A stretch of 64,000 nt of DNA from Archangium violaceum. Its GTDB lineage: Bacteria; Myxococcota; Myxococcia; Myxococcales; Myxococcaceae. The stretch covers positions 11,721,501 to 11,785,500 of the forward strand of contig NZ_CP069338.1 in the NCBI RefSeq assembly GCF_016859125.1, written 5' to 3'. The notes under the pieces were generated by a model. It saw only the letters and a program-made list of their open reading frames with translations, was not told the origin of the DNA and made no database searches. Position 1 is the first letter of the stretch; each line of letters opens with the position of its first letter. Shown piece after piece: positions 1 to 64,000 of this stretch. The position numbers and the translations under genes are program-made.

Positions 1-720
1 GGCTTCATGACCCAGGCGGAGATGAACACCGGCCCGGGCACCTTCGGTCCGAGGACCCAGTCGGCCCTCAAGGAGTTCCAGGAAGCGCACGGCGTGAAGA
101 ACACCGGCTACTACGGTCCGCTCACGCGCCAGGCGTTCCAGAAGCTGGGCGCCGAGGTCGGTGGCTCGGCGGCGCCCTCCACGGGAGGCACCTCGGGTTC
201 CGGCGGCACCTCGGGCACGGACAGCACCAGTGGCGTGACGGGCCCGCTGCCCACGACGGGCAACGCGTTCATCGACCGCGTCGCGGCGGACGCCATCAAG
301 AGCCAGCGCCAGACGGGCGTTCCCGCCTCGGTGACGCTGGCGCAGGCGCTGCTGGAGAGCGGCGCGGGCAAGTCCAGCCTGGCCACGAAGGGCAACAACT
401 TCTTCGGCATCAAGGGCGAGGGCCCCGCCGGCCACGTCACCATGCCCACGAAGGAGTACTCCAGGTCCAGGGGCTGGCACACGGTGAACGCCAACTTCCG
501 CAAGTACAACACCCCGGCCGAGTCCTTCGCGGACCACGGCAAGTTCCTGCGGGAGAACAAGCGCTACGCCAACGCGTTCAAGCACACCGATGACGCGGCG
601 CAGTTCGCCCGCGAGATCCACAGGGCCGGGTACGCGACGGATCCCGGCTACGCGGACAAGCTCATCTCCATCATCAACAAGTACGATCTGCAGCGCTTCG
701 ACCAGATCGGCCGCCAGTAA
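1..720 (+). CDS. peptidoglycan-binding / glucosaminidase protein (5' end outside window)
   Basis: The reading frame is open at base 1, so the start probably lies upstream; the first Met in view is at base 7. The visible part begins in a peptidoglycan-binding type 1 fold (motifs GTFGPRTQSALKEFQ and YYGPLTRQAFQKLG), followed by a Gly/Ser/Thr-rich linker (about residues 50-78) and a C-terminal FlgJ-type glucosaminidase domain of about 150 residues. The likely catalytic Glu is in QALLESGAGKS, followed by NNFFGIKG, typical of the family. It should cleave the glycan backbone of peptidoglycan outside the cytoplasm. Its stop codon directly abuts the stop of the converging gene (720/721), leaving no terminator space. 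Domain calls are firm; whether it serves in cell division, predation or turnover is unknown. Confidence 0.9.
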   Translation, partial: GFMTQAEMNTGPGTFGPRTQSALKEFQEAHGVKNTGYYGPLTRQAFQKLGAEVGGSAAPSTGGTSGSGGTSGTDSTSGVTGPLPTTGNAFIDRVAADAIKSQRQTGVPASVTLAQALLESGAGKSSLATKGNNFFGIKGEGPAGHVTMPTKEYSRSRGWHTVNANFRKYNTPAESFADHGKFLRENKRYANAFKHTDDAAQFAREIHRAGYATDPGYADKLISIINKYDLQRFDQIGRQ

Positions 721-2532
721 TCACCGGGAGCGCGTCGCGCCAGCGCGGGTCCTGGCCACCCAGGCTTCGACCCGCTGCTCGAGGATGTCCAGAGGGAGTG
801 ATCCGTCGAGCAGCACCACGTCGTGGAACTCGCGAACGTCGAAGCGCTCGCCCAGCGCACGCTCGGCACGCGAACGCAGCTCCCGGATCTGGAGCTGCCC
901 CACCTTGTAGGCCAGCGCCTGTCCCGGCCAGGCGATGTACCGGTCGATCTCGTTGACGACATCCAATTCCTGGCGCGGCGAGTGCTCCAGGAAGTAGTCG
1001 ATGGCCTGCTGCCGGCTCCAGCGCCGGGCATGCATGCCCGTGTCCACCACCAGCCGGACGGCGCGCCACATGTCGTAGGCCAGCTGGCCGAACTTGTCGT
1101 ACGGGTCATCGTACAAGCCGAGCTCGTCCCCCAGGGTCTCGCAGTACAGGGCCCAGCCCTCACCGTAGGCCACGTGGTAGCCATAACGACGGAACTCGGG
1201 GAGGTGGCTCTGCTCGGCGGCGAGTGACGTCTGGAGATGATGCCCGGGCACGGCCTCGTGCAACGTGAGGGGGATCATCTCCCAGACGGGCCGTGTCTCG
1301 GGACGGTAGAGATTCACGAGATAGGTGCCCGGGCGGGAACCATCGGACGCGGCGGGGTAGTAGAAGCCGGTGGTGACATCCGGAGCCATGGCGGCCGGGG
1401 TCGGCTCCACGCCATAGGGCTGCCGCGGCAGGGTCTTGAACAGCTTCACCAGCAGCGGGTCGATCCGCTTGGAGAGGCCGCGATACCGCAGCAGCAGCTC
1501 CTCCCCGCTCTTGCAATAGAACCGCGGCTCCGTGCGCAGGAAGCGGAAGAACTCGTGGAGCGAGCCCTGGAAGCCCGCCTTCGCCTTCACCGCCTCCATC
1601 TCGGCACGGATGCGCTGGACCTCGGCGAGCCCGAGCTCGTGGACCTGATCCGGGCTCAGCTTCGTCGTCGTGTACTTGCGGGTGAAGAAACCATACATCT
1701 CCGGGCCCTCCGGCAATTGCCAGATGCCCACCTGCTCGGGCGCGGCGGGGATGTACTCGCCCGTCAGGAACCGGTGGAAGCGCGTGAGCGCCGGCAGTAC
1801 CCCGTTCGCGATGGCGGCGCGGCCCGCGGTGGACAAGCGCCGCTGCTCGGCCGGGGAGATGCTGGAGGGGAAGCGCGTGAAGGGGCTGTAGAACCCGCTC
1901 TTCGTGGGGTCTTCCACCCGTTGCTTCTCGAGCTGGGGCGGGATGCGGCGCAGGATGACCTGGGGATGCATGCGGCGCTCGCGCATTCCCTCACGCATGA
2001 GCATGATGATCTGATCCACGTACGTGGAGAAGCCGCCGAGACGGGTGATCCACTCCTCGTAGTCCTTCGTCGTCGCGAAGCGCAGCGTGTCGGCGAGCTG
2101 GTAGGCCGTCTGGATGCCTGGAGGCTGTTTGATTCCCTCCGGAATGCTCCCTACCTGGTTCGTCGGCAGCAGGTACCACTTGTACCGGTGCTCCTCGACC
2201 CACGTCTCGTAATCGCGGCGGAACAGGTCGTAGTCGAGCTGGTCTTCCGCCGAGAGCTTCTTGCGATCCAACTTCGCGAGCTGCGCGAGGACCTGGAGGT
2301 TGTGCTGGTGGTCCGCCTCGATGGCGGCGAGGCTGAGATCGTCCCAGCGGTCATTCCAGCGGCGGTCACCCAGCACCGACGCATAGGTCGGGCTGTGCTC
2401 CAGCTGGTACTGCCATTCCCGGGCGATCAGCGCCTGGAGTGAGGTCGCGGCAACGTTCTTCTTGTTCGCCTCCGCGGTGAGGGGGAGTGTCGCGATGATT
2501 CCCACGGCGAGCCGCCGGACTGCTTGCAGCAT
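721..2532 (-). CDS. secreted DUF885 family protein (putative zinc peptidase)
   Basis: A 603-residue protein of the DUF885 family. The ATG at 2532 is chosen because it opens a hydrophobic signal peptide (MLQAVRRLAVGIIATLPLTAEA) and has an AGAGAGGA ribosome-binding site about 6 bases upstream; the frame itself stays open about 150 bases further upstream but without signal-like sequence. The family signature HEAVPGHHLQ lies near residue 430, with a downstream GEGWALYCE stretch that would supply a second metal ligand, so a gluzincin-like zinc peptidase activity is likely. Substrate is unknown. The predicted location is periplasmic or extracellular. It is divergent from the kinase fusion that starts at 2766 and converges end to end with the glucosaminidase gene. 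Confidence 0.88.
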   Translation of the reverse strand: MLQAVRRLAVGIIATLPLTAEANKKNVAATSLQALIAREWQYQLEHSPTYASVLGDRRWNDRWDDLSLAAIEADHQHNLQVLAQLAKLDRKKLSAEDQLDYDLFRRDYETWVEEHRYKWYLLPTNQVGSIPEGIKQPPGIQTAYQLADTLRFATTKDYEEWITRLGGFSTYVDQIIMLMREGMRERRMHPQVILRRIPPQLEKQRVEDPTKSGFYSPFTRFPSSISPAEQRRLSTAGRAAIANGVLPALTRFHRFLTGEYIPAAPEQVGIWQLPEGPEMYGFFTRKYTTTKLSPDQVHELGLAEVQRIRAEMEAVKAKAGFQGSLHEFFRFLRTEPRFYCKSGEELLLRYRGLSKRIDPLLVKLFKTLPRQPYGVEPTPAAMAPDVTTGFYYPAASDGSRPGTYLVNLYRPETRPVWEMIPLTLHEAVPGHHLQTSLAAEQSHLPEFRRYGYHVAYGEGWALYCETLGDELGLYDDPYDKFGQLAYDMWRAVRLVVDTGMHARRWSRQQAIDYFLEHSPRQELDVVNEIDRYIAWPGQALAYKVGQLQIRELRSRAERALGERFDVREFHDVVLLDGSLPLDILEQRVEAWVARTRAGATRSR

Positions 2533-2765
2533 GGATCGTCCTCTCTGAAGCGCGAGCCTACCCCACCCCCGTGCCGGGGACTTGGGAGACAGGCTTCGAA
2601 CGTGCGCGCGCCTCGCCGGATGGCTCCCCTCTTCCAGCCTCGCCCGGCCTCGATGTTGCCCCAGCGAGAGGCCATGCACATGTCCTGAGAATGGGGCGAT
2701 CCCCGGCTTCTCCGGCGCCAGCCAGGCACGAGGAGTGGCGCGAGCCCCTCTCGAGGCAGCCGAGG

Positions 2766-5700
2766 ATGGATTCGATTCAAGACGACATGGACTTCGGGGA
2801 CTCCTTGCTGGAGGAGGTCGTGGGCACCGATCCCTGGCTGGCCAGTCCCGTCCCTGGAGAGAAGCTGGGGGGCCCGGATGGCCGGCGGTTCGAGATCCAA
2901 CTGGCGCTGGGCCGCGGCTCCATGGGCGAGGTGTTCCAGGCCTGGGACGCGGAGCTGCAGCGCGAGGTGGCGCTCAAATTCCTGAACCCGCAGACCATGT
3001 CGCTCGGGAGCCGGGTCACCGAACTGCTCCAACAGGAGGCCCGGGCCATTGCCCGATTGAACCACGAGAACATCGTCCGCCTCTTCGACGTGGCCGAGTG
3101 GCGCGTCGAGCACGGAGAGCAGCGCGTGCTCTTCCTGGTGATGGAGTACCTGGAGGGCGAGTCGCTTTCGGCGCGGCTGCACCGGGGCCGGCTGGAGCTG
3201 AAGCAGGCGATGACGATCATGGAAGGAGTGGCCGCGGGCCTCGCTCACGCGCACCAGCGACACCTCATCCACCGGGATCTCAAGCCCGCCAACGTCTTCA
3301 TCACCCGCGAGGAGACGGTGAAGCTCCTGGACTTCGGCCTGGCCCACCTCGTGGCGAGCACCCTGCCCCTGCCGGACATGTCCACGGCGGGCACTCCCTT
3401 GTACATGGCACCCGAGCAATGGTTGGGCAGGCCCCAGGACGAGCGGACCGATGTGTGGGCAGCGGGGTTGCTGCTCTACGAGCTGCTGACCGGCAAGCGG
3501 CCCTTCTCCACCCTCTGTGCCGAGGAGCTCCGTGCCCGGGTGATCTCCGCGGAGCCCGTGCCCTCGGTACGCGCGCTCCGCCCGGAATTGTCGCGGGAGC
3601 TGGAGCAACTGGTCGCCACGGCCCTGGCCAAGGACCCGGCCCGGCGCATTCCCTCGGGGCAGGAGTTGCTGGAGGAGCTGCGCGAGGTGAGCGAGCACCT
3701 CGGGCTGCGTCGCGAGCAGGGGCAGACCTCCGTCGCCCAGCGTCGACAGGTGACGCTGGTGTGCTGCGTACCGCTCGGACTCCCGGCGGCGCTCGACCCC
3801 GAGGACTTCGATGAGCTGGAGGCCGCCTTCCGCGAGACCTGTGCGGAGCTCCTCGGCCATCACGGCGGCTCGCTCACGCCCTCCATGGGAGCCCAGGTGC
3901 TGGCCTGCTTCGGCTATCCCCAGGCCCAGGAGGAGGATTCCAGGAACGCCGTCCACGCGGCAATGCTCCTGGCCCGGGACTTCCCCCGGATGCTCCAGCG
4001 GAAGCTGCCGCGCCCGTTCTCGCGAGGGCTCTCCATGGGGGTGGGCATCCACACGGACAGGGTGGCCCTGCACGAGAGCGCGGGGGGGCCCGTCCTCTCG
4101 GGAGATGCGCCCGAGGTGGTCGCCTGGCTGGCCCGGCAGGCCGAGCCCGGCACGGTGCTCCTCAGCGAGGCCACCCGGACCCTGGTGCGCGGTGCCTTCG
4201 AAATGGAGCCGCTCGGGACACGGCGTCCCACGGGAGCACCGGCCGCCCGCCCGGTACGGGTGTTCCGGGCGCTGAGCGAGCGCAAGACCCGGTCCCGCTT
4301 CGAGCGGATGCACGCGGCCTTCGGGCTGACACCGCTGGTCGGGCGCGAGCGGGAGCTGCGGGAGGTGCTCGAGCTGTGGGCGAGTGCCCGGCGGGGACAG
4401 GGCACCGCCGTCCTTCTTCGCGGCGAGGCGGGCCTGGGGAAGTCCCGCCTCATCCACGAGGTACGGGAGCGGGTGGCTTCCGAGGCGGACTGTCGCCTGA
4501 ATGCCCAGTGCGGCGCCCCGTTCTCCTCCAGCGCGCTGTATCCCGTCATCGACCTGCTCCAGCGCCTGCTCGAGGATTCACGCCCGGAAGGCGCCTCCCC
4601 CGGAGCTCCGCGCGGGCTGGAGCCACGACTGCGCGCGCTCGGCCTCTCGGCCGAGCACCTGCAGGCGCTCGTCTCGCTCCTGTCCCTCCCGCCCATGGAG
4701 ACACTGCCCTCCACCCAGCTGACGCCGGAGCGGCAGAAGTCACTGGTGTTCGACGCCCTGGCCATCCTGCTGCGGGGCCTGGCTCGCGAGCGACCGGTGC
4801 TGGTCGTGGTGGAGGATCTGCACTGGGCGGATCCCTCCACCCTGGAGCTCCTGGTCTGGCTGCACGAGTCGGTGAGTCAGTCCCGGGTGTTGCTGCTCCT
4901 CAGCAGCCGCGCCGAGCCGCGCGATGCCGCGCCGCGATGGCCCGGCCTCCACATCCTCTCGCTGGAGCGACTGTCCGAGAAACACACCCAGGTGTTGGTG
5001 CGGGAGGCGGCCCGGGGCCGGGTCCTGACATCGGGAGTGATGCGGCAACTCGTGAAGAGGACGGAGGGCGTTCCACTCTTCGCGGAGGAGCTGACGCGCA
5101 TGATGTTGGAGCGGCAGGCCGCTGGAGACGTGTCCTCCTCCATTCCCTCGAGCCTGCACGAGCTGCTGCTCGCGCGTCTGGACGCGCTCCCTCCCCGGCA
5201 GAAGATGCTGGCGCAGCTCTGCTCGGTGATGGGACGAAGCTTCTCGAGTGCCCTGGTGGCGGCCCTCACGCATCAATCCGAGGCCGCGAGGATCCGCGAT
5301 CTGGAGGGGCTGGTCTCCGCGGGCATCCTGGAGCAGGAGGGGCCGGACGAGGAGCTGGCGGAGTACCGGTTCCGGCACGCCCTCATCCAGGAGGCGGCCT
5401 ATCAATCGCTGCTGCGCGGCACCCGGCGCGAGTACCACCAGCGCATCGCCCTGGTGCTGGAGGAGTCCTTCCCCGAGCTGGCGGAGGCCCATCCGGAGTT
5501 GCTGGCCCACCACTACACGGAAGCGGCCTGGCACACGCAGGCCCTCCTCTGGTGGACTCGCGCCGGTGCACATGCCAGTCAGCGCTCGGCCCACCAGGAG
5601 GCGATTGAACACCTCACGCGGGCGCTGAACCTGCTGCGGACCCTTCCGGACGCGGGCCAGCGCCAGGGCGAGGAGCTGCGGCTCCTGATGACGCTGGGCA

Positions 5701-6731
5701 TTCCCCTGGTGCAGGCGCGGGGCTATCAATCGGCCGACGCGGAGCGGACCTTCGCGCGTGCTCGCTCGCTGTTCGATGCCGTGGGCGACGAGCTGCCTCG
5801 ATTGGAGCTGTCCTACTGGGGGGCCTTCTCCTTCTACCTGGGGCGCGGCGAGCTGTCGCCCGCATGGGAGCTGGCGGAGCGGTTGGTGGCCCAGGGCCAG
5901 CGACTGGAAGACCGGGAGCTGCTCGCCCTGGGACACGGGATGATGGCCATGGTGGCCTTCACCCGCGGACAGGGCCGTGCCGCGCGAGAGCACGCGGAGC
6001 TGGCGCTGGGAAGCTCGCACTTCACCCTGGACGAGCACCGGCGTCTGGCGCTCCGGCACTGGGTGGAGCCACGGGTGAAGGCGCTGGCCTACGGCTCCCT
6101 CATCCTCTCCTGGGGTGGGGACCTGGAGCGGGCCCGAATCTGGGGCCAGGAAGCGCTGGCACTGGCCGGACGGCTCGGACACCTGCACACCTCCGCCTTC
6201 GCCCTCCACTCCGTGGCGCAGGGCAGCCAGTACTGGGGAGATGTCGTCAGCACCCTGGAACTGGCGGAGCGCTGCATGGCGCTCTCGAGCGAGCACCACT
6301 TCCGGATGTGGCGCAGCGGGGCGGCGCTCCTGCGCGGCTGGGCCCTGGCCGGGATGGGATGGGTCTCCCAGGGGCTGGCGCTCATGCGGCAGGGGATCGA
6401 GCAATGGCGGGCTTCCGGCATCCAGTCCTACCAGAGCCACCACTGCGGCATGTTGGCGGAAATCTACTTGTGGCAGCGGCAACCCCAGCAGGCGCTGGAG
6501 GTGGTGGAGCGGGCCCTCACCCACCTGGGAGAGGAACGCTTCTACGCCTCGGCGCTGCACCGGCTGCGGGGCGAGGGTCTGCGTGCGCTCGGCCAGGAGC
6601 AGGAGGCCGAGGCCAGCTTCAAGTGTGCTCTCGAGATCGCTCGTGAGCAGGGCGCCCACACCTTCGAGCGACTCGCGAGACAGCGGTTGAAGACGGTTCC
6701 TCCCCCCACTCCGTGGCCGGTGCGCGCATGA
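2766..6731 (+). CDS. Ser/Thr kinase - cyclase-like - AAA ATPase - TPR fusion protein
   Basis: About 1321 residues from the ATG at 2766, which has GAGG/GAGGCAG purine runs before it. A Hanks-type kinase domain spans about residues 42-310: glycine loop GRGSMGEV, Lys71 in VALKFL, catalytic HRDLKPAN (Asp171), DFG at 189-191 and APEQ. Residues about 327-500 resemble a class III nucleotide cyclase domain (GVGIHTD, LSEATR), but the usual metal-binding aspartates are not obvious, so it is probably regulatory. An AAA/STAND-type ATPase starts near 522 with Walker A GEAGLGKS (553-560) and Walker B VVVEDLHWAD. The C-terminal half is helical TPR-like repeats. The architecture matches the kinase/cyclase/ATPase fusions common in myxobacteria. 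It is presumably a soluble signalling hub; substrates are unknown. Confidence 0.9.
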   Translation: MDSIQDDMDFGDSLLEEVVGTDPWLASPVPGEKLGGPDGRRFEIQLALGRGSMGEVFQAWDAELQREVALKFLNPQTMSLGSRVTELLQQEARAIARLNHENIVRLFDVAEWRVEHGEQRVLFLVMEYLEGESLSARLHRGRLELKQAMTIMEGVAAGLAHAHQRHLIHRDLKPANVFITREETVKLLDFGLAHLVASTLPLPDMSTAGTPLYMAPEQWLGRPQDERTDVWAAGLLLYELLTGKRPFSTLCAEELRARVISAEPVPSVRALRPELSRELEQLVATALAKDPARRIPSGQELLEELREVSEHLGLRREQGQTSVAQRRQVTLVCCVPLGLPAALDPEDFDELEAAFRETCAELLGHHGGSLTPSMGAQVLACFGYPQAQEEDSRNAVHAAMLLARDFPRMLQRKLPRPFSRGLSMGVGIHTDRVALHESAGGPVLSGDAPEVVAWLARQAEPGTVLLSEATRTLVRGAFEMEPLGTRRPTGAPAARPVRVFRALSERKTRSRFERMHAAFGLTPLVGRERELREVLELWASARRGQGTAVLLRGEAGLGKSRLIHEVRERVASEADCRLNAQCGAPFSSSALYPVIDLLQRLLEDSRPEGASPGAPRGLEPRLRALGLSAEHLQALVSLLSLPPMETLPSTQLTPERQKSLVFDALAILLRGLARERPVLVVVEDLHWADPSTLELLVWLHESVSQSRVLLLLSSRAEPRDAAPRWPGLHILSLERLSEKHTQVLVREAARGRVLTSGVMRQLVKRTEGVPLFAEELTRMMLERQAAGDVSSSIPSSLHELLLARLDALPPRQKMLAQLCSVMGRSFSSALVAALTHQSEAARIRDLEGLVSAGILEQEGPDEELAEYRFRHALIQEAAYQSLLRGTRREYHQRIALVLEESFPELAEAHPELLAHHYTEAAWHTQALLWWTRAGAHASQRSAHQEAIEHLTRALNLLRTLPDAGQRQGEELRLLMTLGIPLVQARGYQSADAERTFARARSLFDAVGDELPRLELSYWGAFSFYLGRGELSPAWELAERLVAQGQRLEDRELLALGHGMMAMVAFTRGQGRAAREHAELALGSSHFTLDEHRRLALRHWVEPRVKALAYGSLILSWGGDLERARIWGQEALALAGRLGHLHTSAFALHSVAQGSQYWGDVVSTLELAERCMALSSEHHFRMWRSGAALLRGWALAGMGWVSQGLALMRQGIEQWRASGIQSYQSHHCGMLAEIYLWQRQPQQALEVVERALTHLGEERFYASALHRLRGEGLRALGQEQEAEASFKCALEIAREQGAHTFERLARQRLKTVPPPTPWPVRA

Positions 6732-6831
6732 GGTGTGCTTCCCCCATCACGAAAGTGGCGCCGCGGCTCCCTCCAGGGTGGGAGTTCCCCACGACACCCC
6801 GACCGGGACTCCGATGAGGCGATGAACCCGT

Positions 6832-9800
6832 ATGCACTCCCGAGCGACCCTGCCGCGTCTGCACATCCACGCCAAGTTGCTCGTCGCCTTCGTCCTCGTC
6901 CTCCTACCGGTCCTGGGTCTGCTGGTCGCTGGCTTCCTCTCCGACCTGAGGCGGACCCAGGAGTACATCCTGGAGGCCCAGGCGATGACGGCCCAGTCCG
7001 TCGCCGTACAGGTCGCCGAGGTCTTCGATGGTGCCGTCGGGCTCGGTTGGGCCGTGGCGCAGGATCCGCGGCTCCTGATCCTGGACTCCCGGGTGCTGGA
7101 CTCTCACCTGAGGAGGGTGGTCGAACGCAGCCCGCTCTATCAATCCATTGGCATCTACGACGCCCGGGGTCACCAACGGGGTTGGGGGGGCCAGTCCGGC
7201 TTCGCCGACCCCGGGCGCGACATCCGTGACCGCCCGTTCTTTCAGCAGGTGATGGCGAGCAATGCACCCGTCATCTCCCATGTGCACGAACTGGAGCGCA
7301 CCCTTCGTGCGGGATTGATCGCCAGCGTTCCCATCCGTGACGAAGGAGGACGGCCCATCGGAGTCGTCACCATCCAGCTCCGAGCCGAGCAGCTCGCGGA
7401 TCGCTTCCTGGATGCCCGCTCCCAGCAGCGACAGGTCCTCCTCCTGGTCGATCCGAGCCGCAGGCTGGCCTTCCACACGGGTGCCGCCTACCTTCCCTAC
7501 CGGCAGAGCGGCGCCTATCTCCGCTTCGAGGCCATCCAGAGGGCACTGGACGGCATCCCGGCTCGGCTGGCCCGGTTCACGAGCCCCTTCCTGGAAGACG
7601 AGCACCTGGGAGCCTTCGCTCCGGTCCCCAAATACCCGTGGGCCGTGGGGGTATCCGTGGAACGCGACCTGGCCCTGGCTCCTGTCTACGAGCAGATGCA
7701 CCTCAGGCTCGCCGTCTTCGCGGGCATCCTCCTGCTGAGCCTCCTGCTGGCCCTGGGGTTGACGCGCTTCTATACCCGCCCGGTGAGGCAACTCCAGGCG
7801 GCCGCCCAGGCCCTGGGACGGGGCGATCGGGAAGCGCGCGTGCACATCGACACGGGGGATGAGCTGGAGGAGCTGGGCAAGGCCTTCAACACGATGGCGG
7901 CCGAGGTCGCGAGGCGGGAGACGGAGGTGAACGCCCTGCACAAGGAGGCCGAGCGCCAGGCCCTCGAGCTCGCGGCGATCATCGCCAGCGTGCCGGAAGC
8001 CATCATCGTCGCCAACACGGAGGGACGGATGGTCAGCACCAATCCCGCGGGCTTCCGGCTGCTCGGAATCCGGAGCCACTCCGGTTTCACCGAGATGTCC
8101 TTCTCCGAGCATCTCCGGCGCCATGACCTCCGGCACCCGGACGGACGCCCGATGGAGCAGAAGGAATTGCCGCTCGTTCGTACGTTGAGGGGTGAGTCCT
8201 TCACCGACCTGGAGATGCTCTTCCGCCGTCCAGATGGGAGACAAATCCTGCTCAGCATCAATGGTGCCCCCGTCAGGGATGCCTCCGGGCAGATCATCCT
8301 CGGGGAAGTCGTCATCCGGGACATCACCCGGCACCGGCAGGAGGAGCAGGCCCTCCGCAGGAGCGAGGAGAGCCTCGCCCAGGCGCAGCGCATCGCGCAC
8401 CTCGGCAACTGGGACTGGGACCTGGTGAGCCACCAGTTCCACGGGTCGGATGAGGTCTACCGCATCCTGGGCCTCACCCCCCAGGCGCGCACGCTCACCC
8501 TCGAGATGCTCCTCTCCTTCATCCCTCCCCAGGAGCGGCGGGGAATCGAGAAGGCGATGGAGGCGGCCCGGGTCGGGAGCAAGCCCTTCAGCCTCGACCA
8601 TCGCGTCCGCCGGCCGGACGGAACGGAGCGCATCGTCCACCACGAGGTCGAGGTCCACCCGGACGCGGAGGGCCACCCGGTGCGCATCCTGGGGACGGTG
8701 CAGGACATCACCGAGCACAAGCAGGTGGAGGACGAGCTGGCGCGGCTGCTGGATCAGGAGCTGGCGCTGGCCCGGGTCGGTCAGGCCCTGGTCAGCGAGG
8801 TGGAGCTCGAGCGGATCGCCGAGGTGGTCATCGAGCAGAGCCGCCATAGCCTGCGCGCCGACGCGGTCGGGGTCTGGCTGGCGGAGCCGGAGCACCGGGA
8901 GCTCACCCTGCTCGCATCCCATCGCATCCCAGATGATGAGAGCCTGCGTCGCCTCTCCTTCGATGCCCCCGTGCTCACGGCGCAGGCGGCCCGGACGGAG
9001 CGGCTCCAGGTCGTCGAGGATCTCCAGGCGGAGGAAAGGCGGCCCGGGGTCTCGTGTATCTGGGCGGACGAGGGGTTGCGTGGAGTGGCGGCGTTTCCGC
9101 TGCGCTCTCGCGGGCACCTCGTGGGGGTGATGACCTACGGTACCAACGCTCCCCGCGCCTTCTCCGCACGAGAGCTGGAGTTCCACTCCACCCTGGGCCA
9201 GCTGTTCGCCGTGGCCATCGAGAAGGCACGCCTGTTCCAGCAGGTGCGAGAGGCCTTGCGGCTGCGCGAGGAATTCATGACGGCCGCGGCCCACGAGCTG
9301 AAGACTCCCGTCACCACCATCCAGACGTGGGCGGAGATATTGCTCGACAAGGAGGCGCTCACGCCCCGCCAGCTCAAGGGGATCACCGCCATCTCGCGCA
9401 ACACCCGGCGGATTACCCGCCTGGTGGAGCACCTGTTCGCGGCCGTGAAGATGGCGCCCAACGAGCCAAGGCTGGAGCGCAAGCCCTTCGATCTCCACGC
9501 CCTGGTTCGAGAGCGGGTGGAGAAGGCGGCGCGAACCACGGAGAACCCGATTCGCGTCGAGACCTCTGGCCCGCTCATCGTCCATGCCGACCGCTATCTC
9601 ATGGGAGAGGTGGTGTCCCATCTGCTGGAGAACGCCCTGCGGTACTCACGTCCTGGCGGAGCCATCCAGCTCGAGGCCCGGAGGCAGGGGGACGACGCCG
9701 TGGTCTCCGTGCACGACCACGGCCCCGGCATTCCGCCGGAGCGCCAGCCCCATGTCTTCGAGCCCCTCTATGAGCCGCTCCCACCAGGAGCACCGGGCTA

Positions 9801-9990
9801 CACGGGAGTGGTGGGGCTCGGGCTGCACCTGAGCCGGCAGATCATCGAGGCCCATGGAGGGCACATCTGGCTGGTGAGCACCCCGGGGGCGGGCTCGACG
9901 TTCTCCTTCGGCATTCCCCTGGCGGAGGCCTCGTCCGAGGCGGTTCTGCCCATGACGGATTCCACGCCCGAGCTCCTCATTCCAGGGTGA
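6832..9990 (+). CDS. membrane sensor histidine kinase (Cache-HAMP-PAS-PAS-GAF-HisKA-HATPase)
   Basis: A 1052-residue orthodox histidine kinase. Two membrane segments (about 14-38 and 291-313) bracket a periplasmic Cache-type sensor containing the DRPFFQQVM motif common in dCache_1 domains. It continues with HAMP (about 313-365), two PAS domains (about 375-495 and 505-640; the second contains the fold marker LGNWDWDLVSHQFHGSDEVY), a GAF domain (about 645-800), HisKA with the phosphoacceptor in AAHELKTP (His near 821), then HATPase with N box LLENALRYS, G1 DHGPGIP and G2 GLGLHLSR. No receiver domain is attached and no response regulator lies next to it, so the partner is unknown. Its stop codon overlaps the first possible GTG of the downstream dehydratase gene, suggesting cotranscription. 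Confidence 0.93.
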   Translation: MHSRATLPRLHIHAKLLVAFVLVLLPVLGLLVAGFLSDLRRTQEYILEAQAMTAQSVAVQVAEVFDGAVGLGWAVAQDPRLLILDSRVLDSHLRRVVERSPLYQSIGIYDARGHQRGWGGQSGFADPGRDIRDRPFFQQVMASNAPVISHVHELERTLRAGLIASVPIRDEGGRPIGVVTIQLRAEQLADRFLDARSQQRQVLLLVDPSRRLAFHTGAAYLPYRQSGAYLRFEAIQRALDGIPARLARFTSPFLEDEHLGAFAPVPKYPWAVGVSVERDLALAPVYEQMHLRLAVFAGILLLSLLLALGLTRFYTRPVRQLQAAAQALGRGDREARVHIDTGDELEELGKAFNTMAAEVARRETEVNALHKEAERQALELAAIIASVPEAIIVANTEGRMVSTNPAGFRLLGIRSHSGFTEMSFSEHLRRHDLRHPDGRPMEQKELPLVRTLRGESFTDLEMLFRRPDGRQILLSINGAPVRDASGQIILGEVVIRDITRHRQEEQALRRSEESLAQAQRIAHLGNWDWDLVSHQFHGSDEVYRILGLTPQARTLTLEMLLSFIPPQERRGIEKAMEAARVGSKPFSLDHRVRRPDGTERIVHHEVEVHPDAEGHPVRILGTVQDITEHKQVEDELARLLDQELALARVGQALVSEVELERIAEVVIEQSRHSLRADAVGVWLAEPEHRELTLLASHRIPDDESLRRLSFDAPVLTAQAARTERLQVVEDLQAEERRPGVSCIWADEGLRGVAAFPLRSRGHLVGVMTYGTNAPRAFSARELEFHSTLGQLFAVAIEKARLFQQVREALRLREEFMTAAAHELKTPVTTIQTWAEILLDKEALTPRQLKGITAISRNTRRITRLVEHLFAAVKMAPNEPRLERKPFDLHALVRERVEKAARTTENPIRVETSGPLIVHADRYLMGEVVSHLLENALRYSRPGGAIQLEARRQGDDAVVSVHDHGPGIPPERQPHVFEPLYEPLPPGAPGYTGVVGLGLHLSRQIIEAHGGHIWLVSTPGAGSTFSFGIPLAEASSEAVLPMTDSTPELLIPG

Positions 9991-10019
9991 AGGAGGATCC
10001 GGCCACCGAGGGGCCGCTC

Positions 10020-11000
10020 ATGATAGACAGGCGGCCCCCGTTCGAACGAGCCATGGCCCTTCCCCTCTCCCGCGACGACATCCGCGCCGCCTACGAGCGC
10101 ATCCGCCCCCACATCCGTCGCACCCCGGTCTGCACCCAGCCCGGCGGTGCCCTGGGACACGACGGGCCGGTGAGCCTGAAGCTCGAGTTCCTCCAGCACG
10201 CGGGCTCTTTCAAACCGCGCGGTGCCTTCAACACCTTGTTGACGCAGCCCGTTCCAAAGGCGGGTGTGGCCGCCGCATCGGGCGGCAATCACGGTGCGGC
10301 CGTCGCCTACGCGGCGCGGCAGCTGGGCATCCCCGCCCGCATCTTCGTACCGGAGATCTCGAGCCCCGCGAAGCTCGAGCTCATCCGCCGCTTCGGCGCC
10401 GAGGTCGTCATCGGAGGCCCGCGCTATGCCGACGCGCTCGTCACCTGCGGCGCATACATCGCCGACACGGGCGCGCTCTCCGTCCATGCCTACGACTCCC
10501 TCTCCACCATCCAGGGCCAGGGCACCGTCGCCCTCGAGTGGGAAGAGGATGGGCAGGGGCTCGACACGGTCCTCGTGGCCGTCGGTGGCGGTGGGTTGAT
10601 CGCTGGCATCGCGAGCTGGTGGGCGGGGCGAGGCATCAAGCTCGTCGGCGTCGAGCCCGAAGGCTCCCGCGCGCTGCACGCCTCGCTCGAAGCAGGCCGT
10701 CCCGTGGATGTAACGGTTGAGTCAATCGCGGCGGATTCGCTCGGCGCGCGCAACACGGGAGAGCTTGTGTTCTCCATTGCCCGAGCCGCGGTCGACCACG
10801 TCGCGCTCGTGACGGACGCGGCCATCCGCGAGGCACAACGAACGCTCTGGCGCGAGTGGCGCATCGCAGCCGAGCCCGGCGGCGCGACGGCCCTCGCCGC
10901 GCTCCTCTCCAATGCCTACCGACCCCAGCCGGGCGAGCGGGTCGGCGTGCTCCTCTGCGGTGCCAACGTGGAGCTGAGCAAGCTCGCGGAGAGTGTTTGA
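10020..11000 (+). CDS. PLP-dependent threonine/serine dehydratase-like enzyme
   Basis: A fold-type II PLP enzyme of about 326 residues, close to catabolic threonine dehydratase and serine racemase. The Schiff-base Lys is in AGSFKPRGAFN, the substrate loop is ASGGNHGAAVAYAA and the phosphate-binding loop is VGGGGLIAG. No C-terminal ACT regulatory domain is present, so it is not a feedback-controlled biosynthetic IlvA. The ATG at 10020 is preferred for its GAGGGG site 6 bases upstream; ATG 10053 gives the usual family N-terminus and GTG 9987 overlaps the preceding stop. The expected reaction is deamination of Thr/Ser (or threo-hydroxy-aspartate) to a 2-oxo acid. The end overlaps the first possible start of the kinase gene that follows. 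Confidence 0.88.
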   Translation: MIDRRPPFERAMALPLSRDDIRAAYERIRPHIRRTPVCTQPGGALGHDGPVSLKLEFLQHAGSFKPRGAFNTLLTQPVPKAGVAAASGGNHGAAVAYAARQLGIPARIFVPEISSPAKLELIRRFGAEVVIGGPRYADALVTCGAYIADTGALSVHAYDSLSTIQGQGTVALEWEEDGQGLDTVLVAVGGGGLIAGIASWWAGRGIKLVGVEPEGSRALHASLEAGRPVDVTVESIAADSLGARNTGELVFSIARAAVDHVALVTDAAIREAQRTLWREWRIAAEPGGATALAALLSNAYRPQPGERVGVLLCGANVELSKLAESV

Positions 11001-11070
11001 AACCAATAGATTCGCCCTGAGAGCTCCCGGGGCAGGACCGCCGGATCCGCCGAGAAGAAAGAGTTGGCTC

Positions 11071-12894
11071 GTGACGCTGCAACAGGTGGGTAAATACCAA
11101 TTGGTGCGCAAGCTCGCCGCGGGCGGCATGGCCGAGGTGTTCCTCGCCAAGGCCTCCGGGCCCATGGGCTTCGAGAAGACCCTGGTCCTCAAGCGCATCC
11201 TTCCCGATCTGGCCGAGGAGCCCGCCTTCGTCCAGATGTTCCTGTCCGAGGCCAGGCTCGCCGCCCGGCTCACGCACCCGAACATCGTGCAGATCTTCGA
11301 TTTCGGCGAGGCGGACGGCGCGTACTTCCTGACCATGGAGTACATCGACGGGCCCAGCCTGCGCGAGGTCATCAAGCGCGCCACGAGCCAGGGCCTGTCG
11401 CCGCCCCCCACCCTGTGCGCCCGGATCATCTCCCAGGCCTGCGAGGGGCTCGCCTTCGCCCATGACTTCGTCGATCCCGACACGGGCGAGCCGCAGGGCC
11501 TCATCCACCGCGACGTCAGCCCGGACAACGTCCTGCTGTCCCGGCAGGGCGCGGTGAAGGTGGTGGACTTCGGCATCGCCAAGGCCGCCGGGCAGAGCCA
11601 CAAGACGGAAAGCGGCGTCATCAAGGGCAAGATCGCGTACATGCCGCCCGAGCAGCTGCGGGCGAAGGCGCTGGACCGGCGCGCGGACGTGTACGCGCTC
11701 GGGGTGGTGTTCTACGAGCTGCTCACGGGCCAGCGGCCGTACGCCTCGGATTCGGAGGCCGGGCTGATGCAGGCCATCCTCTACGAGCCACCCATTCAGG
11801 CGGCCCAGGTCCGTCCGGATCTGCCCCAGCCGCTGCGGCGCATCCTCACCAGGGCGCTCGCCAAGGATCGCGACCAACGCTACCCGGACTGTCATGCCCT
11901 TCAGGCCGACCTGGAGGCGTTCATCGTCTCGGTGGGCAGGCCCGTGACGGCGCAGCAGATGGCCCAGTTCATCAACCAGACTGTCTCGAAGACGGACTTC
12001 CCCGCCCTGACGCCGCCCCCCGTCGGGCCGCTTCGGCCGGCGCTCACTCCGGCCCCCGAGCCACCGAACCTCGTCCGGAAGCGTGTTTCCTCGCCCACGA
12101 ACGAGGTGGTGACGGCGAATCATCGCGGGCCCCAGGCGCCGAAAGAGGAGGAGCCGAGGGACCTCGTCACGCCTCCGCCCCGGCGCCGCGCGCACACGCC
12201 TCCGCCCCCCGAGCTGATGACCGCCCAGGTACGGCCGCCACGGCCGTCCCGGTCCACTCCAGCCCCGTCCACCCCCGACGAGGATCCCCAGGAGCTGAAT
12301 CCGGGCGTGGCCACTGGCGCGCGGGCCGTGTGGCGCCCCGCCAGGCCGGAGCAGAAGCCCCCGCCGTCGAATCAACGGGTCCCCCTCCTGTTGGGTGCGG
12401 CCCTGCTGCTCGCCACGTGCGGCATCGGGGTGTCCTGGCGAGCGGGTTTCTGGCCGAAGCCTCCTCCCACCGCCGAAACAGAACCCATCTTGCTGGCGGA
12501 GACCCCCTCCGAGCCCAACCGCACGTCACTCCCCACCACGGGCGTGCAGGACGACGCGGGGGTGCCGGACGCGGGGAGCGGAATTGCCTCCGCCCCCCCT
12601 GTCACGACGCCCGCTCCCGCCCCCGTGCAGCCGTCAGTCCCGAAGCGGTCCGCTCCTCCAGCCACGCCCACCGTCACCTTCAAGGGCACCCTGGAGCTGC
12701 GCATCTTCCCCTACGCCACCGTCTTCGTGGACGGCAAGAGGCAGGGACCCACCCCCCTGCCCCCCCTGGAGCTGACCGCGGGGCGGCACACCCTCGAGTT
12801 CGTCAACGAGAAGCTCGCCAAGAGGGTGAAGCGCGAGGTCAACGTCAAAGCCGGACATCGCTCCACCCTCAAGCTCAACCTGATCGAGGAGTGA
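11071..12894 (+). CDS. membrane-anchored Ser/Thr protein kinase with PEGA domain
   Basis: About 607 residues from the GTG at 11071, chosen because the kinase begins at once (VGKYQLVRKLA) and AAGAAAGAG sits 7 bases upstream; an earlier in-frame GTG at 10993 overlaps the dehydratase gene. The kinase domain (about 8-290) has Lys41, HRDVSPDNVLL with Asp148, and DFGIAKA. Then comes a long Pro-rich disordered stretch, one transmembrane helix at about 437-456 and a C-terminal PEGA domain (about 540-607, with VFVDGKRQGPTP). The kinase therefore faces the cytoplasm and the PEGA tail the periplasm, typical of myxobacterial receptor-like kinases. The Ser-Pro replacing Lys-Pro after HRDV is common in this subgroup. 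Substrate and signal are unknown. Confidence 0.92.
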   Translation: MTLQQVGKYQLVRKLAAGGMAEVFLAKASGPMGFEKTLVLKRILPDLAEEPAFVQMFLSEARLAARLTHPNIVQIFDFGEADGAYFLTMEYIDGPSLREVIKRATSQGLSPPPTLCARIISQACEGLAFAHDFVDPDTGEPQGLIHRDVSPDNVLLSRQGAVKVVDFGIAKAAGQSHKTESGVIKGKIAYMPPEQLRAKALDRRADVYALGVVFYELLTGQRPYASDSEAGLMQAILYEPPIQAAQVRPDLPQPLRRILTRALAKDRDQRYPDCHALQADLEAFIVSVGRPVTAQQMAQFINQTVSKTDFPALTPPPVGPLRPALTPAPEPPNLVRKRVSSPTNEVVTANHRGPQAPKEEEPRDLVTPPPRRRAHTPPPPELMTAQVRPPRPSRSTPAPSTPDEDPQELNPGVATGARAVWRPARPEQKPPPSNQRVPLLLGAALLLATCGIGVSWRAGFWPKPPPTAETEPILLAETPSEPNRTSLPTTGVQDDAGVPDAGSGIASAPPVTTPAPAPVQPSVPKRSAPPATPTVTFKGTLELRIFPYATVFVDGKRQGPTPLPPLELTAGRHTLEFVNEKLAKRVKREVNVKAGHRSTLKLNLIEE

Positions 12895-12913
12895 GCAGCG
12901 GCGGTTCCGAGGT

Positions 12914-13930
12914 TCAGTGCGACTTCGCCTGCCAGGCGTCGATTTCGCGCGAGGCCTCCGCCAGGGTCTCGCTGGAGCGGGCCTCGCGGATCTTCTTGCC
13001 CAGGCGGAACAGCTCCTTCTTCGCCGGGCCCTTCTTCGCGGCCTCCATGCCGTCGGCTCGAGTCTGGAGGGGAATCAGCCGCATCATGAGCCGCTCGCAT
13101 TCGGGAGCGACGGCCGCCAGACACCCGAACAGATTCGTCGGTTCCTCCTCGGGCTGGGATTTGACGACGGGCACGGGGGGCTCTTCGGGCAGGGGCACGT
13201 CCTGGTCCTCGTCCCCGAGCTCCCAGAGCTCTTCAGGCACGGTGGATTTCGCCTTACGCCAGTCCTCGTTGGACGGGTACACGGCGAACTGATGGGCGAA
13301 CCGCTCGATGTCCTGGGTGACGCGCACCCATTCGGTGCTCGTGGCCGCTTCCGTGACCTGGGCCTTCAATGCCGACAAGGCCCCGATGACCGTCCCCTTC
13401 CGGAGCCCTCGCACGCACAACATCTGATCCATGGAGGCCAACCTCCACAGCTGCTGTGCCTTCAAGGTCCTGCCCTTGGCCGCGATGCGTGCCGAAGGGC
13501 AATCCGGCGAGGAGCCCCCCGGAGTGGAAGGAGCCGGAGCCGGGGGGGACAGCTCCTGCTGGACCTTTCGCAGGCTGGCCTCGAAGAGACTCTCGATCTT
13601 GGGTGAGACCGGCTCGGGAAGCTTCGCATCGAGCCGGAGCATGAGCGCCATCTGGAAGGCATCTCCAGACTCCTCGTGCTTGCCCAATTCAAACAAGATG
13701 ATGCCCTCGTAGAGGGACAGGGTCACCAGCTCGGACGTCCCCAACGGGCGCTGACGCACGAGCTCGATGACATCCACGGCCTGCTCGTACTCGCCCTGCC
13801 TGAAGAGGCGGCTGAGCATGCTGATCGTGTTCTTGAAGTCGACGGCTCCGGCACTCTCCCCCGCCGCGTACGCGGAAAGGGAGAGGAGCACGACGATGGG
13901 GACAACTCTCGTGTGGAACGTGGCAGGCAT
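12914..13930 (-). CDS. secreted hypothetical protein with TPR-like N-terminal half
   Basis: A 338-residue protein opening with a signal peptide (MPATFHTRVVPIVVLLSLSAYAAG). Residues about 35-120 form amphipathic helices with TPR-like spacing (FRQGEYEQAVDVIELV, YEGIILFELGKHEESGDAFQMAL). A Pro-rich linker follows, then a second helical region containing several cysteines, an acidic Pro-rich stretch and a final helical segment. It converges with the PEGA kinase gene, 19 bases apart, an arrangement that might link it to the periplasmic side of that kinase, but no functional evidence is visible. I recognise no enzyme motif. No clear Shine-Dalgarno sequence precedes the ATG at 13930, so the start rests on the signal peptide. 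Confidence 0.72.
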   Translation of the reverse strand: MPATFHTRVVPIVVLLSLSAYAAGESAGAVDFKNTISMLSRLFRQGEYEQAVDVIELVRQRPLGTSELVTLSLYEGIILFELGKHEESGDAFQMALMLRLDAKLPEPVSPKIESLFEASLRKVQQELSPPAPAPSTPGGSSPDCPSARIAAKGRTLKAQQLWRLASMDQMLCVRGLRKGTVIGALSALKAQVTEAATSTEWVRVTQDIERFAHQFAVYPSNEDWRKAKSTVPEELWELGDEDQDVPLPEEPPVPVVKSQPEEEPTNLFGCLAAVAPECERLMMRLIPLQTRADGMEAAKKGPAKKELFRLGKKIREARSSETLAEASREIDAWQAKSH

Positions 13931-14039
13931 GTGACGACCAGGATTCTGGGCGAGGAAGGGCGGGGCTTCGAATAAAGGGCCAAATCTTCCTGATCCGCAA
14001 GCTCGTCCTGGACGGCATGGCCAGGATTCCAGACGGCGC

Positions 14040-14676
14040 GAGGCAGAAAGCCCGGTTCACCGCGTAAGCGGCGATCCGGTGTTCGGCCTTGTAGGTATTC
14101 GGGCCGGGAACACCATCGATGGGGCCGGTGTAGCCGAAGCTCCGGCCGACACTCTGGACGCGAGTCCAGTAGATCTTCCCGGGAATCCCATCTTCCTGCG
14201 CGGAGGTACGAGGTCCACCTCGGTTGTTCAGCTCACGCGCGGTGATCCTCACGCGAATCTTCTCCGTTTGAGGGCCTGTCACGCCATCAATGGGACCGGT
14301 ATAGCCAAAGTCGATGACCGTAAGCGCCAATGTCCCACCAGTGGAAGGCGCCGGTGAGCGCTTTCGATGCGTCCGTCGAAACGATGCTCGACGCTTGGTA
14401 GGCCTCGATGGCGGAGGGCCGGGCCGAGGATTCGGGCAGCTGACCAAAGCGCCACATCAAAGAGCCGCACCACTGGTCCCACGACGCGCCGTCCCGCTTG
14501 GGATGGGCGGCAGCGTAGGCCCGCGCCCTATCGTAGATGGGTGAGTTCAACTCGGACGTGAACGTGCTCGTCTCCGACTCATCGAACGCCGCGTCCTCGA
14601 AGCTTCCACCACATGAGGCAAGCACGAGCTCCACTGCCAACATCGCCGTGTTCCACATCATCCGTCTCGAGTGCAT
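14040..14676 (-). pseudogene. broken lipoprotein gene with GYTGPIDGV repeats
   Basis: An ATG at 14676 with AGGAGA 7 bases upstream starts a lipoprotein-like N-terminus (hydrophobic run ending LASCGG), followed by SELNSPIYDRARAYAAAHPK and WDQWCGSLMWRFGQLP, which resembles the start of an NlpC/P60- or CHAP-like cell-wall domain. The frame stops at 14287 just after WWDIGAYGH. Overlapping it in another frame are two copies of a GYTGPIDGV(T/P)GP motif (plus-strand bases about 14281-14313 and 14102-14135), typical of short peptidoglycan-binding-like repeats, in the order expected for the rest of the protein. The central part of the catalytic domain seems missing, so I read this as a deletion plus frameshift. 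After about 14040 only non-homologous sequence follows. The functional class is inferred. Confidence 0.6.
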
Positions 14677-14823
14677 TGCCTGTCTCCTGGTGTGGTCGGT
14701 CAAGCGGGTGGATGCGTTGGTCCCACCTCGTTGTCGAAACGAGGTGGCCTGAAGTTTCCATCTGGGCGGGTGTACAACCCCCCCTGTCAGTTTCGAGGAG
14801 TTGGGACCGTCCCCAGCCAGTCC

Positions 14824-15738
14824 ATGGACCTTGACGCTCCCGCTCCCTTCTCCGAGTCTGCACGGATGACCCTTCAACTCGCTGCTCCGGACCGCACCCG
14901 CCACATCGCTCGTGAGGATGGAAGGCGCGTGGGCTGGTCCGAGTGGGGCTCCGCTCGAGGAACTCCGGTTCTCTTCTGCACCGGCGCGGCCATGACCAGC
15001 TCCTTTGGATTCGGTGCGGAGGCCATCCAGGAGCTGGGCGTGCGGCTGCTCTGCGTCGATCGCGCGGGGCTCGGCGGGTCGGCGCCGGACCCGAACAAGA
15101 GCCTTGAGAGCTACGCCCGGGATGTCGAGGCCGTGCTGCGATCCGAGGGAATCGCGCGGCCACCTGTCATTGGATTCTCCCAGGGCGCTCCCTTCGCCGT
15201 CGCCCTCGCTGGCTCGGATGTCGTCTCGGCCGTTGCCATCGTCTCCGGTCAGGATGAGCTCGCGTACCCACCGACGAGGCAGATGCTTCATCCAGACGTC
15301 GCCGGACTGGTCACGGCGATCGAGAAGGATCGGGAGGGCTTCGAGGCCTCGTTCGCCGCACGCGTGGACGCGGAAGGGCTATGGGCGCTCATCATCGCCA
15401 TGAGCGCACCAGAGGATCGTGCCATCTACGACGAGCCCGCGTTCTCCACCGCGTACCGGCGGTCCCTGGCCGAGGGCTTCGCGCAGGGACCCGGTGGATA
15501 CGTCCGCGACCTCACCCTGGCCATGAGCCGTTGGCCGACACAGCCCGAGACCATCACCGTGCCCGTGAGCCTCTGGTACGGAAAGCGCGACACGAGCACC
15601 GTCCACTCCCCGGACTTCGGAGAGACCCTGAGCACACGCTTCCCGAAGGCAACCCTGCATGCCTTTCCCGACGAAGGCGGCGCGCTCCTGTGGACCCGGA
15701 GCCGGGAAATCCTCGGCGACTTGCTGAAGGCGGGTTGA
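14824..15738 (+). CDS. alpha/beta hydrolase
   Basis: About 304 residues from the ATG at 14824; ATG 14866 is an alternative, and neither has a strong ribosome-binding site. It shows the hydrolase fold with CVDRAGLGGSAPD before the nucleophile elbow GFSQGAP (Ser nucleophile), and an acid candidate in WYGKRDTSTVHSP. The position where a catalytic His is normally found reads PDEGGALLW, with Gly instead of His; this may be a family trait or a loss of activity. No signal peptide is seen in the chosen protein. It lies between two gene remnants and is transcribed away from the broken lipoprotein gene. Substrate is unknown. Confidence 0.8.
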   Translation: MDLDAPAPFSESARMTLQLAAPDRTRHIAREDGRRVGWSEWGSARGTPVLFCTGAAMTSSFGFGAEAIQELGVRLLCVDRAGLGGSAPDPNKSLESYARDVEAVLRSEGIARPPVIGFSQGAPFAVALAGSDVVSAVAIVSGQDELAYPPTRQMLHPDVAGLVTAIEKDREGFEASFAARVDAEGLWALIIAMSAPEDRAIYDEPAFSTAYRRSLAEGFAQGPGGYVRDLTLAMSRWPTQPETITVPVSLWYGKRDTSTVHSPDFGETLSTRFPKATLHAFPDEGGALLWTRSREILGDLLKAG

Positions 15739-15837
15739 AGCACTCCCAGGCGACGCATGGTGACAGCAATCACCAGGTGATGACCGCTGTCACCAGCTGC
15801 GAGCACACCCGGGCATGATTCCGGACGACTCAACTCA

Positions 15838-16131
15838 TATTCGAAGATCGACAACACCATCAACTCCGGAACCCAGCAGCAGTTCCTCACCCGGAATACC
15901 AGTCTGAACCACTGGGTGGACCAGAACTGGAACATGGTCTTCGTCGGTGACGAGCAGGCCCCGACGGGCACCTGGCAGAACCAGGTCTACACGGTCGTCG
16001 ACACCACGCCGGTCATTCGCGAGAAGCCCTATCTCTTCATCGACAGCACCGGCAATTACGCGGTCAAGGTCCCCTCGCTCAGGACGAACAGCAAGGGGTA
16101 CCAGACCGTCTGGCTCGGTGACGAGCCATGA
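15838..16131 (+). pseudogene. orphan C-terminal fragment of a surface/secreted protein
   Basis: From about 15838 the frame reads SKIDNTINSGTQQQFLTRN, then NMVFVGDEQAPTGTW and TTPVIREKPYLFIDSTGNYA, ending at a TGA at 16129-16131. The segment looks like the interior of a large extracellular protein with a pectate-lyase-like or coagulation-factor-type architecture, from memory of such sequences; I cannot confirm the family. No start codon or ribosome-binding site precedes it, and upstream in-frame codons do not resemble it, so a 5'-truncated remnant is the best reading. The following 240 bases (16132-16371) hold nothing I can identify. Confidence 0.5.
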
Positions 16132-16371
16132 CGCCCGGGGTCTTGGGATCTACTCCGTGTTCTACAATCCCGTGGTCCTATGGTGTCGAAGTCGTCCTAC
16201 CAGGCGCCTCTGAATAGAGGAGGGCACGAGAAGCGGAAGGCTCCACCTCTCACGCCCCTGGGCTACCAGGAGGAACTGCCGCCGCCGAAGTCACCACCTC
16301 CCTCATGACGGAGGATAGGGGCACGTCCGAATCCGGAGAAAACTCGAGTCCCACGCGGGCGGGTGGCTCCC

Positions 16372-18900
16372 TCAATTCCCAGGCGTGGGGTACACCAGCA
16401 GCCGGCCCGAGCGCAGCAACATGAGGAGCTCGGGGCGCTCGTCTCCGAGCAGGTCCACGGGCTTCACCCACTCGACCTGGGCGCCCGGCGCGTAGCTCCG
16501 CGGCGGATTCCATCCGCCCTGGCCCTTCCCGAGCGCCACCCACAGCCCGGTCCCATCGGCGGAAGTGCCCGCGACATCCGTGAGCCCATCGGCGTTCAGG
16601 TCCTCCAGCGCGATCGTCTTGTTCCCCGCGGCCAACGGGCACGGGATGGGCGCCAACAACGACCCATGCCCATCACCGAGGTACAGGCTCACACCACCCG
16701 TGTTCGAAGCTTGTTGCACCAGATCCACCCGCCCATCGCCATTCACATCCGAGACCCCGAGGAAGGGACCCCTGCCCACGAACCCATATCCGGGGAGCAG
16801 GCTCCCATCCGCGGCGGTGGGGTTGAGATTGATTCCCAGCGTCGTGTGGATGAGATCCAACGTGCCGTCCCCATTGAAGTCCCCGGCAAGTGGCTCTCCA
16901 ATCGATGGACAGGTGTCATCCGGTTCGTAGTTGTAATCCTTCAGACGGACCGCGCTGAACGTGCCGTCGCCCAGGTTGGTGAAGCGTTCCGCATGCCCGA
17001 TGCAGAACCCCTGGAACGACACAGCCAGATCCACGTGCCCATCGCGGTTGAAATCCGCGGCCAGCAACCCGCCGGGGCCGTCCGAGACACCGAGTGACAA
17101 TCTGTTCTCGAAGGGAGCCGCCACGTCGTTCCACACCACGGTCACGTCATGATGATCGAACCCGTCGTACAGGGAAGCCGCGATGTCACTCCGGCCATCG
17201 CCGTCGAAGTCGCCCGCGGTGAGCGTGGACACCTGATGGTCCTCGAGGACGTCCCAGGTCGTGAAGGTTCCGCTCCCTGGGTTCAATACCAACCGCGCTC
17301 CCTGCTCCGGCAACGCGAGCGCGAGATCCTTCCGACCATCCCCATCGAAGTCCCCCACGGCCGCCTTCGAGGTTGCGCCCCCTGTGTCCACCTCCGCCAG
17401 CGGGGACGCGGACGAGGGGACCGAGGCGTCCGCCGGAACAGAATCCAGCGGGCACCAGGAGGAGACGGGCGACTCCTGGACGGGCTCGGTCGGGATGGCA
17501 TACACGGACACGGCGTTGTCGTCCGCCTCCGCGATCAGGAGTTCGAGCGTCCCGTTTCCATCCAGGTCGGCGGTAGCGGCGGCACTCGGATCCCGACCCA
17601 CCGCCAGTTGACTGTGCGGTGCGAGCTTTCCTTCGCCAGCGCCGCGCAGGAGCGACACCGTCCCCGCCGCGCCGTGCAGGGCCACCACGTCGGGGAGGTT
17701 GTCGGTGCCGAGGTCCACCACGGCCATATCACTCACCTCCTGCCCGAGCTCCACCGAGGAGGCCTCGGAGAAGTCACCCTGGCCATTGCCCAGGTACACC
17801 CGGAGGAAGTGCGTGTCCGCCGTGAGGAGATCCGCGTGCCCGTCACGGTTGAAGTCCGCGGTGTACAGGCGGCTGACCCCGGTCCAGGGCAGGACGCCAC
17901 CCGCACGGACCCGGCCCGCGCTGTCCCCGAAGAAGACATGCGCTGTCCGCCCTTCCCGTGTCAGGGCGTCGTCGAACACGACATCCGGGAAGCCATCCTC
18001 GTTGTAATCAGCGACCGCGGCCAACAACGAATCCTGCGTGATGCCAATCAACGGGTTTCCGTTCTCATGAAGGAGGGAGGAGGACTCGAAGCGGCCGTCT
18101 CCAAAATGACGCAGCAGACCGAACCCGGCCTCGGTGGTCGACCCATCCCTCCGCGAGTAGTTCCCCAGGGCCCACGCGAGGGGAGCACCGGAGCTTCCAC
18201 TCCAGAAGCCCAGGCTGGAGACGAGGCCATCGCCCACGGTGACGACCTGCGCCGAGAAGGTGCCATTCCCGTTCCCAACCAACAGACTCGCCCCGTGACG
18301 GGACCCCACCAACACGTCCAGGTCGCCATCACCCTCCGCATCACCGGCCGCGATGCGGCTGCCTCGGCTCAAGGACAGTCGCGCCGGCCCCTTCCGGAGT
18401 CCACCACTTCCATCGTTGAGCAGCAGGAGGAACTCCCCCGTACCGCTCACGTACCGGCTCGTGAAGTTGCGCCCCCCCGCGTTGACGGCCACGTCGGGCG
18501 CGCCATCGCCGTTGAAATCACCCACCGCGAGCCCTCTTGGTGCCACGCCCGCGTAGAACGAGTCCCTCAGCCAGGCTCTGCGTGAGTCGGACTCCGCCGG
18601 AGGCGGCTGCGGGTCTCCACCCGGCCCGGGGTCCGGCTCCGACCCGACGGGAGGCGCGTCAGGCGGATCGCCCTCCCCTCCTGAGTCAGAGCCAGAACCG
18701 GGCTCACCGGGTGTCTCGGGGGAGACATCTCCCGGAGGCAGAGGCGCTCCCGCTTGCGGAGACGAGGGCTCCTGTTCCGCGGACTCGGGCGTCGCGACCT
18801 CCCCATCCGAGTCGTCCACCGCATGACACCCCGTGTACAGCCCCGCGCTCACGAGCAGACCTACACGCGCCCACTTCCCCCACGTACTCTTCGCTGGCAT
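16372..18900 (-). CDS. FG-GAP/VCBS repeat lipoprotein
   Basis: An 842-residue protein with a lipoprotein signal (MPAKSTWGKWARVGLLVSAG, then LYTGC; Cys near 24) and a GGGGGAG ribosome-binding site 6 bases before the ATG. After an acidic, Pro/Gly-rich linker (about 30-108), roughly thirteen FG-GAP/VCBS-type repeats follow, each with a calcium-binding DxNxDGxxD-like loop, e.g. DFNGDGAPD, DYNEDGFPD, DFDGDGRKD, DVNGDGRVD. This is enough blades for two seven-bladed beta-propellers resembling integrin alpha heads. It is probably surface-exposed, anchored by lipid, and used in adhesion or ligand binding. No enzyme domain is visible. It stands alone, with the hydrolase gene downstream on the same strand. 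Confidence 0.9.
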   Translation of the reverse strand: MPAKSTWGKWARVGLLVSAGLYTGCHAVDDSDGEVATPESAEQEPSSPQAGAPLPPGDVSPETPGEPGSGSDSGGEGDPPDAPPVGSEPDPGPGGDPQPPPAESDSRRAWLRDSFYAGVAPRGLAVGDFNGDGAPDVAVNAGGRNFTSRYVSGTGEFLLLLNDGSGGLRKGPARLSLSRGSRIAAGDAEGDGDLDVLVGSRHGASLLVGNGNGTFSAQVVTVGDGLVSSLGFWSGSSGAPLAWALGNYSRRDGSTTEAGFGLLRHFGDGRFESSSLLHENGNPLIGITQDSLLAAVADYNEDGFPDVVFDDALTREGRTAHVFFGDSAGRVRAGGVLPWTGVSRLYTADFNRDGHADLLTADTHFLRVYLGNGQGDFSEASSVELGQEVSDMAVVDLGTDNLPDVVALHGAAGTVSLLRGAGEGKLAPHSQLAVGRDPSAAATADLDGNGTLELLIAEADDNAVSVYAIPTEPVQESPVSSWCPLDSVPADASVPSSASPLAEVDTGGATSKAAVGDFDGDGRKDLALALPEQGARLVLNPGSGTFTTWDVLEDHQVSTLTAGDFDGDGRSDIAASLYDGFDHHDVTVVWNDVAAPFENRLSLGVSDGPGGLLAADFNRDGHVDLAVSFQGFCIGHAERFTNLGDGTFSAVRLKDYNYEPDDTCPSIGEPLAGDFNGDGTLDLIHTTLGINLNPTAADGSLLPGYGFVGRGPFLGVSDVNGDGRVDLVQQASNTGGVSLYLGDGHGSLLAPIPCPLAAGNKTIALEDLNADGLTDVAGTSADGTGLWVALGKGQGGWNPPRSYAPGAQVEWVKPVDLLGDERPELLMLLRSGRLLVYPTPGN

Positions 18901-19013
18901 TGTCGCTCCCCCTCACTACCCGCGCCGTAATTGCGCACGGGGTAGAGGGGTCGCAAGCAAGCCGTGCTCGAGCACGGAGACGCCGCCGGGCCGCTTGCTC
19001 TCGGTGAGAGGGA

Positions 19014-19904
19014 TTAACGAGCGAGGAACTCACGCACGTGCTGGGCCACGACGGCGGGTTTCTCCAGCGAGAGCCAATGCGTCGCATCCGGCACGCGGCG
19101 GATGGTGAGATCCGGCACATACTGCTCGAGCCCCTCCAGGCCGCACTGCAGTAACGCGGTATCTTTCTCCGCCCACATCACGAGCACCGGCGCGCGCACG
19201 AGGAACTGCTCGGGATTCAGGTCATCCAACATATTGCCGCCGCCCGGATGCCCCTTGCCATCGGGTGGCCCCAGTTCCGCTGCCCGGTAGTAATTGAAGC
19301 CGGCGGTGAGCGCGCCTGGCTGCTTCCAGACCTCCACCCACTCCTCCTCCTGCTCCGCCGACAGTAGCGCCCCGTGCCGCCGGGCATCCCCGAAGATTTC
19401 CTGCCTCCCCGCGGCGAAGTCATTCGCATGGAAGTAGTCCTCGGCCGCTCCCGGTTGGCGGAAGAGCAGCATGTACTGGCTGGCCTTCTGCTGTTGGGGA
19501 TTGGTGCGCAGATCCCGGAGGAAGAGCGCCGGGTGCGTGATGTCAATGGTCATGAAACGTTCCACCCGCTCGGGATGGCGAAGCAGGAAGTTCCAGCCCA
19601 CCAAGGCCCCCCAGTCCTGGACCAGGAGGTTGAACCGCTCGAGACCCAGGTGGTCCGCCAGCCCACGCACGTCCGCCACCAGGTGCTGGATGCGGTAGTG
19701 CTCCACCCCCTCCGGCTTGGAGGTGAGGTTGTAGCCGCGCAGGTCCGGAGCGATGAGCTGATACTCCCGCTCCAGCTCCCGCATGAGCCCTCTCCACACG
19801 CCCCAGTACTCCGGGAATCCGTGCAGCAGCACCAGGGGCTTGCCGGTGCCGTGGGTGACATAATGCATACGGATGCCGTTGAACTCCGCGTAGTGATGCT
19901 CCAT
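19014..19904 (-). CDS. epoxide hydrolase-like alpha/beta hydrolase
   Basis: A 296-residue enzyme starting at the ATG at 19904, with GAGG about 6 bases upstream. The motif order fits soluble epoxide hydrolases and haloalkane dehalogenases: oxyanion motif HGFPEYW, Asp nucleophile in VQDWGALVGW rather than Ser, a lid region rich in aromatic residues, the acid region VMWAEKDTALL, and the catalytic His in DATHWLSLEKP. An Asp nucleophile followed by Trp favours an ester-intermediate hydrolase opening epoxides. It is cytosolic, as no signal peptide is visible. It is divergent from the outer-membrane protein gene at 20117; the 212 bases between them must hold both promoters, but I cannot call convincing boxes. 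Confidence 0.88.
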   Translation of the reverse strand: MEHHYAEFNGIRMHYVTHGTGKPLVLLHGFPEYWGVWRGLMRELEREYQLIAPDLRGYNLTSKPEGVEHYRIQHLVADVRGLADHLGLERFNLLVQDWGALVGWNFLLRHPERVERFMTIDITHPALFLRDLRTNPQQQKASQYMLLFRQPGAAEDYFHANDFAAGRQEIFGDARRHGALLSAEQEEEWVEVWKQPGALTAGFNYYRAAELGPPDGKGHPGGGNMLDDLNPEQFLVRAPVLVMWAEKDTALLQCGLEGLEQYVPDLTIRRVPDATHWLSLEKPAVVAQHVREFLAR

Positions 19905-20116
19905 GGATGCCTCGCTCGAATGAGCCCCAGCGAACCAGGTGTGGAGCCCATGGTTCGGGCACGAGCCTACCCGCCCCGGCGACACCTGGCCACGCGTGTT
20001 TGGGAGCCCGCAACGCCGGTACGCGACATCCGGCGCAACATTCGAGTCAGGACGGATGCGCCGACGGAAGGCAATGGCTATAGCCTGCACACACTCGCAC
20101 CACATGGGAGGATGAG

Positions 20117-20698
20117 ATGTCGCGTCATGGAATGGCGGTACTGGGGCTCGTAGCGGCGCTGGGCACCGCGGGGACGGCGGCTGCCCAGGAAGAGGAGCCA
20201 ACCGGCAAGGTGAAGGTCTTCCTGCGCGGAGGCGTGGGCAACTACACGGGAACCCTGGGTGACATCGCCAAGACGGGTCCGAGCTGGGGTCTGACGGTGA
20301 ACCTGCAGCCCATGCGCTTCCTGGGCTTCGAGCTGGGCTACGAGGGCGCGCACAACCCCATCAGCGAAGCGGGCGTGTTCGACCTGGCCCTGACGCGCCA
20401 TGGAGGCTCCGCCCTGGTGAAGCTGTCCCCGCCCTTCCTCGAGACCGTGCGTCCCTTCGTGGGCGCTGGCGTGGGGGGCTCGTACGTCTTCGCGAAGGGC
20501 ACGCTGCTGGGTGGCTACCAGTCGGGACTGGTGGGCGAGGTGCCGCTGGCCGCCGGCATCGAGTTCAACGTGGAGCAGTTCACCGCGGGAGCCCGGGCGA
20601 CCTACCGGCTGCTGCTGGACGAGGATCTCTCGGAGCAGCTCGACAACCCCAGCGGCGGCTTCTTCGACGTCGTCGCGACCCTGGGTCTGCGTTTCTAG
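20117..20698 (+). CDS. small outer-membrane beta-barrel protein
   Basis: A 193-residue protein with a good ribosome-binding site (GGGAGG, 5 bases from ATG) and a signal peptide cleaved after TAAAQ. The mature part alternates hydrophobic and polar residues in strands separated by Gly-rich turns (VKVFLRGGVGNYTG, WGLTVNLQPMRFLGFELGYE, RPFVGAGVGGSYVFAKG) and ends in a C-terminal aromatic (TLGLRF), the classic outer-membrane barrel insertion signal. Its size suits an eight-stranded barrel of the OmpA/OmpX/OmpW type. Function is unknown; such proteins often have structural roles. A GC-rich hairpin follows the gene. Confidence 0.85.
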   Translation: MSRHGMAVLGLVAALGTAGTAAAQEEEPTGKVKVFLRGGVGNYTGTLGDIAKTGPSWGLTVNLQPMRFLGFELGYEGAHNPISEAGVFDLALTRHGGSALVKLSPPFLETVRPFVGAGVGGSYVFAKGTLLGGYQSGLVGEVPLAAGIEFNVEQFTAGARATYRLLLDEDLSEQLDNPSGGFFDVVATLGLRF

Positions 20699-20710
20699 TC
20701 AGACCTTCCG

Positions 20711-20736
20711 CGCGGCGGCCGCTTCCGGCCGCCGCG
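20711..20736 (+). terminator. GC-rich hairpin after the outer-membrane protein gene
   Basis: A perfect 10-bp inverted repeat (CGCGGCGGCC / GGCCGCCGCG) with a six-base loop begins 13 bases after the stop codon at 20698. No T-tract follows, so it is at best a weak intrinsic or Rho-assisted terminator or an mRNA 3'-end stabiliser. Confidence 0.5.
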
Positions 20737-20820
20737 TCCCTGCTCAGTCGTTGACGGCAAACCCACTCAGGGCAGCACTCACCCTTCCCCGCGAGTCTCC
20801 GTCGTGCGTGATTATCCAGC

Positions 20821-23439
20821 GTGCGTACGCCAACCGACCGCTATCTGCCGCCCGACCATGACGCCTTCATCTCCGCCGAGCCACCGACGGGGCGCGTCAT
20901 CGTCATCGCCCCCACTCGCGCGGCGTGCGAGACGATCGAGCTCGCGCTCGGGCTGAACCTCGAGACCTACCTCGAGAAGCACCACGGGCCGCGAGTGCGC
21001 GAGCTGGCCCGCGAGGGCAAGGGCTTCGGTATCGTGGCCGGAACGGGGACGGGAAAGACGCTCGCCATCCGGCTCATCGCCGAGGAGCTCGTCGGCCAGG
21101 GAGGCGCGGCCCCGCTCAGGGTCGGCGTGGTGAACCGCGAGCGCGAGGCGACGCCCGACACCCCCTCCTGGAACGTCATCATCGTGACGACCGGCATCGC
21201 GCGGCGCTGGTTCCAGAACGGCGACATCCTGCCGCACGACACGCTCGTCATCGACGAAATCCACCAGACGTCGGCGGAGCTCGAGCTCTGCCTCGCGCTC
21301 GGCAAGCGCGTGGGCTGTCGCTTCATCTGGCTCTCCGCCACCGTCGACCCGGCGCTCTACGCGCGCTACCTGAACAGCGTTGACGTGCTCGAGGTCCGGG
21401 CATTCGATCCGCGGAAGGTGGCCACCGTCGTGGTCGAGGACAGACAACCGCTCGCGTTCCTCGACGAGGCGTTCCTCCGCGCCGTGGAGCAGGAGCAACG
21501 CGGGGTGGGCCTCTTCCTCCCCACGCGCGCGGCGGTCGAGCAGGCGGCACTGCACGTACGCACTCTCTGGCCGAGCATCCACGCGGCGTACTACCACGGC
21601 GGGGAGCCCATACGTGTCATCCGGCCGTTCCTCGAGGGAACGGCGAGCCGACCCTACGTCATCGCCATGACGGCCGCGGGACAGAGCGCACTCAACGTCC
21701 AGGGGCTCGACACCATCGTCATCGATGACACGCGCTTCGCCAATCTCGTCGAGCGCGGGCGCAACGTGCTCACGCGCGTCCACCTCGGGAACAACGAGCT
21801 GCTCCAGATGGCCGGGCGGGTGCACGGCCGCGTGGAGGGCGGGCGCGTCTTCATCCTGAGCAACCGCGACATCGACTTCTTCGCCCTCCAGCCGACGGAG
21901 CCCGAGTTCCAGCTCGCTGGCGACCCGGAGCGCGTGGCGCTCACCGCCGCGGCCCTCGGCGTGAGGGCCGATGAGCTGGACCTCCCCGTGCCGCTCGACC
22001 GCATCGCCTATCGCCGCGTGTTCCAGCGGCTGCGGGAGCGCAACATCGTCGACGAGCGGGGACGGCTCTCGCCCTACGGTCGCGCGGTCGAGGCCCTCCC
22101 CGTGGAGCGGGCCTGGGCGGAGTTGATCGTCAACGCGGAGGACGCACTGCTCCCCTTCCTCGCCGTGTGCAGCGCGATCGAGTCGCTCCATCGCATGACG
22201 CGTGAGGAGCGCGACCTGGAGGGGGTACTCGTCGCCGGGAGCGATCACCTCACCGCCTACAACCTCTACGCCGACGCTTACCGCGAGGCGGGCTTCATGG
22301 GAGAGGTGTACGGACTCACGCGCCACCTGTTCCACCCGGAGAAGGTGGAGCGCTGGGCCGAGCGGCGTGGCGTGCTGGTGAAGGCCATCGAGGACGCGGC
22401 GCTGGTGATGGCGAGTGTCTATCGGAGCGTGGGCGCCAGCCTGCCCGAGCACATGCCATTCGCGGAGGAGCCCGTACACCGCCGCTTCGCCGACCTGCTC
22501 GCGTGCTTCATGCCCTTCGACCTCGTCATCGACGAGCGGACGGCCTCGGGCGAACAGGCTCGCGTCGCGAAGACGAGCGTGTGCGGAAGCTGGGGCGCGG
22601 TGGCGGGGATGCTCCGCTACTTCGCCGACCGCTCCGGTACGCAGCATGCGTCCATCGAGGGCACGCACATCCCGCTCGACGTGCTGAGGAAGTACGCGCG
22701 TCGCACCGATGCCGAGCTCGTCTACGACTCGTGGCACATGTCGCTCGTGCTCGACTGGCGCGTGGAATACTCCGGCTTCGAACTGGAGCGCGAGGTCGAG
22801 GTGCTCCGCGCGTGGGGGCCGGAGCTGGCCGACCGCGCACGCCACGCGCTCGCGGAGGCGATGGCACGTGGCGAGGCCGAGCACCCGGCGGTGCGCCGCA
22901 ACCAGCCGGCGATCGATGAAGTGCGCGAGCTGTGGCGCCGCTCGGGCGGACGCACGGCGAAGCTCGGAGTGCCGGAGTTGACCGCCCTCTACGAAGAACG
23001 ACTCGAGGGGGTTACCACGATGGACGAGTTCCACGCGCGCCCGCTGACGCTCGACCTGGACGCACTGGTGCCGCCCGAGACACGCGAGGAGCTGCTGTCG
23101 TTGCCGGACGAGGTGTTCATCCGCGACCGGGAGGTGGAGCTGGACTACGAGGTGGAGCAGGACGAGGCGGGGCAACCCGTCGGTGTGGTACGGCTCCACC
23201 TGCCTGAGAAGCTCGCACGCACGCTCGTGGAGGAGGAGCTTCCGCTGTTCGACCGGCCGGTGCGCTTCGTCGTGGGCCGCGGCCGGCGTGGTGCCCTGCG
23301 CGCCAACACGCTGCTCGAGTTGCAGGAGCTCCTCGACCTGCCGTGGATGCCCGACGAGCTCGAGGCAGCGCGCGACGAAGGCGGCGGTGGACGAGCCGGG
23401 CGGGGCAAGGGGGCCCGGCGCCCGAAGCCTCGTCAATGA
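20821..23439 (+). CDS. HrpA/HrpB-like DExH-box helicase
   Basis: An 872-residue protein starting at a GTG; no strong ribosome-binding site is visible. Superfamily 2 motifs occur in order: I GTGTGKT (about 75-81), II DEIH (about 145), III SAT, and a motif VI region QMAGRVHGR instead of the usual QRxGRxGR. The region after the helicase core is helical like the winged-helix/ratchet part of HrpB-type RNA helicases, and the tail is Gly/Arg/Lys-rich (GGGGRAGRGKGARRPKPR), suited to binding RNA. It therefore probably unwinds RNA or remodels RNP. It is not a close match to canonical HrpB, as the N-terminus is unusual and motif VI diverges. The last 7 bases overlap the end of the converging hflX. Confidence 0.8.
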   Translation: MRTPTDRYLPPDHDAFISAEPPTGRVIVIAPTRAACETIELALGLNLETYLEKHHGPRVRELAREGKGFGIVAGTGTGKTLAIRLIAEELVGQGGAAPLRVGVVNREREATPDTPSWNVIIVTTGIARRWFQNGDILPHDTLVIDEIHQTSAELELCLALGKRVGCRFIWLSATVDPALYARYLNSVDVLEVRAFDPRKVATVVVEDRQPLAFLDEAFLRAVEQEQRGVGLFLPTRAAVEQAALHVRTLWPSIHAAYYHGGEPIRVIRPFLEGTASRPYVIAMTAAGQSALNVQGLDTIVIDDTRFANLVERGRNVLTRVHLGNNELLQMAGRVHGRVEGGRVFILSNRDIDFFALQPTEPEFQLAGDPERVALTAAALGVRADELDLPVPLDRIAYRRVFQRLRERNIVDERGRLSPYGRAVEALPVERAWAELIVNAEDALLPFLAVCSAIESLHRMTREERDLEGVLVAGSDHLTAYNLYADAYREAGFMGEVYGLTRHLFHPEKVERWAERRGVLVKAIEDAALVMASVYRSVGASLPEHMPFAEEPVHRRFADLLACFMPFDLVIDERTASGEQARVAKTSVCGSWGAVAGMLRYFADRSGTQHASIEGTHIPLDVLRKYARRTDAELVYDSWHMSLVLDWRVEYSGFELEREVEVLRAWGPELADRARHALAEAMARGEAEHPAVRRNQPAIDEVRELWRRSGGRTAKLGVPELTALYEERLEGVTTMDEFHARPLTLDLDALVPPETREELLSLPDEVFIRDREVELDYEVEQDEAGQPVGVVRLHLPEKLARTLVEEELPLFDRPVRFVVGRGRRGALRANTLLELQELLDLPWMPDELEAARDEGGGGRAGRGKGARRPKPRQ

Positions 23440-25130
23440 TGAGGATGCGGCTCATCCTGGATGGAGACACCGCTGGTCGTGAGCGACTTGCCCTCGCGCC
23501 ATAGCAGCTCCTCGACCCGGTGGAGGAGCTCCGTCAACCCCTCTCCCGTCTCCGCGCTGATCGGGATGCCATCCCGGGCCTGCGCGGTGGAGTGGGCCAC
23601 ATACCCATCCACGCCCCCTTCGAGGAGCTCGCTCTTGTTGTAGACGAGCAGGCGCGGCAGTTCGTGCAGGTCGAGGCTCCTGAGGATGCGCTCGACGGCC
23701 TCGATCTGCTGCGGATGCTCCGGGTCCGAAGCATCCACCACGTGGAGGAGCAGGTCGGCATCGGTGAGCTCCTCGAGCGTGGCGCGGAAGGCATTCACCA
23801 GCGTCCGGGGCAGCTCGCGGATGAAGCCCACCGTGTCGGTGATGATCACCTCGCGATCGCGTGGGAAGCGCAACCTCCGGCTGCTCGGATCCAGCGTGGC
23901 GAACAGCTTGTTCTCCGCCACGACGTCCGAGTTCGTCAGCCGGTTGAGGAGCGTGGACTTGCCTGCGTTCGTGTAGCCGACGATCGAGATGACCGGCACT
24001 TCGTGCCGTGCACGCTGCTGGCGGCGGACCTGCCGGCTGGCGCTCAGCGCGTCGATTCGCTTCTCGAGCATCGTGATGCGATCGCGCACGCGACGACGAT
24101 CGATCTCGAGCTTCGTCTCGCCAGGACCTCGTCCGCCAATGCCGCCCGCGAGCCGGGAGAGGCCTTCATCCCGCTGGGCGAGGCGCGGCAGCCTGTACCT
24201 GAGCTGGGCGAGCTCGACCTGCAACCGGCCCTCCGCGGTGTGCGCGTGCTGAGCGAAGATGTCGAGGATGAGCTGGGTGCGGTCCAGCACCTTCAGGTTC
24301 GTATGGTCGGCGATGTGCCGGGCCTGGGACGGCGTCATGTCGTGGTCGAAGATGATCGTGTCCGCGAACAGCTGCATCGCCCGGAGGTTCAGCTCCTCGA
24401 GCTTCCCTCGACCGATGACGAAGCGAGGATCGATCTTCGTCCGCGTCTGGATGAATGTGTCGAGGACATGGACACCGGCCGTGCGAGCCAGCTCCTTCAA
24501 TTCGGCCATCGAGGCATCTGCCTGCCTGCGGTCGTCGGTCGCGACACCGACGAGAATGGCGCGCCCCTGGGTGGCGATTTCCCGGCCGGCGATCGAGCGG
24601 CCGAAAGCAGCCTCGATCTCCTCGGCCCTGGCCACGGGATCGAAATCGAGCCCATGGACGTCATCGACCATCTCGGTCTTCCAGAACTTCGCGCGCTCGC
24701 CGGTCGCCTCGGGATCGAGGTAACCGAGGTAGACCCTACCCGGAAGACCCTCGGGCCGTGTCACGATCGCACAGACGAGGTCGAGCCGGAGCAGGACGAG
24801 ATCGGTGAGGTCGTCGGGCGTGAGAGGCTCGTCCTTCAAATGGGTGTGGACGAGACGCAGCCCGCGCAGACGCGTGTCACCCGCGCGGACGCGCCCCATC
24901 TCGGGAAGCTCCAGCTTGGACGCATCCCCCACGATGACGTGCTCGATGTCACCGCGCCGGTTGATGAGCGCCCCCACCTGTCGGCTTATCTCGAGGGAGA
25001 GCTCGGTAAGGTGGCGAGCGAGCTCGGGACTCGTCACCTCTTCGGGTCGTACCCGGCGACGGTAGGTCGCCTCCAGACGCTTCAACTGACTCGGCTTGAG
25101 TCCCGGGGTATTTCCGCTGATGGGAGGAAT
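23433..25130 (-). CDS. hflX: GTPase HflX
   Basis: A ribosome-associated GTPase that splits stalled 70S ribosomes after stress. It has the HflX N-terminal domain (with GRGKLEEL and FDHDMTPSQARH), the glycine-rich linker GGIGGRGPGETKLE, and a G domain with G1 GYTNAGKST, G3 DTVGFIRELP, G4 NKSE and G5 SAE. The first conventional start in frame is a TTG at 25085, giving 550 residues. However, the 15 preceding codons read IPPISGNTPGLKPSQ, matching my memory of myxobacterial HflX N-termini (SGNTxGLKxxQL). The frame closes upstream at a TGA with no ATG, GTG or TTG between. An AAGGAG site sits 7 bases before an ATT codon at 25130, so an AUU start is proposed, giving 565 residues. Confidence 0.9.
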   Translation of the reverse strand: MPPISGNTPGLKPSQLKRLEATYRRRVRPEEVTSPELARHLTELSLEISRQVGALINRRGDIEHVIVGDASKLELPEMGRVRAGDTRLRGLRLVHTHLKDEPLTPDDLTDLVLLRLDLVCAIVTRPEGLPGRVYLGYLDPEATGERAKFWKTEMVDDVHGLDFDPVARAEEIEAAFGRSIAGREIATQGRAILVGVATDDRRQADASMAELKELARTAGVHVLDTFIQTRTKIDPRFVIGRGKLEELNLRAMQLFADTIIFDHDMTPSQARHIADHTNLKVLDRTQLILDIFAQHAHTAEGRLQVELAQLRYRLPRLAQRDEGLSRLAGGIGGRGPGETKLEIDRRRVRDRITMLEKRIDALSASRQVRRQQRARHEVPVISIVGYTNAGKSTLLNRLTNSDVVAENKLFATLDPSSRRLRFPRDREVIITDTVGFIRELPRTLVNAFRATLEELTDADLLLHVVDASDPEHPQQIEAVERILRSLDLHELPRLLVYNKSELLEGGVDGYVAHSTAQARDGIPISAETGEGLTELLHRVEELLWREGKSLTTSGVSIQDEPHPHH

Positions 25131-25143
25131 TGTCGCTCTCCTT
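25128..25143 (-). promoter_or_regulatory. ribosome-binding site and proposed AUU start of hflX
   Basis: On the minus strand AAGGAG (25143-25138) is followed after seven bases by an ATT codon (25130-25128) in frame with hflX. By contrast, the TTG at 25085 is preceded by coding-like sequence and no purine-rich site. AUU starts are known in infC and pcnB of Escherichia coli, where they limit or regulate expression. Here it is inferred. Confidence 0.5.
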
Positions 25144-25178
25144 GAGAGTGGAGCGTGCAGCTCCGTTCAAGCTTCACG

Positions 25179-25436
25179 CTAAGCACTCCGGACCTCCCAT
25201 TGATTCGCGGCCTGACGTAACCAACCCAGGCAACCGAGAGAGCGCCCAGCTCCCAGGGCCACGCCGCTCCGGACGCATCCTCGCGCATCCCATTCCATGA
25301 GAAACCGGCCGTCGGCGGAGGACCGGGCGACACGCGTGTTGTCGTGCGCGTTGTCCGGCAACACCCCCTCGTTTTCAATCGAGCTACAAGAAAGCAATAA
25401 CAGCCCGCACCGGGGCGCGAGACGAGAGGTCCGCAT
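25179..25436 (-). CDS. possible small lipoprotein
   Basis: An 85-codon frame with AAAGG 7 bases before its ATG begins with a short hydrophobic run ending in LLLLSCSS, acceptable as a lipobox with Cys at residue 17. The rest contains SADGRFLMEWDARGC and no known motif. It lies upstream of hflX on the same strand, ending 48 bases before the proposed hflX start, so it could be in the same transcript. The support is coding potential only; in this GC-rich genome chance frames of this size are common. Confidence 0.3.
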   Translation of the reverse strand: MRTSRLAPRCGLLLLSCSSIENEGVLPDNAHDNTRVARSSADGRFLMEWDARGCVRSGVALGAGRSLGCLGWLRQAANQWEVRSA

Positions 25437-25559
25437 GGCACACCTTTCCCAACGCGCGATAGCGAACGGGGCAACGATGCCCTGCCTGTAACGCTGTTAT
25501 AAACGCCATCAAGCATCGTTTCTGCGAGCATGCGCCCCCATTGGTGGAGCCAGGGCACG

Positions 25560-25691
25560 ATGACGGAACAGCAGGACGCGATGGAGCGCGTACTCAAAGC
25601 ACTCATCTCGGGCGAAGCACTCGCTCGCGAATCGGCCCGGCGCCTGGTGGCGGCGATCCTTCCCCCCAGAGCCAGCGGCCATCGGATCTGA
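25560..25691 (+). CDS. 43-codon small ORF upstream of the kinase fusion gene
   Basis: ATG at 25560, GGAG ten bases upstream, stop at 25691, 21 bases before the next gene. The peptide contains MERVLKALISGEALARESARRL and then VAAIL, a pattern like the N-terminal helical bundle of anthranilate phosphoribosyltransferase (TrpD: LKxLLxGExLSxEEAxxLMxAIL). It could be a remnant of such a gene or a small leader ORF. The 430 bases upstream (25131-25559) otherwise show no gene I can support except the possible small lipoprotein. Confidence 0.35.
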   Translation: MTEQQDAMERVLKALISGEALARESARRLVAAILPPRASGHRI

Positions 25692-25712
25692 GCACACCAG
25701 GAGCTCCACTGA

Positions 25713-28700
25713 ATGTTCTATGCTCGGAACACCCACATGCATCAGCTCCCTGGCTACTCGATCCTCGAGCCCTTGCAGTCCACGTCATCCAACCTGCTGT
25801 ACCGTGCACTGCGCGAGGCGGACCGCCAGACCGTCATCCTCAAGACCCTCCGCTCCGATCTTCCAGGTGCTCGCGAACGAGCCCAACTCCAGCGCGAGTC
25901 CACGATCCTCCAGCGCCTGAGAGGGACACCTGGAGTCATCCAGCTTCACGGCTGTGAATTGCTCCAGGAGCGTCCGGTCCTCGTCCTCGCGAACGTGGGT
26001 GGCACCACGCTCTCGGAACGCCTGGATGAGCCGCTCCCTCCCGCCCGATTCCTCCCCATCGCCCTGGAGCTGTGTAGCACCCTGGCCGAGGTCCACCGCC
26101 GGGGCGTCATCCACAAGGACATCAAACCCGCCAACATCCTCCTGTCCGCCTCCGGCCAGCCCTGGCTCATCGACTTTGGCATTTCCACCCTCCAGCGGAC
26201 GCAGCATGTGGAGGCGTCTCCCGCCACCCTCGTGGAGGGAACGCCGGCCTACATGTCTCCAGAGCAGACAGGGCGGATGAACCGGACGCTGGACTACCGC
26301 ACCGACCTCTATTCGCTGGGCGTGACCTTCTATCAATTGCTCACGGGACGTCTGCCTTTCGAGGGCAGGGATTTGCTGGAGTGGTTTCACGCCCACCTGG
26401 CGAGGGAGCCCCAGCCACCCCATCAGGTGGTACCCGAGGTGCCGCCGATCCTCTCCGCCCTGGTGATGAAGCTCCTGTCCAAGAGGGCCGAGGAGCGCTA
26501 CCAGGGAGCGGAGGGCGTGTCGTTCGACCTGGAGCGCATCCGGCGCGGAGAGAAAGACTTCCCCCTGGGGGAGCGGGACGTGCCCGCGCGTTTCCTGCTG
26601 CCCCAGCGGTTGTATGGCCGGCAGGCCGAGGTTCAGACGCTGCTCACCGCCTTCGAGCGCGTGGAGCGGGAAGGCCGGCTCGAGTGGGTGCTGGTCCGCG
26701 GCTACTCGGGCATTGGTAAATCCTCCGTCGTGCAGGAATTGCACAAGCCCGTGTTGCGGCGCCGCGGCTTCTTCCTCCAGGGCAAGTTCGACCCGTTCCA
26801 GCGGGACGTGCCCTACAAGACCCTCGTGCAGGCGCTCCGAGGCCTCGTCCAGCACCTCCTGGCTGGAAGTGACGAGGAGGTCGCCGACTGGCGCCAGCGC
26901 CTGCTGGAAGCCCTGGACGGGCAGGGACAGGTGTTGCTGAGCATGGTGCCGCAATTGGAGCTCGTCCTGGGGAGGCAGCCCGCGGTGGCGGAGCTACCGC
27001 CCGAGGCCTCGCGAGACCGCGTCCATCGCCTCGTCCAGCGCCTGCTGGGTGTCTTCGCCACGAGCGAGCGCCCGCTGGTGCTCTTCCTGGATGACTTGCA
27101 GTGGGCGGACTTCGCCAGTCTCGAGCTGTTGCGGTACCTGACGACCCATCCGGGCACGCCGCCCCTGTTGTTGGTGGGAGCCTACCGGGATAACGAGGTG
27201 GACCCCGCGCATCCGCTCATGCTGACGCTCGCCGAGGTACGCAAAGCGGGAGCACGGCTCGAGGACCTCCACCTGGGAGCCTTGTCCCTCGAGCAGACCC
27301 GCCAACTGGTGACGGATGCCCTGCCTGGCGCCAGTCCGGACGTGGTGACGCCACTCTCCGCCCTGGTATGGGAGAAGACGGCGGGCAATCCCTTCTTCCT
27401 GCTGCAACTGTTGCAGACGCTCCACCAGGAAGAGTTGGTGACACGTGCGCCCGAGGGAGGCTGGCGCTGGGACGAGGCGGGCGTCGAGGCGCGTGGCTAC
27501 TCGGACAACGTGGTGGACTTCATGGCGGGCCGGCTGCGCCAGCTGCCCGCCGACACACGACATCTGCTCCAGCTGGCCGCCTGTGTGGGCAGCCCCTTCC
27601 CGCTGTCCCTCCTCACGATCCTGGCCCAGAAGGAGGCCCCGCGGGTGGAGAGCGGCCTGGAGCCGGCCTTGCTGGAGGGGCTGGTGATCCAGGCGGGTCC
27701 CCAGCACCTGCGCTTTCTCCACGACCGCATCCAACAAGCCGCCTACGGCCTCCTGCCGGACGAGGAGCGCAAGGTCCTGCACCTGCGCATCGGCCGCCTG
27801 ATGCTGCGAGACCTGTCCGCGGAAGAGCTCGAGGAGCGCCTCTTCGATGTCGTGGGCCAGCTCAACGCGGGCGCGGAGCTGATGATGGACGAAGAGGAGC
27901 GCACGCGGTTGGCGCACCTCAACGCCGAGGCGGGCTTCCGGGCCCTGGAATCCACGGCCCACCACTCGGCCGAGGGCTATTTCAACCAGGCCTTTTCCCT
28001 GCTGCCCGGCAACCCCTGGGAATCCCACCATGCACTGACCTTCAAATCGCGCCTGGCCCAGGTGTCCTGTGAATTGATGCTGGGCCATTCCGACAGGGCG
28101 GTCCAACTGGCGGAGGAAGCGTTGTCCCACGCCCGGACGCGCTCCGACATGGCCGCCGCCTCCCTTCTCAGGAGCCGCATCCACACGATCAATGGCAATG
28201 CCCAGGCCGGTGTCACCCTCCTCCTGGAGTGCTTGGAGAAGTTTGGAGTGGCCGTGCCGATGACCCCTTCCCTCGAAGAGATGCTCCGGGCGGAGGCGGA
28301 GCTGGGGCACCTGCTGGAGCGGCATTCCGTCGAGGAGCTCCTCTCACGGCCCTCGCGGACGGATCCCGACCTGGCGGCGACCCTCGATGTCCTGTCGGGA
28401 TTGAGTTCCTCGGCGTTGTTCTTCAATCCCCTGCTGTGCTCCTTCTCCGCCATGCGGTTGGCGATCTCGAGCATCCGCGACGGCAGCACGGAAGCTTCCG
28501 CGATCGGCTTCGTCATTTGTGCCAACTGGTATGCCTCCAACCGCCAGAAATACGGTGAAGCACGGGCGCTTGGCAGACTCGCCCGCGATCTGAACGAGCG
28601 CTACCCGCGCTCCTCCCAGAAGATCAAGGTCCTGGTCCTCCTCGCCCCCATCCAGTGTCTGTCCACTCCTTTCGCCCAGGTCCGGGAGTTCCTCCTCTCC

Positions 28701-31028
28701 GCCTTCCAACAAGCAGTCCTGGCGGGAGACTCCGCGATCGCCAGTACGTGTTGCTTCTCCCTCATCCGCATCCTGTTCCTCGAAGGCCATGAGCTCTCCG
28801 AGCTCTACGAGGAGACGAGGGCCTTCGTCGATTTCGCACGCAAGTCCATCTATCCAACCTTTGCCCACCTGACCCACTACATCCAACGGGTCGTGCAGCA
28901 GATGCGAGGGCTCACGCCCTCCTTCTCCTCGGTCGACGGAGATGGGTTCGACGAGGTGAGCGTCGAAGCACAGTTCGCCGGGAATGGCTCGGTTCAGTTC
29001 TACGGCCCATTCCTCTACATCAAGATGCAGTCGCGCTTCATGTGTGGTGACCATGAGCAGGCACGTCAGGCTCGAGCCATGGCCTCGCCGACGGTCTCTA
29101 GAGGACCGGGCGATACCATGACGTTCATGTACCAGCTGTATGGGGCACTGACACTGGCCGCCTGCCATCGGACCGCGTCCCCCGCCGAACAGCAGGAGTT
29201 CCTCGTCGCCATCGAGAAGCACCATCAACAACTCGCGGACTGGGCCAACGGGTGCCCGGCGAATTTCCTCGCCGCCGAGAGGATGGTGGCCGCCGAGCTG
29301 GCCCGGCTCTCCGGCAACACCGAGGAGGCCCTGCGCACCTACGAGGCCGCCATCCAGGCCGCTCGCGAATACGACACTCCCCAGTACGTGGGCCTCGCCA
29401 GTGAGCTGGCCGCCCGCTTCGGCAAGAGCCTGGGCCTGCCTTTCCTCGCGAGCTCCTACATCCGCCAGGCCCATGCGGCCTACTCGCAGTGGGGCGCCCA
29501 CGGCAAGGTTCGCCAATTGGAGGAGCTGTGGCCCCAGCTCCTCTCCGCGCCCGCCTCCGCCCAGGACACCACCACGACCCAGGGGACGGGCTCCCAGCGC
29601 GTCGATTCCCTCGCCGTCATCAAGGCCCAGCAGGCCATCTCCAGCGAAATCCGCCTCGAGCGCCTGGTGGCCACCCTCATGCGCGTCACCCTGGAGAGCG
29701 CCGGTGCCCAACGCGGTGCCCTCCTCCTCCTCCAGGACGACTCGCTCCAGTTGGTCGCGAGCCAGCCCCCCTGCCCCTCCGACAGCGAGAGCCTCTCCGC
29801 CGACTCACTGCCCCTCTCCCTGCTCGCCTACGTGCGCCGCACTGGCGAGCACGTCCTGCTCAACGACACCGCCCAACCACACCCCTTCTCTTCCGACGCC
29901 TACTTCACCTCGTCCTCCGCCCGATCCGTCCTGTGTCTTCCCCTGCGCCGCAAGGAATCCCTCTACGGCCTGCTCTACCTGGAGAATTCCCTGACGCCCG
30001 AGGCATTCTCCCCCAATCGCATCTCGCTCCTGGAGCACCTCGCCACCCAGGCCACCATCTCCATCGAGAATGCGCGTCTCTATTCGGACGTGCGGAAGGC
30101 CGAAGCCGCCCTGCGCCAGGCCAATGAGGAGCTGGAGGCCCGCGTCCAGCAGCGCACCCACGAGTTGAAGCGGGCCCAGGCCCGCCTGGTGGAGAGCGCC
30201 CGCAGGGCGGGCATGGCGGAAGTCGCTTCCAATGTCCTCCATGACGTGGGCAACGCCCTCACCAGCATCGTCGTGGACACCACGCTGATGCGCGATGCCG
30301 TGGCCACGTCCCGCGTGAGCCGCATCCGGCGGGTCGCCGCCCTCCTGGCGGACAACCGCTCGAACCTGGCGGACTTCCTCACCCAGGACGCTCGCGGCCG
30401 CCAGTTGGAGGACTACCTCATCCAGCTGGCCGAGGAGCTGGAGCAGGAGAAATCGTCTCTCGCCAGACGCTTGGAGGCGATGGACTCCAATGTGTCACGG
30501 GTGCGCTCCATCGTGGAGGGCCAGATGGCGCATGCCACCTCCACCCTCCTTCTGGAGGAGTGTGATCTGGGCGAGTTGATGGACGAGGCCCTGCGGCTTC
30601 AACATGGTGCCCTGCTCCAGGCACAGGTCACCGTCTCCCGGGAGGTACAAGCCCTTCCTCCGGTGAAGACAGACAAGCACAAGGTGCTCACCATCCTGCT
30701 CAACCTGCTGAGCAATGCGCTTCATGCCCTGGAGGCCCGCCCCCAACCCGCCCCCCAGCTCACGGTCCGCCTGGAGCGGGAGGACGGCTGGGTACGTCTC
30801 CAGGTGGTGGACACGGGAGCAGGCATCAACCCGGACATCCTCCCGCGCCTCTTCACCCAGGGCTTCACCACCCGGCCCCACGGCCACGGCATTGGCCTGC
30901 ACTCCAGCGCGCTCGCCGCACAGCTCATGGGCGGGCGTCTCTCCCTGGACAGCGAAGGACCGGGCCGCGGCGCCACCGCGACCCTGCTCCTTCCCTTTCG
31001 CTCGTCCTCTGCCGTGGCATGGCGTTGA
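25713..31028 (+). CDS. trifunctional Ser/Thr kinase - ATPase - GAF - histidine kinase
   Basis: 1771 residues; AGGAG lies 9 bases before the ATG. The N-terminal Hanks-type kinase (about 10-275) has HKDIKPANILL (Lys for Arg in the HRD motif), DFGIST and MSPEQTGRMNRTLDYRTDLY, the signature of this fusion family. Next is an AAA/STAND ATPase with Walker A GYSGIGKSS (about 328-336) and Walker B LFLDDLQWAD. A long helical TPR-like region (about 650-1290) leads to a GAF domain (about 1297-1460), a coiled coil and a histidine kinase. The H-box is VLHDVGNALTS (His near 1510), with HATPase motifs LLSNALHAL, DTGAGI and HGIGLH. Known relatives occur in cyanobacteria and myxobacteria (HstK type). It is predicted to be soluble. 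Output partners are not encoded next to it. Confidence 0.93.
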   Translation: MFYARNTHMHQLPGYSILEPLQSTSSNLLYRALREADRQTVILKTLRSDLPGARERAQLQRESTILQRLRGTPGVIQLHGCELLQERPVLVLANVGGTTLSERLDEPLPPARFLPIALELCSTLAEVHRRGVIHKDIKPANILLSASGQPWLIDFGISTLQRTQHVEASPATLVEGTPAYMSPEQTGRMNRTLDYRTDLYSLGVTFYQLLTGRLPFEGRDLLEWFHAHLAREPQPPHQVVPEVPPILSALVMKLLSKRAEERYQGAEGVSFDLERIRRGEKDFPLGERDVPARFLLPQRLYGRQAEVQTLLTAFERVEREGRLEWVLVRGYSGIGKSSVVQELHKPVLRRRGFFLQGKFDPFQRDVPYKTLVQALRGLVQHLLAGSDEEVADWRQRLLEALDGQGQVLLSMVPQLELVLGRQPAVAELPPEASRDRVHRLVQRLLGVFATSERPLVLFLDDLQWADFASLELLRYLTTHPGTPPLLLVGAYRDNEVDPAHPLMLTLAEVRKAGARLEDLHLGALSLEQTRQLVTDALPGASPDVVTPLSALVWEKTAGNPFFLLQLLQTLHQEELVTRAPEGGWRWDEAGVEARGYSDNVVDFMAGRLRQLPADTRHLLQLAACVGSPFPLSLLTILAQKEAPRVESGLEPALLEGLVIQAGPQHLRFLHDRIQQAAYGLLPDEERKVLHLRIGRLMLRDLSAEELEERLFDVVGQLNAGAELMMDEEERTRLAHLNAEAGFRALESTAHHSAEGYFNQAFSLLPGNPWESHHALTFKSRLAQVSCELMLGHSDRAVQLAEEALSHARTRSDMAAASLLRSRIHTINGNAQAGVTLLLECLEKFGVAVPMTPSLEEMLRAEAELGHLLERHSVEELLSRPSRTDPDLAATLDVLSGLSSSALFFNPLLCSFSAMRLAISSIRDGSTEASAIGFVICANWYASNRQKYGEARALGRLARDLNERYPRSSQKIKVLVLLAPIQCLSTPFAQVREFLLSAFQQAVLAGDSAIASTCCFSLIRILFLEGHELSELYEETRAFVDFARKSIYPTFAHLTHYIQRVVQQMRGLTPSFSSVDGDGFDEVSVEAQFAGNGSVQFYGPFLYIKMQSRFMCGDHEQARQARAMASPTVSRGPGDTMTFMYQLYGALTLAACHRTASPAEQQEFLVAIEKHHQQLADWANGCPANFLAAERMVAAELARLSGNTEEALRTYEAAIQAAREYDTPQYVGLASELAARFGKSLGLPFLASSYIRQAHAAYSQWGAHGKVRQLEELWPQLLSAPASAQDTTTTQGTGSQRVDSLAVIKAQQAISSEIRLERLVATLMRVTLESAGAQRGALLLLQDDSLQLVASQPPCPSDSESLSADSLPLSLLAYVRRTGEHVLLNDTAQPHPFSSDAYFTSSSARSVLCLPLRRKESLYGLLYLENSLTPEAFSPNRISLLEHLATQATISIENARLYSDVRKAEAALRQANEELEARVQQRTHELKRAQARLVESARRAGMAEVASNVLHDVGNALTSIVVDTTLMRDAVATSRVSRIRRVAALLADNRSNLADFLTQDARGRQLEDYLIQLAEELEQEKSSLARRLEAMDSNVSRVRSIVEGQMAHATSTLLLEECDLGELMDEALRLQHGALLQAQVTVSREVQALPPVKTDKHKVLTILLNLLSNALHALEARPQPAPQLTVRLEREDGWVRLQVVDTGAGINPDILPRLFTQGFTTRPHGHGIGLHSSALAAQLMGGRLSLDSEGPGRGATATLLLPFRSSSAVAWR

Positions 31029-31074
31029 ACGAGGCCTGGCAGGGGACGTCGTACTCAGTCCACGCCGAGCCGGC

Positions 31075-33573
31075 TCACAGCCGGTACGTCTCACCCGCCT
31101 TGTACTGCTCGTCCACGGGTACCGTCGCGTCCTCCTTGGTGATGAAGCCCTTCTTGCCCCTGTCCAATCCCTTGTTCGCCTCGTAGGCCTTCGGGCTGCC
31201 CGCCCTCGAGTAGCAGACGTAGGTCTCCGGCTTGCCCACGGCTTCGGGACAGATGATGGCCATGTAGACGTCGCTCAGCGTCTTGAGCGGCCCCTTCCGC
31301 TCGATGCAGCGGGCCATGTACTTGTTGACGTAATCGAGCTGCTCGACCTCGGTCATCACCTTCAGCTCATCCACCGTCTTCCCAAGGCCCTCCGAGCCGC
31401 TCTTGGTGAACTGGATGAGTCCGTACGCGTGATGACCCGCGTTGTTCTGCTTCTTGGCCGAGAACGTACGTCCTGTCTCGAAAGCCATGCAGGCCATCAG
31501 GTAGTCCGGCTTGATCTTCAGCAGCTCGCAGATGGCCAGCACCTTCTTCCTGAACTCAGGCGAAACCTTTTCGCCCCAGACCATCGTGCCCTCGATCCTC
31601 CGCGGAGACTTCCCGAACTCCATGAAGATGGGACGGACCTCGGAGGACAGGACCTTGCCTTCCTTGTCCAGCACGCAGGCTTCGAGTTTGAACTTCCCCT
31701 GGCCCCGCAGCTTCTTGACCATGTCCTGGTCCGTGATTCGGGCCACCAGCCGGCCCTGCGAGTCGCACTGGCCGCCCGCCCCCTTGGAGACGTCGTACCG
31801 GATTGGCACCTGGGACAGCAGCACCGGCTCACTCATGTCCACGAAGTACTCGTAGAGGCGAAACCCGAGTGTGCTGCCCTTCTTCCCGTTCGGCACATGG
31901 TGGGTCTGACAGCGCACCTGCATGTAGGACGTGGCGTCGGTGAGCTCCACGGTGCGCAGCGTCAGCCCGCTCAAGCGAGGAACGCCCTCGTAGGCCACGG
32001 AGAAGGCCGGCGGAGCGGCGACCAGTTCCCCCCAGAGGTTCGCGTCCGGATGGGTGACCTGGCCACGGATGCTCACCTTCTTGCCGAGGAGGTTCGGGTC
32101 CTCCAGGGGGACGAGCGCCTCGTGGAGCCGGGGGTTCTGCGCCGATGGCTGGGTCTTGAGCTTGACGATCTCGGTCTTGCAGGCCTCGTCGTAGAGGGAG
32201 AAGACGGGCTCGGCGGCCTTCCAGTAACCGCTATCTCCCACGAGCTTGATGGAGACGAGCAGGTTGTTCTCGCGGACCCCCGTCGTGATCGACCCGAAGT
32301 GCGGGGCTCGCGTCGGGGTGTCCTTCAGCTCCTGGGAGGCAATCGCGGTCGCCAGGTCCTTCGGCGTCTTCTTCTGCTTGGACTTCTTGCTCCCCTTCTT
32401 CGCGGGCGGCTCGATCCAGAGCTGGTCATCATCGAAGGTGCGGAACTTCGACTCGTCGTAGTCCATCACCGCGCTGACCGGCACATAGGTATCGGTGCCC
32501 GACAGTGTCTTGGGAATACGCAGCAGTGCGAAGATCTGCACCTTCTCCATCGTCACCGAGGGGACGAGCAACTGCCAGAAATACTCCGAGGACGAGGCCT
32601 CGGCCAACACCGGCCTCGAGATGGGATTCATCATCGAGGTCCGGACGATGGGATCGAGATCATGGAGCCCGTACTGCCAGAGCGTCAGCTCCAGCGGCAG
32701 ACTGAAGCCTGGATCGATGTTCTCCACCGTCGCGATGGCTCTCCCAGAGCCGATCTCGAATTTCGTCAGCTTCGGCTTCGGGAACGAGACGGCCTTGGGC
32801 TTGTCCCAGACGACATAGCTCACCTCCTGCCCCTCGGATTCCTGGATGACCTCGAGCCGGAGATCGAAGCTGTACTCGGCCTTGTTCGTCTCGAGATAGG
32901 TCAGCAGGTAGTCACCACCGCTGTGCGCGCAGCCGACGCGCCACTCCTTCGTGTCGTCGTCCTCCTGGGTCCACTCGAAAATGGAGTAGGCGAGGGAGTC
33001 CGCGATCCTTCCCGATTCGATCGCCCCGCCGTGGAAGACGGAGAGCTTGAGCGTCGCTTTCGCGAACTTGTCGCTGAACACGGGCGTGAGCTCGAGCAGC
33101 TTGCCGAGCATGACCTTGCCGGGGTTGGCCCCCGTGACGTTCAACGGGTTGTCGAACGCCAACGGGGTGGGGACATCGCACGGGGTCGCGAACGGGAAAT
33201 CCGGGACGACGGAGAGGCGCGCGGTGCCCGTCCCGAAAAAGCCCGACGCGAAGGTGTCGAGCTCCAGATCGAGGGTGCAGGTCTCCCCGCTGATCCGCAG
33301 GGGCTGGGCGCCGAGCTCGGAGTCCCTCACTTCGCCGAGCGACGAGGCTTTGATCAACACGCGGCACGTCGCGTCCTTCGGTAGGTTCTTTTGCGTCCCC
33401 CGCAGTGTGATCTTGTATTTGGGCCCTTCCTGCCGGACATCCTCCGGGGAGAGGGAAAGCTCGAGGGTGATGGGGGCCACGGCCACGAGGCGGATGACCC
33501 CCTCCGAGCCCGGTTCGAGCCGCACCTCGAGGGCAGGAGGAGGAGGGGGAGTAGCCTGTGCTGAATCCGCCAT
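31075..33573 (-). CDS. beta-domain protein with C-terminal lysozyme-like transglycosylase
   Basis: 832 residues; the ATG at 33573 has GGGAGGG about 7 bases upstream and lies two bases after the preceding stop, so translation is probably coupled. There is no signal peptide. The first 650 residues are beta-rich modules, including a stretch NPRLHEALVPLEDPNLLGKK similar in layout to one near the end of the upstream 1657-residue protein. The C-terminus (about 665-800) is lysozyme-like: ICELLKIKPDYLMACMAFETG (likely catalytic Glu in FETG), AYGLIQFTKSG, VEQLDYVNKYM and DVYMAI, the pattern of phage- and prophage-type lytic transglycosylases. It should cut peptidoglycan glycan strands if it reaches the periplasm. 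Lack of a signal peptide implies delivery by a secretion machine or lysis. Confidence 0.78.
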   Translation of the reverse strand: MADSAQATPPPPPALEVRLEPGSEGVIRLVAVAPITLELSLSPEDVRQEGPKYKITLRGTQKNLPKDATCRVLIKASSLGEVRDSELGAQPLRISGETCTLDLELDTFASGFFGTGTARLSVVPDFPFATPCDVPTPLAFDNPLNVTGANPGKVMLGKLLELTPVFSDKFAKATLKLSVFHGGAIESGRIADSLAYSIFEWTQEDDDTKEWRVGCAHSGGDYLLTYLETNKAEYSFDLRLEVIQESEGQEVSYVVWDKPKAVSFPKPKLTKFEIGSGRAIATVENIDPGFSLPLELTLWQYGLHDLDPIVRTSMMNPISRPVLAEASSSEYFWQLLVPSVTMEKVQIFALLRIPKTLSGTDTYVPVSAVMDYDESKFRTFDDDQLWIEPPAKKGSKKSKQKKTPKDLATAIASQELKDTPTRAPHFGSITTGVRENNLLVSIKLVGDSGYWKAAEPVFSLYDEACKTEIVKLKTQPSAQNPRLHEALVPLEDPNLLGKKVSIRGQVTHPDANLWGELVAAPPAFSVAYEGVPRLSGLTLRTVELTDATSYMQVRCQTHHVPNGKKGSTLGFRLYEYFVDMSEPVLLSQVPIRYDVSKGAGGQCDSQGRLVARITDQDMVKKLRGQGKFKLEACVLDKEGKVLSSEVRPIFMEFGKSPRRIEGTMVWGEKVSPEFRKKVLAICELLKIKPDYLMACMAFETGRTFSAKKQNNAGHHAYGLIQFTKSGSEGLGKTVDELKVMTEVEQLDYVNKYMARCIERKGPLKTLSDVYMAIICPEAVGKPETYVCYSRAGSPKAYEANKGLDRGKKGFITKEDATVPVDEQYKAGETYRL

Positions 33574-33575
33574 GT

Positions 33576-36500
33576 CTAGACCCTCCCACTCTTCATGGGC
33601 ACTTCCCGCCCATCCGGCCACATGCCGGGGAAATCACCCATCACGTTCTCCGCCTCTTCCTGCTGGAGCGGCTCGGGGACGGTGAGGCTCTTGCTGCTGG
33701 TCAGCTCCAGCTCCCTGTCCGCCTTGTTCAAGGGGACGACACGAACCACGTACTCCTTCGCGCCCTTGAGCGCCTCCGCGATGTCGCTCACATCCACCTT
33801 GGCGCGGAAGACGCCCTTCGAATCCGTGACGCCCGCCTCCTTGGTCCGCAGCTCGTAGGTGACGCAGTCCTTCGGGAGCGTCAGGAGATTCCCCGAGGAA
33901 TTGGCGATCTCGATCTTGAAGCCCCTGCTGGCGGGGAGCGCGTTCGTGCGCAGGGAGACATTCAGGATGAATGGATCGTACAGCGCTGGCTGCGCCTCGA
34001 GCTCGACGTTCGGCGCCATGTCGTATTGAATCCTCTTCGACGGACGAACGTCGATCCGCTCGGTCTTCAAGGGCACGTCCTTCTTCTTGACGGAAGCCGA
34101 GATGACGAGCTGCTTGCCCTTCAAATTCTTGTCATTGAAATCCAACGCCCGCACGACTCGCAGTGGATTGGGCAGGACGGCCGACTTTGCTTTCTTGTCG
34201 AGCTCCTCCTTCCCGAAGCTGATGCTCGGCCCGGCCGCGTTCCAGAAGCTCGCGGTACCACCCAGGAGCGGCACGCAAACCTGGGCGCCCTTGCTGGTGA
34301 GCTGGAGCTCGGGCTCTCCGAACATGGGGCTGTGCAACACCTCCGCGACATCCGGCGACCACTGCTCCAGGTAACCACCCCGGGCCAGGCTCTTCAGTTC
34401 CTCCACCTTCACCGCCTCACACCTCGTGCCGATCGTGTCCGATGCCAGGAGGCGTCCGTCTTGCGCGCTGCCACCGTTCGGGAAGAAGAATCCGAACTGC
34501 ACGGCCAGCTGGTCTTCGTGGGTCATTCCCTTGCGCAGCTCGGTGAAGGCCTCGTTCGCGTCGAACTCCACTATGAGCTCGCCGGGGTGCTTGCCCTCCT
34601 GCGACGCCTTCACCCGGATGCGAATGTCACTCTTTCCTACCTCCTCCGCATCGTCGATCCAACCATCCTCCTTCGCCTTGGCCACAACCTCTCGCAGCTT
34701 CTCCAGATTGGCGGCCCGGAGCTGGATGGAGAGTCCGTCCTCGAAGAGCCCGAGCAGGGAGATGGGCTGCCGTGCCGCATACCCGCTCCGGATGCGCTCC
34801 ACCGCCTCGACGAGGTCCCAGGCAATCAGGGGTTCGGCGCCCGCGGCGAGCTTCTGCCCCTTGGCCGCATCGAGGAACTCCTTGTACGTGAAATGCTGCG
34901 TGACGTAGGTGCTGACGTTCTTGACGTTGCCCTTCTTGATGAAGCCGTCGACGACCGCGAAGCCAGCCTCCTCCTTGAAGGCCGTGTCCTCGCGCGCAAC
35001 CACGGGAATCGCCACGTCGGCGGTCTCGAAGGCAGAGGCATCCTTCGGAAGCTCGTCGGCCACCCTGCCCTTCCATTTGCGGATGAGAATCCAGCCACGG
35101 AGGAGCCTCGGACAATTCGCCCGGAACGCGATCCGCCAGGAGAAGGTGCCATCCTTCCCACTGGACAGCGCCGCATCGGGAGCGATGGGGAGGGAGCCAT
35201 TCTCTCCCGGCGGCCCGGAGGTCTTCAGGAGGACGGGCTCGAGTCCCTCGAGCTTCAACTCGCCGAGCGCCTGCGCGCCAGGCTCGTCGAGGCTCCACTC
35301 GCCCCAACCGGGCATCTCCACGGGCTGGGCGAACACGCCTTCGTTGAACGTCCCCGCGGCGATCTCGAGCCGCCAGCCCCCGGGGTTCGCTGCCGAGACA
35401 TGCAAGGCCACCTTGTCCTTGCCATGACCCCGCTGCACCGCGCCGACGTAGACGAGCTCGCCGACGCGCTGGGGCCCATACCGCTCTCGTGCCGGCAACC
35501 ACCCGATCGCGGCGATCTTCTTCAGCTCCTCCGAATGCCAGAGCGGCACGTCGGCGAACTGGAGGAGGTTGTGCCGGGTCAAGAGCATCAGGAGCCAGGA
35601 GAAGGTGACGGGGTGCGGGTTGTCCAGGAAGGTGTTCCTGGGCAATTGCTCACCGTCCGGATTGTCGGCGAACAGGGGCTTCTCCTCCCCCTTGGGGCCC
35701 AGCACCGGCTTCTCGTTGTTCGCCCACCAGCCGATCGCTTCCGCGTGCTTCTTGATGAGCTCCTTCGCCTGCTGCTCGTCCGTGGAGTCCAGGATGTCCG
35801 AGCCGAGCACCAACTCCGGCCGGGTCTTCAGGTGCTCCAGCACCTGCTTCTCGATGCTCTCGGGGCTCCAGTCATTGAGGTGCCGGAGGACGACGTTGCG
35901 CCAGCGGACGGAGGCCAGGGTCTTGAAGTGCTCGACATCCTTCTTCAGGCTCTCTTCCTTGCTCGGATAGCCCCCGGACTGGAGGAAGAGGCTCCCTGGC
36001 GTCGCCGGCTGCACGAAGATCTTCCTCGCCCCGGCGGGCACGTAGATGCGGACGCGGGTCTTCTTCCCGTCGTACTCGACCACCTGTTCCGGACAGGACG
36101 GAGGATCGAAGGTGAACCGGAGCTTGTAGGACCCCTCGGGCAGGCAATCCTTGAAGTTCTCGAGGAGGACATCGACGGGATAGCTGAGGACCTTCTCCTC
36201 CGCGGGCTTGTCCTCGGACTTGGGGGCATAGAACGGCAATGCCCTGGAGGAACCCATGAGCCGTTGGAGCAGACCCTGACTGTAGGTGTCCTTGAAGCCG
36301 GCGAGGAGCCGCTTCTCGTCATCCCCCATCTGCTCCAACACGGGCGCGAGCTTCACCAGGGAGTCGAGCTCACCCTCGGAGCCGGACTGCAGCGCGGGGG
36401 GATCGAAGAAGTTGTTCTGATCCTTCTCCTCGAAGAACTCGAAGAAGGGCTTGCCGCCACTCGACAGCCCGAGCTTCTCCTCCGCGAACTTCAGGAACTG

Positions 36501-38549
36501 CTCGAGCTGGCCCTGCTCACTGGGCGCGAGGATTTCCCAGTGGAGGAAGCCATCGCCCACCGCCTCGCTCTTGTCGTCGAGATAGCCGAGCAACTCGCCG
36601 GCCCTGACCTTGAGATAGGGATGGCACAGGGTGACGATCTCGCCGCCAATGAGGGCCTTGTGAAGCTCGGCCAGATCACTCTCCGGCTTCTTGTAGACCG
36701 CGCGGATGGAGTCCCCCGTCTCGTCGCCGAGTTGGAACGTCTGGGGATTGGAGAGATCCGACCCGATCGTGGCGAAGGTGCCACCCATCATCGGGATGAT
36801 CTCCGCCTCCTCCTCCGAGCCCTTCAACGGGCCCTGGAGCCACCGGACCTGCTGGAACGCCTCATGCTGTGGATCGAGCACGGCCAGAGAGCCCTCGCGG
36901 CGCGCGAGGACCTTGAGCCAGGCCACGTCCTGGTACGTCCCCGCCTTCTTCCAATTCGGGGGAACCAGGTGCATGTAGAGACTGTAGAAGGTGAAGCGCT
37001 TGGGCGTCTGCGCCTGCGCTCCCTCCGGCTCCGCCGCTCCGCCGTTCGGCGGTTGCTCCTTCTTCGGGATGAACTCCTCGACATCGTGGCGGACCAGGAT
37101 GAAGGAGTTGTGATTTCCCGCGAACTCCTTGGACAGCTGATTCTTTTCGAGGCCCTTCTTCGCCAGCTCGGCCAGTTCGTTCTCCGCGGCGGGATCAGAG
37201 CTCCCCTCCGTCTGCTTGGGCTCGGGAAGGGCGTTCGCCAGCCGGACGGCCACGATGTATCCCGGCGCGAGACAGCGTACCTCTCTTTGGAAGACCCGCG
37301 GAGTGGGCTCGGCCTTCTTGGGCTCCTGGGCCTTCGTCTTCGAGTCCTTCGCCGCGGGCTGCTCCTTCTTCTCCGCCGGAGGAGGTGGCGGTGGTGGCGT
37401 CCGGGAGAAGCTGGACAGTTCCAGGTGGACCCCCGAGTGGAGATTCCGGTGACTGCCCAGGGGGAAGAGGCCCTTCGCGGACGCCTCCGTCATCGCGTAG
37501 CAGTTGACCGGGCGGAAGCGCTCCTTCCGGCCATCCATGGGGTAGGCGACGGAATATGACACATTGGAGAAGACACACTCGGGAGGCGCGACCGTCGGCC
37601 GGTGTGAATAGATGAAAGCCCCCCCTTTGTTGGGCCCACAGTAATCCATGAACAGGTCATCGCGGACGCTGCTGAGGGTATTCTCCTCGAAGAACTTCCG
37701 GGCCCGGATCAACACCAGCGAAGCCGTGGCGGAATCCCAATTACCGGTAATCACACGAACCATGTCGTGCTTTCCGGTGAGTTGGGAAAGCGCATCCACA
37801 TCGGTCTTCGTCGCTGGAGAGGGCACCGAGTACATGCCGCTCTTGATCTTCTTCTCGTGGGTCGCGGGATCCGCCACCGCCAGCCAGAGGTGCCGGCCCG
37901 TGTCGTCCTTCAAATAGGCGTAGCCAGCGATCAGGATGAGATGGATGGGCGCGCTGCCCCGCATGGAGAACCCGGAGTAGAAGATGACCGGGTTGTTGGA
38001 AGAGACGGCCTTGAGAATGGTCGCGAGCCGCGACTCGATGAGAGCGGGGTCATTCGTGATCCGGGCCGCCAACTCCTTCCGGTTGGGCAGGTCGTAGGGC
38101 AATACCACGCCTCGCGAGAAGCCCAGAATGGGGGATGCGCTGAATGCCCCCGAGGTGAAGTCAGACGGAGCTCTGACCACCGCGACATCGCCCGCGGTGT
38201 AGTTGGGGTCTGAAACCGCATACCCCTCGAGATTGGCGGTTTGAGGGTCAGCCATTGGCTTCGTGTGAAATGCCCTTTGGCCACCCGGGTAGCGGAGGTC
38301 CACGAAGCGGCCCTGCTGCCCTCCATCCCAGTGCGTGATGAACTTCGATTCAAAATCGCCGCCCTGTACGAACTGGTAGTAGTTGAACGCCATGGAACAC
38401 GACGTTCGCCCGCACCAGTCCGAGGGTCCTCCTGGATAGTGCTGTCCGAGGAGCGGGATCTTGAGGATGTGGTATTCGTCCAGCGCGGCCAGCAGCTTGT
38501 CTGGAAGCTCGTACTTCCAATCTGGCCAATACCTGCTGTTCTTTTTCAT
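33576..38549 (-). CDS. giant multidomain protein: papain-like plus degenerate M23-like domains
   Basis: 1657 residues without a signal peptide. The N-terminus resembles C39-like papain-fold peptidases: DWCGRTSCSMAFNYY (Cys46), SAPIHLILIAGY (His203) and LAVADPAT (Asp227) form a plausible triad. Residues about 360-675 resemble an M23 (LytM) metallopeptidase split by Pro/Lys-rich inserts: RNLHSGVHLEL, FYSLYMHL and GFLHWEIL match HxGxD, YxHL and HLHFEI, but the Asp and the first His of HxH are replaced, so zinc catalysis is doubtful. Near 1190, HFTYKEFL and LVEAVERIR weakly recall M15-type carboxypeptidases. The end has Ig-like beta modules. It is probably a wall-degrading effector or its scaffold. 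GC content is visibly lower than in the flanking kinase genes. Confidence 0.7.
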   Translation of the reverse strand: MKKNSRYWPDWKYELPDKLLAALDEYHILKIPLLGQHYPGGPSDWCGRTSCSMAFNYYQFVQGGDFESKFITHWDGGQQGRFVDLRYPGGQRAFHTKPMADPQTANLEGYAVSDPNYTAGDVAVVRAPSDFTSGAFSASPILGFSRGVVLPYDLPNRKELAARITNDPALIESRLATILKAVSSNNPVIFYSGFSMRGSAPIHLILIAGYAYLKDDTGRHLWLAVADPATHEKKIKSGMYSVPSPATKTDVDALSQLTGKHDMVRVITGNWDSATASLVLIRARKFFEENTLSSVRDDLFMDYCGPNKGGAFIYSHRPTVAPPECVFSNVSYSVAYPMDGRKERFRPVNCYAMTEASAKGLFPLGSHRNLHSGVHLELSSFSRTPPPPPPPAEKKEQPAAKDSKTKAQEPKKAEPTPRVFQREVRCLAPGYIVAVRLANALPEPKQTEGSSDPAAENELAELAKKGLEKNQLSKEFAGNHNSFILVRHDVEEFIPKKEQPPNGGAAEPEGAQAQTPKRFTFYSLYMHLVPPNWKKAGTYQDVAWLKVLARREGSLAVLDPQHEAFQQVRWLQGPLKGSEEEAEIIPMMGGTFATIGSDLSNPQTFQLGDETGDSIRAVYKKPESDLAELHKALIGGEIVTLCHPYLKVRAGELLGYLDDKSEAVGDGFLHWEILAPSEQGQLEQFLKFAEEKLGLSSGGKPFFEFFEEKDQNNFFDPPALQSGSEGELDSLVKLAPVLEQMGDDEKRLLAGFKDTYSQGLLQRLMGSSRALPFYAPKSEDKPAEEKVLSYPVDVLLENFKDCLPEGSYKLRFTFDPPSCPEQVVEYDGKKTRVRIYVPAGARKIFVQPATPGSLFLQSGGYPSKEESLKKDVEHFKTLASVRWRNVVLRHLNDWSPESIEKQVLEHLKTRPELVLGSDILDSTDEQQAKELIKKHAEAIGWWANNEKPVLGPKGEEKPLFADNPDGEQLPRNTFLDNPHPVTFSWLLMLLTRHNLLQFADVPLWHSEELKKIAAIGWLPARERYGPQRVGELVYVGAVQRGHGKDKVALHVSAANPGGWRLEIAAGTFNEGVFAQPVEMPGWGEWSLDEPGAQALGELKLEGLEPVLLKTSGPPGENGSLPIAPDAALSSGKDGTFSWRIAFRANCPRLLRGWILIRKWKGRVADELPKDASAFETADVAIPVVAREDTAFKEEAGFAVVDGFIKKGNVKNVSTYVTQHFTYKEFLDAAKGQKLAAGAEPLIAWDLVEAVERIRSGYAARQPISLLGLFEDGLSIQLRAANLEKLREVVAKAKEDGWIDDAEEVGKSDIRIRVKASQEGKHPGELIVEFDANEAFTELRKGMTHEDQLAVQFGFFFPNGGSAQDGRLLASDTIGTRCEAVKVEELKSLARGGYLEQWSPDVAEVLHSPMFGEPELQLTSKGAQVCVPLLGGTASFWNAAGPSISFGKEELDKKAKSAVLPNPLRVVRALDFNDKNLKGKQLVISASVKKKDVPLKTERIDVRPSKRIQYDMAPNVELEAQPALYDPFILNVSLRTNALPASRGFKIEIANSSGNLLTLPKDCVTYELRTKEAGVTDSKGVFRAKVDVSDIAEALKGAKEYVVRVVPLNKADRELELTSSKSLTVPEPLQQEEAENVMGDFPGMWPDGREVPMKSGRV

Positions 38550-38573
38550 GACGTGCCCTCGTGGGGCGCTGGC

Positions 38574-39716
38574 CTAGGGGCCGCCCTGGATGCAACGGTG
38601 ATGCACCTCTGAATACCTGTCGAGCTTGAAGGAGTACGCCTTGTCCCCCAGGTATGCGATGTCCTTGCGGCCATCCGGGAGCTTGAACAGCTCGCGCTTC
38701 GTGCCCCCATAATATTTCTCGAGCGTTAGCTCGAGGTCGCTGTCACGTTTCGACACTGCAGATATCCAGTAGTTCTCCGACGCATTATCGGAGCCAACGG
38801 TCTCGACCGAGAGGCGCCAGCGACCGTGAATGTCCGGCGTAAACGTCAACAGGAAAGGCCTCTTCAGGCAATCGTTCCACTGCATCATCAAGAAGTTCTC
38901 GGGGGGACTCGGCTCCAGGCGGCCCCACTCCCTGGGAAGTGCGTCCAGGATGGCATGAGAGGTCTCGTCCAGGGTGAATTGACCGAGAGCCAGGTCCCAG
39001 TTTCCGGAATCGCGCGGCTTGATACCGGAAAAGAGCGCCTTCTCCATCACCGGGGTCGCGGTGAAACCAGCGGACTCGAGGACCTCCCCCGTCAGCTCAT
39101 GGACTTTGTTGATCTTGTACCTACCGCGATAGACGGCCACACGCTCGGTACTCCCAATGGCCACCACGAACAGGTTCCCCTTCGTCGCGGCCCGGATCTT
39201 CACGTCCTTCACCCCGGCCCCGGAGGCATCTCCGATACAGGAGCTGTCACTCTGGTTGAAGCACGTGTGCTTGAACGTCCGAAGGGGCTTGGGCTTCTTG
39301 ATGCCGGCCACCAGCTCGAGGTTCCGCTCGAAGAAGAGATTCCCCAGCAGCTTCTGCTGCTCGACATCCTCCGGGGAGAGGGTCGCGGCCCGCAGCGCGC
39401 TCTCCTCGCGCTGTTTGAGCGTGAGGCGCGTGTCCTGCGCCTCGGCCTTGAGCTTCTCGGCCGACGGCTTCTCCGGCCCCAGCAGGGACGCGGACGCGTA
39501 GCCCTCCCTCTCTCCGCAGCGCACCTTCAGCCACGTCCCGTCGGGCTTCTCGGTGACGTGGCACTCCGTGCCGATCTGGAGCTTCTCCAGGATCTCCGCC
39601 TCCGCGGAGGGCTTCTTGCGGAGGTTGAGGGAGGAGCCGAGGACGTAGACCCGTTGCTCCGCCGCAGCATCGGCCGCAGCCGTGGCAAGCAGGAGGGAAA
39701 TCAGCAGCGTTTGCAT
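38574..39716 (-). CDS. secreted SH3-domain protein, first gene of the hydrolase operon
   Basis: 380 residues from the ATG at 39716, with a signal peptide (MQTLLISLLLATAAADAAAE) cleaved near residue 21. A bacterial SH3 domain follows (about 22-85: LNLRKKPSAEAEILEKLQIG, WLKVRC, GYASASLLG). After a charged helical linker comes an unrecognised domain with paired cysteines (TFKHTCFNQSDSSCIG) and beta-rich sequence. AGGA lies 10 bases before the start. It is 24 bases upstream of the giant protein gene, so it is probably in one operon with the two wall-active proteins. As the only exported product it is a candidate periplasmic immunity or wall-binding partner. That role is inference. Confidence 0.7.
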   Translation of the reverse strand: MQTLLISLLLATAAADAAAEQRVYVLGSSLNLRKKPSAEAEILEKLQIGTECHVTEKPDGTWLKVRCGEREGYASASLLGPEKPSAEKLKAEAQDTRLTLKQREESALRAATLSPEDVEQQKLLGNLFFERNLELVAGIKKPKPLRTFKHTCFNQSDSSCIGDASGAGVKDVKIRAATKGNLFVVAIGSTERVAVYRGRYKINKVHELTGEVLESAGFTATPVMEKALFSGIKPRDSGNWDLALGQFTLDETSHAILDALPREWGRLEPSPPENFLMMQWNDCLKRPFLLTFTPDIHGRWRLSVETVGSDNASENYWISAVSKRDSDLELTLEKYYGGTKRELFKLPDGRKDIAYLGDKAYSFKLDRYSEVHHRCIQGGP

Positions 39717-40009
39717 CTTCAGTGGTCCTGAAAAACAGCTGGAAGAGAACGACGATGGCATGGGCTTTTGGCCGTTGTCCACGCGACCGCATGAATGCCG
39801 GATTCGAACTCCTAGACGGCATGGTACTCGCTGGATTCATGGGGAACAGCCCAGACGTGCGTGTGCCTCGAACAGCTCCACACACCTCGGCACATGGTAG
39901 GCTCCAGGCGCATGGAGGGGGACTCGATTGGAGAAGACGACCGCTGACCTGGGCTCCTGGCGGCCATGAAGGAGCAGAAGTGGACCTCGCGAATCCAGCT
40001 CCTCCTCGG
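39717..40009. other. intergenic stretch, nothing identified
   Basis: About 290 bases upstream of the hydrolase operon. It should contain the operon promoter on the minus strand, but I cannot point to convincing boxes. Frames here are short and show no recognisable protein. Confidence 0.5.
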
Positions 40010-40095
40010 GCTTGCTACTCCACTCGCCGCTCGCGGGCGGTGCTCGCCACGGGACTCATCAGGATGGGCGGCCGGTCCTCTCCCTCCACGATCCG
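40010..40095 (-). repeat. left copy of tldD 3'-end direct repeat
   Basis: About 86 bases match the 3' end of the tldD-like gene (copy at 47227-47312) in the same orientation, at roughly 85 % identity by eye, including a 25-base perfect core around 40048-40080. Read on the minus strand it encodes EDRPPILMSPVAST and a stop, against KDRPPILMSPAAST in the intact gene. It is either the distal repeat of an inserted segment or the last remnant of a paralogous gene. Confidence 0.75.
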
Positions 40096-40223
40096 TACTC
40101 TGGCTGGGACCATGCGTCAAAGTCCGGTAGATGCCGCCCTCTCGGTCCCCAAACTGCCAGACTTGGGTCCCCATGATGAGCCCCTCTTGCCCCGCCGCCA
40201 TCCAGCTCTAGTGGCGTGACCAG

Positions 40224-40560
40224 ATGCGGGACAATCTGGAGTTCCGCATCGGCGACAGCGAGCTGCCCAGGGAACCTCAAGCTGCTCGACGACCAGCGCA
40301 TCCGCCAAGGCGTGTGGCCACGAACTCGTCCTACGGGATTCCGTGGAACCCCAACCGCATGGAGCAGCGCGACGGCCACATCGACCGGCACGGGCGCGGC
40401 AACGCGCCTCCGAGGTACTCATCCACCTACTTCGTGGGCAGGGGTTGGAAGGAGCAGCGGAGTCAGGAGGTCTCTCCAAACTGTATGGACTCCTTCACGA
40501 CCCGGACACTCACAATCCGGACATTGACCAGCATCGCAATCTGTATGTCCAATTGAATCA
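40224..40560 (+). pseudogene. remnant of an SNF2/RapA-type helicase
   Basis: One frame reads YGIPWNPNRMEQRDGHIDRHG, which is the highly specific motif V/VI block of SNF2-family helicases of the RapA/DrmD kind (consensus IPWNPNRMEQRxGRIDRHGQ). Directly after it, the next expected block is spread over other frames: QRASEVLIH in one and YFVGRGWKE in another, showing at least two small indels. Upstream and downstream helicase motifs are not found, so only a shattered fragment remains. Such helicases occur in DISARM-type and related phage-defence loci as well as in general DNA metabolism; which one this was cannot be decided from the remnant. Confidence 0.7.
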
Positions 40561-40837
40561 ATGCGTGTTGTCGGCCTTCATGACACCTCGAGCAAGGGGA
40601 AGAACCCCAGAGCCCAAGACGGTCCCCAAGTCTCCACCATGCATTCGACCAGATCGAAAAAGGGAACGAAAGCCACAAATCGTGACCGCCTCTAAATTCT
40701 GATGATGCCCTCGTCCCTGGCCCTGTGCCGCCACCAAGAACGAAGCACTTGAATTCTTCGAGTGAAACGAGGAGGCTATTCCGAAGCTGGACACATAGGG
40801 TTTGATGTGGCCAGCCTGAAGTTCTTGGGGGGGCACA

Positions 40838-41170
40838 ATGAGCGTCGACAATCTCGGGGTGAAGGACCGTAGAGCACTCGTCCAATCGATGAGGGAATAC
40901 ATACAGCAGAGCCAAGGGCCTGCCGAGGGGCGCTGGAGTATTCCCAACACACCGTGCGCTCTCGCTTCTTGCTCCCTTCACCATCTCGTCAGACCATCCT
41001 TCGCTCCTAATGGCCTCGACTCGGCTCCCCAGAACAAACACGACATGCGCGGATCATCAAGCTGGATGGGCCGGATGTCTCCGAGCGCTGGACTGATCTG
41101 GAGGAGCGCCTGAGTTGGTTCGCTTCCGTGGTCTCTCGCTTCAAGACCACCCCTACGAAGTCGTGCGCCT
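40838..41170 (+). pseudogene. degraded fragment of unknown gene
   Basis: An ATG at 40838 after a G-rich site opens MSVDNLGVKDRRALVQSMRE and continues with YIQQSQG, which looks coding, but similarity to anything structured ends near 40950. From about 41011 a second frame (one base over) reads HARIIKLDGPDVSERWTDLE and ERLSWFASVVSRFK before a stop at 41168-41170. The two pieces may belong to one frameshifted gene. I do not recognise the family. Base composition is AT-richer than the kinase genes. Confidence 0.35.
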
Positions 41171-41229
41171 GACAGACAAGGGCGGAGAGACGCAGAAGCA
41201 ACAGGAAAGACGTTGCTGTCACCGGGGGG

Positions 41230-42258
41230 ATGACACCAATTCCATTCCAAACCTCGAGAACCTCACCTCCTTCGAGGCCGTGACCTTCCCATCTCTGGAC
41301 GAAAAAGGACGGGAACTGCTGGTCGCCTGCGTCGCTGGCCGTTTCGATCTGCCACCCGCTGGCCGCTCCTCGGAGGCGCCACCCAAGCCGAGCGACAGAC
41401 AGCTTCCTCCTCCCATGGCGGATACCTGGTGGGGACAGCCAGACACCTCCAGCCTTCGCGTGGAGGGACAGAGCACCTGGTTCCGCCCGGCCACCGACAT
41501 TTACGTCTCTAGGAAATGCCTGGTCACCGCGAGGCCGCCCCGTCAAGGAGATGCAAGTAGGAGTCCGGCTCGGGTCCTGTCGGAAGGTCCTCCAGGTCTT
41601 TGGCGAGCGGGTATGGGTACAGGGCATGTTGGAGCTGCGTCCCTTGGATCCCCGACCCTTCGAGTCGATGCCGCTCGTCTACGAGCGCAGCTTCGGCGGG
41701 GCCTCGGAACCGCGCAATCCGGTGGGAAGGGGCCTCTACGCCTCGGCACGGGCCGCAGTGGAGCAGCCGCTTCCCAATCTGGAAGACCCCCTCCAACTCA
41801 TCCGCCGCCACTCCGATCGGGTGACGCCCGTGGGGTTCGGCCCCATTGCCCGGAGTTGGCAACCTCGGCTCGCCTACGCCGGCACGTACGACGAGGCCTG
41901 GATCAAGAACCGAGCCCCGCTGTGGCCACCCGACTTCGACCACCGCTTCTCCATCGCGGCGGCCCCTGGCCTCGTTGCCTCCCCCTGGCTGACGGGGGGT
42001 GAGTCCGTGGTCCTCACCGGATTGTCGCCAGACGGGCAATGGGCCTTTCCGCTGCCTCGGCATCGACTGACCGTCAAGGTGGTCTTCCAACACCGGGCAG
42101 AGCGGCGACCCCTGGTGTTGGATGCCGTCCACATCGAGCCCGACGAGCGAGCCCTGACGCTCATCTGGCGCGCGGCGGTAACCGCTCATGGGGAACTGTC
42201 CCGGCACGAGTACAGCGTGGTGCGCGAGCTGGAGCCCTGGGAGGAGGCAACCCCATGA
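41230..42258 (+). pseudogene. DUF2169 T6SS accessory gene, two frameshifts
   Basis: DUF2169 proteins accompany PAAR/VgrG effector genes of type VI secretion and probably act as effector adaptors. The N-terminal half (NLENLTSFEAVTFPSLDEKG, PMADTWWGQPDTSSLRVEGQ, FRPATDIYV) and C-terminal half (MQVGVRLGSC, FESMPLVYERSFGG, WPPDFDHRF) are both clear but lie in different frames. A single extra base near 41508 separates DIYV from LGNAWSPRGRPVKEM. At the 5' end a tandem ATTCC duplication (41239-41248) separates ATG 41230 (after GGGGGG) from the rest; removing one copy restores MTPIPNLENLTSFEA. The stop overlaps the start of the next gene (ATGA), showing the former operon. Confidence 0.8.
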
Positions 42259-43312
42259 GCATCTGGCCGGAGGAGTTGGTGGTGCTCGGGCTGGGCCTAT
42301 GTACACCGCTAGGACTGACCGCACGAACCACCCAGGTGGAGATGGCAGCCGGCACCGTGCGCTTCATCCTCACCGAGGTGCAGGACTGGAGGGGGGAGCC
42401 GCTCCGGACCTCCCAGCTCACGATGCTGGAAGCCCACCTCTCGCGCACGGAGCGCATGCTGGCCCTGGCAACCACGGCGCTCCAGGGATGCTTAAGGAAG
42501 CACGGGTGGAGAAAGCCGAGCACCTACCCCTGGTGCTGGCGCTGCCTGCGCCAGGGAACGGCCCGGTCATTGACGAGGAGCCACTGCTGCGGGCGCTCGC
42601 GGAGGTGGCGTCTCCCGCCCGACTCCAGGTACGGCCCGAAGGGCTCTGCCGCGTGGGGCGCGCGGGATTCTTCGTGGCGCTGGCCCGCGCCGCGGAGTTG
42701 CTCCTGTCGGGGAAAGCGAGGCGTGTGCTCGTGGGAGCAGTGGACTCGCTGTGCGATCCGGGCTCGCTGGAGAACCTGCTGGCGAAGGGGCAGCTGCTCT
42801 GTTCCTCGGTACGAGAGGGCATCCTGCCGGGAGAAGGGGCCGGCTTCGTGCTGCTCACGCGAGCCTCGATGCACAGACGCGACGAGCCACGGGCCCAGGG
42901 ACGCATCCTCGCCCTCGCACTGGCGAAGGAGCCTCGCCACAGGTACCAGTCCGAGCCCAGCCTGGCCGAGGGGCTCACATCGGCCTTCCGTCAGCTCCAC
43001 AACCACCCGGTCGCCGGCCTCCGGCGGGTCGCGCATGTGCTCTCCTGCCAGACGGGAGAGACCCTCTGGGGCCATGAGTTCAACCGGGCCTACCTGCGCA
43101 ACGCGGCCCTCATGCCCGAGCCGTTGGTGGGCCATCTCATCGCGGAAAGCCTGGGGGACGTGGGAGCGGGCTCTGGTGCCATCCAAATCGGCCATGCGCT
43201 CCATGTATTGGGGGAGCTGAAACCGGTGCACGGACAGGCCCCCCGGGCCCTGGTGTACGGCTGCTCCGACGAGGGCCAGGTCGGAGCCATCATCATCGAG
43301 AGGGGAACATGA
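42255..43312 (+). pseudogene. beta-ketoacyl synthase-like gene of T6SS cluster, frameshifted
   Basis: The start MSIWPEELVVLGLGLCTPLG and following residues to TTALQGCL are in one frame; the remainder (KEARVEKAEHLPLVLALP, FVALARAAELLLSG, VLVGAVDSLCDPGSL, ILPGEGAGFVLL) is in another, joined by an apparent one-base deletion near 42491. The fold signature is that of thiolase/ketosynthase proteins (VDSLxD, PGEGAGFVLL), but the active-site Cys motif of true ketosynthases is not seen, as in non-catalytic homologues often encoded beside DUF2169 and PAAR genes. It overlaps both neighbours by four bases (ATGA), so the three genes were translationally coupled. Now probably non-functional, unless the shift is a sequence error. 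Confidence 0.75.
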
Positions 43313-44445
43313 GTAAGACGTTCGCGAACGGGCGCACCATCGTCCACAAGGGCGACGGCAAAACCAACGTTTCCGCGGCACCCGACGTGTGTAAGACCCC
43401 CTCTCCGGGAGGGCCGGTGCCGGTGCCGTATGTCAACGTGGCCAAGGACAGCGACCTGTCCGACGGCAGCAACACGGTGGAGATCGAAGGAAATCCGGTG
43501 GCGCTGAAGGGCTCCGCCTTGAGCACCAGCACAGGGGACGAGGCTGGAACGGCAGGAGGAGGGCTCATCTCATCCAAGACGAAGGGAAAGATGACCTGGG
43601 GCACCTACAGCCTGGACGTGAAGATCGAGGGCAAGGGGGTGGTGCGCTTCATGGACGTCACCCAGCACAACGGGAACACCTTCAACACGGCTTTCATGCA
43701 AGATGGCGGGACGGGATGGGCTTACGGAGATGATCCGGTAGGCGAAAGCAACGAGTGTCCCAGAGAAGACTGCGAGAAGGACAAGGCGAGCCATCGCCTC
43801 CTGGAAACCTACACGAGCCAGGGACTCGCCATGCAACTCCTGGGTACGCTCGATCAGATCAGCGCGAATCCCAAGATGAGCAATCTGAGAGTATTCAAAG
43901 AACGTGGTGGGTACATGATTGGTGTTCTCCTTTGCAAGTGCCAGCAGAGAATCTACGCGGCCATGTCCGGTGAGGGTGCCCCTCTGGATGGATTCAAACG
44001 AGCCATCGATTTATTGAATGAGAACGACGAGAAGAAGCGATGGACCCTGTGTGGCCCGGTCAATTTCTCGAAGATACGGGACGCAACGGGGGAGATTCCC
44101 GACGGGCAGAAGCTCTTCCTGGTAGATTTGAAGGCGCCCGCCAACCGTCCAGGCCTCTGTGCTGCCCCCAAGCTCATTCAGAAAGCAAATGAGGACGGGC
44201 ACAAGCCGAGTTCCATGAGTGAGGTCTTCTACTTCCCACCGACAGCCGTGAGCCGCGCTCAAAAGAAAAGCAAGACAAAGCCGGCCAACACAGCCGTCGA
44301 GGTTACCTATATGGAGACACTGAAGGGTGTCACGAACAAGGTCACGAACAAGTTTCACCACGGCGACGTTGTACCTTCGTGTGCGACCTGCCAAATCCAT
44401 CTCACCCCCATGCTGTGTCCGACCGACAACCCCTGCAAGTCCTGA
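43309..44445 (+). CDS. PAAR-like (DUF4150) T6SS effector with deaminase-like C-terminus
   Basis: 378 residues, intact. Residues 1-140 are a DUF4150 PAAR-like domain (FANGRTIVHKGDGKTNVSAAPDVCKTP..., VALKGSALSTSTGDEAGTAGGG), which caps the T6SS spike. The C-terminal part resembles toxin deaminases: a helix beginning CAAPKLIQKA, then PSSMSEVFYF, then a zinc-type pair in PSCATCQ with a final MLC. Canonical deaminases have [H/C]xE and PCxxC; here the residue two after Cys is Ala, so the catalytic Glu is either elsewhere (perhaps in MSEV) or missing. A nucleic-acid deaminase is therefore a hypothesis. The toxin part and next gene are AT-richer than the neighbourhood, suggesting acquisition. The start overlaps the upstream stop (ATGA). 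Confidence 0.8.
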   Translation: MSKTFANGRTIVHKGDGKTNVSAAPDVCKTPSPGGPVPVPYVNVAKDSDLSDGSNTVEIEGNPVALKGSALSTSTGDEAGTAGGGLISSKTKGKMTWGTYSLDVKIEGKGVVRFMDVTQHNGNTFNTAFMQDGGTGWAYGDDPVGESNECPREDCEKDKASHRLLETYTSQGLAMQLLGTLDQISANPKMSNLRVFKERGGYMIGVLLCKCQQRIYAAMSGEGAPLDGFKRAIDLLNENDEKKRWTLCGPVNFSKIRDATGEIPDGQKLFLVDLKAPANRPGLCAAPKLIQKANEDGHKPSSMSEVFYFPPTAVSRAQKKSKTKPANTAVEVTYMETLKGVTNKVTNKFHHGDVVPSCATCQIHLTPMLCPTDNPCKS

Positions 44446-44456
44446 GGTGCCACTTC

Positions 44457-45188
44457 ATGATGAATGAATTTCTCTCATTCCTTACCAATTATGATCCCAA
44501 CTATCCCGCGAGCGTGCGGGGTACATCGGAGGAGATGATCGGACGACTCTCCGCCACCATTGGCCGAGCGCTCCCACCCATTCATGAGGAATTCCTACGC
44601 TGCATGGGCAGCAGCATGGGCGACTTGGAGATCCCCAACTTGAGCTTCGATATCGAGCATATCATCGAACTCTATGAAGCCGAGGAGTGGCGTCCCCCCT
44701 CGCGCTATGTCGTGATTGCCGCAGAGGTACAGGATCCGTACTTCGATTGCTATCTGGATCTAGAGCAACCGAACAACTCCGACTTCTGCGTAGTCCGGTT
44801 CGAGAGCTGGGGGAATGCCGTATTCAAGGGGAAGGTCCACCCCTGGTTTCGCTCATTCAGAGACATGCTGTTTTCTTTCGGATTTATTTACAAAAGAATG
44901 AACACCTTGCCTTTTCAGATGGATTTGCAGGCCTCTCTGACCAAGCAAAGAAGAACCGGACAATCCCAGGAAGCACTGGTGAAAGATTTGGAGGAATTGG
45001 CATGCCGCATGGGATTCAAACGCCTGCAACACACCAGTCCCCAATGCCTACTTCTGGAGCGGGGGGATGCAACCATCTATGGACATCTCCCCCCTCGTGG
45101 TGGGTTCGACGCAAGAGCAGCAGCCACAGACAAGGAACAACTCTCGAAGGTATGTGAAGTCCTGCGTGACCAGACGATCCTTGTTTGA
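44457..45188 (+). CDS. SUKH (SMI1/KNR4-like) immunity protein candidate
   Basis: 243 residues from the ATG at 44457, with GAGG 9 bases upstream, 11 bases after the toxin gene. The N-terminal two thirds fit the SUKH superfamily: LPPIHEEFLRCMGSSMGD, a helix with FDIEHIIELYE, YVVIAAEVQDPYFDCYLDLE. SUKH proteins are typical immunity partners of polymorphic and T6SS toxins, especially nucleic-acid deaminases and nucleases. Position directly after the effector supports this. It is soluble and without a signal peptide, in keeping with a toxin acting in the cytoplasm. Codon use is AT-rich (e.g. TTTATTTACAAAAGAATG). It shares clear sequence similarity with the truncated copy that follows. Confidence 0.75.
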   Translation: MMNEFLSFLTNYDPNYPASVRGTSEEMIGRLSATIGRALPPIHEEFLRCMGSSMGDLEIPNLSFDIEHIIELYEAEEWRPPSRYVVIAAEVQDPYFDCYLDLEQPNNSDFCVVRFESWGNAVFKGKVHPWFRSFRDMLFSFGFIYKRMNTLPFQMDLQASLTKQRRTGQSQEALVKDLEELACRMGFKRLQHTSPQCLLLERGDATIYGHLPPRGGFDARAAATDKEQLSKVCEVLRDQTILV

Positions 45189-45218
45189 GCAAATGAGTAG
45201 ACCGGAGTGGATAGGACG

Positions 45219-45860
45219 ATGCAGGACTTGATTGAATTCATTCGTCAATACGATCCGGCCTACCCCTTGAAGGTGCGTGGGGCCTCCATTGAGGAACTGG
45301 CACTGCTCGAGCGGTTGGTCGGCCACCCATTGCCGGTACGCTATACAGAGTTCCTCCGCCTCCTGGGCAAGGACTTGGGTGATCTCCAAACTCCAGAGAC
45401 CGACTTCCGCATCCATCGTATCCTGAAATTCTACGAAACAGGCAAGAGAAAGCCCCCTGCCCCCTATGTCTTCATTGGCGCACAGGTCGAGGATCCCTAC
45501 GACCAGTACCTCCTCGACTGCGGTGATGGCCAACGCCCAGACGGCCCCGTGCTCAGGGCCGATCCCCAGGAGTCATTCAAGACAACCGACCATCTCTGGG
45601 TATCTTTTCCGTCGCTCAAGGACATGCTCTTTGTCCTCGCCTTCAGTGTCAAACGAATGGAACTGCTGCCCTATCGGCGGCAGTTCACGTCCTCACTCGA
45701 GGAAGGAGAAGACGGGTTGTCGCGCGTTCCTCCCGGGCTGATGGACTCATTGGGCGAGGTCCTGACGATGTTGGGTTTCGAGAAGCAGTCGTACACCAGC
45801 GAACTGAATCCCCTGTTCGAACGAGGGGACGCCGCCTTCTATGCTTGCTTCACGAGCCGG
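45219..45860 (+). pseudogene. second SUKH-type copy, frame lost at its 3' end
   Basis: From ATG 45219 the sequence parallels the preceding gene throughout: MQDLIEFIRQYDPAYPLKVR against MNEFLSFLTNYDPNYPASVR, then LPVRYTEFLRLLGKDLGDLQ, and FERGDAAFYACF against LERGDATIYGHL. After about 45850 homology ends, while the same frame runs on to 46595 through a HEAT-like region read out of frame. It is either a natural SUKH-HEAT fusion with a one-base loss, or two genes joined by a deletion. Its GC content is higher than that of the first copy. It could have been immunity to a related toxin. Confidence 0.6.
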
Positions 45861-46990
45861 GTGCCCGCTGGACGGATACCGAGCCACTCGAAACCCGACT
45901 CGCCCTCCAACTCGCCGCACTGCGTGCCTCCTCCGAGGCGTCCCTGGGCTGTGCGCGAGAAGCCGTGGCCGCAGGAGACGCCGGGCAGTTCCTCGCGGGG
46001 CTCCATGTCCTGGCCTCACTGGCTCCCCAGGAAGCAGGTATCGACACCCTCCTCCAGGCCCGGGAGGCCGATCTCGCGGAGGTACTGCCCACCTGGACCG
46101 AGGCGCTCGCACTCGCCCCACACCCCGAGGTGGCGGGTTGCTGCACCCGAGCGTTGGAGGACAAGCGACCCCTGGTGCGTGCCGCTGCCGCTGCCCTCCT
46201 GGGCCACCGGCGGGAGGGAGAACCCTCCCACCTCATCCCCCTGCTCAAGGATGGGGAGGGCATGGTACGCAGCTCGGCCGCCCTGGCCCTCGCCCAACTG
46301 GATCATCGACCCGCTCTTCCACTCATCGAGACCCTGCTCGCCCATTCACTCCCCGAGCAGGCAGAGCCGCTGGCACGAGCCGCGCTGCTGCTGGGCTCAC
46401 GCCGGGCGCTGCCGTTCTGCCGCCAGCTCTGCAACTCCGGCACGCCGCCCCCTGGCATCCCTCGGTTGCTCGCCCTGGCCGGAGACGCCCAGGACCTACC
46501 CGTATTGCGCCGGCTGTGTACGCGCCCGGCCCTCACCGAGGCGTCGCTCGAAGCTCTGGGCCTGCTCGGGCTGCTCGCCGCCGTGCCCGAGTTGATGGAG
46601 CACCTGGAGGCAGAAGATCCAGGGCACCGCCAGGCCGCAGCCTCGGCACTCGGGCTGCTCAGTGGCGCCGAGCTCAAGCAGAAGGTTCTGGTGGCTACCG
46701 ACGATGACGAAGAAGAAGGCCTTGAAAGGGAACAGTGGAGCACCCATCCACGGGACTGGCGCCAGTGGTGGGAGGCGCATGGGCGTCATTTCGAAGGGGG
46801 GCACCGCTGGCGCCACGGCCGACGATTCACCCTCGAGGGATGCCTGGAGGAACTGGAAGATCCACACAGCTCGCGGGCAGCGCGGAGCCGCACGGTCCTG
46901 GAGCTGACGCTCCGCTCCGGAAGGCCCCTCGATCTCGAGCTTGACTGGTTCGTGTGCCGCCAGCGTGAGTCCCTCACCCGCTGGCGCACT
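45848..46990 (+). pseudogene. HEAT-like repeat protein of T6SS cluster, start missing
   Basis: In a frame with no plausible start of its own the sequence reads EPGARWTDTEPLETRLALQL and a series of HEAT-type helical pairs (RPLVRAAAAALLGHRREGEP, HLIPLLKDGEGMVRSSAALA, HRQAAASALGLLSG). It ends with WRQWWEAHG, a GCLEELEDP block and LELDWFVCRQRESLTRWR. This is the build of HEAT-repeat proteins seen beside DUF2169 genes in myxobacteria. About 100 N-terminal residues of the usual protein seem absent and are replaced by the SUKH sequence. After RWR (about 46985) the frame continues to 47191 with unrelated sequence, so the 3' end is probably altered too. Confidence 0.55.
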
Positions 46991-47226
46991 GCGGGTGTAA
47001 TGGCTGGCCCCTCACCTCCTGAGTGCCAGACTGCTCCACCAGCCATGGTCGAATCCACTGAGTGGATCCTTTCCATGAAGCCCGCATTCCTCGTGGAGCT
47101 GCGGCCCTCCCTCGGGACTACTCCGAGCAGGTCCAGAAGAAGCTGGAGAGAGCGCCTGGTCCCAGCATGCATCGGCGAAACACGGGCGTGAAGCCCGACC
47201 TCCCGGACCTCTCGAATCCTCCCCAG

Positions 47227-47312
47227 GTTTGCTACTTCACCTCGCCGCTCGCGGTGGTGCTCGCCGCGGGGCTCATCAGGATGGGCGGCCGGTCCTTGCC
47301 CTCCATCGCCCG
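47227..47312 (-). repeat. right copy of tldD 3'-end direct repeat
   Basis: This is the genuine 3' end of the tldD-like gene (stop at 47234-47232). It matches 40010-40095 over about 86 bases in the same orientation, with two single-base gaps and about ten substitutions. The repeats bracket the decayed helicase and T6SS cassette. Confidence 0.75.
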
Positions 47313-48959
47313 CTGCAGCTCGATCTCCTGCAGCAGCACCGCTGGCGCCACCGTGGACACGGGTACGTTCCCGCTCTCGGCGCCGCAGTACCCGTTGAAC
47401 ACGCCCTGCCTGCGGCCCGTGCTCATGATGCGGTTCACCGACGACAGCGGCGTGCCCACGATCTCCACCCCGCGCACCAGCGTCTCCTGCCCCGTCCTCA
47501 CGTCCACCCGGTACACCATCCGCGGCACACCCTTGAACGCCTGGTAGCCGTAGCTCGACGTGTTCGTGTTCCCTCCCGTGATGTCCCGGATGATCAGCCC
47601 GTACGGCTTGCCCTGCCGCTTCGCCTCGGCGATGAGCTGCTTCTTCAGCTCCGCGTCATCCACCTGCTTCGTCGAGTCCACGATGAGGTTGGCCATGCGC
47701 GCCACCGGCTTGCGCGTGCCCTGGCTGCGCCCGTGCCCGTTGGACTGCAGGAAGCCCTCCACCGGCCTCCGCGACAGCAGGTAGCTCCTCAGCACGCCCT
47801 TCTCCACCAGCACCACCTTCTGCCCCTTCACGCCCTCCTCGTCGTACTCGTAGTAGCCGTTGAGGGGCTCGTTGCGCAGCGTGCGCACCGTCGGGTCGTC
47901 CACGATGCTGATGAACGTGGGCAGCACCTGCTTGCCCACCTGGCCCCGGAAGGTCTTCCCCTCCCCTTCCCCATCCTGCCGGTCCCCCTCCAGCCGGTGC
48001 CCCACCGCCTCGTGGAACAGCACCCCCGCGGCCTCCGGCGCGAGAATCGCCGGCCCCGTGTACGGATCGATGGCGGGCGCCTTCCGCAGCGCCAGCAGCT
48101 CGGTGATGATCTTCGTGGTGGCCGCGGACAGCGTCTTGTCGTCCGGCAGCCCCGCCTCGGTGGGCGCGTAGTAGTTGCGCGAGTTGTCCAGCAGCTGCCC
48201 GTCGTCCGCCCGCGTCACCGCCGTCACGTGCAGCCCGTACATCGTCTCTTCCGTCACGATGCGGCTGCCCTCGGTGGACACGAACAGGCGCGTCACCTTG
48301 TCCGCCGTCACCCGCACTTCCGAGTCGAAGATCTCCGGGTGCGCCTTGAAGCGCTCGGACACCTCGCGCGCCACGCGGACCCAGCGGTCATGGTCGAACG
48401 GGAAGGCCACCGGCGGCTGCACGTACTGCACCGGCTTCTCCTTGGAGAAGGACGGCGGCTGCTTCGGATCCTCCACCGCGTAGACGTTGTCGCCCTTCTT
48501 CTTGAGGAACTGGGAGAGCGCGGCCTTGTACTTCTCGTCCGTCACCAGCCACAGCGAGGTGCGCAAGGCCATCGGCGAGTCGTCGATGGGCGCGTCCTTG
48601 TTCGAGATGTAGCTGGAGCCCTTGCCGCCGACGAAGAACTCGTACTCCTCGGGGCCCGAGTTGTCGAACTCGTAGGAGCCCACCCGCACGTCCACGTACA
48701 GCTTGCGCTCGTGGTAGGTGTCATCCAGGAAGATCGCCCCGTACCGGGCGACGATGCCGTACTGCTCCGCCTCCTTGAGCTGGTAGCTCATGAAGTACGG
48801 AGGCTCGTGGTTCTGCAGCTTGAGCTGCTGCTGGTTGCGCTGGAGCTCCTCCGCCATCGCGTTCATCAGCGTCACGCGCGCGTCCGGAGCGGGCGCGGCG
48901 GCGGTGAGGACGACGGAAGCGGCGAGCAACGGAAGGACTGGCCAGTTTCGGATTCGCAC
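47232..48959 (-). CDS. exported TldD/PmbA-family metallopeptidase-like protein
   Basis: About 575 residues from a GTG at 48959; no strong ribosome-binding site is seen, and the start is chosen for the signal peptide (VLPLLAASVVLTAAAPAPDA). TldD-type features are HEAVGHRLEGD near residue 300 (metal-binding HExxxH), PARMANLIVDS-like strands, GGNTNTSSYGYQAF, and the C-terminal block FNGYCGAESGNVPVSTVAPA. Classical TldD/TldE degrade peptides (microcin processing, CcdA) in the cytoplasm as a heterodimer; here the N-terminus indicates export, so it is a periplasmic or secreted variant. No TldE partner is next to it. Its 3' end is duplicated at 40010. Confidence 0.87.
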   Translation of the reverse strand: MRIRNWPVLPLLAASVVLTAAAPAPDARVTLMNAMAEELQRNQQQLKLQNHEPPYFMSYQLKEAEQYGIVARYGAIFLDDTYHERKLYVDVRVGSYEFDNSGPEEYEFFVGGKGSSYISNKDAPIDDSPMALRTSLWLVTDEKYKAALSQFLKKKGDNVYAVEDPKQPPSFSKEKPVQYVQPPVAFPFDHDRWVRVAREVSERFKAHPEIFDSEVRVTADKVTRLFVSTEGSRIVTEETMYGLHVTAVTRADDGQLLDNSRNYYAPTEAGLPDDKTLSAATTKIITELLALRKAPAIDPYTGPAILAPEAAGVLFHEAVGHRLEGDRQDGEGEGKTFRGQVGKQVLPTFISIVDDPTVRTLRNEPLNGYYEYDEEGVKGQKVVLVEKGVLRSYLLSRRPVEGFLQSNGHGRSQGTRKPVARMANLIVDSTKQVDDAELKKQLIAEAKRQGKPYGLIIRDITGGNTNTSSYGYQAFKGVPRMVYRVDVRTGQETLVRGVEIVGTPLSSVNRIMSTGRRQGVFNGYCGAESGNVPVSTVAPAVLLQEIELQRAMEGKDRPPILMSPAASTTASGEVK

Positions 48960-49095
48960 GCCCCGGACTCTACCCGACCCCGCTCCGGCCGGCAGGTCCG
49001 ACCTGGTGTGAACGACGGGTGGACAACCCGGCGAGACAGCTCGCTTGGACACCACCCGGGTGGAGGCGGTAGACAGCGCCGCCCAGGAGGTATTC

Positions 49096-49851
49096 ATGGG
49101 CAAGAAGGTCGTGGTGATTACCGGAGCGAGCGCGGGCATTGGCGCCGCCCTGGCGGAGCAGGTGGGCAGGAAGGGATGGCAGGTGGTGCTCGCCGCGAGG
49201 CGCGAGCCCGAGCTGCGCCAGGTGGCGGAACGCGTGGGAGCCGAGGCGCTGCCCGTGGTCGCCGACGTCTCCAAGAGAGAGGACGTCCAACGCGTGATGG
49301 AGGCGGCGCTGGCCCGCTTCGGCCAGGTGGACGTCTGGGTGAACAACGCGGGGCGAGGCATCAGCAAGCTCGTCTCCGAGCTCACCGACGAGGACTTCGA
49401 CGAGATGATGCGCGTCAACGTCAAGTCGGCGCTCTATGGCATCCAGGCCGTGTTGCCGCACTTCCATTCGCGCGGGAGCGGGCACATCATCAACGTCTCG
49501 TCCGTGCTGGGGCGGGTGCCGCACGTCCCCCAGCGTTCGGCCTACAACGCGGCCAAGCACGCCCTCAACGCGCTGACGGCCAACCTGCGCCAGGAGCTGC
49601 GCGAGCGCTTCCCCGGCATCCACGTCACCACGTTCCTTCCTGGAGTGGTAGCCACCGAATTCGGTGTGAACGCGCTCGGCGGCGGAGTGGACTCGCGCGA
49701 GATTCCAGGCGCCCAGTCCGTCGAGGAGGCCGCCTCCGTCCTGCTGGAGGTGATCGAACGGCCGCGTCCCGACGTGTACTCGCGGCCCGAGTACCGGCAG
49801 CAGGTCATCGCGTACTACTCGTCCGAGGACCTGCTCATCCCCGGGCGATGA
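49096..49851 (+). CDS. short-chain dehydrogenase/reductase
   Basis: A 251-residue classical SDR. The ATG at 49096 is set by AGGAGG 5 bases upstream. Cofactor motif TGASAGIG (residues about 9-16), NNAGRG, catalytic Ser in NVSSVLG, and YNAAK with Tyr and Lys are all present. The basic residues after the second strand (AARREPE) favour NADP(H). The C-terminus (RPEYRQQVIAYYSSEDLLIPGR) is not diagnostic. Substrate unknown. It is divergent from the tldD-like gene and convergent with the UDP-sugar dehydrogenase gene, whose intrinsic terminator overlaps its stop codon. Confidence 0.92.
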   Translation: MGKKVVVITGASAGIGAALAEQVGRKGWQVVLAARREPELRQVAERVGAEALPVVADVSKREDVQRVMEAALARFGQVDVWVNNAGRGISKLVSELTDEDFDEMMRVNVKSALYGIQAVLPHFHSRGSGHIINVSSVLGRVPHVPQRSAYNAAKHALNALTANLRQELRERFPGIHVTTFLPGVVATEFGVNALGGGVDSREIPGAQSVEEAASVLLEVIERPRPDVYSRPEYRQQVIAYYSSEDLLIPGR

Positions 49852-49907
49852 AAAAAATGGAGGCCCCGCCCCGGCGCCCCCCCTCATGGCGCCGCAGCAG
49901 GGCCTCC
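49851..49907 (-). terminator. intrinsic terminator of the polysaccharide operon
   Basis: Read on the minus strand: GGAGGCCC (49907-49900), an inner hairpin of GGCGCC repeats (49893-49888 and 49878-49873), GGGCCTCC (49866-49859), then ATTTTTTT (49858-49851). This is an 8-bp outer and 6-bp inner stem followed by a seven-T run, a textbook Rho-independent terminator, placed about 40 bases after the UDP-sugar dehydrogenase stop. Its T-tract touches the stop codon of the opposing SDR gene. Confidence 0.85.
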
Positions 49908-49947
49908 TGCGCGAGCCGGACGGCAACCGGGCCGGCCGGACTTCACG

Positions 49948-51273
49948 CTAGGCCTTGGTGACCTTCTCGCGACCCGGGCCCACGTTCTTGCAGGCGTTGC
50001 GGGTGTCGACGACGCACTGGGACTGCTTCACCACCATGTTGTAGTCGATGCACGAGTGGTCCGTGAGGATGACGACCGCGTCGTACTGGCCGAGCGTCTC
50101 CGGGTTCAGCGGCACCGACTGCATGGTGAAGTGGAAGCCGTGGCCCTCCTCGAGGCGAGGCACGTACGGGTCGTGGTACTCGACCTCGGCGCCCTTCTCC
50201 TTGAGCAGCGAGATGACCCGCAGGCTCGGGCTCTCGCGCATGTCGTCGATGTCCTTCTTGTACGCCGCGCCCAGGCACAGCACCTTCGCGCCGTTGAGCG
50301 TCTTCTTGTTCTTGTTGAGCGCCTCCATGGTCCGGGTGACCACGTAGTACGGCATCTGCTGGTTCACCTCGCCGGCGAGCTCGATGAACTTGGTGTGGAA
50401 CTCGTACTCGCGCGCCTTCCACGTCAGGTAGAAGGGATCGATGGGGATGCAGTGACCGCCCAGGCCCGGACCCGGGTAGAAGGGCATGAAGCCGAAGGGC
50501 TTCGTCCCCGCCGCCTGGATGACCTCCCACACGTCGATGTTCATCCGGTCGCAGAGCATCTTCATCTCGTTGACCATGGCGATGTTCACGCACCGGAAGA
50601 TGTTCTCCAGCAGCTTGGCCAGCTCGGCCACGCGCGTGGAGGACACGGCCACCGTCTCCTTCAGCGCGCTGGCGTAGAGGGCCTGCGCCACCTCGAGGCA
50701 CGCCGGAGAGTGGCCACCGACGATCTTCGGGATCGTCTTGGTGTTGAAGTTCTTGTTGCCCGGATCCTCGCGCTCGGGGCTGAAGGCCAGGTGGAAGTCC
50801 ACGCCCGCCTTCAGGCCATTCTTCTCGAGCAGCGGCTTGAGCACCTCATCCGTGGTCCCCGGGTACGTGGTGGACTCGAGGATGAAGAGCTGGCCGGGCC
50901 GCACGTGCGGAGCCAGGGCCTCGCCCGTCTTGATGATGTAGCTCATGTCCGGCTCACGCGAAGCCGTGAGCGGCGTGGGCACGCAGATGATGATGCAGTC
51001 CATCTCGCGGGCCTTCGAGAAGTCCGTCGTCGCCTTGAGCTTGCCCTTGCTCGTGAGCTCATGGATGGGCTCGCTGGGGATGTGCTTGATGTAGCTCACC
51101 CCCTTGGTGATGTTCTCCACCTTCCGCGTGTCCACGTCGAGCCCCGTCACGGGAAAGCCGGCCTCCGCGAACGCCATGCCCAGCGGCAGACCCACGTAGC
51201 CCATCCCCACCACGCCAACCCTCGCCTCCCGCCGGCGGATACGCTCCAGCAGCGGGCTCACCATCACGCGCAT
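49948..51273 (-). CDS. nucleotide-sugar (UDP-HexNAc) 6-dehydrogenase
   Basis: 441 residues from the ATG at 51273, with GAGAGG 8 bases upstream; ATG 51291 is an alternative. NAD-binding motif GMGYVGLPLGMAFAEAG, then STTYPGTT, FSPERED, and the active-site Cys in GGHCIPIDPFYLTW. The IDPFYLTWKA context is that of the WbpA/WecC group, which oxidises UDP-GlcNAc or UDP-ManNAc to the uronic acid using two NAD+, rather than UDP-glucose dehydrogenase. The product would feed an acidic surface or spore-coat polysaccharide. It lies 60 bases after the heparinase-like gene in the same direction and ends before a strong terminator. Confidence 0.92.
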   Translation of the reverse strand: MRVMVSPLLERIRRREARVGVVGMGYVGLPLGMAFAEAGFPVTGLDVDTRKVENITKGVSYIKHIPSEPIHELTSKGKLKATTDFSKAREMDCIIICVPTPLTASREPDMSYIIKTGEALAPHVRPGQLFILESTTYPGTTDEVLKPLLEKNGLKAGVDFHLAFSPEREDPGNKNFNTKTIPKIVGGHSPACLEVAQALYASALKETVAVSSTRVAELAKLLENIFRCVNIAMVNEMKMLCDRMNIDVWEVIQAAGTKPFGFMPFYPGPGLGGHCIPIDPFYLTWKAREYEFHTKFIELAGEVNQQMPYYVVTRTMEALNKNKKTLNGAKVLCLGAAYKKDIDDMRESPSLRVISLLKEKGAEVEYHDPYVPRLEEGHGFHFTMQSVPLNPETLGQYDAVVILTDHSCIDYNMVVKQSQCVVDTRNACKNVGPGREKVTKA

Positions 51274-51333
51274 CTGACTCACCTCTCCCATGAAGGGATG
51301 CCGGGTCGCCCCGTCACGCCCCGTTCATTGCCT

Positions 51334-53409
51334 TCACTTGAAGACGACTACCCACCTCAACCAAACCGGGGGCGACACCCGCACCCCGAACACCACGACC
51401 TGCGACGGCACCACGAGGCCGTAACCCGGCGAGTACCGGGACGGCTCCAATCGCGGACCCAGGCCCTCCGCGAAGAGCACCAGGGCCACTGGCGCCTCCG
51501 CCGGTCCCAGCTCCACGCCGAGCGGCTCGAAACTCCGCGGGGCCGCCGGTACACGCAGCGCCCGCGCCAGCTCCTCGCTCGTGGGCGCCCTCGGCCTCGC
51601 CTCGCGGTCCGGAAGGTGGATCCGCCCCACGACATCGTGAAGCCCCACCCCCACCAAGGCGTCCGTCACCCCGAGCGCGCGCTCGCGCTTGTCCAGCACG
51701 AAGGTGCGCTCCACGCCCACGGGCGAGGACAGCGAGCGATAGCCATCGTGCCGCACGGTGAGGCGATCCAGCTCGGCCCCCGGCTGGAACACCTGCACCC
51801 GCGCCCGCGCCGCCTCGGGCAGCGCGAACAGCCGGCCCGGCTCCAGCGGCGACTGCTCCTGGCCGTCCACCTGCAGCGTGTTGTGCGCGGCCGTGGAGCG
51901 GAAGGCGTTACGCACCGTCGGCTCCCGCGTATACGTGCCCGTGCCCGGGTCCACGATGACGGGGCGCCCGCCCAGGTGCAGCTCGAAGGAGAGCTTGTCG
52001 TTGTGGCTGTGTCCGCCCACTCCATGCTGTCCCTGGAGACCGGCGCTCACCGTCACCACCGCGCCCGCCCCGCGCAACACGTGGAAGCCGCCCGCCGGGA
52101 AGCTCACCGACGCCGCGGGCCGGGCACGAGGCAGTGAGCGGAAGCGCTCGAGCCCGGGCAGTCCCAGCAGCCACGCGGCCTCGTCCGGGAAGGAGCCCTC
52201 CGCCAGCGACTCGTCACCGAAGAGCGCCGCCCCCAATGGCGCGAGGTAGCCCTGCTCCCGTGGCTCTCGCTCCTGGAAGGGGAAGACGCGGCCCGAGTCG
52301 TTGTCACCTATCTGTGGCGCCAGCCCCTGCTCGGAGCTCCAGGCGCGCGAGGCCGCGTACATGCGGCGCAGCCGTGTCTCGTACCGGAGGCCCAGCTCCA
52401 CCCCGTGGCCCCGTGCCACCACGAGCGCGAGGGTGAAGAGCTCCACCGACAGCCGGTGGTACGGCACGGAGCCCTCGAAGGAGGTGCCCTCCGCGTGCAC
52501 CTGCGCCACCATCTGCGCCCGGAGTCCCGCAACCGCGCGCGCCACCTGCCTCGGCGCGTCCGGCAGCTCCGGGAAGAGCAGGCCCACCACCAGCAGGCCC
52601 ACGTAGTTCGAGACGAGGTGGTTGTTGGGCACCGCCCCGTGATCCTCCAGGTGCGCCTCCACCCACGCGGTGTGCTCGGCCAGAGACTCCAGCACCGGCA
52701 CGAGGAACTCCGGCCTGCGCGCCTCGGGCGCGTCCGCGCACATCACCAGCGCCTGCGCCAGGTTGGCCGCTCGCAGCGCCACCTCCATGGCGCACGTCCA
52801 GTGCACGCCCTGCCCCACCGGGTTGGCCTGCAGGAAGTCCAGCGTCCGCGTCACGAAGGTCCGCGCGAACGTCCTGCGCGCCGCTTCGTCGCGCTCCACC
52901 CAGTACCCCTGCGCGAGCGCCACCAGGCAGTCCAATCGGCCCAGCACCCACGGGTACTTCGGATCCACGCCCGGCTGCGCCAGCCGCAGCCGCTCCACCG
53001 GGACGACCGGGTAGCGGTAGCCGCTCACGGGATCCCTGGACCAGTCCACCGGCTGGCCCTCGCCGAAGCACACGCGCGTGCCGAAGACGTCGTACTCACC
53101 CCGCAGGGCGGCCCGGGCCCTCTCCAGGGCACGCGCCCTGGCGCCGGGCAGGGCCTCGAGCGCCTCCAGGACGGAGGTCCGCTGCCCCACCTCGCACCAG
53201 GCCCGGCCGGGACGCGCCGACAACGCACGCTCCGCCAGCTCGTCCGTGTTGGTGGCGCCGAAGGCCAGCAGCAGCCCCGGCTCGTCGAGCCGCTCGCGCC
53301 TCTTGTAGAGGGCCTGCCGCGCCACTCCCTGGACTCGCCGCGCCACGCCCTTGGCGAGTCCTCCCGGCGCGAGCCGCGCGATCGTCGAGTAGTACCCCAG
53401 TGTCCCCAT
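51334..53409 (-). CDS. heparinase II/III family protein
   Basis: About 691 residues from the ATG at 53409 (GGAG about 8 bases upstream; GTG/ATG codons up to 53448 are alternatives). The N-terminal part is an alpha/alpha toroid-like helical domain (e.g. NPVGQGVHWTCAMEVALRAA, NNHLVSNYVGLLVVGLLFPE). The C-terminal part is the beta-sandwich heparinase II/III domain with GGHSHNDKLSFELHLGGRPV and DPGTGTY, where the His/Asn/Asp cluster binds metal and substrate. Enzymes of this kind are lyases for uronic-acid polysaccharides. Linkage to a UDP-uronate-forming dehydrogenase suggests a role in making or trimming an exopolysaccharide. No clear signal peptide, as usual for biosynthetic-cluster members. 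Confidence 0.88.
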   Translation of the reverse strand: MGTLGYYSTIARLAPGGLAKGVARRVQGVARQALYKRRERLDEPGLLLAFGATNTDELAERALSARPGRAWCEVGQRTSVLEALEALPGARARALERARAALRGEYDVFGTRVCFGEGQPVDWSRDPVSGYRYPVVPVERLRLAQPGVDPKYPWVLGRLDCLVALAQGYWVERDEAARRTFARTFVTRTLDFLQANPVGQGVHWTCAMEVALRAANLAQALVMCADAPEARRPEFLVPVLESLAEHTAWVEAHLEDHGAVPNNHLVSNYVGLLVVGLLFPELPDAPRQVARAVAGLRAQMVAQVHAEGTSFEGSVPYHRLSVELFTLALVVARGHGVELGLRYETRLRRMYAASRAWSSEQGLAPQIGDNDSGRVFPFQEREPREQGYLAPLGAALFGDESLAEGSFPDEAAWLLGLPGLERFRSLPRARPAASVSFPAGGFHVLRGAGAVVTVSAGLQGQHGVGGHSHNDKLSFELHLGGRPVIVDPGTGTYTREPTVRNAFRSTAAHNTLQVDGQEQSPLEPGRLFALPEAARARVQVFQPGAELDRLTVRHDGYRSLSSPVGVERTFVLDKRERALGVTDALVGVGLHDVVGRIHLPDREARPRAPTSEELARALRVPAAPRSFEPLGVELGPAEAPVALVLFAEGLGPRLEPSRYSPGYGLVVPSQVVVFGVRVSPPVWLRWVVVFK

Positions 53410-53659
53410 TCCGCCGCTCCGTCCCATCCCGGACGGCAGCCAAAGCAATTGGCCGGCCAGCGGCCTCAGAGGGAAGTGCCAGCGTCGGCGCTGGAGATTC
53501 CCTGTAGTCCAGTAAAAAAGTCAGGTGGACGGGTGCCACAATGGGGAAAGGTTTTCCTTCCGGCACCCCTCGCGTTCTCATGAGTGAGGTGCATTGCGCC
53601 ATCCGCCCACCGTGGCCATTCCTCCCTGTGTGCAGGCGGGTGCTTGGAGCGGGTGGCGC

Positions 53660-54628
53660 GTGGGACGGAGTGTCAGCGCCTCCGAGGTGGAGCGAACGGT
53701 TTCGGCGATCGCCGAGCGAGCGCTGCACCACGGAGCGCGGGCAGGCCTCGATGCGCTCATGGAAGAGGTGATGCGTCTCACGGAGACACACGGGGCCGCC
53801 TTGTACGCGGGCGGCCAGCGTGTGGCACTCGTGGGCCTCGAGCCTCCAGCTCCAGCTCATGCCCACCCTCAGCAACTCCTGACGGACGGGCACACGGCGC
53901 TGGTGCTGGGCGAGCCGTGTGTGGATGCCGCGGATCGGCAGCACCTCGCCCGTCTGGCGGTCCTCGCCACCGCGCTCCTCGCGAGCCAGGCCCGGGAAGA
54001 GGAGGCCCGAGCTGAAAGGACGCGGCTGCGTCAGGAGCGGTTGCGGTTGAGGGAGCAGCTGGCGCACCGGGATCGCGCGTGGTCCCGAGCGGCGCATGAC
54101 CTGCGCACGCCGCTGCTCGTGATGCAGGGTTATATCGACATGATGGCCAAGGGCATGGCGGGCGCGCTCACTCCCGCCATGCAGCGCTACCTCGAGCGCA
54201 TGGCCCGGGCCGCGGGTGAGATGAACGTCCGCCTCCAGCATCGGCCCTCGGGCGGGGATGCACCGGCGGAGGATCTGCGTCCCTTGTTGAGCGCTACCTT
54301 TGGTTCCGGACGGCATGGCCCCTCACGGCTGGAGTTGCCTTCCGGGCCGGTGCGCGTCCGGGCGCCCCGGGTGGGTCTCACCCTGCTGATCCGCGCCCTG
54401 GTGCGACTGCTGTCCGGCGCGGGTGCTTCCGACGTGGTGCTGCGGGTGGATGTGCCCGAGGAGATGAACATGTGGCGACTGCTCGTCCAGGCGCGTGCGG
54501 AGCGACCCTTGCCGGAGCGTGCGCGCGAGTCGCTGGCGCGGCTCGCCCGGAGGTGTGAGGCCCGGATCTCCCTGGGTGAAGCGCCTGGGATCGAGTTGAT
54601 CCTGCTCCTGCCTCGTCTCCAGGAGTGA
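53660..54628 (+). CDS. histidine-kinase-like protein with degenerate ATPase part
   Basis: About 322 residues from a GTG at 53660; the start is uncertain (a TTG at 53594 is possible). An N-terminal GAF-like segment (about 5-100) is followed by a coiled coil (REEEARAERTRLRQERLRLR) and a HisKA-like helix pair with a standard H-box, SRAAHDLRTPLLVMQGYIDM. The final 130 residues align in position with an HATPase domain, but the N, G1 and G2 boxes cannot be found; RVGLTLLIRALVRLLSG is the only N-box-like remnant. It may be a phosphotransfer or pseudokinase protein. It is a single gene flanked by a divergent operon and a convergent one, with no response regulator beside it. Confidence 0.72.
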   Translation: MGRSVSASEVERTVSAIAERALHHGARAGLDALMEEVMRLTETHGAALYAGGQRVALVGLEPPAPAHAHPQQLLTDGHTALVLGEPCVDAADRQHLARLAVLATALLASQAREEEARAERTRLRQERLRLREQLAHRDRAWSRAAHDLRTPLLVMQGYIDMMAKGMAGALTPAMQRYLERMARAAGEMNVRLQHRPSGGDAPAEDLRPLLSATFGSGRHGPSRLELPSGPVRVRAPRVGLTLLIRALVRLLSGAGASDVVLRVDVPEEMNMWRLLVQARAERPLPERARESLARLARRCEARISLGEAPGIELILLLPRLQE

Positions 54629-54665
54629 GAGGGGAGGACACGGGAAGGCAATACCCTCACCCCAG

Positions 54666-54686
54666 CCCTCTCCCAGGGGGAGAGGG
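54666..54686. repeat. short palindrome between convergent genes
   Basis: A perfect 9-bp inverted repeat, CCCTCTCCC / GGGAGAGGG, around a 3-base loop, within the longer context CCCTCACCCCAGCCCTCTCC. Such CTCTCCC...GGGAGAG palindromes occur as dispersed REP-like elements in many proteobacterial genomes. Lying between the ends of two converging genes it may act as a bidirectional terminator. Confidence 0.6.
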
Positions 54687-54699
54687 GGCATACACGGAC

Positions 54700-55329
54700 T
54701 CAGGGTTCGCTCTCGGGGGTTCGCACGACTCGGGTCGCCGCTCGCACCGCCCGCTGCCTCACGAAGCGGACGCAGAGCACGACCAGCACCACCGATACCG
54801 CCGCGATGAGCAGCCAGCGCAAGCCACCCCGCACGTCCGCGAGCACCGTGGGACCGAATCGGTAGCCCAGCCACGTCATCCCCATGGCGGGGATCCACGC
54901 CGCCGCCGCGTCCGCCAGGAGGAACCGGCGGTACGGCAGCCCCGTGGCTCCCGCCAGCAGGAACGCCGGAGCACGCAGCCCCGGCAGGAAGCGCGCGAAG
55001 AACACCGTCACCGCCCCACGCCTCGCGAAGAGCTTCTGGAGGAGGTCCATCCGCGCTGGTGTCAGCATCCTCGACAGCTTGGGGTGGGAGAACACCTTCG
55101 GCCCCAGTGCCCGTCCGATCCGGTACAGCGCGCTGTCCCCGGCCAGGATGCCCAGATAGGCGGCGAGTCCCATGAGGGAGAGGCTCGCGCCACTGTGCGC
55201 GACCACCAACCCTCCGGTGATGACCACGAGCTCCTCACTCAGCGGCGCTCCCACTCCGCACAGCACGAGCAGAAGGAATACCGCCGGGTACGAGAAACCC
55301 GCGATCCACGCTGCGACCTGCGCCTCCAC
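54700..55329 (-). CDS. DedA family membrane protein
   Basis: 209 residues from a GTG at 55329, with AGGAGG 5 bases upstream. It has hydrophobic segments at about 10-30, 45-70, 130-160 and 167-187 and the DedA/SNARE-associated core pattern: GVGAPLSEELVVITGGLVVA, GDSALYRIGRALG and RFLPGLRAPAFLLAGATGLP (the F/Y-x-R-F-x-P-G-x-R block). DedA proteins are undecaprenyl-phosphate/phospholipid flippases or proton-dependent transporters of the inner membrane. An acidic residue (EE in LSEELV) and the conserved Arg are present. It lies 88 bases downstream of cheA in the same direction and might be cotranscribed. Confidence 0.9.
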   Translation of the reverse strand: MEAQVAAWIAGFSYPAVFLLLVLCGVGAPLSEELVVITGGLVVAHSGASLSLMGLAAYLGILAGDSALYRIGRALGPKVFSHPKLSRMLTPARMDLLQKLFARRGAVTVFFARFLPGLRAPAFLLAGATGLPYRRFLLADAAAAWIPAMGMTWLGYRFGPTVLADVRGGLRWLLIAAVSVVLVVLCVRFVRQRAVRAATRVVRTPESEP

Positions 55330-55417
55330 TCAGCCTCCTGGGATCCCAGCAAGCTGCTCATCCCAGGGGGCAAGGAGAAGGGGTGCCTTTCGAGCCCCCG
55401 CCCGCTCGATCGCTCGC

Positions 55418-57943
55418 TCAGGCGCTCGTGGGCAGGAGTTGGCGCACCAACTCCAACAGTCTACCGCGCTCCACCTCGCGCTTGACGAGGTAGCCGTCCG
55501 CGCCCGCCTCCAGGCCGGCGGCCCGCTCCTGCGGACTGTCCAGCGAGGTGCACAGGATGACGGGAATGTGCGACAGCTTGGGATGCGAGCGGATGCGCCG
55601 GGTGAGCCCGATGCCGTCCAATCGGGGCATCTGCCAGTCACTCACCACCAGCTGGCAGGGCGTGCGCTCCAGGATGCCCAGCGCCTCCTCGCCATCCCCC
55701 GCCGTCACCACCGAGTAGCCGGCGATCTCCAGCAGCGACTTGATGGCGAAGCGGGTGGTCAGCGCGTCGTCGCACACGAGGATGTGCGAACGACGGACCT
55801 CGGTGGCGGCGCGCAGCAGCACCGGAGCGGCGGCCGCGCGCAGCAGCTCGGGCGCGTTGAGCACGGGCACCACGCTGCCGTCGTCCAGCATGGCGGCCCC
55901 GGCCAGGTGTGACACGCTCTGCAGGTGCCGCCCCAGCGAGCGGACGACGATCTCCTGTTGCCCCACCACCGCGTCGATGGCGAACACCGCCCTCACGCCT
56001 CCGAGCGCCAGCACCATCGCCGTCTGTGGCTTGCCCGACTCGAGTGCCAGCGGCAGCCGGGGCTGTCCGATGGCCAGCGAGAGGGGGTGGAAGGGAAGCT
56101 GCTCTCCATCCACGCTCGCCACCACGTGCCCGGCCACCGTGCCCACGTCCGACGGCGCCAGCCGCAACACGCGCTCCACCGCGTCCGAGGGAATGGCCAC
56201 CACCGCCGTCCCCGAGCGCACCAGCAGCCCCAGCGCGCCCGCCAGGATCAACGGCAGGTCGATGGTGAAGCGCGTGCCCTGGCCCTTCTCGAAGGAGATG
56301 TCCACCGCGCCCTGCAGCCGAGTGGCCGTGGTCTGCACCACGTCCAGCCCCACGCCGCGCCCGGACGTCTCCGTCACCTGCTCGCGGGTGGAGAAGCCCG
56401 GCTCGAACACGAGCCGCGCCGCCTGCATGTCGGTGAGCTTGGCGGCCTCCGCCTCGGCGAGCAGCCCGCGGCGCACGGCCGTGGCCTTCACGTTCTCCGG
56501 GGACAGGCCCGCGCCGTCGTCCTCCACCACCACCGCCAGGCGCGTGCCCCGGGGCTCCACCCGCACCGTGAGCGTCCCGCGTGGGCCCTTGCCCGCGGCG
56601 ACACGCTCGGCCGTCGGCTCGATTCCGTGATCCAACGCGTTGCGGACCAGGTGCAGCAGCGGATCCTTCAGCACGTCCACGATGCGCCGGTCGATGCGCA
56701 CGTCCCCACCGGCGAGCACCAGGTCCACGTCCTTGCCCAGCCGCGCGGCCAGCTCGCGCACCGTGCGCTTGAGCGGCTCCAGCATCTGCGAGGCCGGCAC
56801 CATCCGCAGATCTCTCAGGTCGTCGCGCACCACCTGGGCCACCAGCGCGAGCTGCTCGCCCTCGCGGTGCACGTCCTTGGACAGCTGCAGCAGCCGCTTC
56901 TGCACGCCGCGCACCTGCCCCACGCCCGCGCGCAGGGTCTCCAGCGCCCCGCCTCCACCGCCGGACAGCGCGAGCTGCTGGGCCGCGCGCTCCAGCTGCA
57001 GCAGGGCCTGGTTCGTCTGCTCCATCAGCTCGCGGTGCGCCTCCGCGCGGCGCAGCTGCTGCGCCCGGCCCGCCGCGAGCTGCTCCACCTGCAGCGCCAG
57101 CGAGTCGAGCGTCCGCACCGACACGCGCACCGCGCGATCCATGTCCTGCTGGCGCCGGCCGGCCGCCGAGCGCGCCGTCACCTCGGGCTCCACCGGGGCC
57201 ACCGCGGGCTCGGCCGGAGTCTCCTCCGCGAGCGACTCCAGCGCGCCCCGGAGCTGAACCAGCGCGCCCGCGATGTCCGAGGCCGCCACGCTGGCCCCGA
57301 CACCCGCCTCCTCCATGCGCGCGAAGCCGGCGCGGATGGAGCTCGCCAGCGACTCCACGGCGGTGACGCCCACGGTGTTGGCCGCGGCCTTCAACAGCTC
57401 CGCCAGGCCCACCGCCTCCCAGACGGCGCCCGGACGATCCTCCAGGCCCGGCGAGCACAGCCGGCCCAGCGCGATCTCCAGCTTCTCCAGTGTCTGCAGA
57501 CCATCGCGCCGGAAGTGCACCGGCACCTTGGGCTTCGTCTCGACGACCTGCTCGAACCCTCCCTTCCCGAGCGCGGACAGCAACGCCCCCAGGCCCTCGA
57601 TGGTCGGCATGTCGCCGGCGTCCCCGCGGTTGAGCGCGGACTCGATGGCCGACAGGCTGCGCAGGGTGCACTCCACCAGGCCCGGAGGCGGCACGTGGCC
57701 GGGAGCGCAGCGCGCCAGCCCGTCCTCGATGGCGTGGACCAGCTGCTCGATGTCCGACAGGCCCAGGCTGGCCGCGGACCCCTTCAGGCTGTGCACCTCC
57801 CGCTTGAGGGCGGTGAGCTGCTCGGACGCCTCATCGGCCGTCCCCTGCTCCAACCCCAGCACCGCCGTGCCGATGGTCTGCAGCTGCTCGCGCGTCTCGG
57901 CCGCGAAGATGGGCCAGAGGCTGCGCAGAACCCGAGGATCCAT
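55418..57943 (-). CDS. cheA: CheA-type hybrid histidine kinase with receiver domain
   Basis: 841 residues. N-terminal Hpt domain with phosphoacceptor His51 in REVHSLKGSAASLG, a second helical region (about 130-240) that may be a degenerate Hpt, dimerisation helices, then the HATPase with HLVRNALDHGIEPTAERVAAGK, DDGAGL and GRGVGLDVVQ. A CheW-like domain follows (about 550-690), and a C-terminal receiver domain (about 715-838) contains VCDDALTTR, phosphoacceptor Asp in VVSDWQMPRLDG and Lys in LVKREV. This FrzE-like CheA-CheY layout suggests the attached receiver acts as phosphate sink or modulator while the separate CheY is the output. It is the last gene of the chemosensory operon, 12 bases after cheW. 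Confidence 0.93.
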   Translation of the reverse strand: MDPRVLRSLWPIFAAETREQLQTIGTAVLGLEQGTADEASEQLTALKREVHSLKGSAASLGLSDIEQLVHAIEDGLARCAPGHVPPPGLVECTLRSLSAIESALNRGDAGDMPTIEGLGALLSALGKGGFEQVVETKPKVPVHFRRDGLQTLEKLEIALGRLCSPGLEDRPGAVWEAVGLAELLKAAANTVGVTAVESLASSIRAGFARMEEAGVGASVAASDIAGALVQLRGALESLAEETPAEPAVAPVEPEVTARSAAGRRQQDMDRAVRVSVRTLDSLALQVEQLAAGRAQQLRRAEAHRELMEQTNQALLQLERAAQQLALSGGGGGALETLRAGVGQVRGVQKRLLQLSKDVHREGEQLALVAQVVRDDLRDLRMVPASQMLEPLKRTVRELAARLGKDVDLVLAGGDVRIDRRIVDVLKDPLLHLVRNALDHGIEPTAERVAAGKGPRGTLTVRVEPRGTRLAVVVEDDGAGLSPENVKATAVRRGLLAEAEAAKLTDMQAARLVFEPGFSTREQVTETSGRGVGLDVVQTTATRLQGAVDISFEKGQGTRFTIDLPLILAGALGLLVRSGTAVVAIPSDAVERVLRLAPSDVGTVAGHVVASVDGEQLPFHPLSLAIGQPRLPLALESGKPQTAMVLALGGVRAVFAIDAVVGQQEIVVRSLGRHLQSVSHLAGAAMLDDGSVVPVLNAPELLRAAAAPVLLRAATEVRRSHILVCDDALTTRFAIKSLLEIAGYSVVTAGDGEEALGILERTPCQLVVSDWQMPRLDGIGLTRRIRSHPKLSHIPVILCTSLDSPQERAAGLEAGADGYLVKREVERGRLLELVRQLLPTSA

Positions 57944-57955
57944 GCGTCCCTCGTC

Positions 57956-58534
57956 CTATCCTCGTCCCACCACGGCGGGATCGCTGAGTTGCACGAGATC
58001 GAGCACCATCAACCGATTCCGGGTGAGGAACGTGAAAGGTCCTGGCGGCGGGTGGGACAGGTCCGCGCGAGGCAGCTCCTGCCGTCCGTCCACCTCTTCC
58101 GCCGCCAGACCGAAGAACTCCTCGGACACCTCCACCACGACGACGCGCGTCAGGTCCGACATGCCGCCTCCCTCGAGGCCCAGCACCTGGCGCAGATCCA
58201 ACACCGGCACCACCCGCGAACGGGACACCAACGCTCCCAGCACGTACCGCGGCGCGCCCGGCAGCGGGCACAGCCCCTTGGACTCGAGCACATGGTCCAC
58301 CGCGTCGATGGGCACCGCGTAGCGCTCGCCGCCCACGCGGAAGGCGAGCACCGACAGGGTCTCGCGGCGCTCCTCGTGGCGCGACTCGGCCAGCGCGCGT
58401 GCACGCTCGGCCAGCACCTCGCGGCGGCGCTCCGGGCTGAGCACCTGGGCCCCCTCGAGCACCGCCTGCGCCTCGTCCAGCTTGCGGCGCAGTGCCGTGT
58501 AGTCGATCTTCCCGCTCGACGCGTCGCCGGCCAT
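57956..58534 (-). CDS. cheW: CheW coupling protein, N-terminally extended
   Basis: 192 residues: an N-terminal helical extension of about 58 residues (YTALRRKLDEAQAVLEGAQV, then RREVLAERARALAE) precedes a CheW fold (LSVLAFRVGGERYAVPIDAV, LPGAPRYVLGALVSRSRVVP, VLDLRQVLG). It should bridge the receptor to CheA. The extension resembles coiled helices and could set array geometry. It sits 10 bases after cheY and 12 before cheA, and is one of two cheW genes in the operon. Confidence 0.9.
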   Translation of the reverse strand: MAGDASSGKIDYTALRRKLDEAQAVLEGAQVLSPERRREVLAERARALAESRHEERRETLSVLAFRVGGERYAVPIDAVDHVLESKGLCPLPGAPRYVLGALVSRSRVVPVLDLRQVLGLEGGGMSDLTRVVVVEVSEEFFGLAAEEVDGRQELPRADLSHPPPGPFTFLTRNRLMVLDLVQLSDPAVVGRG

Positions 58535-58543
58535 GATCCCTCG

Positions 58544-58921
58544 TCAGTGCTTGGTGGCGGGGAGCTTGAGGATGCTGCGCACCTTCTCGCGCAGATCATC
58601 CACCGCCACGGGCTTGTTGAGGAACGCGCTCGCTCCCACCAGCCGGCCCCGCTGCCGGCTCGCGTCATCCTTGAGCGACGTCAGCATCACGAAGGGCGTG
58701 GCGAAGAGGATGGGATCGGCGCGAACCGCCGCGCACAGCGCGAACCCGTCCATCTCCGGCATCTGCACGTCCGAGATGATCAGATCCGGCTTGATCTCCC
58801 GGGCGCGCGCCAGCCCCTGCACTCCGTTGCTCGCCTCGAAGAACTCCAGTCCCCACCCCATCAGGTACACCTGGATGAGGTTGGTGATGGTCTTCGTATC
58901 CTCGACGATCAGAACCTTCAT
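58544..58921 (-). CDS. cheY: single-domain response regulator (CheY-like)
   Basis: 125 residues, only a receiver domain: acidic pair in LIVEDT, phosphoacceptor Asp in IISDVQMPEMDG, Thr in MLTSLK and Lys in LNKPV. The ATG at 58921 is preferred, with GGAGGA about 9 bases upstream; ATG 58930 would be too close to it. It is the probable phosphorylation output of the CheA in this operon. In myxobacteria such outputs may control motility, gene expression or development; no effector domain is attached to tell which. Confidence 0.92.
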   Translation of the reverse strand: MKVLIVEDTKTITNLIQVYLMGWGLEFFEASNGVQGLARAREIKPDLIISDVQMPEMDGFALCAAVRADPILFATPFVMLTSLKDDASRQRGRLVGASAFLNKPVAVDDLREKVRSILKLPATKH

Positions 58922-58952
58922 ACGGCCCATTCCTCCACGAACACGCCCCCGG

Positions 58953-60560
<1,608 letters not shown>

Positions 60561-60603
60561 GCCATGGGCTTCCACAGGTCCTCCCAACTCCGACGAGCGC
60601 TGT

Positions 60604-62028
60604 TCATCGGGCACCCGACTTTCCCATCTTCACTCCCGGCACGAGCGCGCTCCGCAGACCGCCCACCGTCATCGTCTCCACCCCGCGCAGCACGTGCTCG
60701 TCGTCCAAACCTTCCAGCGCCCGAAGCGCGTTGCGCCGGGCCCGTTCCGCCTCCTCGGGCTGGCCCAGCCGGCCATACAACGCCACGAGCATGGCATGAC
60801 CGATGGCCAGTTGAGGCTCCAGATAGAGCGCCTTGCGCACCGCGGCCACGGCCCCCTGCACGTCCCCCCGCCCTTCGGACACCATGGCCAGGAGCAGGTA
60901 GGCCTCGGGTGACAGCTCGCGCGCGGCCAGACGGGCGAGCTCCTCGGCCAGGTCGTACTGACCGGCCCGGGCCGCGGAGCGCGCCTGCTCCATCATGTCC
61001 GGCACCGAGGACCCGGTGGGCGGAGGGGTGGACGCAGGGGGGAGTGAGGCCTGGGCCGCCCGGTCGGACTTCGCCTCCGGAGTGGACGTGGCCTGGGGAG
61101 CCGGAGTGTTCGAGGGAGCCGGAGCTTGCACCCTGCGCAGCGGGCTCGGTGCGCGGGCAACGGCCCGGATGGGCCCGGAGCGAGCCGTCCGCGCGGAGAC
61201 GCGCTCGGGAGCCTTCTCTCCGGGGAGGGGCTTGCGCAACACGGGGAGCCCCTCCACCTCCCGCTCCTCGAGCCCCATGCCCTTGGCGAAGGGCAGCTCG
61301 GCGGGCGCGAGGAAGAGCCACCCCCCTGGCGCGAGCGCCAGGACGAGCCGCGCCATCACCTCGGGGATGACCTCGGGCGGGAAGTAGATGAGGACGTTGC
61401 GGCAGAAGACGGCCTGCGCGCCGGACACGGGCGGAGGGTCGGTCACCAGGTTGTGGCGCCGGAACTCCACCCGGGCGCGCACCTCGGCGGGAACGGTGAC
61501 GGACTCCGGCTTGAGGGTGAGGAAGCGCCGCTCCAGCTCCGGCTCCATGCGCCGCACGGACCAGGGGGAGTACGTGGCCTGCCGCGCCTTCTCGAGGGCC
61601 CGACCGGACACGTCCGTGCCCACCACGCGGATGTAGTCGGGGGGAACACCGGCCGCCAGCAGGGACATGGCGATGCTGTAGGGCTCCTCCCCACTCGCGC
61701 AGCCAGCGCTCCACACCTGGAAGGGTCCGAAGTGGGTGGAGGCGAGGCGCCCCAGCTCGCGCAGCTGCTCCGGATGGCGGAAGAAGTACGTCTCGCCGAT
61801 GACGGCGTAGCCGATGAAACACTCGACGGCGGCGGTGTCGCGCGCCAGCAGCCGCTGGAGGAACTCGGGGGTGGGCATCCCCTGGGATTCGGCCGCGCGA
61901 GAGAGCGCGGTCCCCAGGGAGCGGCGCACGCTGGGCGCCAGCACCATGCCGCACGCGGCACGCAGGACGGACTCCAGCCCTCCCAACGTCGCCTCGTCGA
62001 GGCGCTCCACGCGCACCCGCTCCTTCAC
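60604..62028 (-). CDS. cheR: CheR methyltransferase with TPR tail
   Basis: 474 residues from the GTG at 62028, with GGAGG 5 bases upstream; it overlaps the upstream cheW stop by four bases (GTGA). The N-terminal helical CheR domain is followed by the SAM-dependent catalytic domain: ETYFFRHPEQL, VWSAGCASGEEPYSIAM (SAM-binding), VGTDVSGRALEKARQATYSP, VFCRNVLIYF. A Pro-rich linker (about 295-360) leads to TPR-like helices (YDLAEELARLAARELSPEAY, AVAAVRKALYLEPQLAIGHA). It should methylate receptor glutamates; CheR-TPR forms in myxobacteria can also bind other partners. No cheB demethylase gene is found in the window. Confidence 0.92.
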   Translation of the reverse strand: MKERVRVERLDEATLGGLESVLRAACGMVLAPSVRRSLGTALSRAAESQGMPTPEFLQRLLARDTAAVECFIGYAVIGETYFFRHPEQLRELGRLASTHFGPFQVWSAGCASGEEPYSIAMSLLAAGVPPDYIRVVGTDVSGRALEKARQATYSPWSVRRMEPELERRFLTLKPESVTVPAEVRARVEFRRHNLVTDPPPVSGAQAVFCRNVLIYFPPEVIPEVMARLVLALAPGGWLFLAPAELPFAKGMGLEEREVEGLPVLRKPLPGEKAPERVSARTARSGPIRAVARAPSPLRRVQAPAPSNTPAPQATSTPEAKSDRAAQASLPPASTPPPTGSSVPDMMEQARSAARAGQYDLAEELARLAARELSPEAYLLLAMVSEGRGDVQGAVAAVRKALYLEPQLAIGHAMLVALYGRLGQPEEAERARRNALRALEGLDDEHVLRGVETMTVGGLRSALVPGVKMGKSGAR

Positions 62029-62570
62029 GCCCCCTCCGGAACGGACAGGATGGCCGAGGCCCTGATCAGCGGACGGATGCCCTCGGGGGTACGGCACAGG
62101 CCCGCCATCAACCCCGTCCGATCCCAGGGGTTGGTGTCCTCGCCCGAGAGGGAACCCTCCACCAACACCGGGGACTCGACGAGATCCCTCACCCGGTCCA
62201 CCAGCACCGCCACGGTGCGTGCGCCTCCGCAGATGACCAGGTGTGCGTCCAGATCCGGCTCCCGCTGCACCCCGAGCATCGCGGACAGATCCACCACCAC
62301 CGCGGGCGTGCCCCGGTAGAGCATGGTGCCCCGCACATGGGGGAGCGCGGCCGGCAGCGGCTCGATGGCCACCAGCCGGACCACCTCCATCACCGCTTCC
62401 ACGGGCAACAGGGCAGTGGAGCCGGCCACCTCCACCGTGAGGTAGAGACCGGGCAGCCGCTGATCCACGCCGAGCGTGGCCAGTTCCCGACGTAGCCGGA
62501 CGATCTCCTCTTCCAGCAACGCCAGGCGTTTCTGTACTGACGCGCGCTTCGCCTGGGCTTCAGCCGTCAT
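62025..62570 (-). CDS. cheW: CheW-like coupling protein, first gene of the che operon
   Basis: 181 residues from the ATG at 62570; ATG 62588 is also possible, and neither has an obvious ribosome-binding site. A short N-terminal coiled coil (RLALLEEEIVRLRRELATL) leads into a CheW fold (LYLTVEVAGSTALLPVEAVM, LPHVRGTMLYRGTPAVVVDL, VAVLVDRVRDL). Its stop overlaps the cheR start (GTGA), so translation is coupled. The 249 bases between it and the divergent kinase gene at 62820 must contain the promoters for both; I see no convincing sigma-54 or sigma-70 boxes there. Confidence 0.9.
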   Translation of the reverse strand: MTAEAQAKRASVQKRLALLEEEIVRLRRELATLGVDQRLPGLYLTVEVAGSTALLPVEAVMEVVRLVAIEPLPAALPHVRGTMLYRGTPAVVVDLSAMLGVQREPDLDAHLVICGGARTVAVLVDRVRDLVESPVLVEGSLSGEDTNPWDRTGLMAGLCRTPEGIRPLIRASAILSVPEGA

Positions 62571-62819
62571 CGAAGGGGAATCGACCATCGCGGGCCCGCT
62601 TGAACACATGCGCGGGAGCATTGGACGGTAGTCCGACATTGCGGGACCCGTCAATGCGGGCGGCACATCCGGCCGCTCCCCCAGCACGCGGTGGAGTTGG
62701 GTGAACAGGCGGCGAGCAGGCGCCAATCTCCCAAGTCGCGTGTTTCCGGGAGATGTGGTTTCATGGCACCCCGTGCGGATGGTTCCCACCCAGGCATTGA
62801 CCGGGGGAGCAGGATAAAC

Positions 62820-64000
62820 ATGGTCACCGGCGACTCGCAGGGTCCGAGCGACAGCGGCTCGGATCCTCTCATCGGGCGGACGCTCAACGGCCGCTTCAGC
62901 ATCCTCGAGCCGATCGGCGTCGGAGGAATGGGTCGGGTCTACCGGGCCCAGCAGACCCCCCTGGATCGGGTGGTGGCACTCAAGGTGCTCAACCCCAACT
63001 TCCCCACCAGCAAGGATCCGGGCTTCCAGAAGCGATTCCTGCGCGAGGCCTCGCTCTCCTCCAAGCTCCGCCACCCCAACACCGTCACGGTGATCGACTA
63101 CGGGCAGACGGACGACGGCATCTATTACATCGCCATGGAGTACCTGGAGGGGCGCACCCTCGGCCAGGTCGTGGCGGAGTCGGGGCCGCTGCCCTGGGCG
63201 CGCGCGCTCAACATCGCCCAGCAGATCTGCCGCTCGCTGCGCGAGGCCCACAACCAGGGCATCGTCCACCGGGATCTGAAGCCGGCCAACATCATGCTGC
63301 TCAACGAGGCCGATCAGGACCTCGTGAAGGTGCTGGACTTCGGACTGGTGAAGTCCATCTCCGCCGCGGAGGGTACCCCCAACCCGGAGATCACCCAGAG
63401 CGGCACGTTCCTGGGCTCGCCGGCGTACATGGCCCCGGAGCAGGCACGTAACGAGGCGGACCTGCGCAGCGACGTGTACTCGCTGGGCGTGGTGCTCTAC
63501 CAGATGCTGGTGGGGCGGCCTCCGTTCGTGTCGAAGGATCACATCGAGCTCATCTTCGCCCACCACAAGGAGCTGCCGCCCGCGTTCAGCTCGGTGCGGC
63601 CGGACATCTCCATTCCTCCGGAGATCGAGTCGCTGGTGCGCAAGAGCCTGGAGAAGGATCCGGCGCGCCGCCACCAGACGATGGACGAGCTGCTGGACGC
63701 GATGCGCGAGGCCAGCATGGCGGCGGGTGGCCACAGCGGCATCTTCAAGCGTCCGGGTGGGCAGAACACCACGGGGCCGCACAAGACGCCGCTCTTCGCC
63801 GGCATCACGGGGGACGCCCAGGGGGAGAACAACACGCTCGCGGTGGACATCAGCGTGGTGGTGCCCCCCGACATGAAGGACGCGCGCCGGCGCACGCTGC
63901 TGCTGGGCGGCCTGGTGGGTGGAACCATCGCCGTGGCCCTCACCGGCGGCCTGCTGCTGTCCTCGGGGGTCTTCTCCTCCGCGGCACCCAAGACGGAGAC
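62820..64000 (+). CDS. membrane Ser/Thr protein kinase (3' end outside window)
   Basis: The frame starts at ATG 62820 with AGGA 6 bases upstream and is still open at base 64000. The kinase domain begins near residue 25: glycine loop GVGGMGRVYR, Lys in VVALKVL, catalytic HRDLKPANIML, DFGLVK, GSPAYMAPEQ. After a linker (about 295-358) a single transmembrane helix is predicted from LLLGGLVGGTIAVALTGGLL (about 360-382), so an extracytoplasmic C-terminal domain probably lies beyond the window. It is divergent from the chemosensory operon. Substrate is unknown. Confidence 0.92.
   Translation, partial: MVTGDSQGPSDSGSDPLIGRTLNGRFSILEPIGVGGMGRVYRAQQTPLDRVVALKVLNPNFPTSKDPGFQKRFLREASLSSKLRHPNTVTVIDYGQTDDGIYYIAMEYLEGRTLGQVVAESGPLPWARALNIAQQICRSLREAHNQGIVHRDLKPANIMLLNEADQDLVKVLDFGLVKSISAAEGTPNPEITQSGTFLGSPAYMAPEQARNEADLRSDVYSLGVVLYQMLVGRPPFVSKDHIELIFAHHKELPPAFSSVRPDISIPPEIESLVRKSLEKDPARRHQTMDELLDAMREASMAAGGHSGIFKRPGGQNTTGPHKTPLFAGITGDAQGENNTLAVDISVVVPPDMKDARRRTLLLGGLVGGTIAVALTGGLLLSSGVFSSAAPKTE

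Follow-up and report, generated by a model that had tools for sequence, protein, structure and literature searches.

AUU, AUC and AUA start codons in long-form hflX genes, including a second hflX copy of Archangium violaceum

HflX is a GTPase that splits stalled ribosomes. The second copy of the gene for its long form in Archangium violaceum, here denoted hflX2, almost certainly starts at AUU, a very rare start codon, and there is hardly any doubt that starts of this kind (AUU, AUC or AUA, collectively AUH) are a widespread trait of long hflX genes. The explanation that best accounts for the observations, and one that we consider quite likely to be correct, combines an AUU start supported by a strong Shine-Dalgarno (SD) sequence, membership of hflX2 in a set of hflX genes with AUH starts, and an HflX output tied to the level of IF3.

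The hflX2 gene and its start region

The hflX2 gene was found in a stretch of 64,000 nucleotides of the A. violaceum genome (hereafter the window; positions 11,721,501 to 11,785,500 of NZ_CP069338.1), where it occupies positions 23433-25130 of the minus strand, with a TGA stop at 23435-23433. The 565 amino acid product belongs to the HflX GTPases, with a TIGR03156 score of 464.5 bits (cut-off 216.75) and with the HflX N-terminal, middle and G domains (PF13167, PF16360 and PF01926) all above the respective cut-offs. The genome (12.68 Mb, one contig) encodes another long HflX, hflX1 (C1:580457-582118; 64% identity to hflX2), as well as a third, shorter one. Close orthologues of hflX2 (E-value of 1e-230 or better) are present in 7 of the 96 genomes of the family, counting that of the window, and none was detected in the five other genomes of the genus that were searched; judging from this distribution, hflX2 is a patchy, accessory paralogue. 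A gene for a DEAD/DEAH-type helicase (872 aa; 20821-23439, plus strand) runs towards hflX2, and the 3' ends of the two convergent genes overlap by 7 nt. In C. sicarius, a helicase with 74% identity (L047:101-2650) is encoded directly upstream of hflX2, and in locus L046, hflX2 is followed by an EF-G-like gene (2353-4458), assigned from its N-terminal sequence. The helicase and EF-G-like neighbours suggest an accessory set of ribosome-related genes.

The hflX2 frame, read on the minus strand from the in-frame TGA at 25169-25167 (codon -13), runs ACG GAG CTG CAC GCT CCA CTC TCA AGG AGA GCG ACA and continues, after ATT at 25130-25128, with CCT CCC ATC AGC GGA AAT ACC CCG GGA CTC AAG CCG AGT CAG up to the TTG at 25085-25083, 15 codons after ATT. 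The original prediction had noted that no ATG, GTG or TTG lies between this TGA and TTG 25085 and that AAGGAG precedes ATT by seven bases, and both statements are borne out: the SD sequence is located at 25143-25138, with a spacer of 7 nt and a duplex energy of -8.0 kcal/mol. The conserved N-terminal motif GNTPGLKPSQ (25086-25115, minus strand) is encoded before the first canonical start and anchors the start position, so that no canonical start yields the conserved full-length protein. The AAGGAG-N7-ATT signature occurs 23 times in the 12.68-Mb genome, is unspecific and has no significance by itself; hence the evidence for the AUU start must come from comparison.

Alignment of the upstream regions in other myxobacteria, the check proposed along with the prediction, supplies this evidence. 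ATT and the SD sequence are retained in four orthologues, namely those of Corallococcus sp. CA053C, C. sicarius, Pyxidicoccus fallax and the genome of L126 (88% identity to hflX2 of the window), and C. exercitus and C. carmarthensis have ATG at this codon instead. Thus, five of the seven hflX2 genes, including that of the window, have ATT, and where this codon is not kept, another start codon takes its exact place; an ATG located a few bases away in relatives, which had been named as an argument against the AUU start, was not observed. The SD sequence, a few nucleotides before ATT, is AAGGAG, AAGGAGG or GAGGAGG in the ATT orthologues (-8.0 to -11.8 kcal/mol in the five genes) and AGGAAGG in the two ATG orthologues, where it is weaker (-6.5 kcal/mol), a difference that would fit compensation of the start codon by the SD. 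Furthermore, the window and L126 differ by a 1-nt indel immediately 5' of the SD; it breaks the frame and shows that the stretch upstream of the SD is non-coding in the hflX2 frame. In hflX1 of A. violaceum, the homologous first codon is TTG (TTG AAG GAA ATC TAC GGA AAC), and the main hflX1 of Myxococcaceae mostly starts with TTG, ATG or GTG, and in a few cases with CTG. The nearest relative outside hflX2, which comes from another family (L017, genome G041) and is the sister of hflX2 with a support of 99, has ATT as well, but this is not a strict case because its frame includes canonical codons further upstream (ATG at -18).

First codons across long hflX genes

For a broader survey, the first codon was placed with an HMM of the conserved HflX N-terminus in 254 distinct long HflX genes from Myxococcota genomes, from even draws from two phyla, represented by the Desulfarculaceae locus L057 and the Oscillospiraceae locus L072, and from the loci of the initial searches. 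The two phyla are treated as Desulfobacterota and Bacillota, respectively, names that depend on the titles of these two records and on how the search tool groups genomes. Codon 1 is AUH in 119 genes (ATC 53, ATT 49, ATA 17), canonical in 68 (ATG 32, TTG 25, GTG 11), CTG in 8 and some other codon in 59, many of which lie one to three codons from a start. The share of AUH at codon 1 amounts to 76 of 109 in the Desulfobacterota set, 29 of 69 in the broader Myxococcota set, 5 of 7 among hflX2 and 7 of 16 in other phyla (ATC in Entotheonella and Abyssobacteria, ATT or ATA in the rest); it is 0 of 29 among Myxococcaceae and order members and 2 of 24 in Bacillota, each with a TTG one codon before. 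Four Bacillota loci (L431, L433, L434 and L438) have ATA, ATT or ATC with an SD one codon earlier and no canonical start nearby; L437 has ATC one codon earlier too, but with GTG three codons further up. Whole groups are canonical, in particular, family f5 and most of the Myxococcaceae hflX1. The frame is free of ATG, GTG and TTG from the preceding stop up to codon +20 in 83 of the 254 genes, 75 of which have an AUH codon within positions -3 to +2; in several, the stop directly adjoins the AUH codon (for example, TAA ATC in L303 and TAA ATT in L308 and L329).

Several individual genes show further patterns. In the long hflX genes of L019, L020, L168, L173, L208, L228 and L229, the start position is occupied by CTG, preceded by an SD and mostly with no canonical start nearby. 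The hflX genes of L034 and L039, from the related family f7, may start at ACG (in the context ACG CGA GAC GAG or ACG CGA GAA GAA), with GGAG or GGAGG upstream. In a Desulfovibrionaceae hflX (L066:2989-2991), AAGGAG-N7-ATT is shifted upstream by one codon, and no canonical start precedes codon 21.

An SD match of at least 4 nt precedes 116 of the 119 AUH starts, mostly with an aligned spacing of 5 to 8. AUH starts have a median SD duplex energy of -8.4 kcal/mol. The corresponding median is -4.8 for hflX with canonical starts (p=1e-14 in a Mann-Whitney test) and -3.0 for 1523 AUH codons that lie in frame inside the same set of genes (p=2e-56); since the genes share ancestry, these p-values overstate independence. 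On the HflX tree (FastTree, approximately 190 residues after the start; no outgroup was included, so that no direction of change is claimed), AUH and non-AUH states change into one another 28 times, while shuffled states need 76 changes on average and at least 66; the AUH state is thus inherited, yet has been switched repeatedly.

As controls, we examined obg, which encodes a GTPase with a fixed N-terminus and starts with ATG or GTG in 30 of 30 cases (Myxococcota relatives only), and infC, the gene for IF3, which starts with AUC or AUU in all 29 readable Myxococcota relatives, including the genome of the window (read by eye), and with AUA in the genomes of L052, L057 and L066. Apart from hflX, infC is the sole gene examined here that shows the AUH pattern. 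A. violaceum has two infC copies (C1:9519596-9520096, plus strand, and C1:572605-573102, minus strand), the second of which is approximately 7 kb from hflX1; several other Myxococcaceae genomes among those searched also have two copies.

Alternative starts and possible control by IF3

Several observations bear on the reading that translation starts at a canonical codon elsewhere, either TTG 25085 or an upstream codon, with ATT an ordinary isoleucine codon. TTG 25085 is the choice of a standard gene caller, but its position is not conserved (CTC, CTG and TTC in three orthologues), it has no conserved SD and it would cut off the conserved GN..GLKPSQ motif; moreover, many relatives have a stop shortly upstream and no canonical codon from there to codon +20, and the two orthologues with ATG have it precisely at the ATT position. 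This reading is therefore very improbable. Even less credible is an apparent change of ATG to ATT through a sequencing or assembly error, a caveat of the original prediction, given that ATT recurs in independent assemblies of five species and AUH in more than 100 other genes. Other candidates were rejected as well: the single CTG in the hflX2 frame, 10 codons upstream of ATT; and the ATC at codon 4, for which the SD spacing would be 16 nt and whose equivalent in hflX1 is an internal ATC behind TTG. We also dismissed a leader hairpin just upstream of the hflX2 SD (GGAGC..GCTCC, in some orthologues): there is no consistent fold in the seven leaders, with folding z-scores of -0.5 to +0.8 in the orthologues and -2.8 in the window itself. 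Thus, the prediction that hflX starts at AUU holds.

It is well established that IF3 destabilises initiation complexes on AUU, AUC and AUA. Under the explanation that we favour, hflX2 would be translated from AUU 25130, guided by its strong SD, as one of a wide set of long-form hflX genes that hold an AUH start in the way infC does. With IF3 discriminating against AUH codons in the P site, synthesis of HflX would be low when IF3 is ample and would rise when IF3 is short relative to the 30S subunits, so that a ribosome-splitting factor would be coupled to the same sensor that sets IF3. The infC gene of E. coli is autoregulated by IF3 (Butler et al. 1987, as cited in PMC1780047), and HflX, which splits 70S ribosomes, has been cross-linked to a region of the 30S subunit very similar to the IF3 site (PMC4770234). 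By analogy, IF3-dependent control of hflX in vivo seems moderately probable. The occurrence of AUH starts in several phyla, together with the AUH start of infC, strengthens the idea of initiation-fidelity control put forward in the original prediction, although this control is still an inference. Given the 28 start switches and the groups with canonical starts (f5 and most Myxococcaceae hflX1), such control would not be indispensable.

The main competing explanation accepts AUH as the true start but holds that it only limits HflX output, as in pcnB, an excess of the splitting GTPase being harmful, without sensing of IF3 or of initiation fidelity. In pcnB, the AUU codon is known to keep expression in check, and the conserved AUU or AUA starts of S. 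aureus cvfC1, ccpN and citZ give approximately 10% of the reporter expression from AUG, the infC start being AUA (PMC13009471); the weak SDs of canonical-start hflX could represent another route to low output. In a related vein, the strong SD may merely offset the weak start, resulting in ordinary expression and no regulation. However, the unusually strong SDs of AUH genes would be odd if low output alone were selected, which is a mild argument, and infC of the same genomes has the same design. We consider output limitation alone a real possibility, albeit a rather doubtful one.

Returning to control through IF3, the shared AUH start of hflX and infC hints at joint control of the two genes. 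That HflX and IF3 constitute an ancient start-codon regulon with a physiological use, as the AUH starts of both across several phyla might indicate, is a tentative proposition to which we give somewhat less than an even chance. If it is true, a shortage of IF3 relative to 30S would raise both a ribosome-splitting and an anti-association factor, and start-codon discrimination would act as a sensor of the free-subunit pool.

Relation to known genes with AUH starts

To our knowledge, only a handful of bacterial genes are known to use AUH starts. The closest parallel is infC, which, like hflX, combines an AUH start with an SD, is conserved in this respect over phyla, and encodes a factor acting on free 30S subunits; the two are different genes with different products, and autoregulation by IF3 has been shown for E. 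coli infC, whereas control of hflX by IF3 is a proposal. E. coli pcnB and S. aureus cvfC1 and ccpN similarly have a non-canonical AUU or AUA start with an output below that of AUG, and the two S. aureus genes share a strong or extended SD with AUH-start hflX (PMC13009471), but the functions of all three are unrelated and their reported taxonomic range is narrower. Ribosome-associated GTPases reported to need AUU for the full-length product resemble hflX but are isolated cases, not a family trait. Listeria hflXr, like hflX2, is a second hflX copy, with expression under ribosome-linked control, but this control involves transcription attenuation via a leader peptide, whereas the distinctive feature of hflX2 is its start codon (PMC6310831).

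In the open-access literature, we found no report of an hflX with an AUU, AUA or other non-canonical start (subscription papers were outside the scope of the search). Hence hflX belongs with infC and pcnB among the AUH-start genes, as a widespread and apparently so far unreported member; the class of mechanism is already known, and the membership of hflX and its breadth appear to be new. The AUH trait may be hidden in public annotation because gene callers limited to ATG, GTG and TTG must truncate or misplace the N-termini of AUH-start HflX proteins. With more than 100 sampled species in several phyla, AUH-start hflX would be the broadest case after infC, in a gene for a factor whose reported contact on the 30S subunit is near the IF3 site, and would connect initiation fidelity to ribosome rescue directly and in a testable way.
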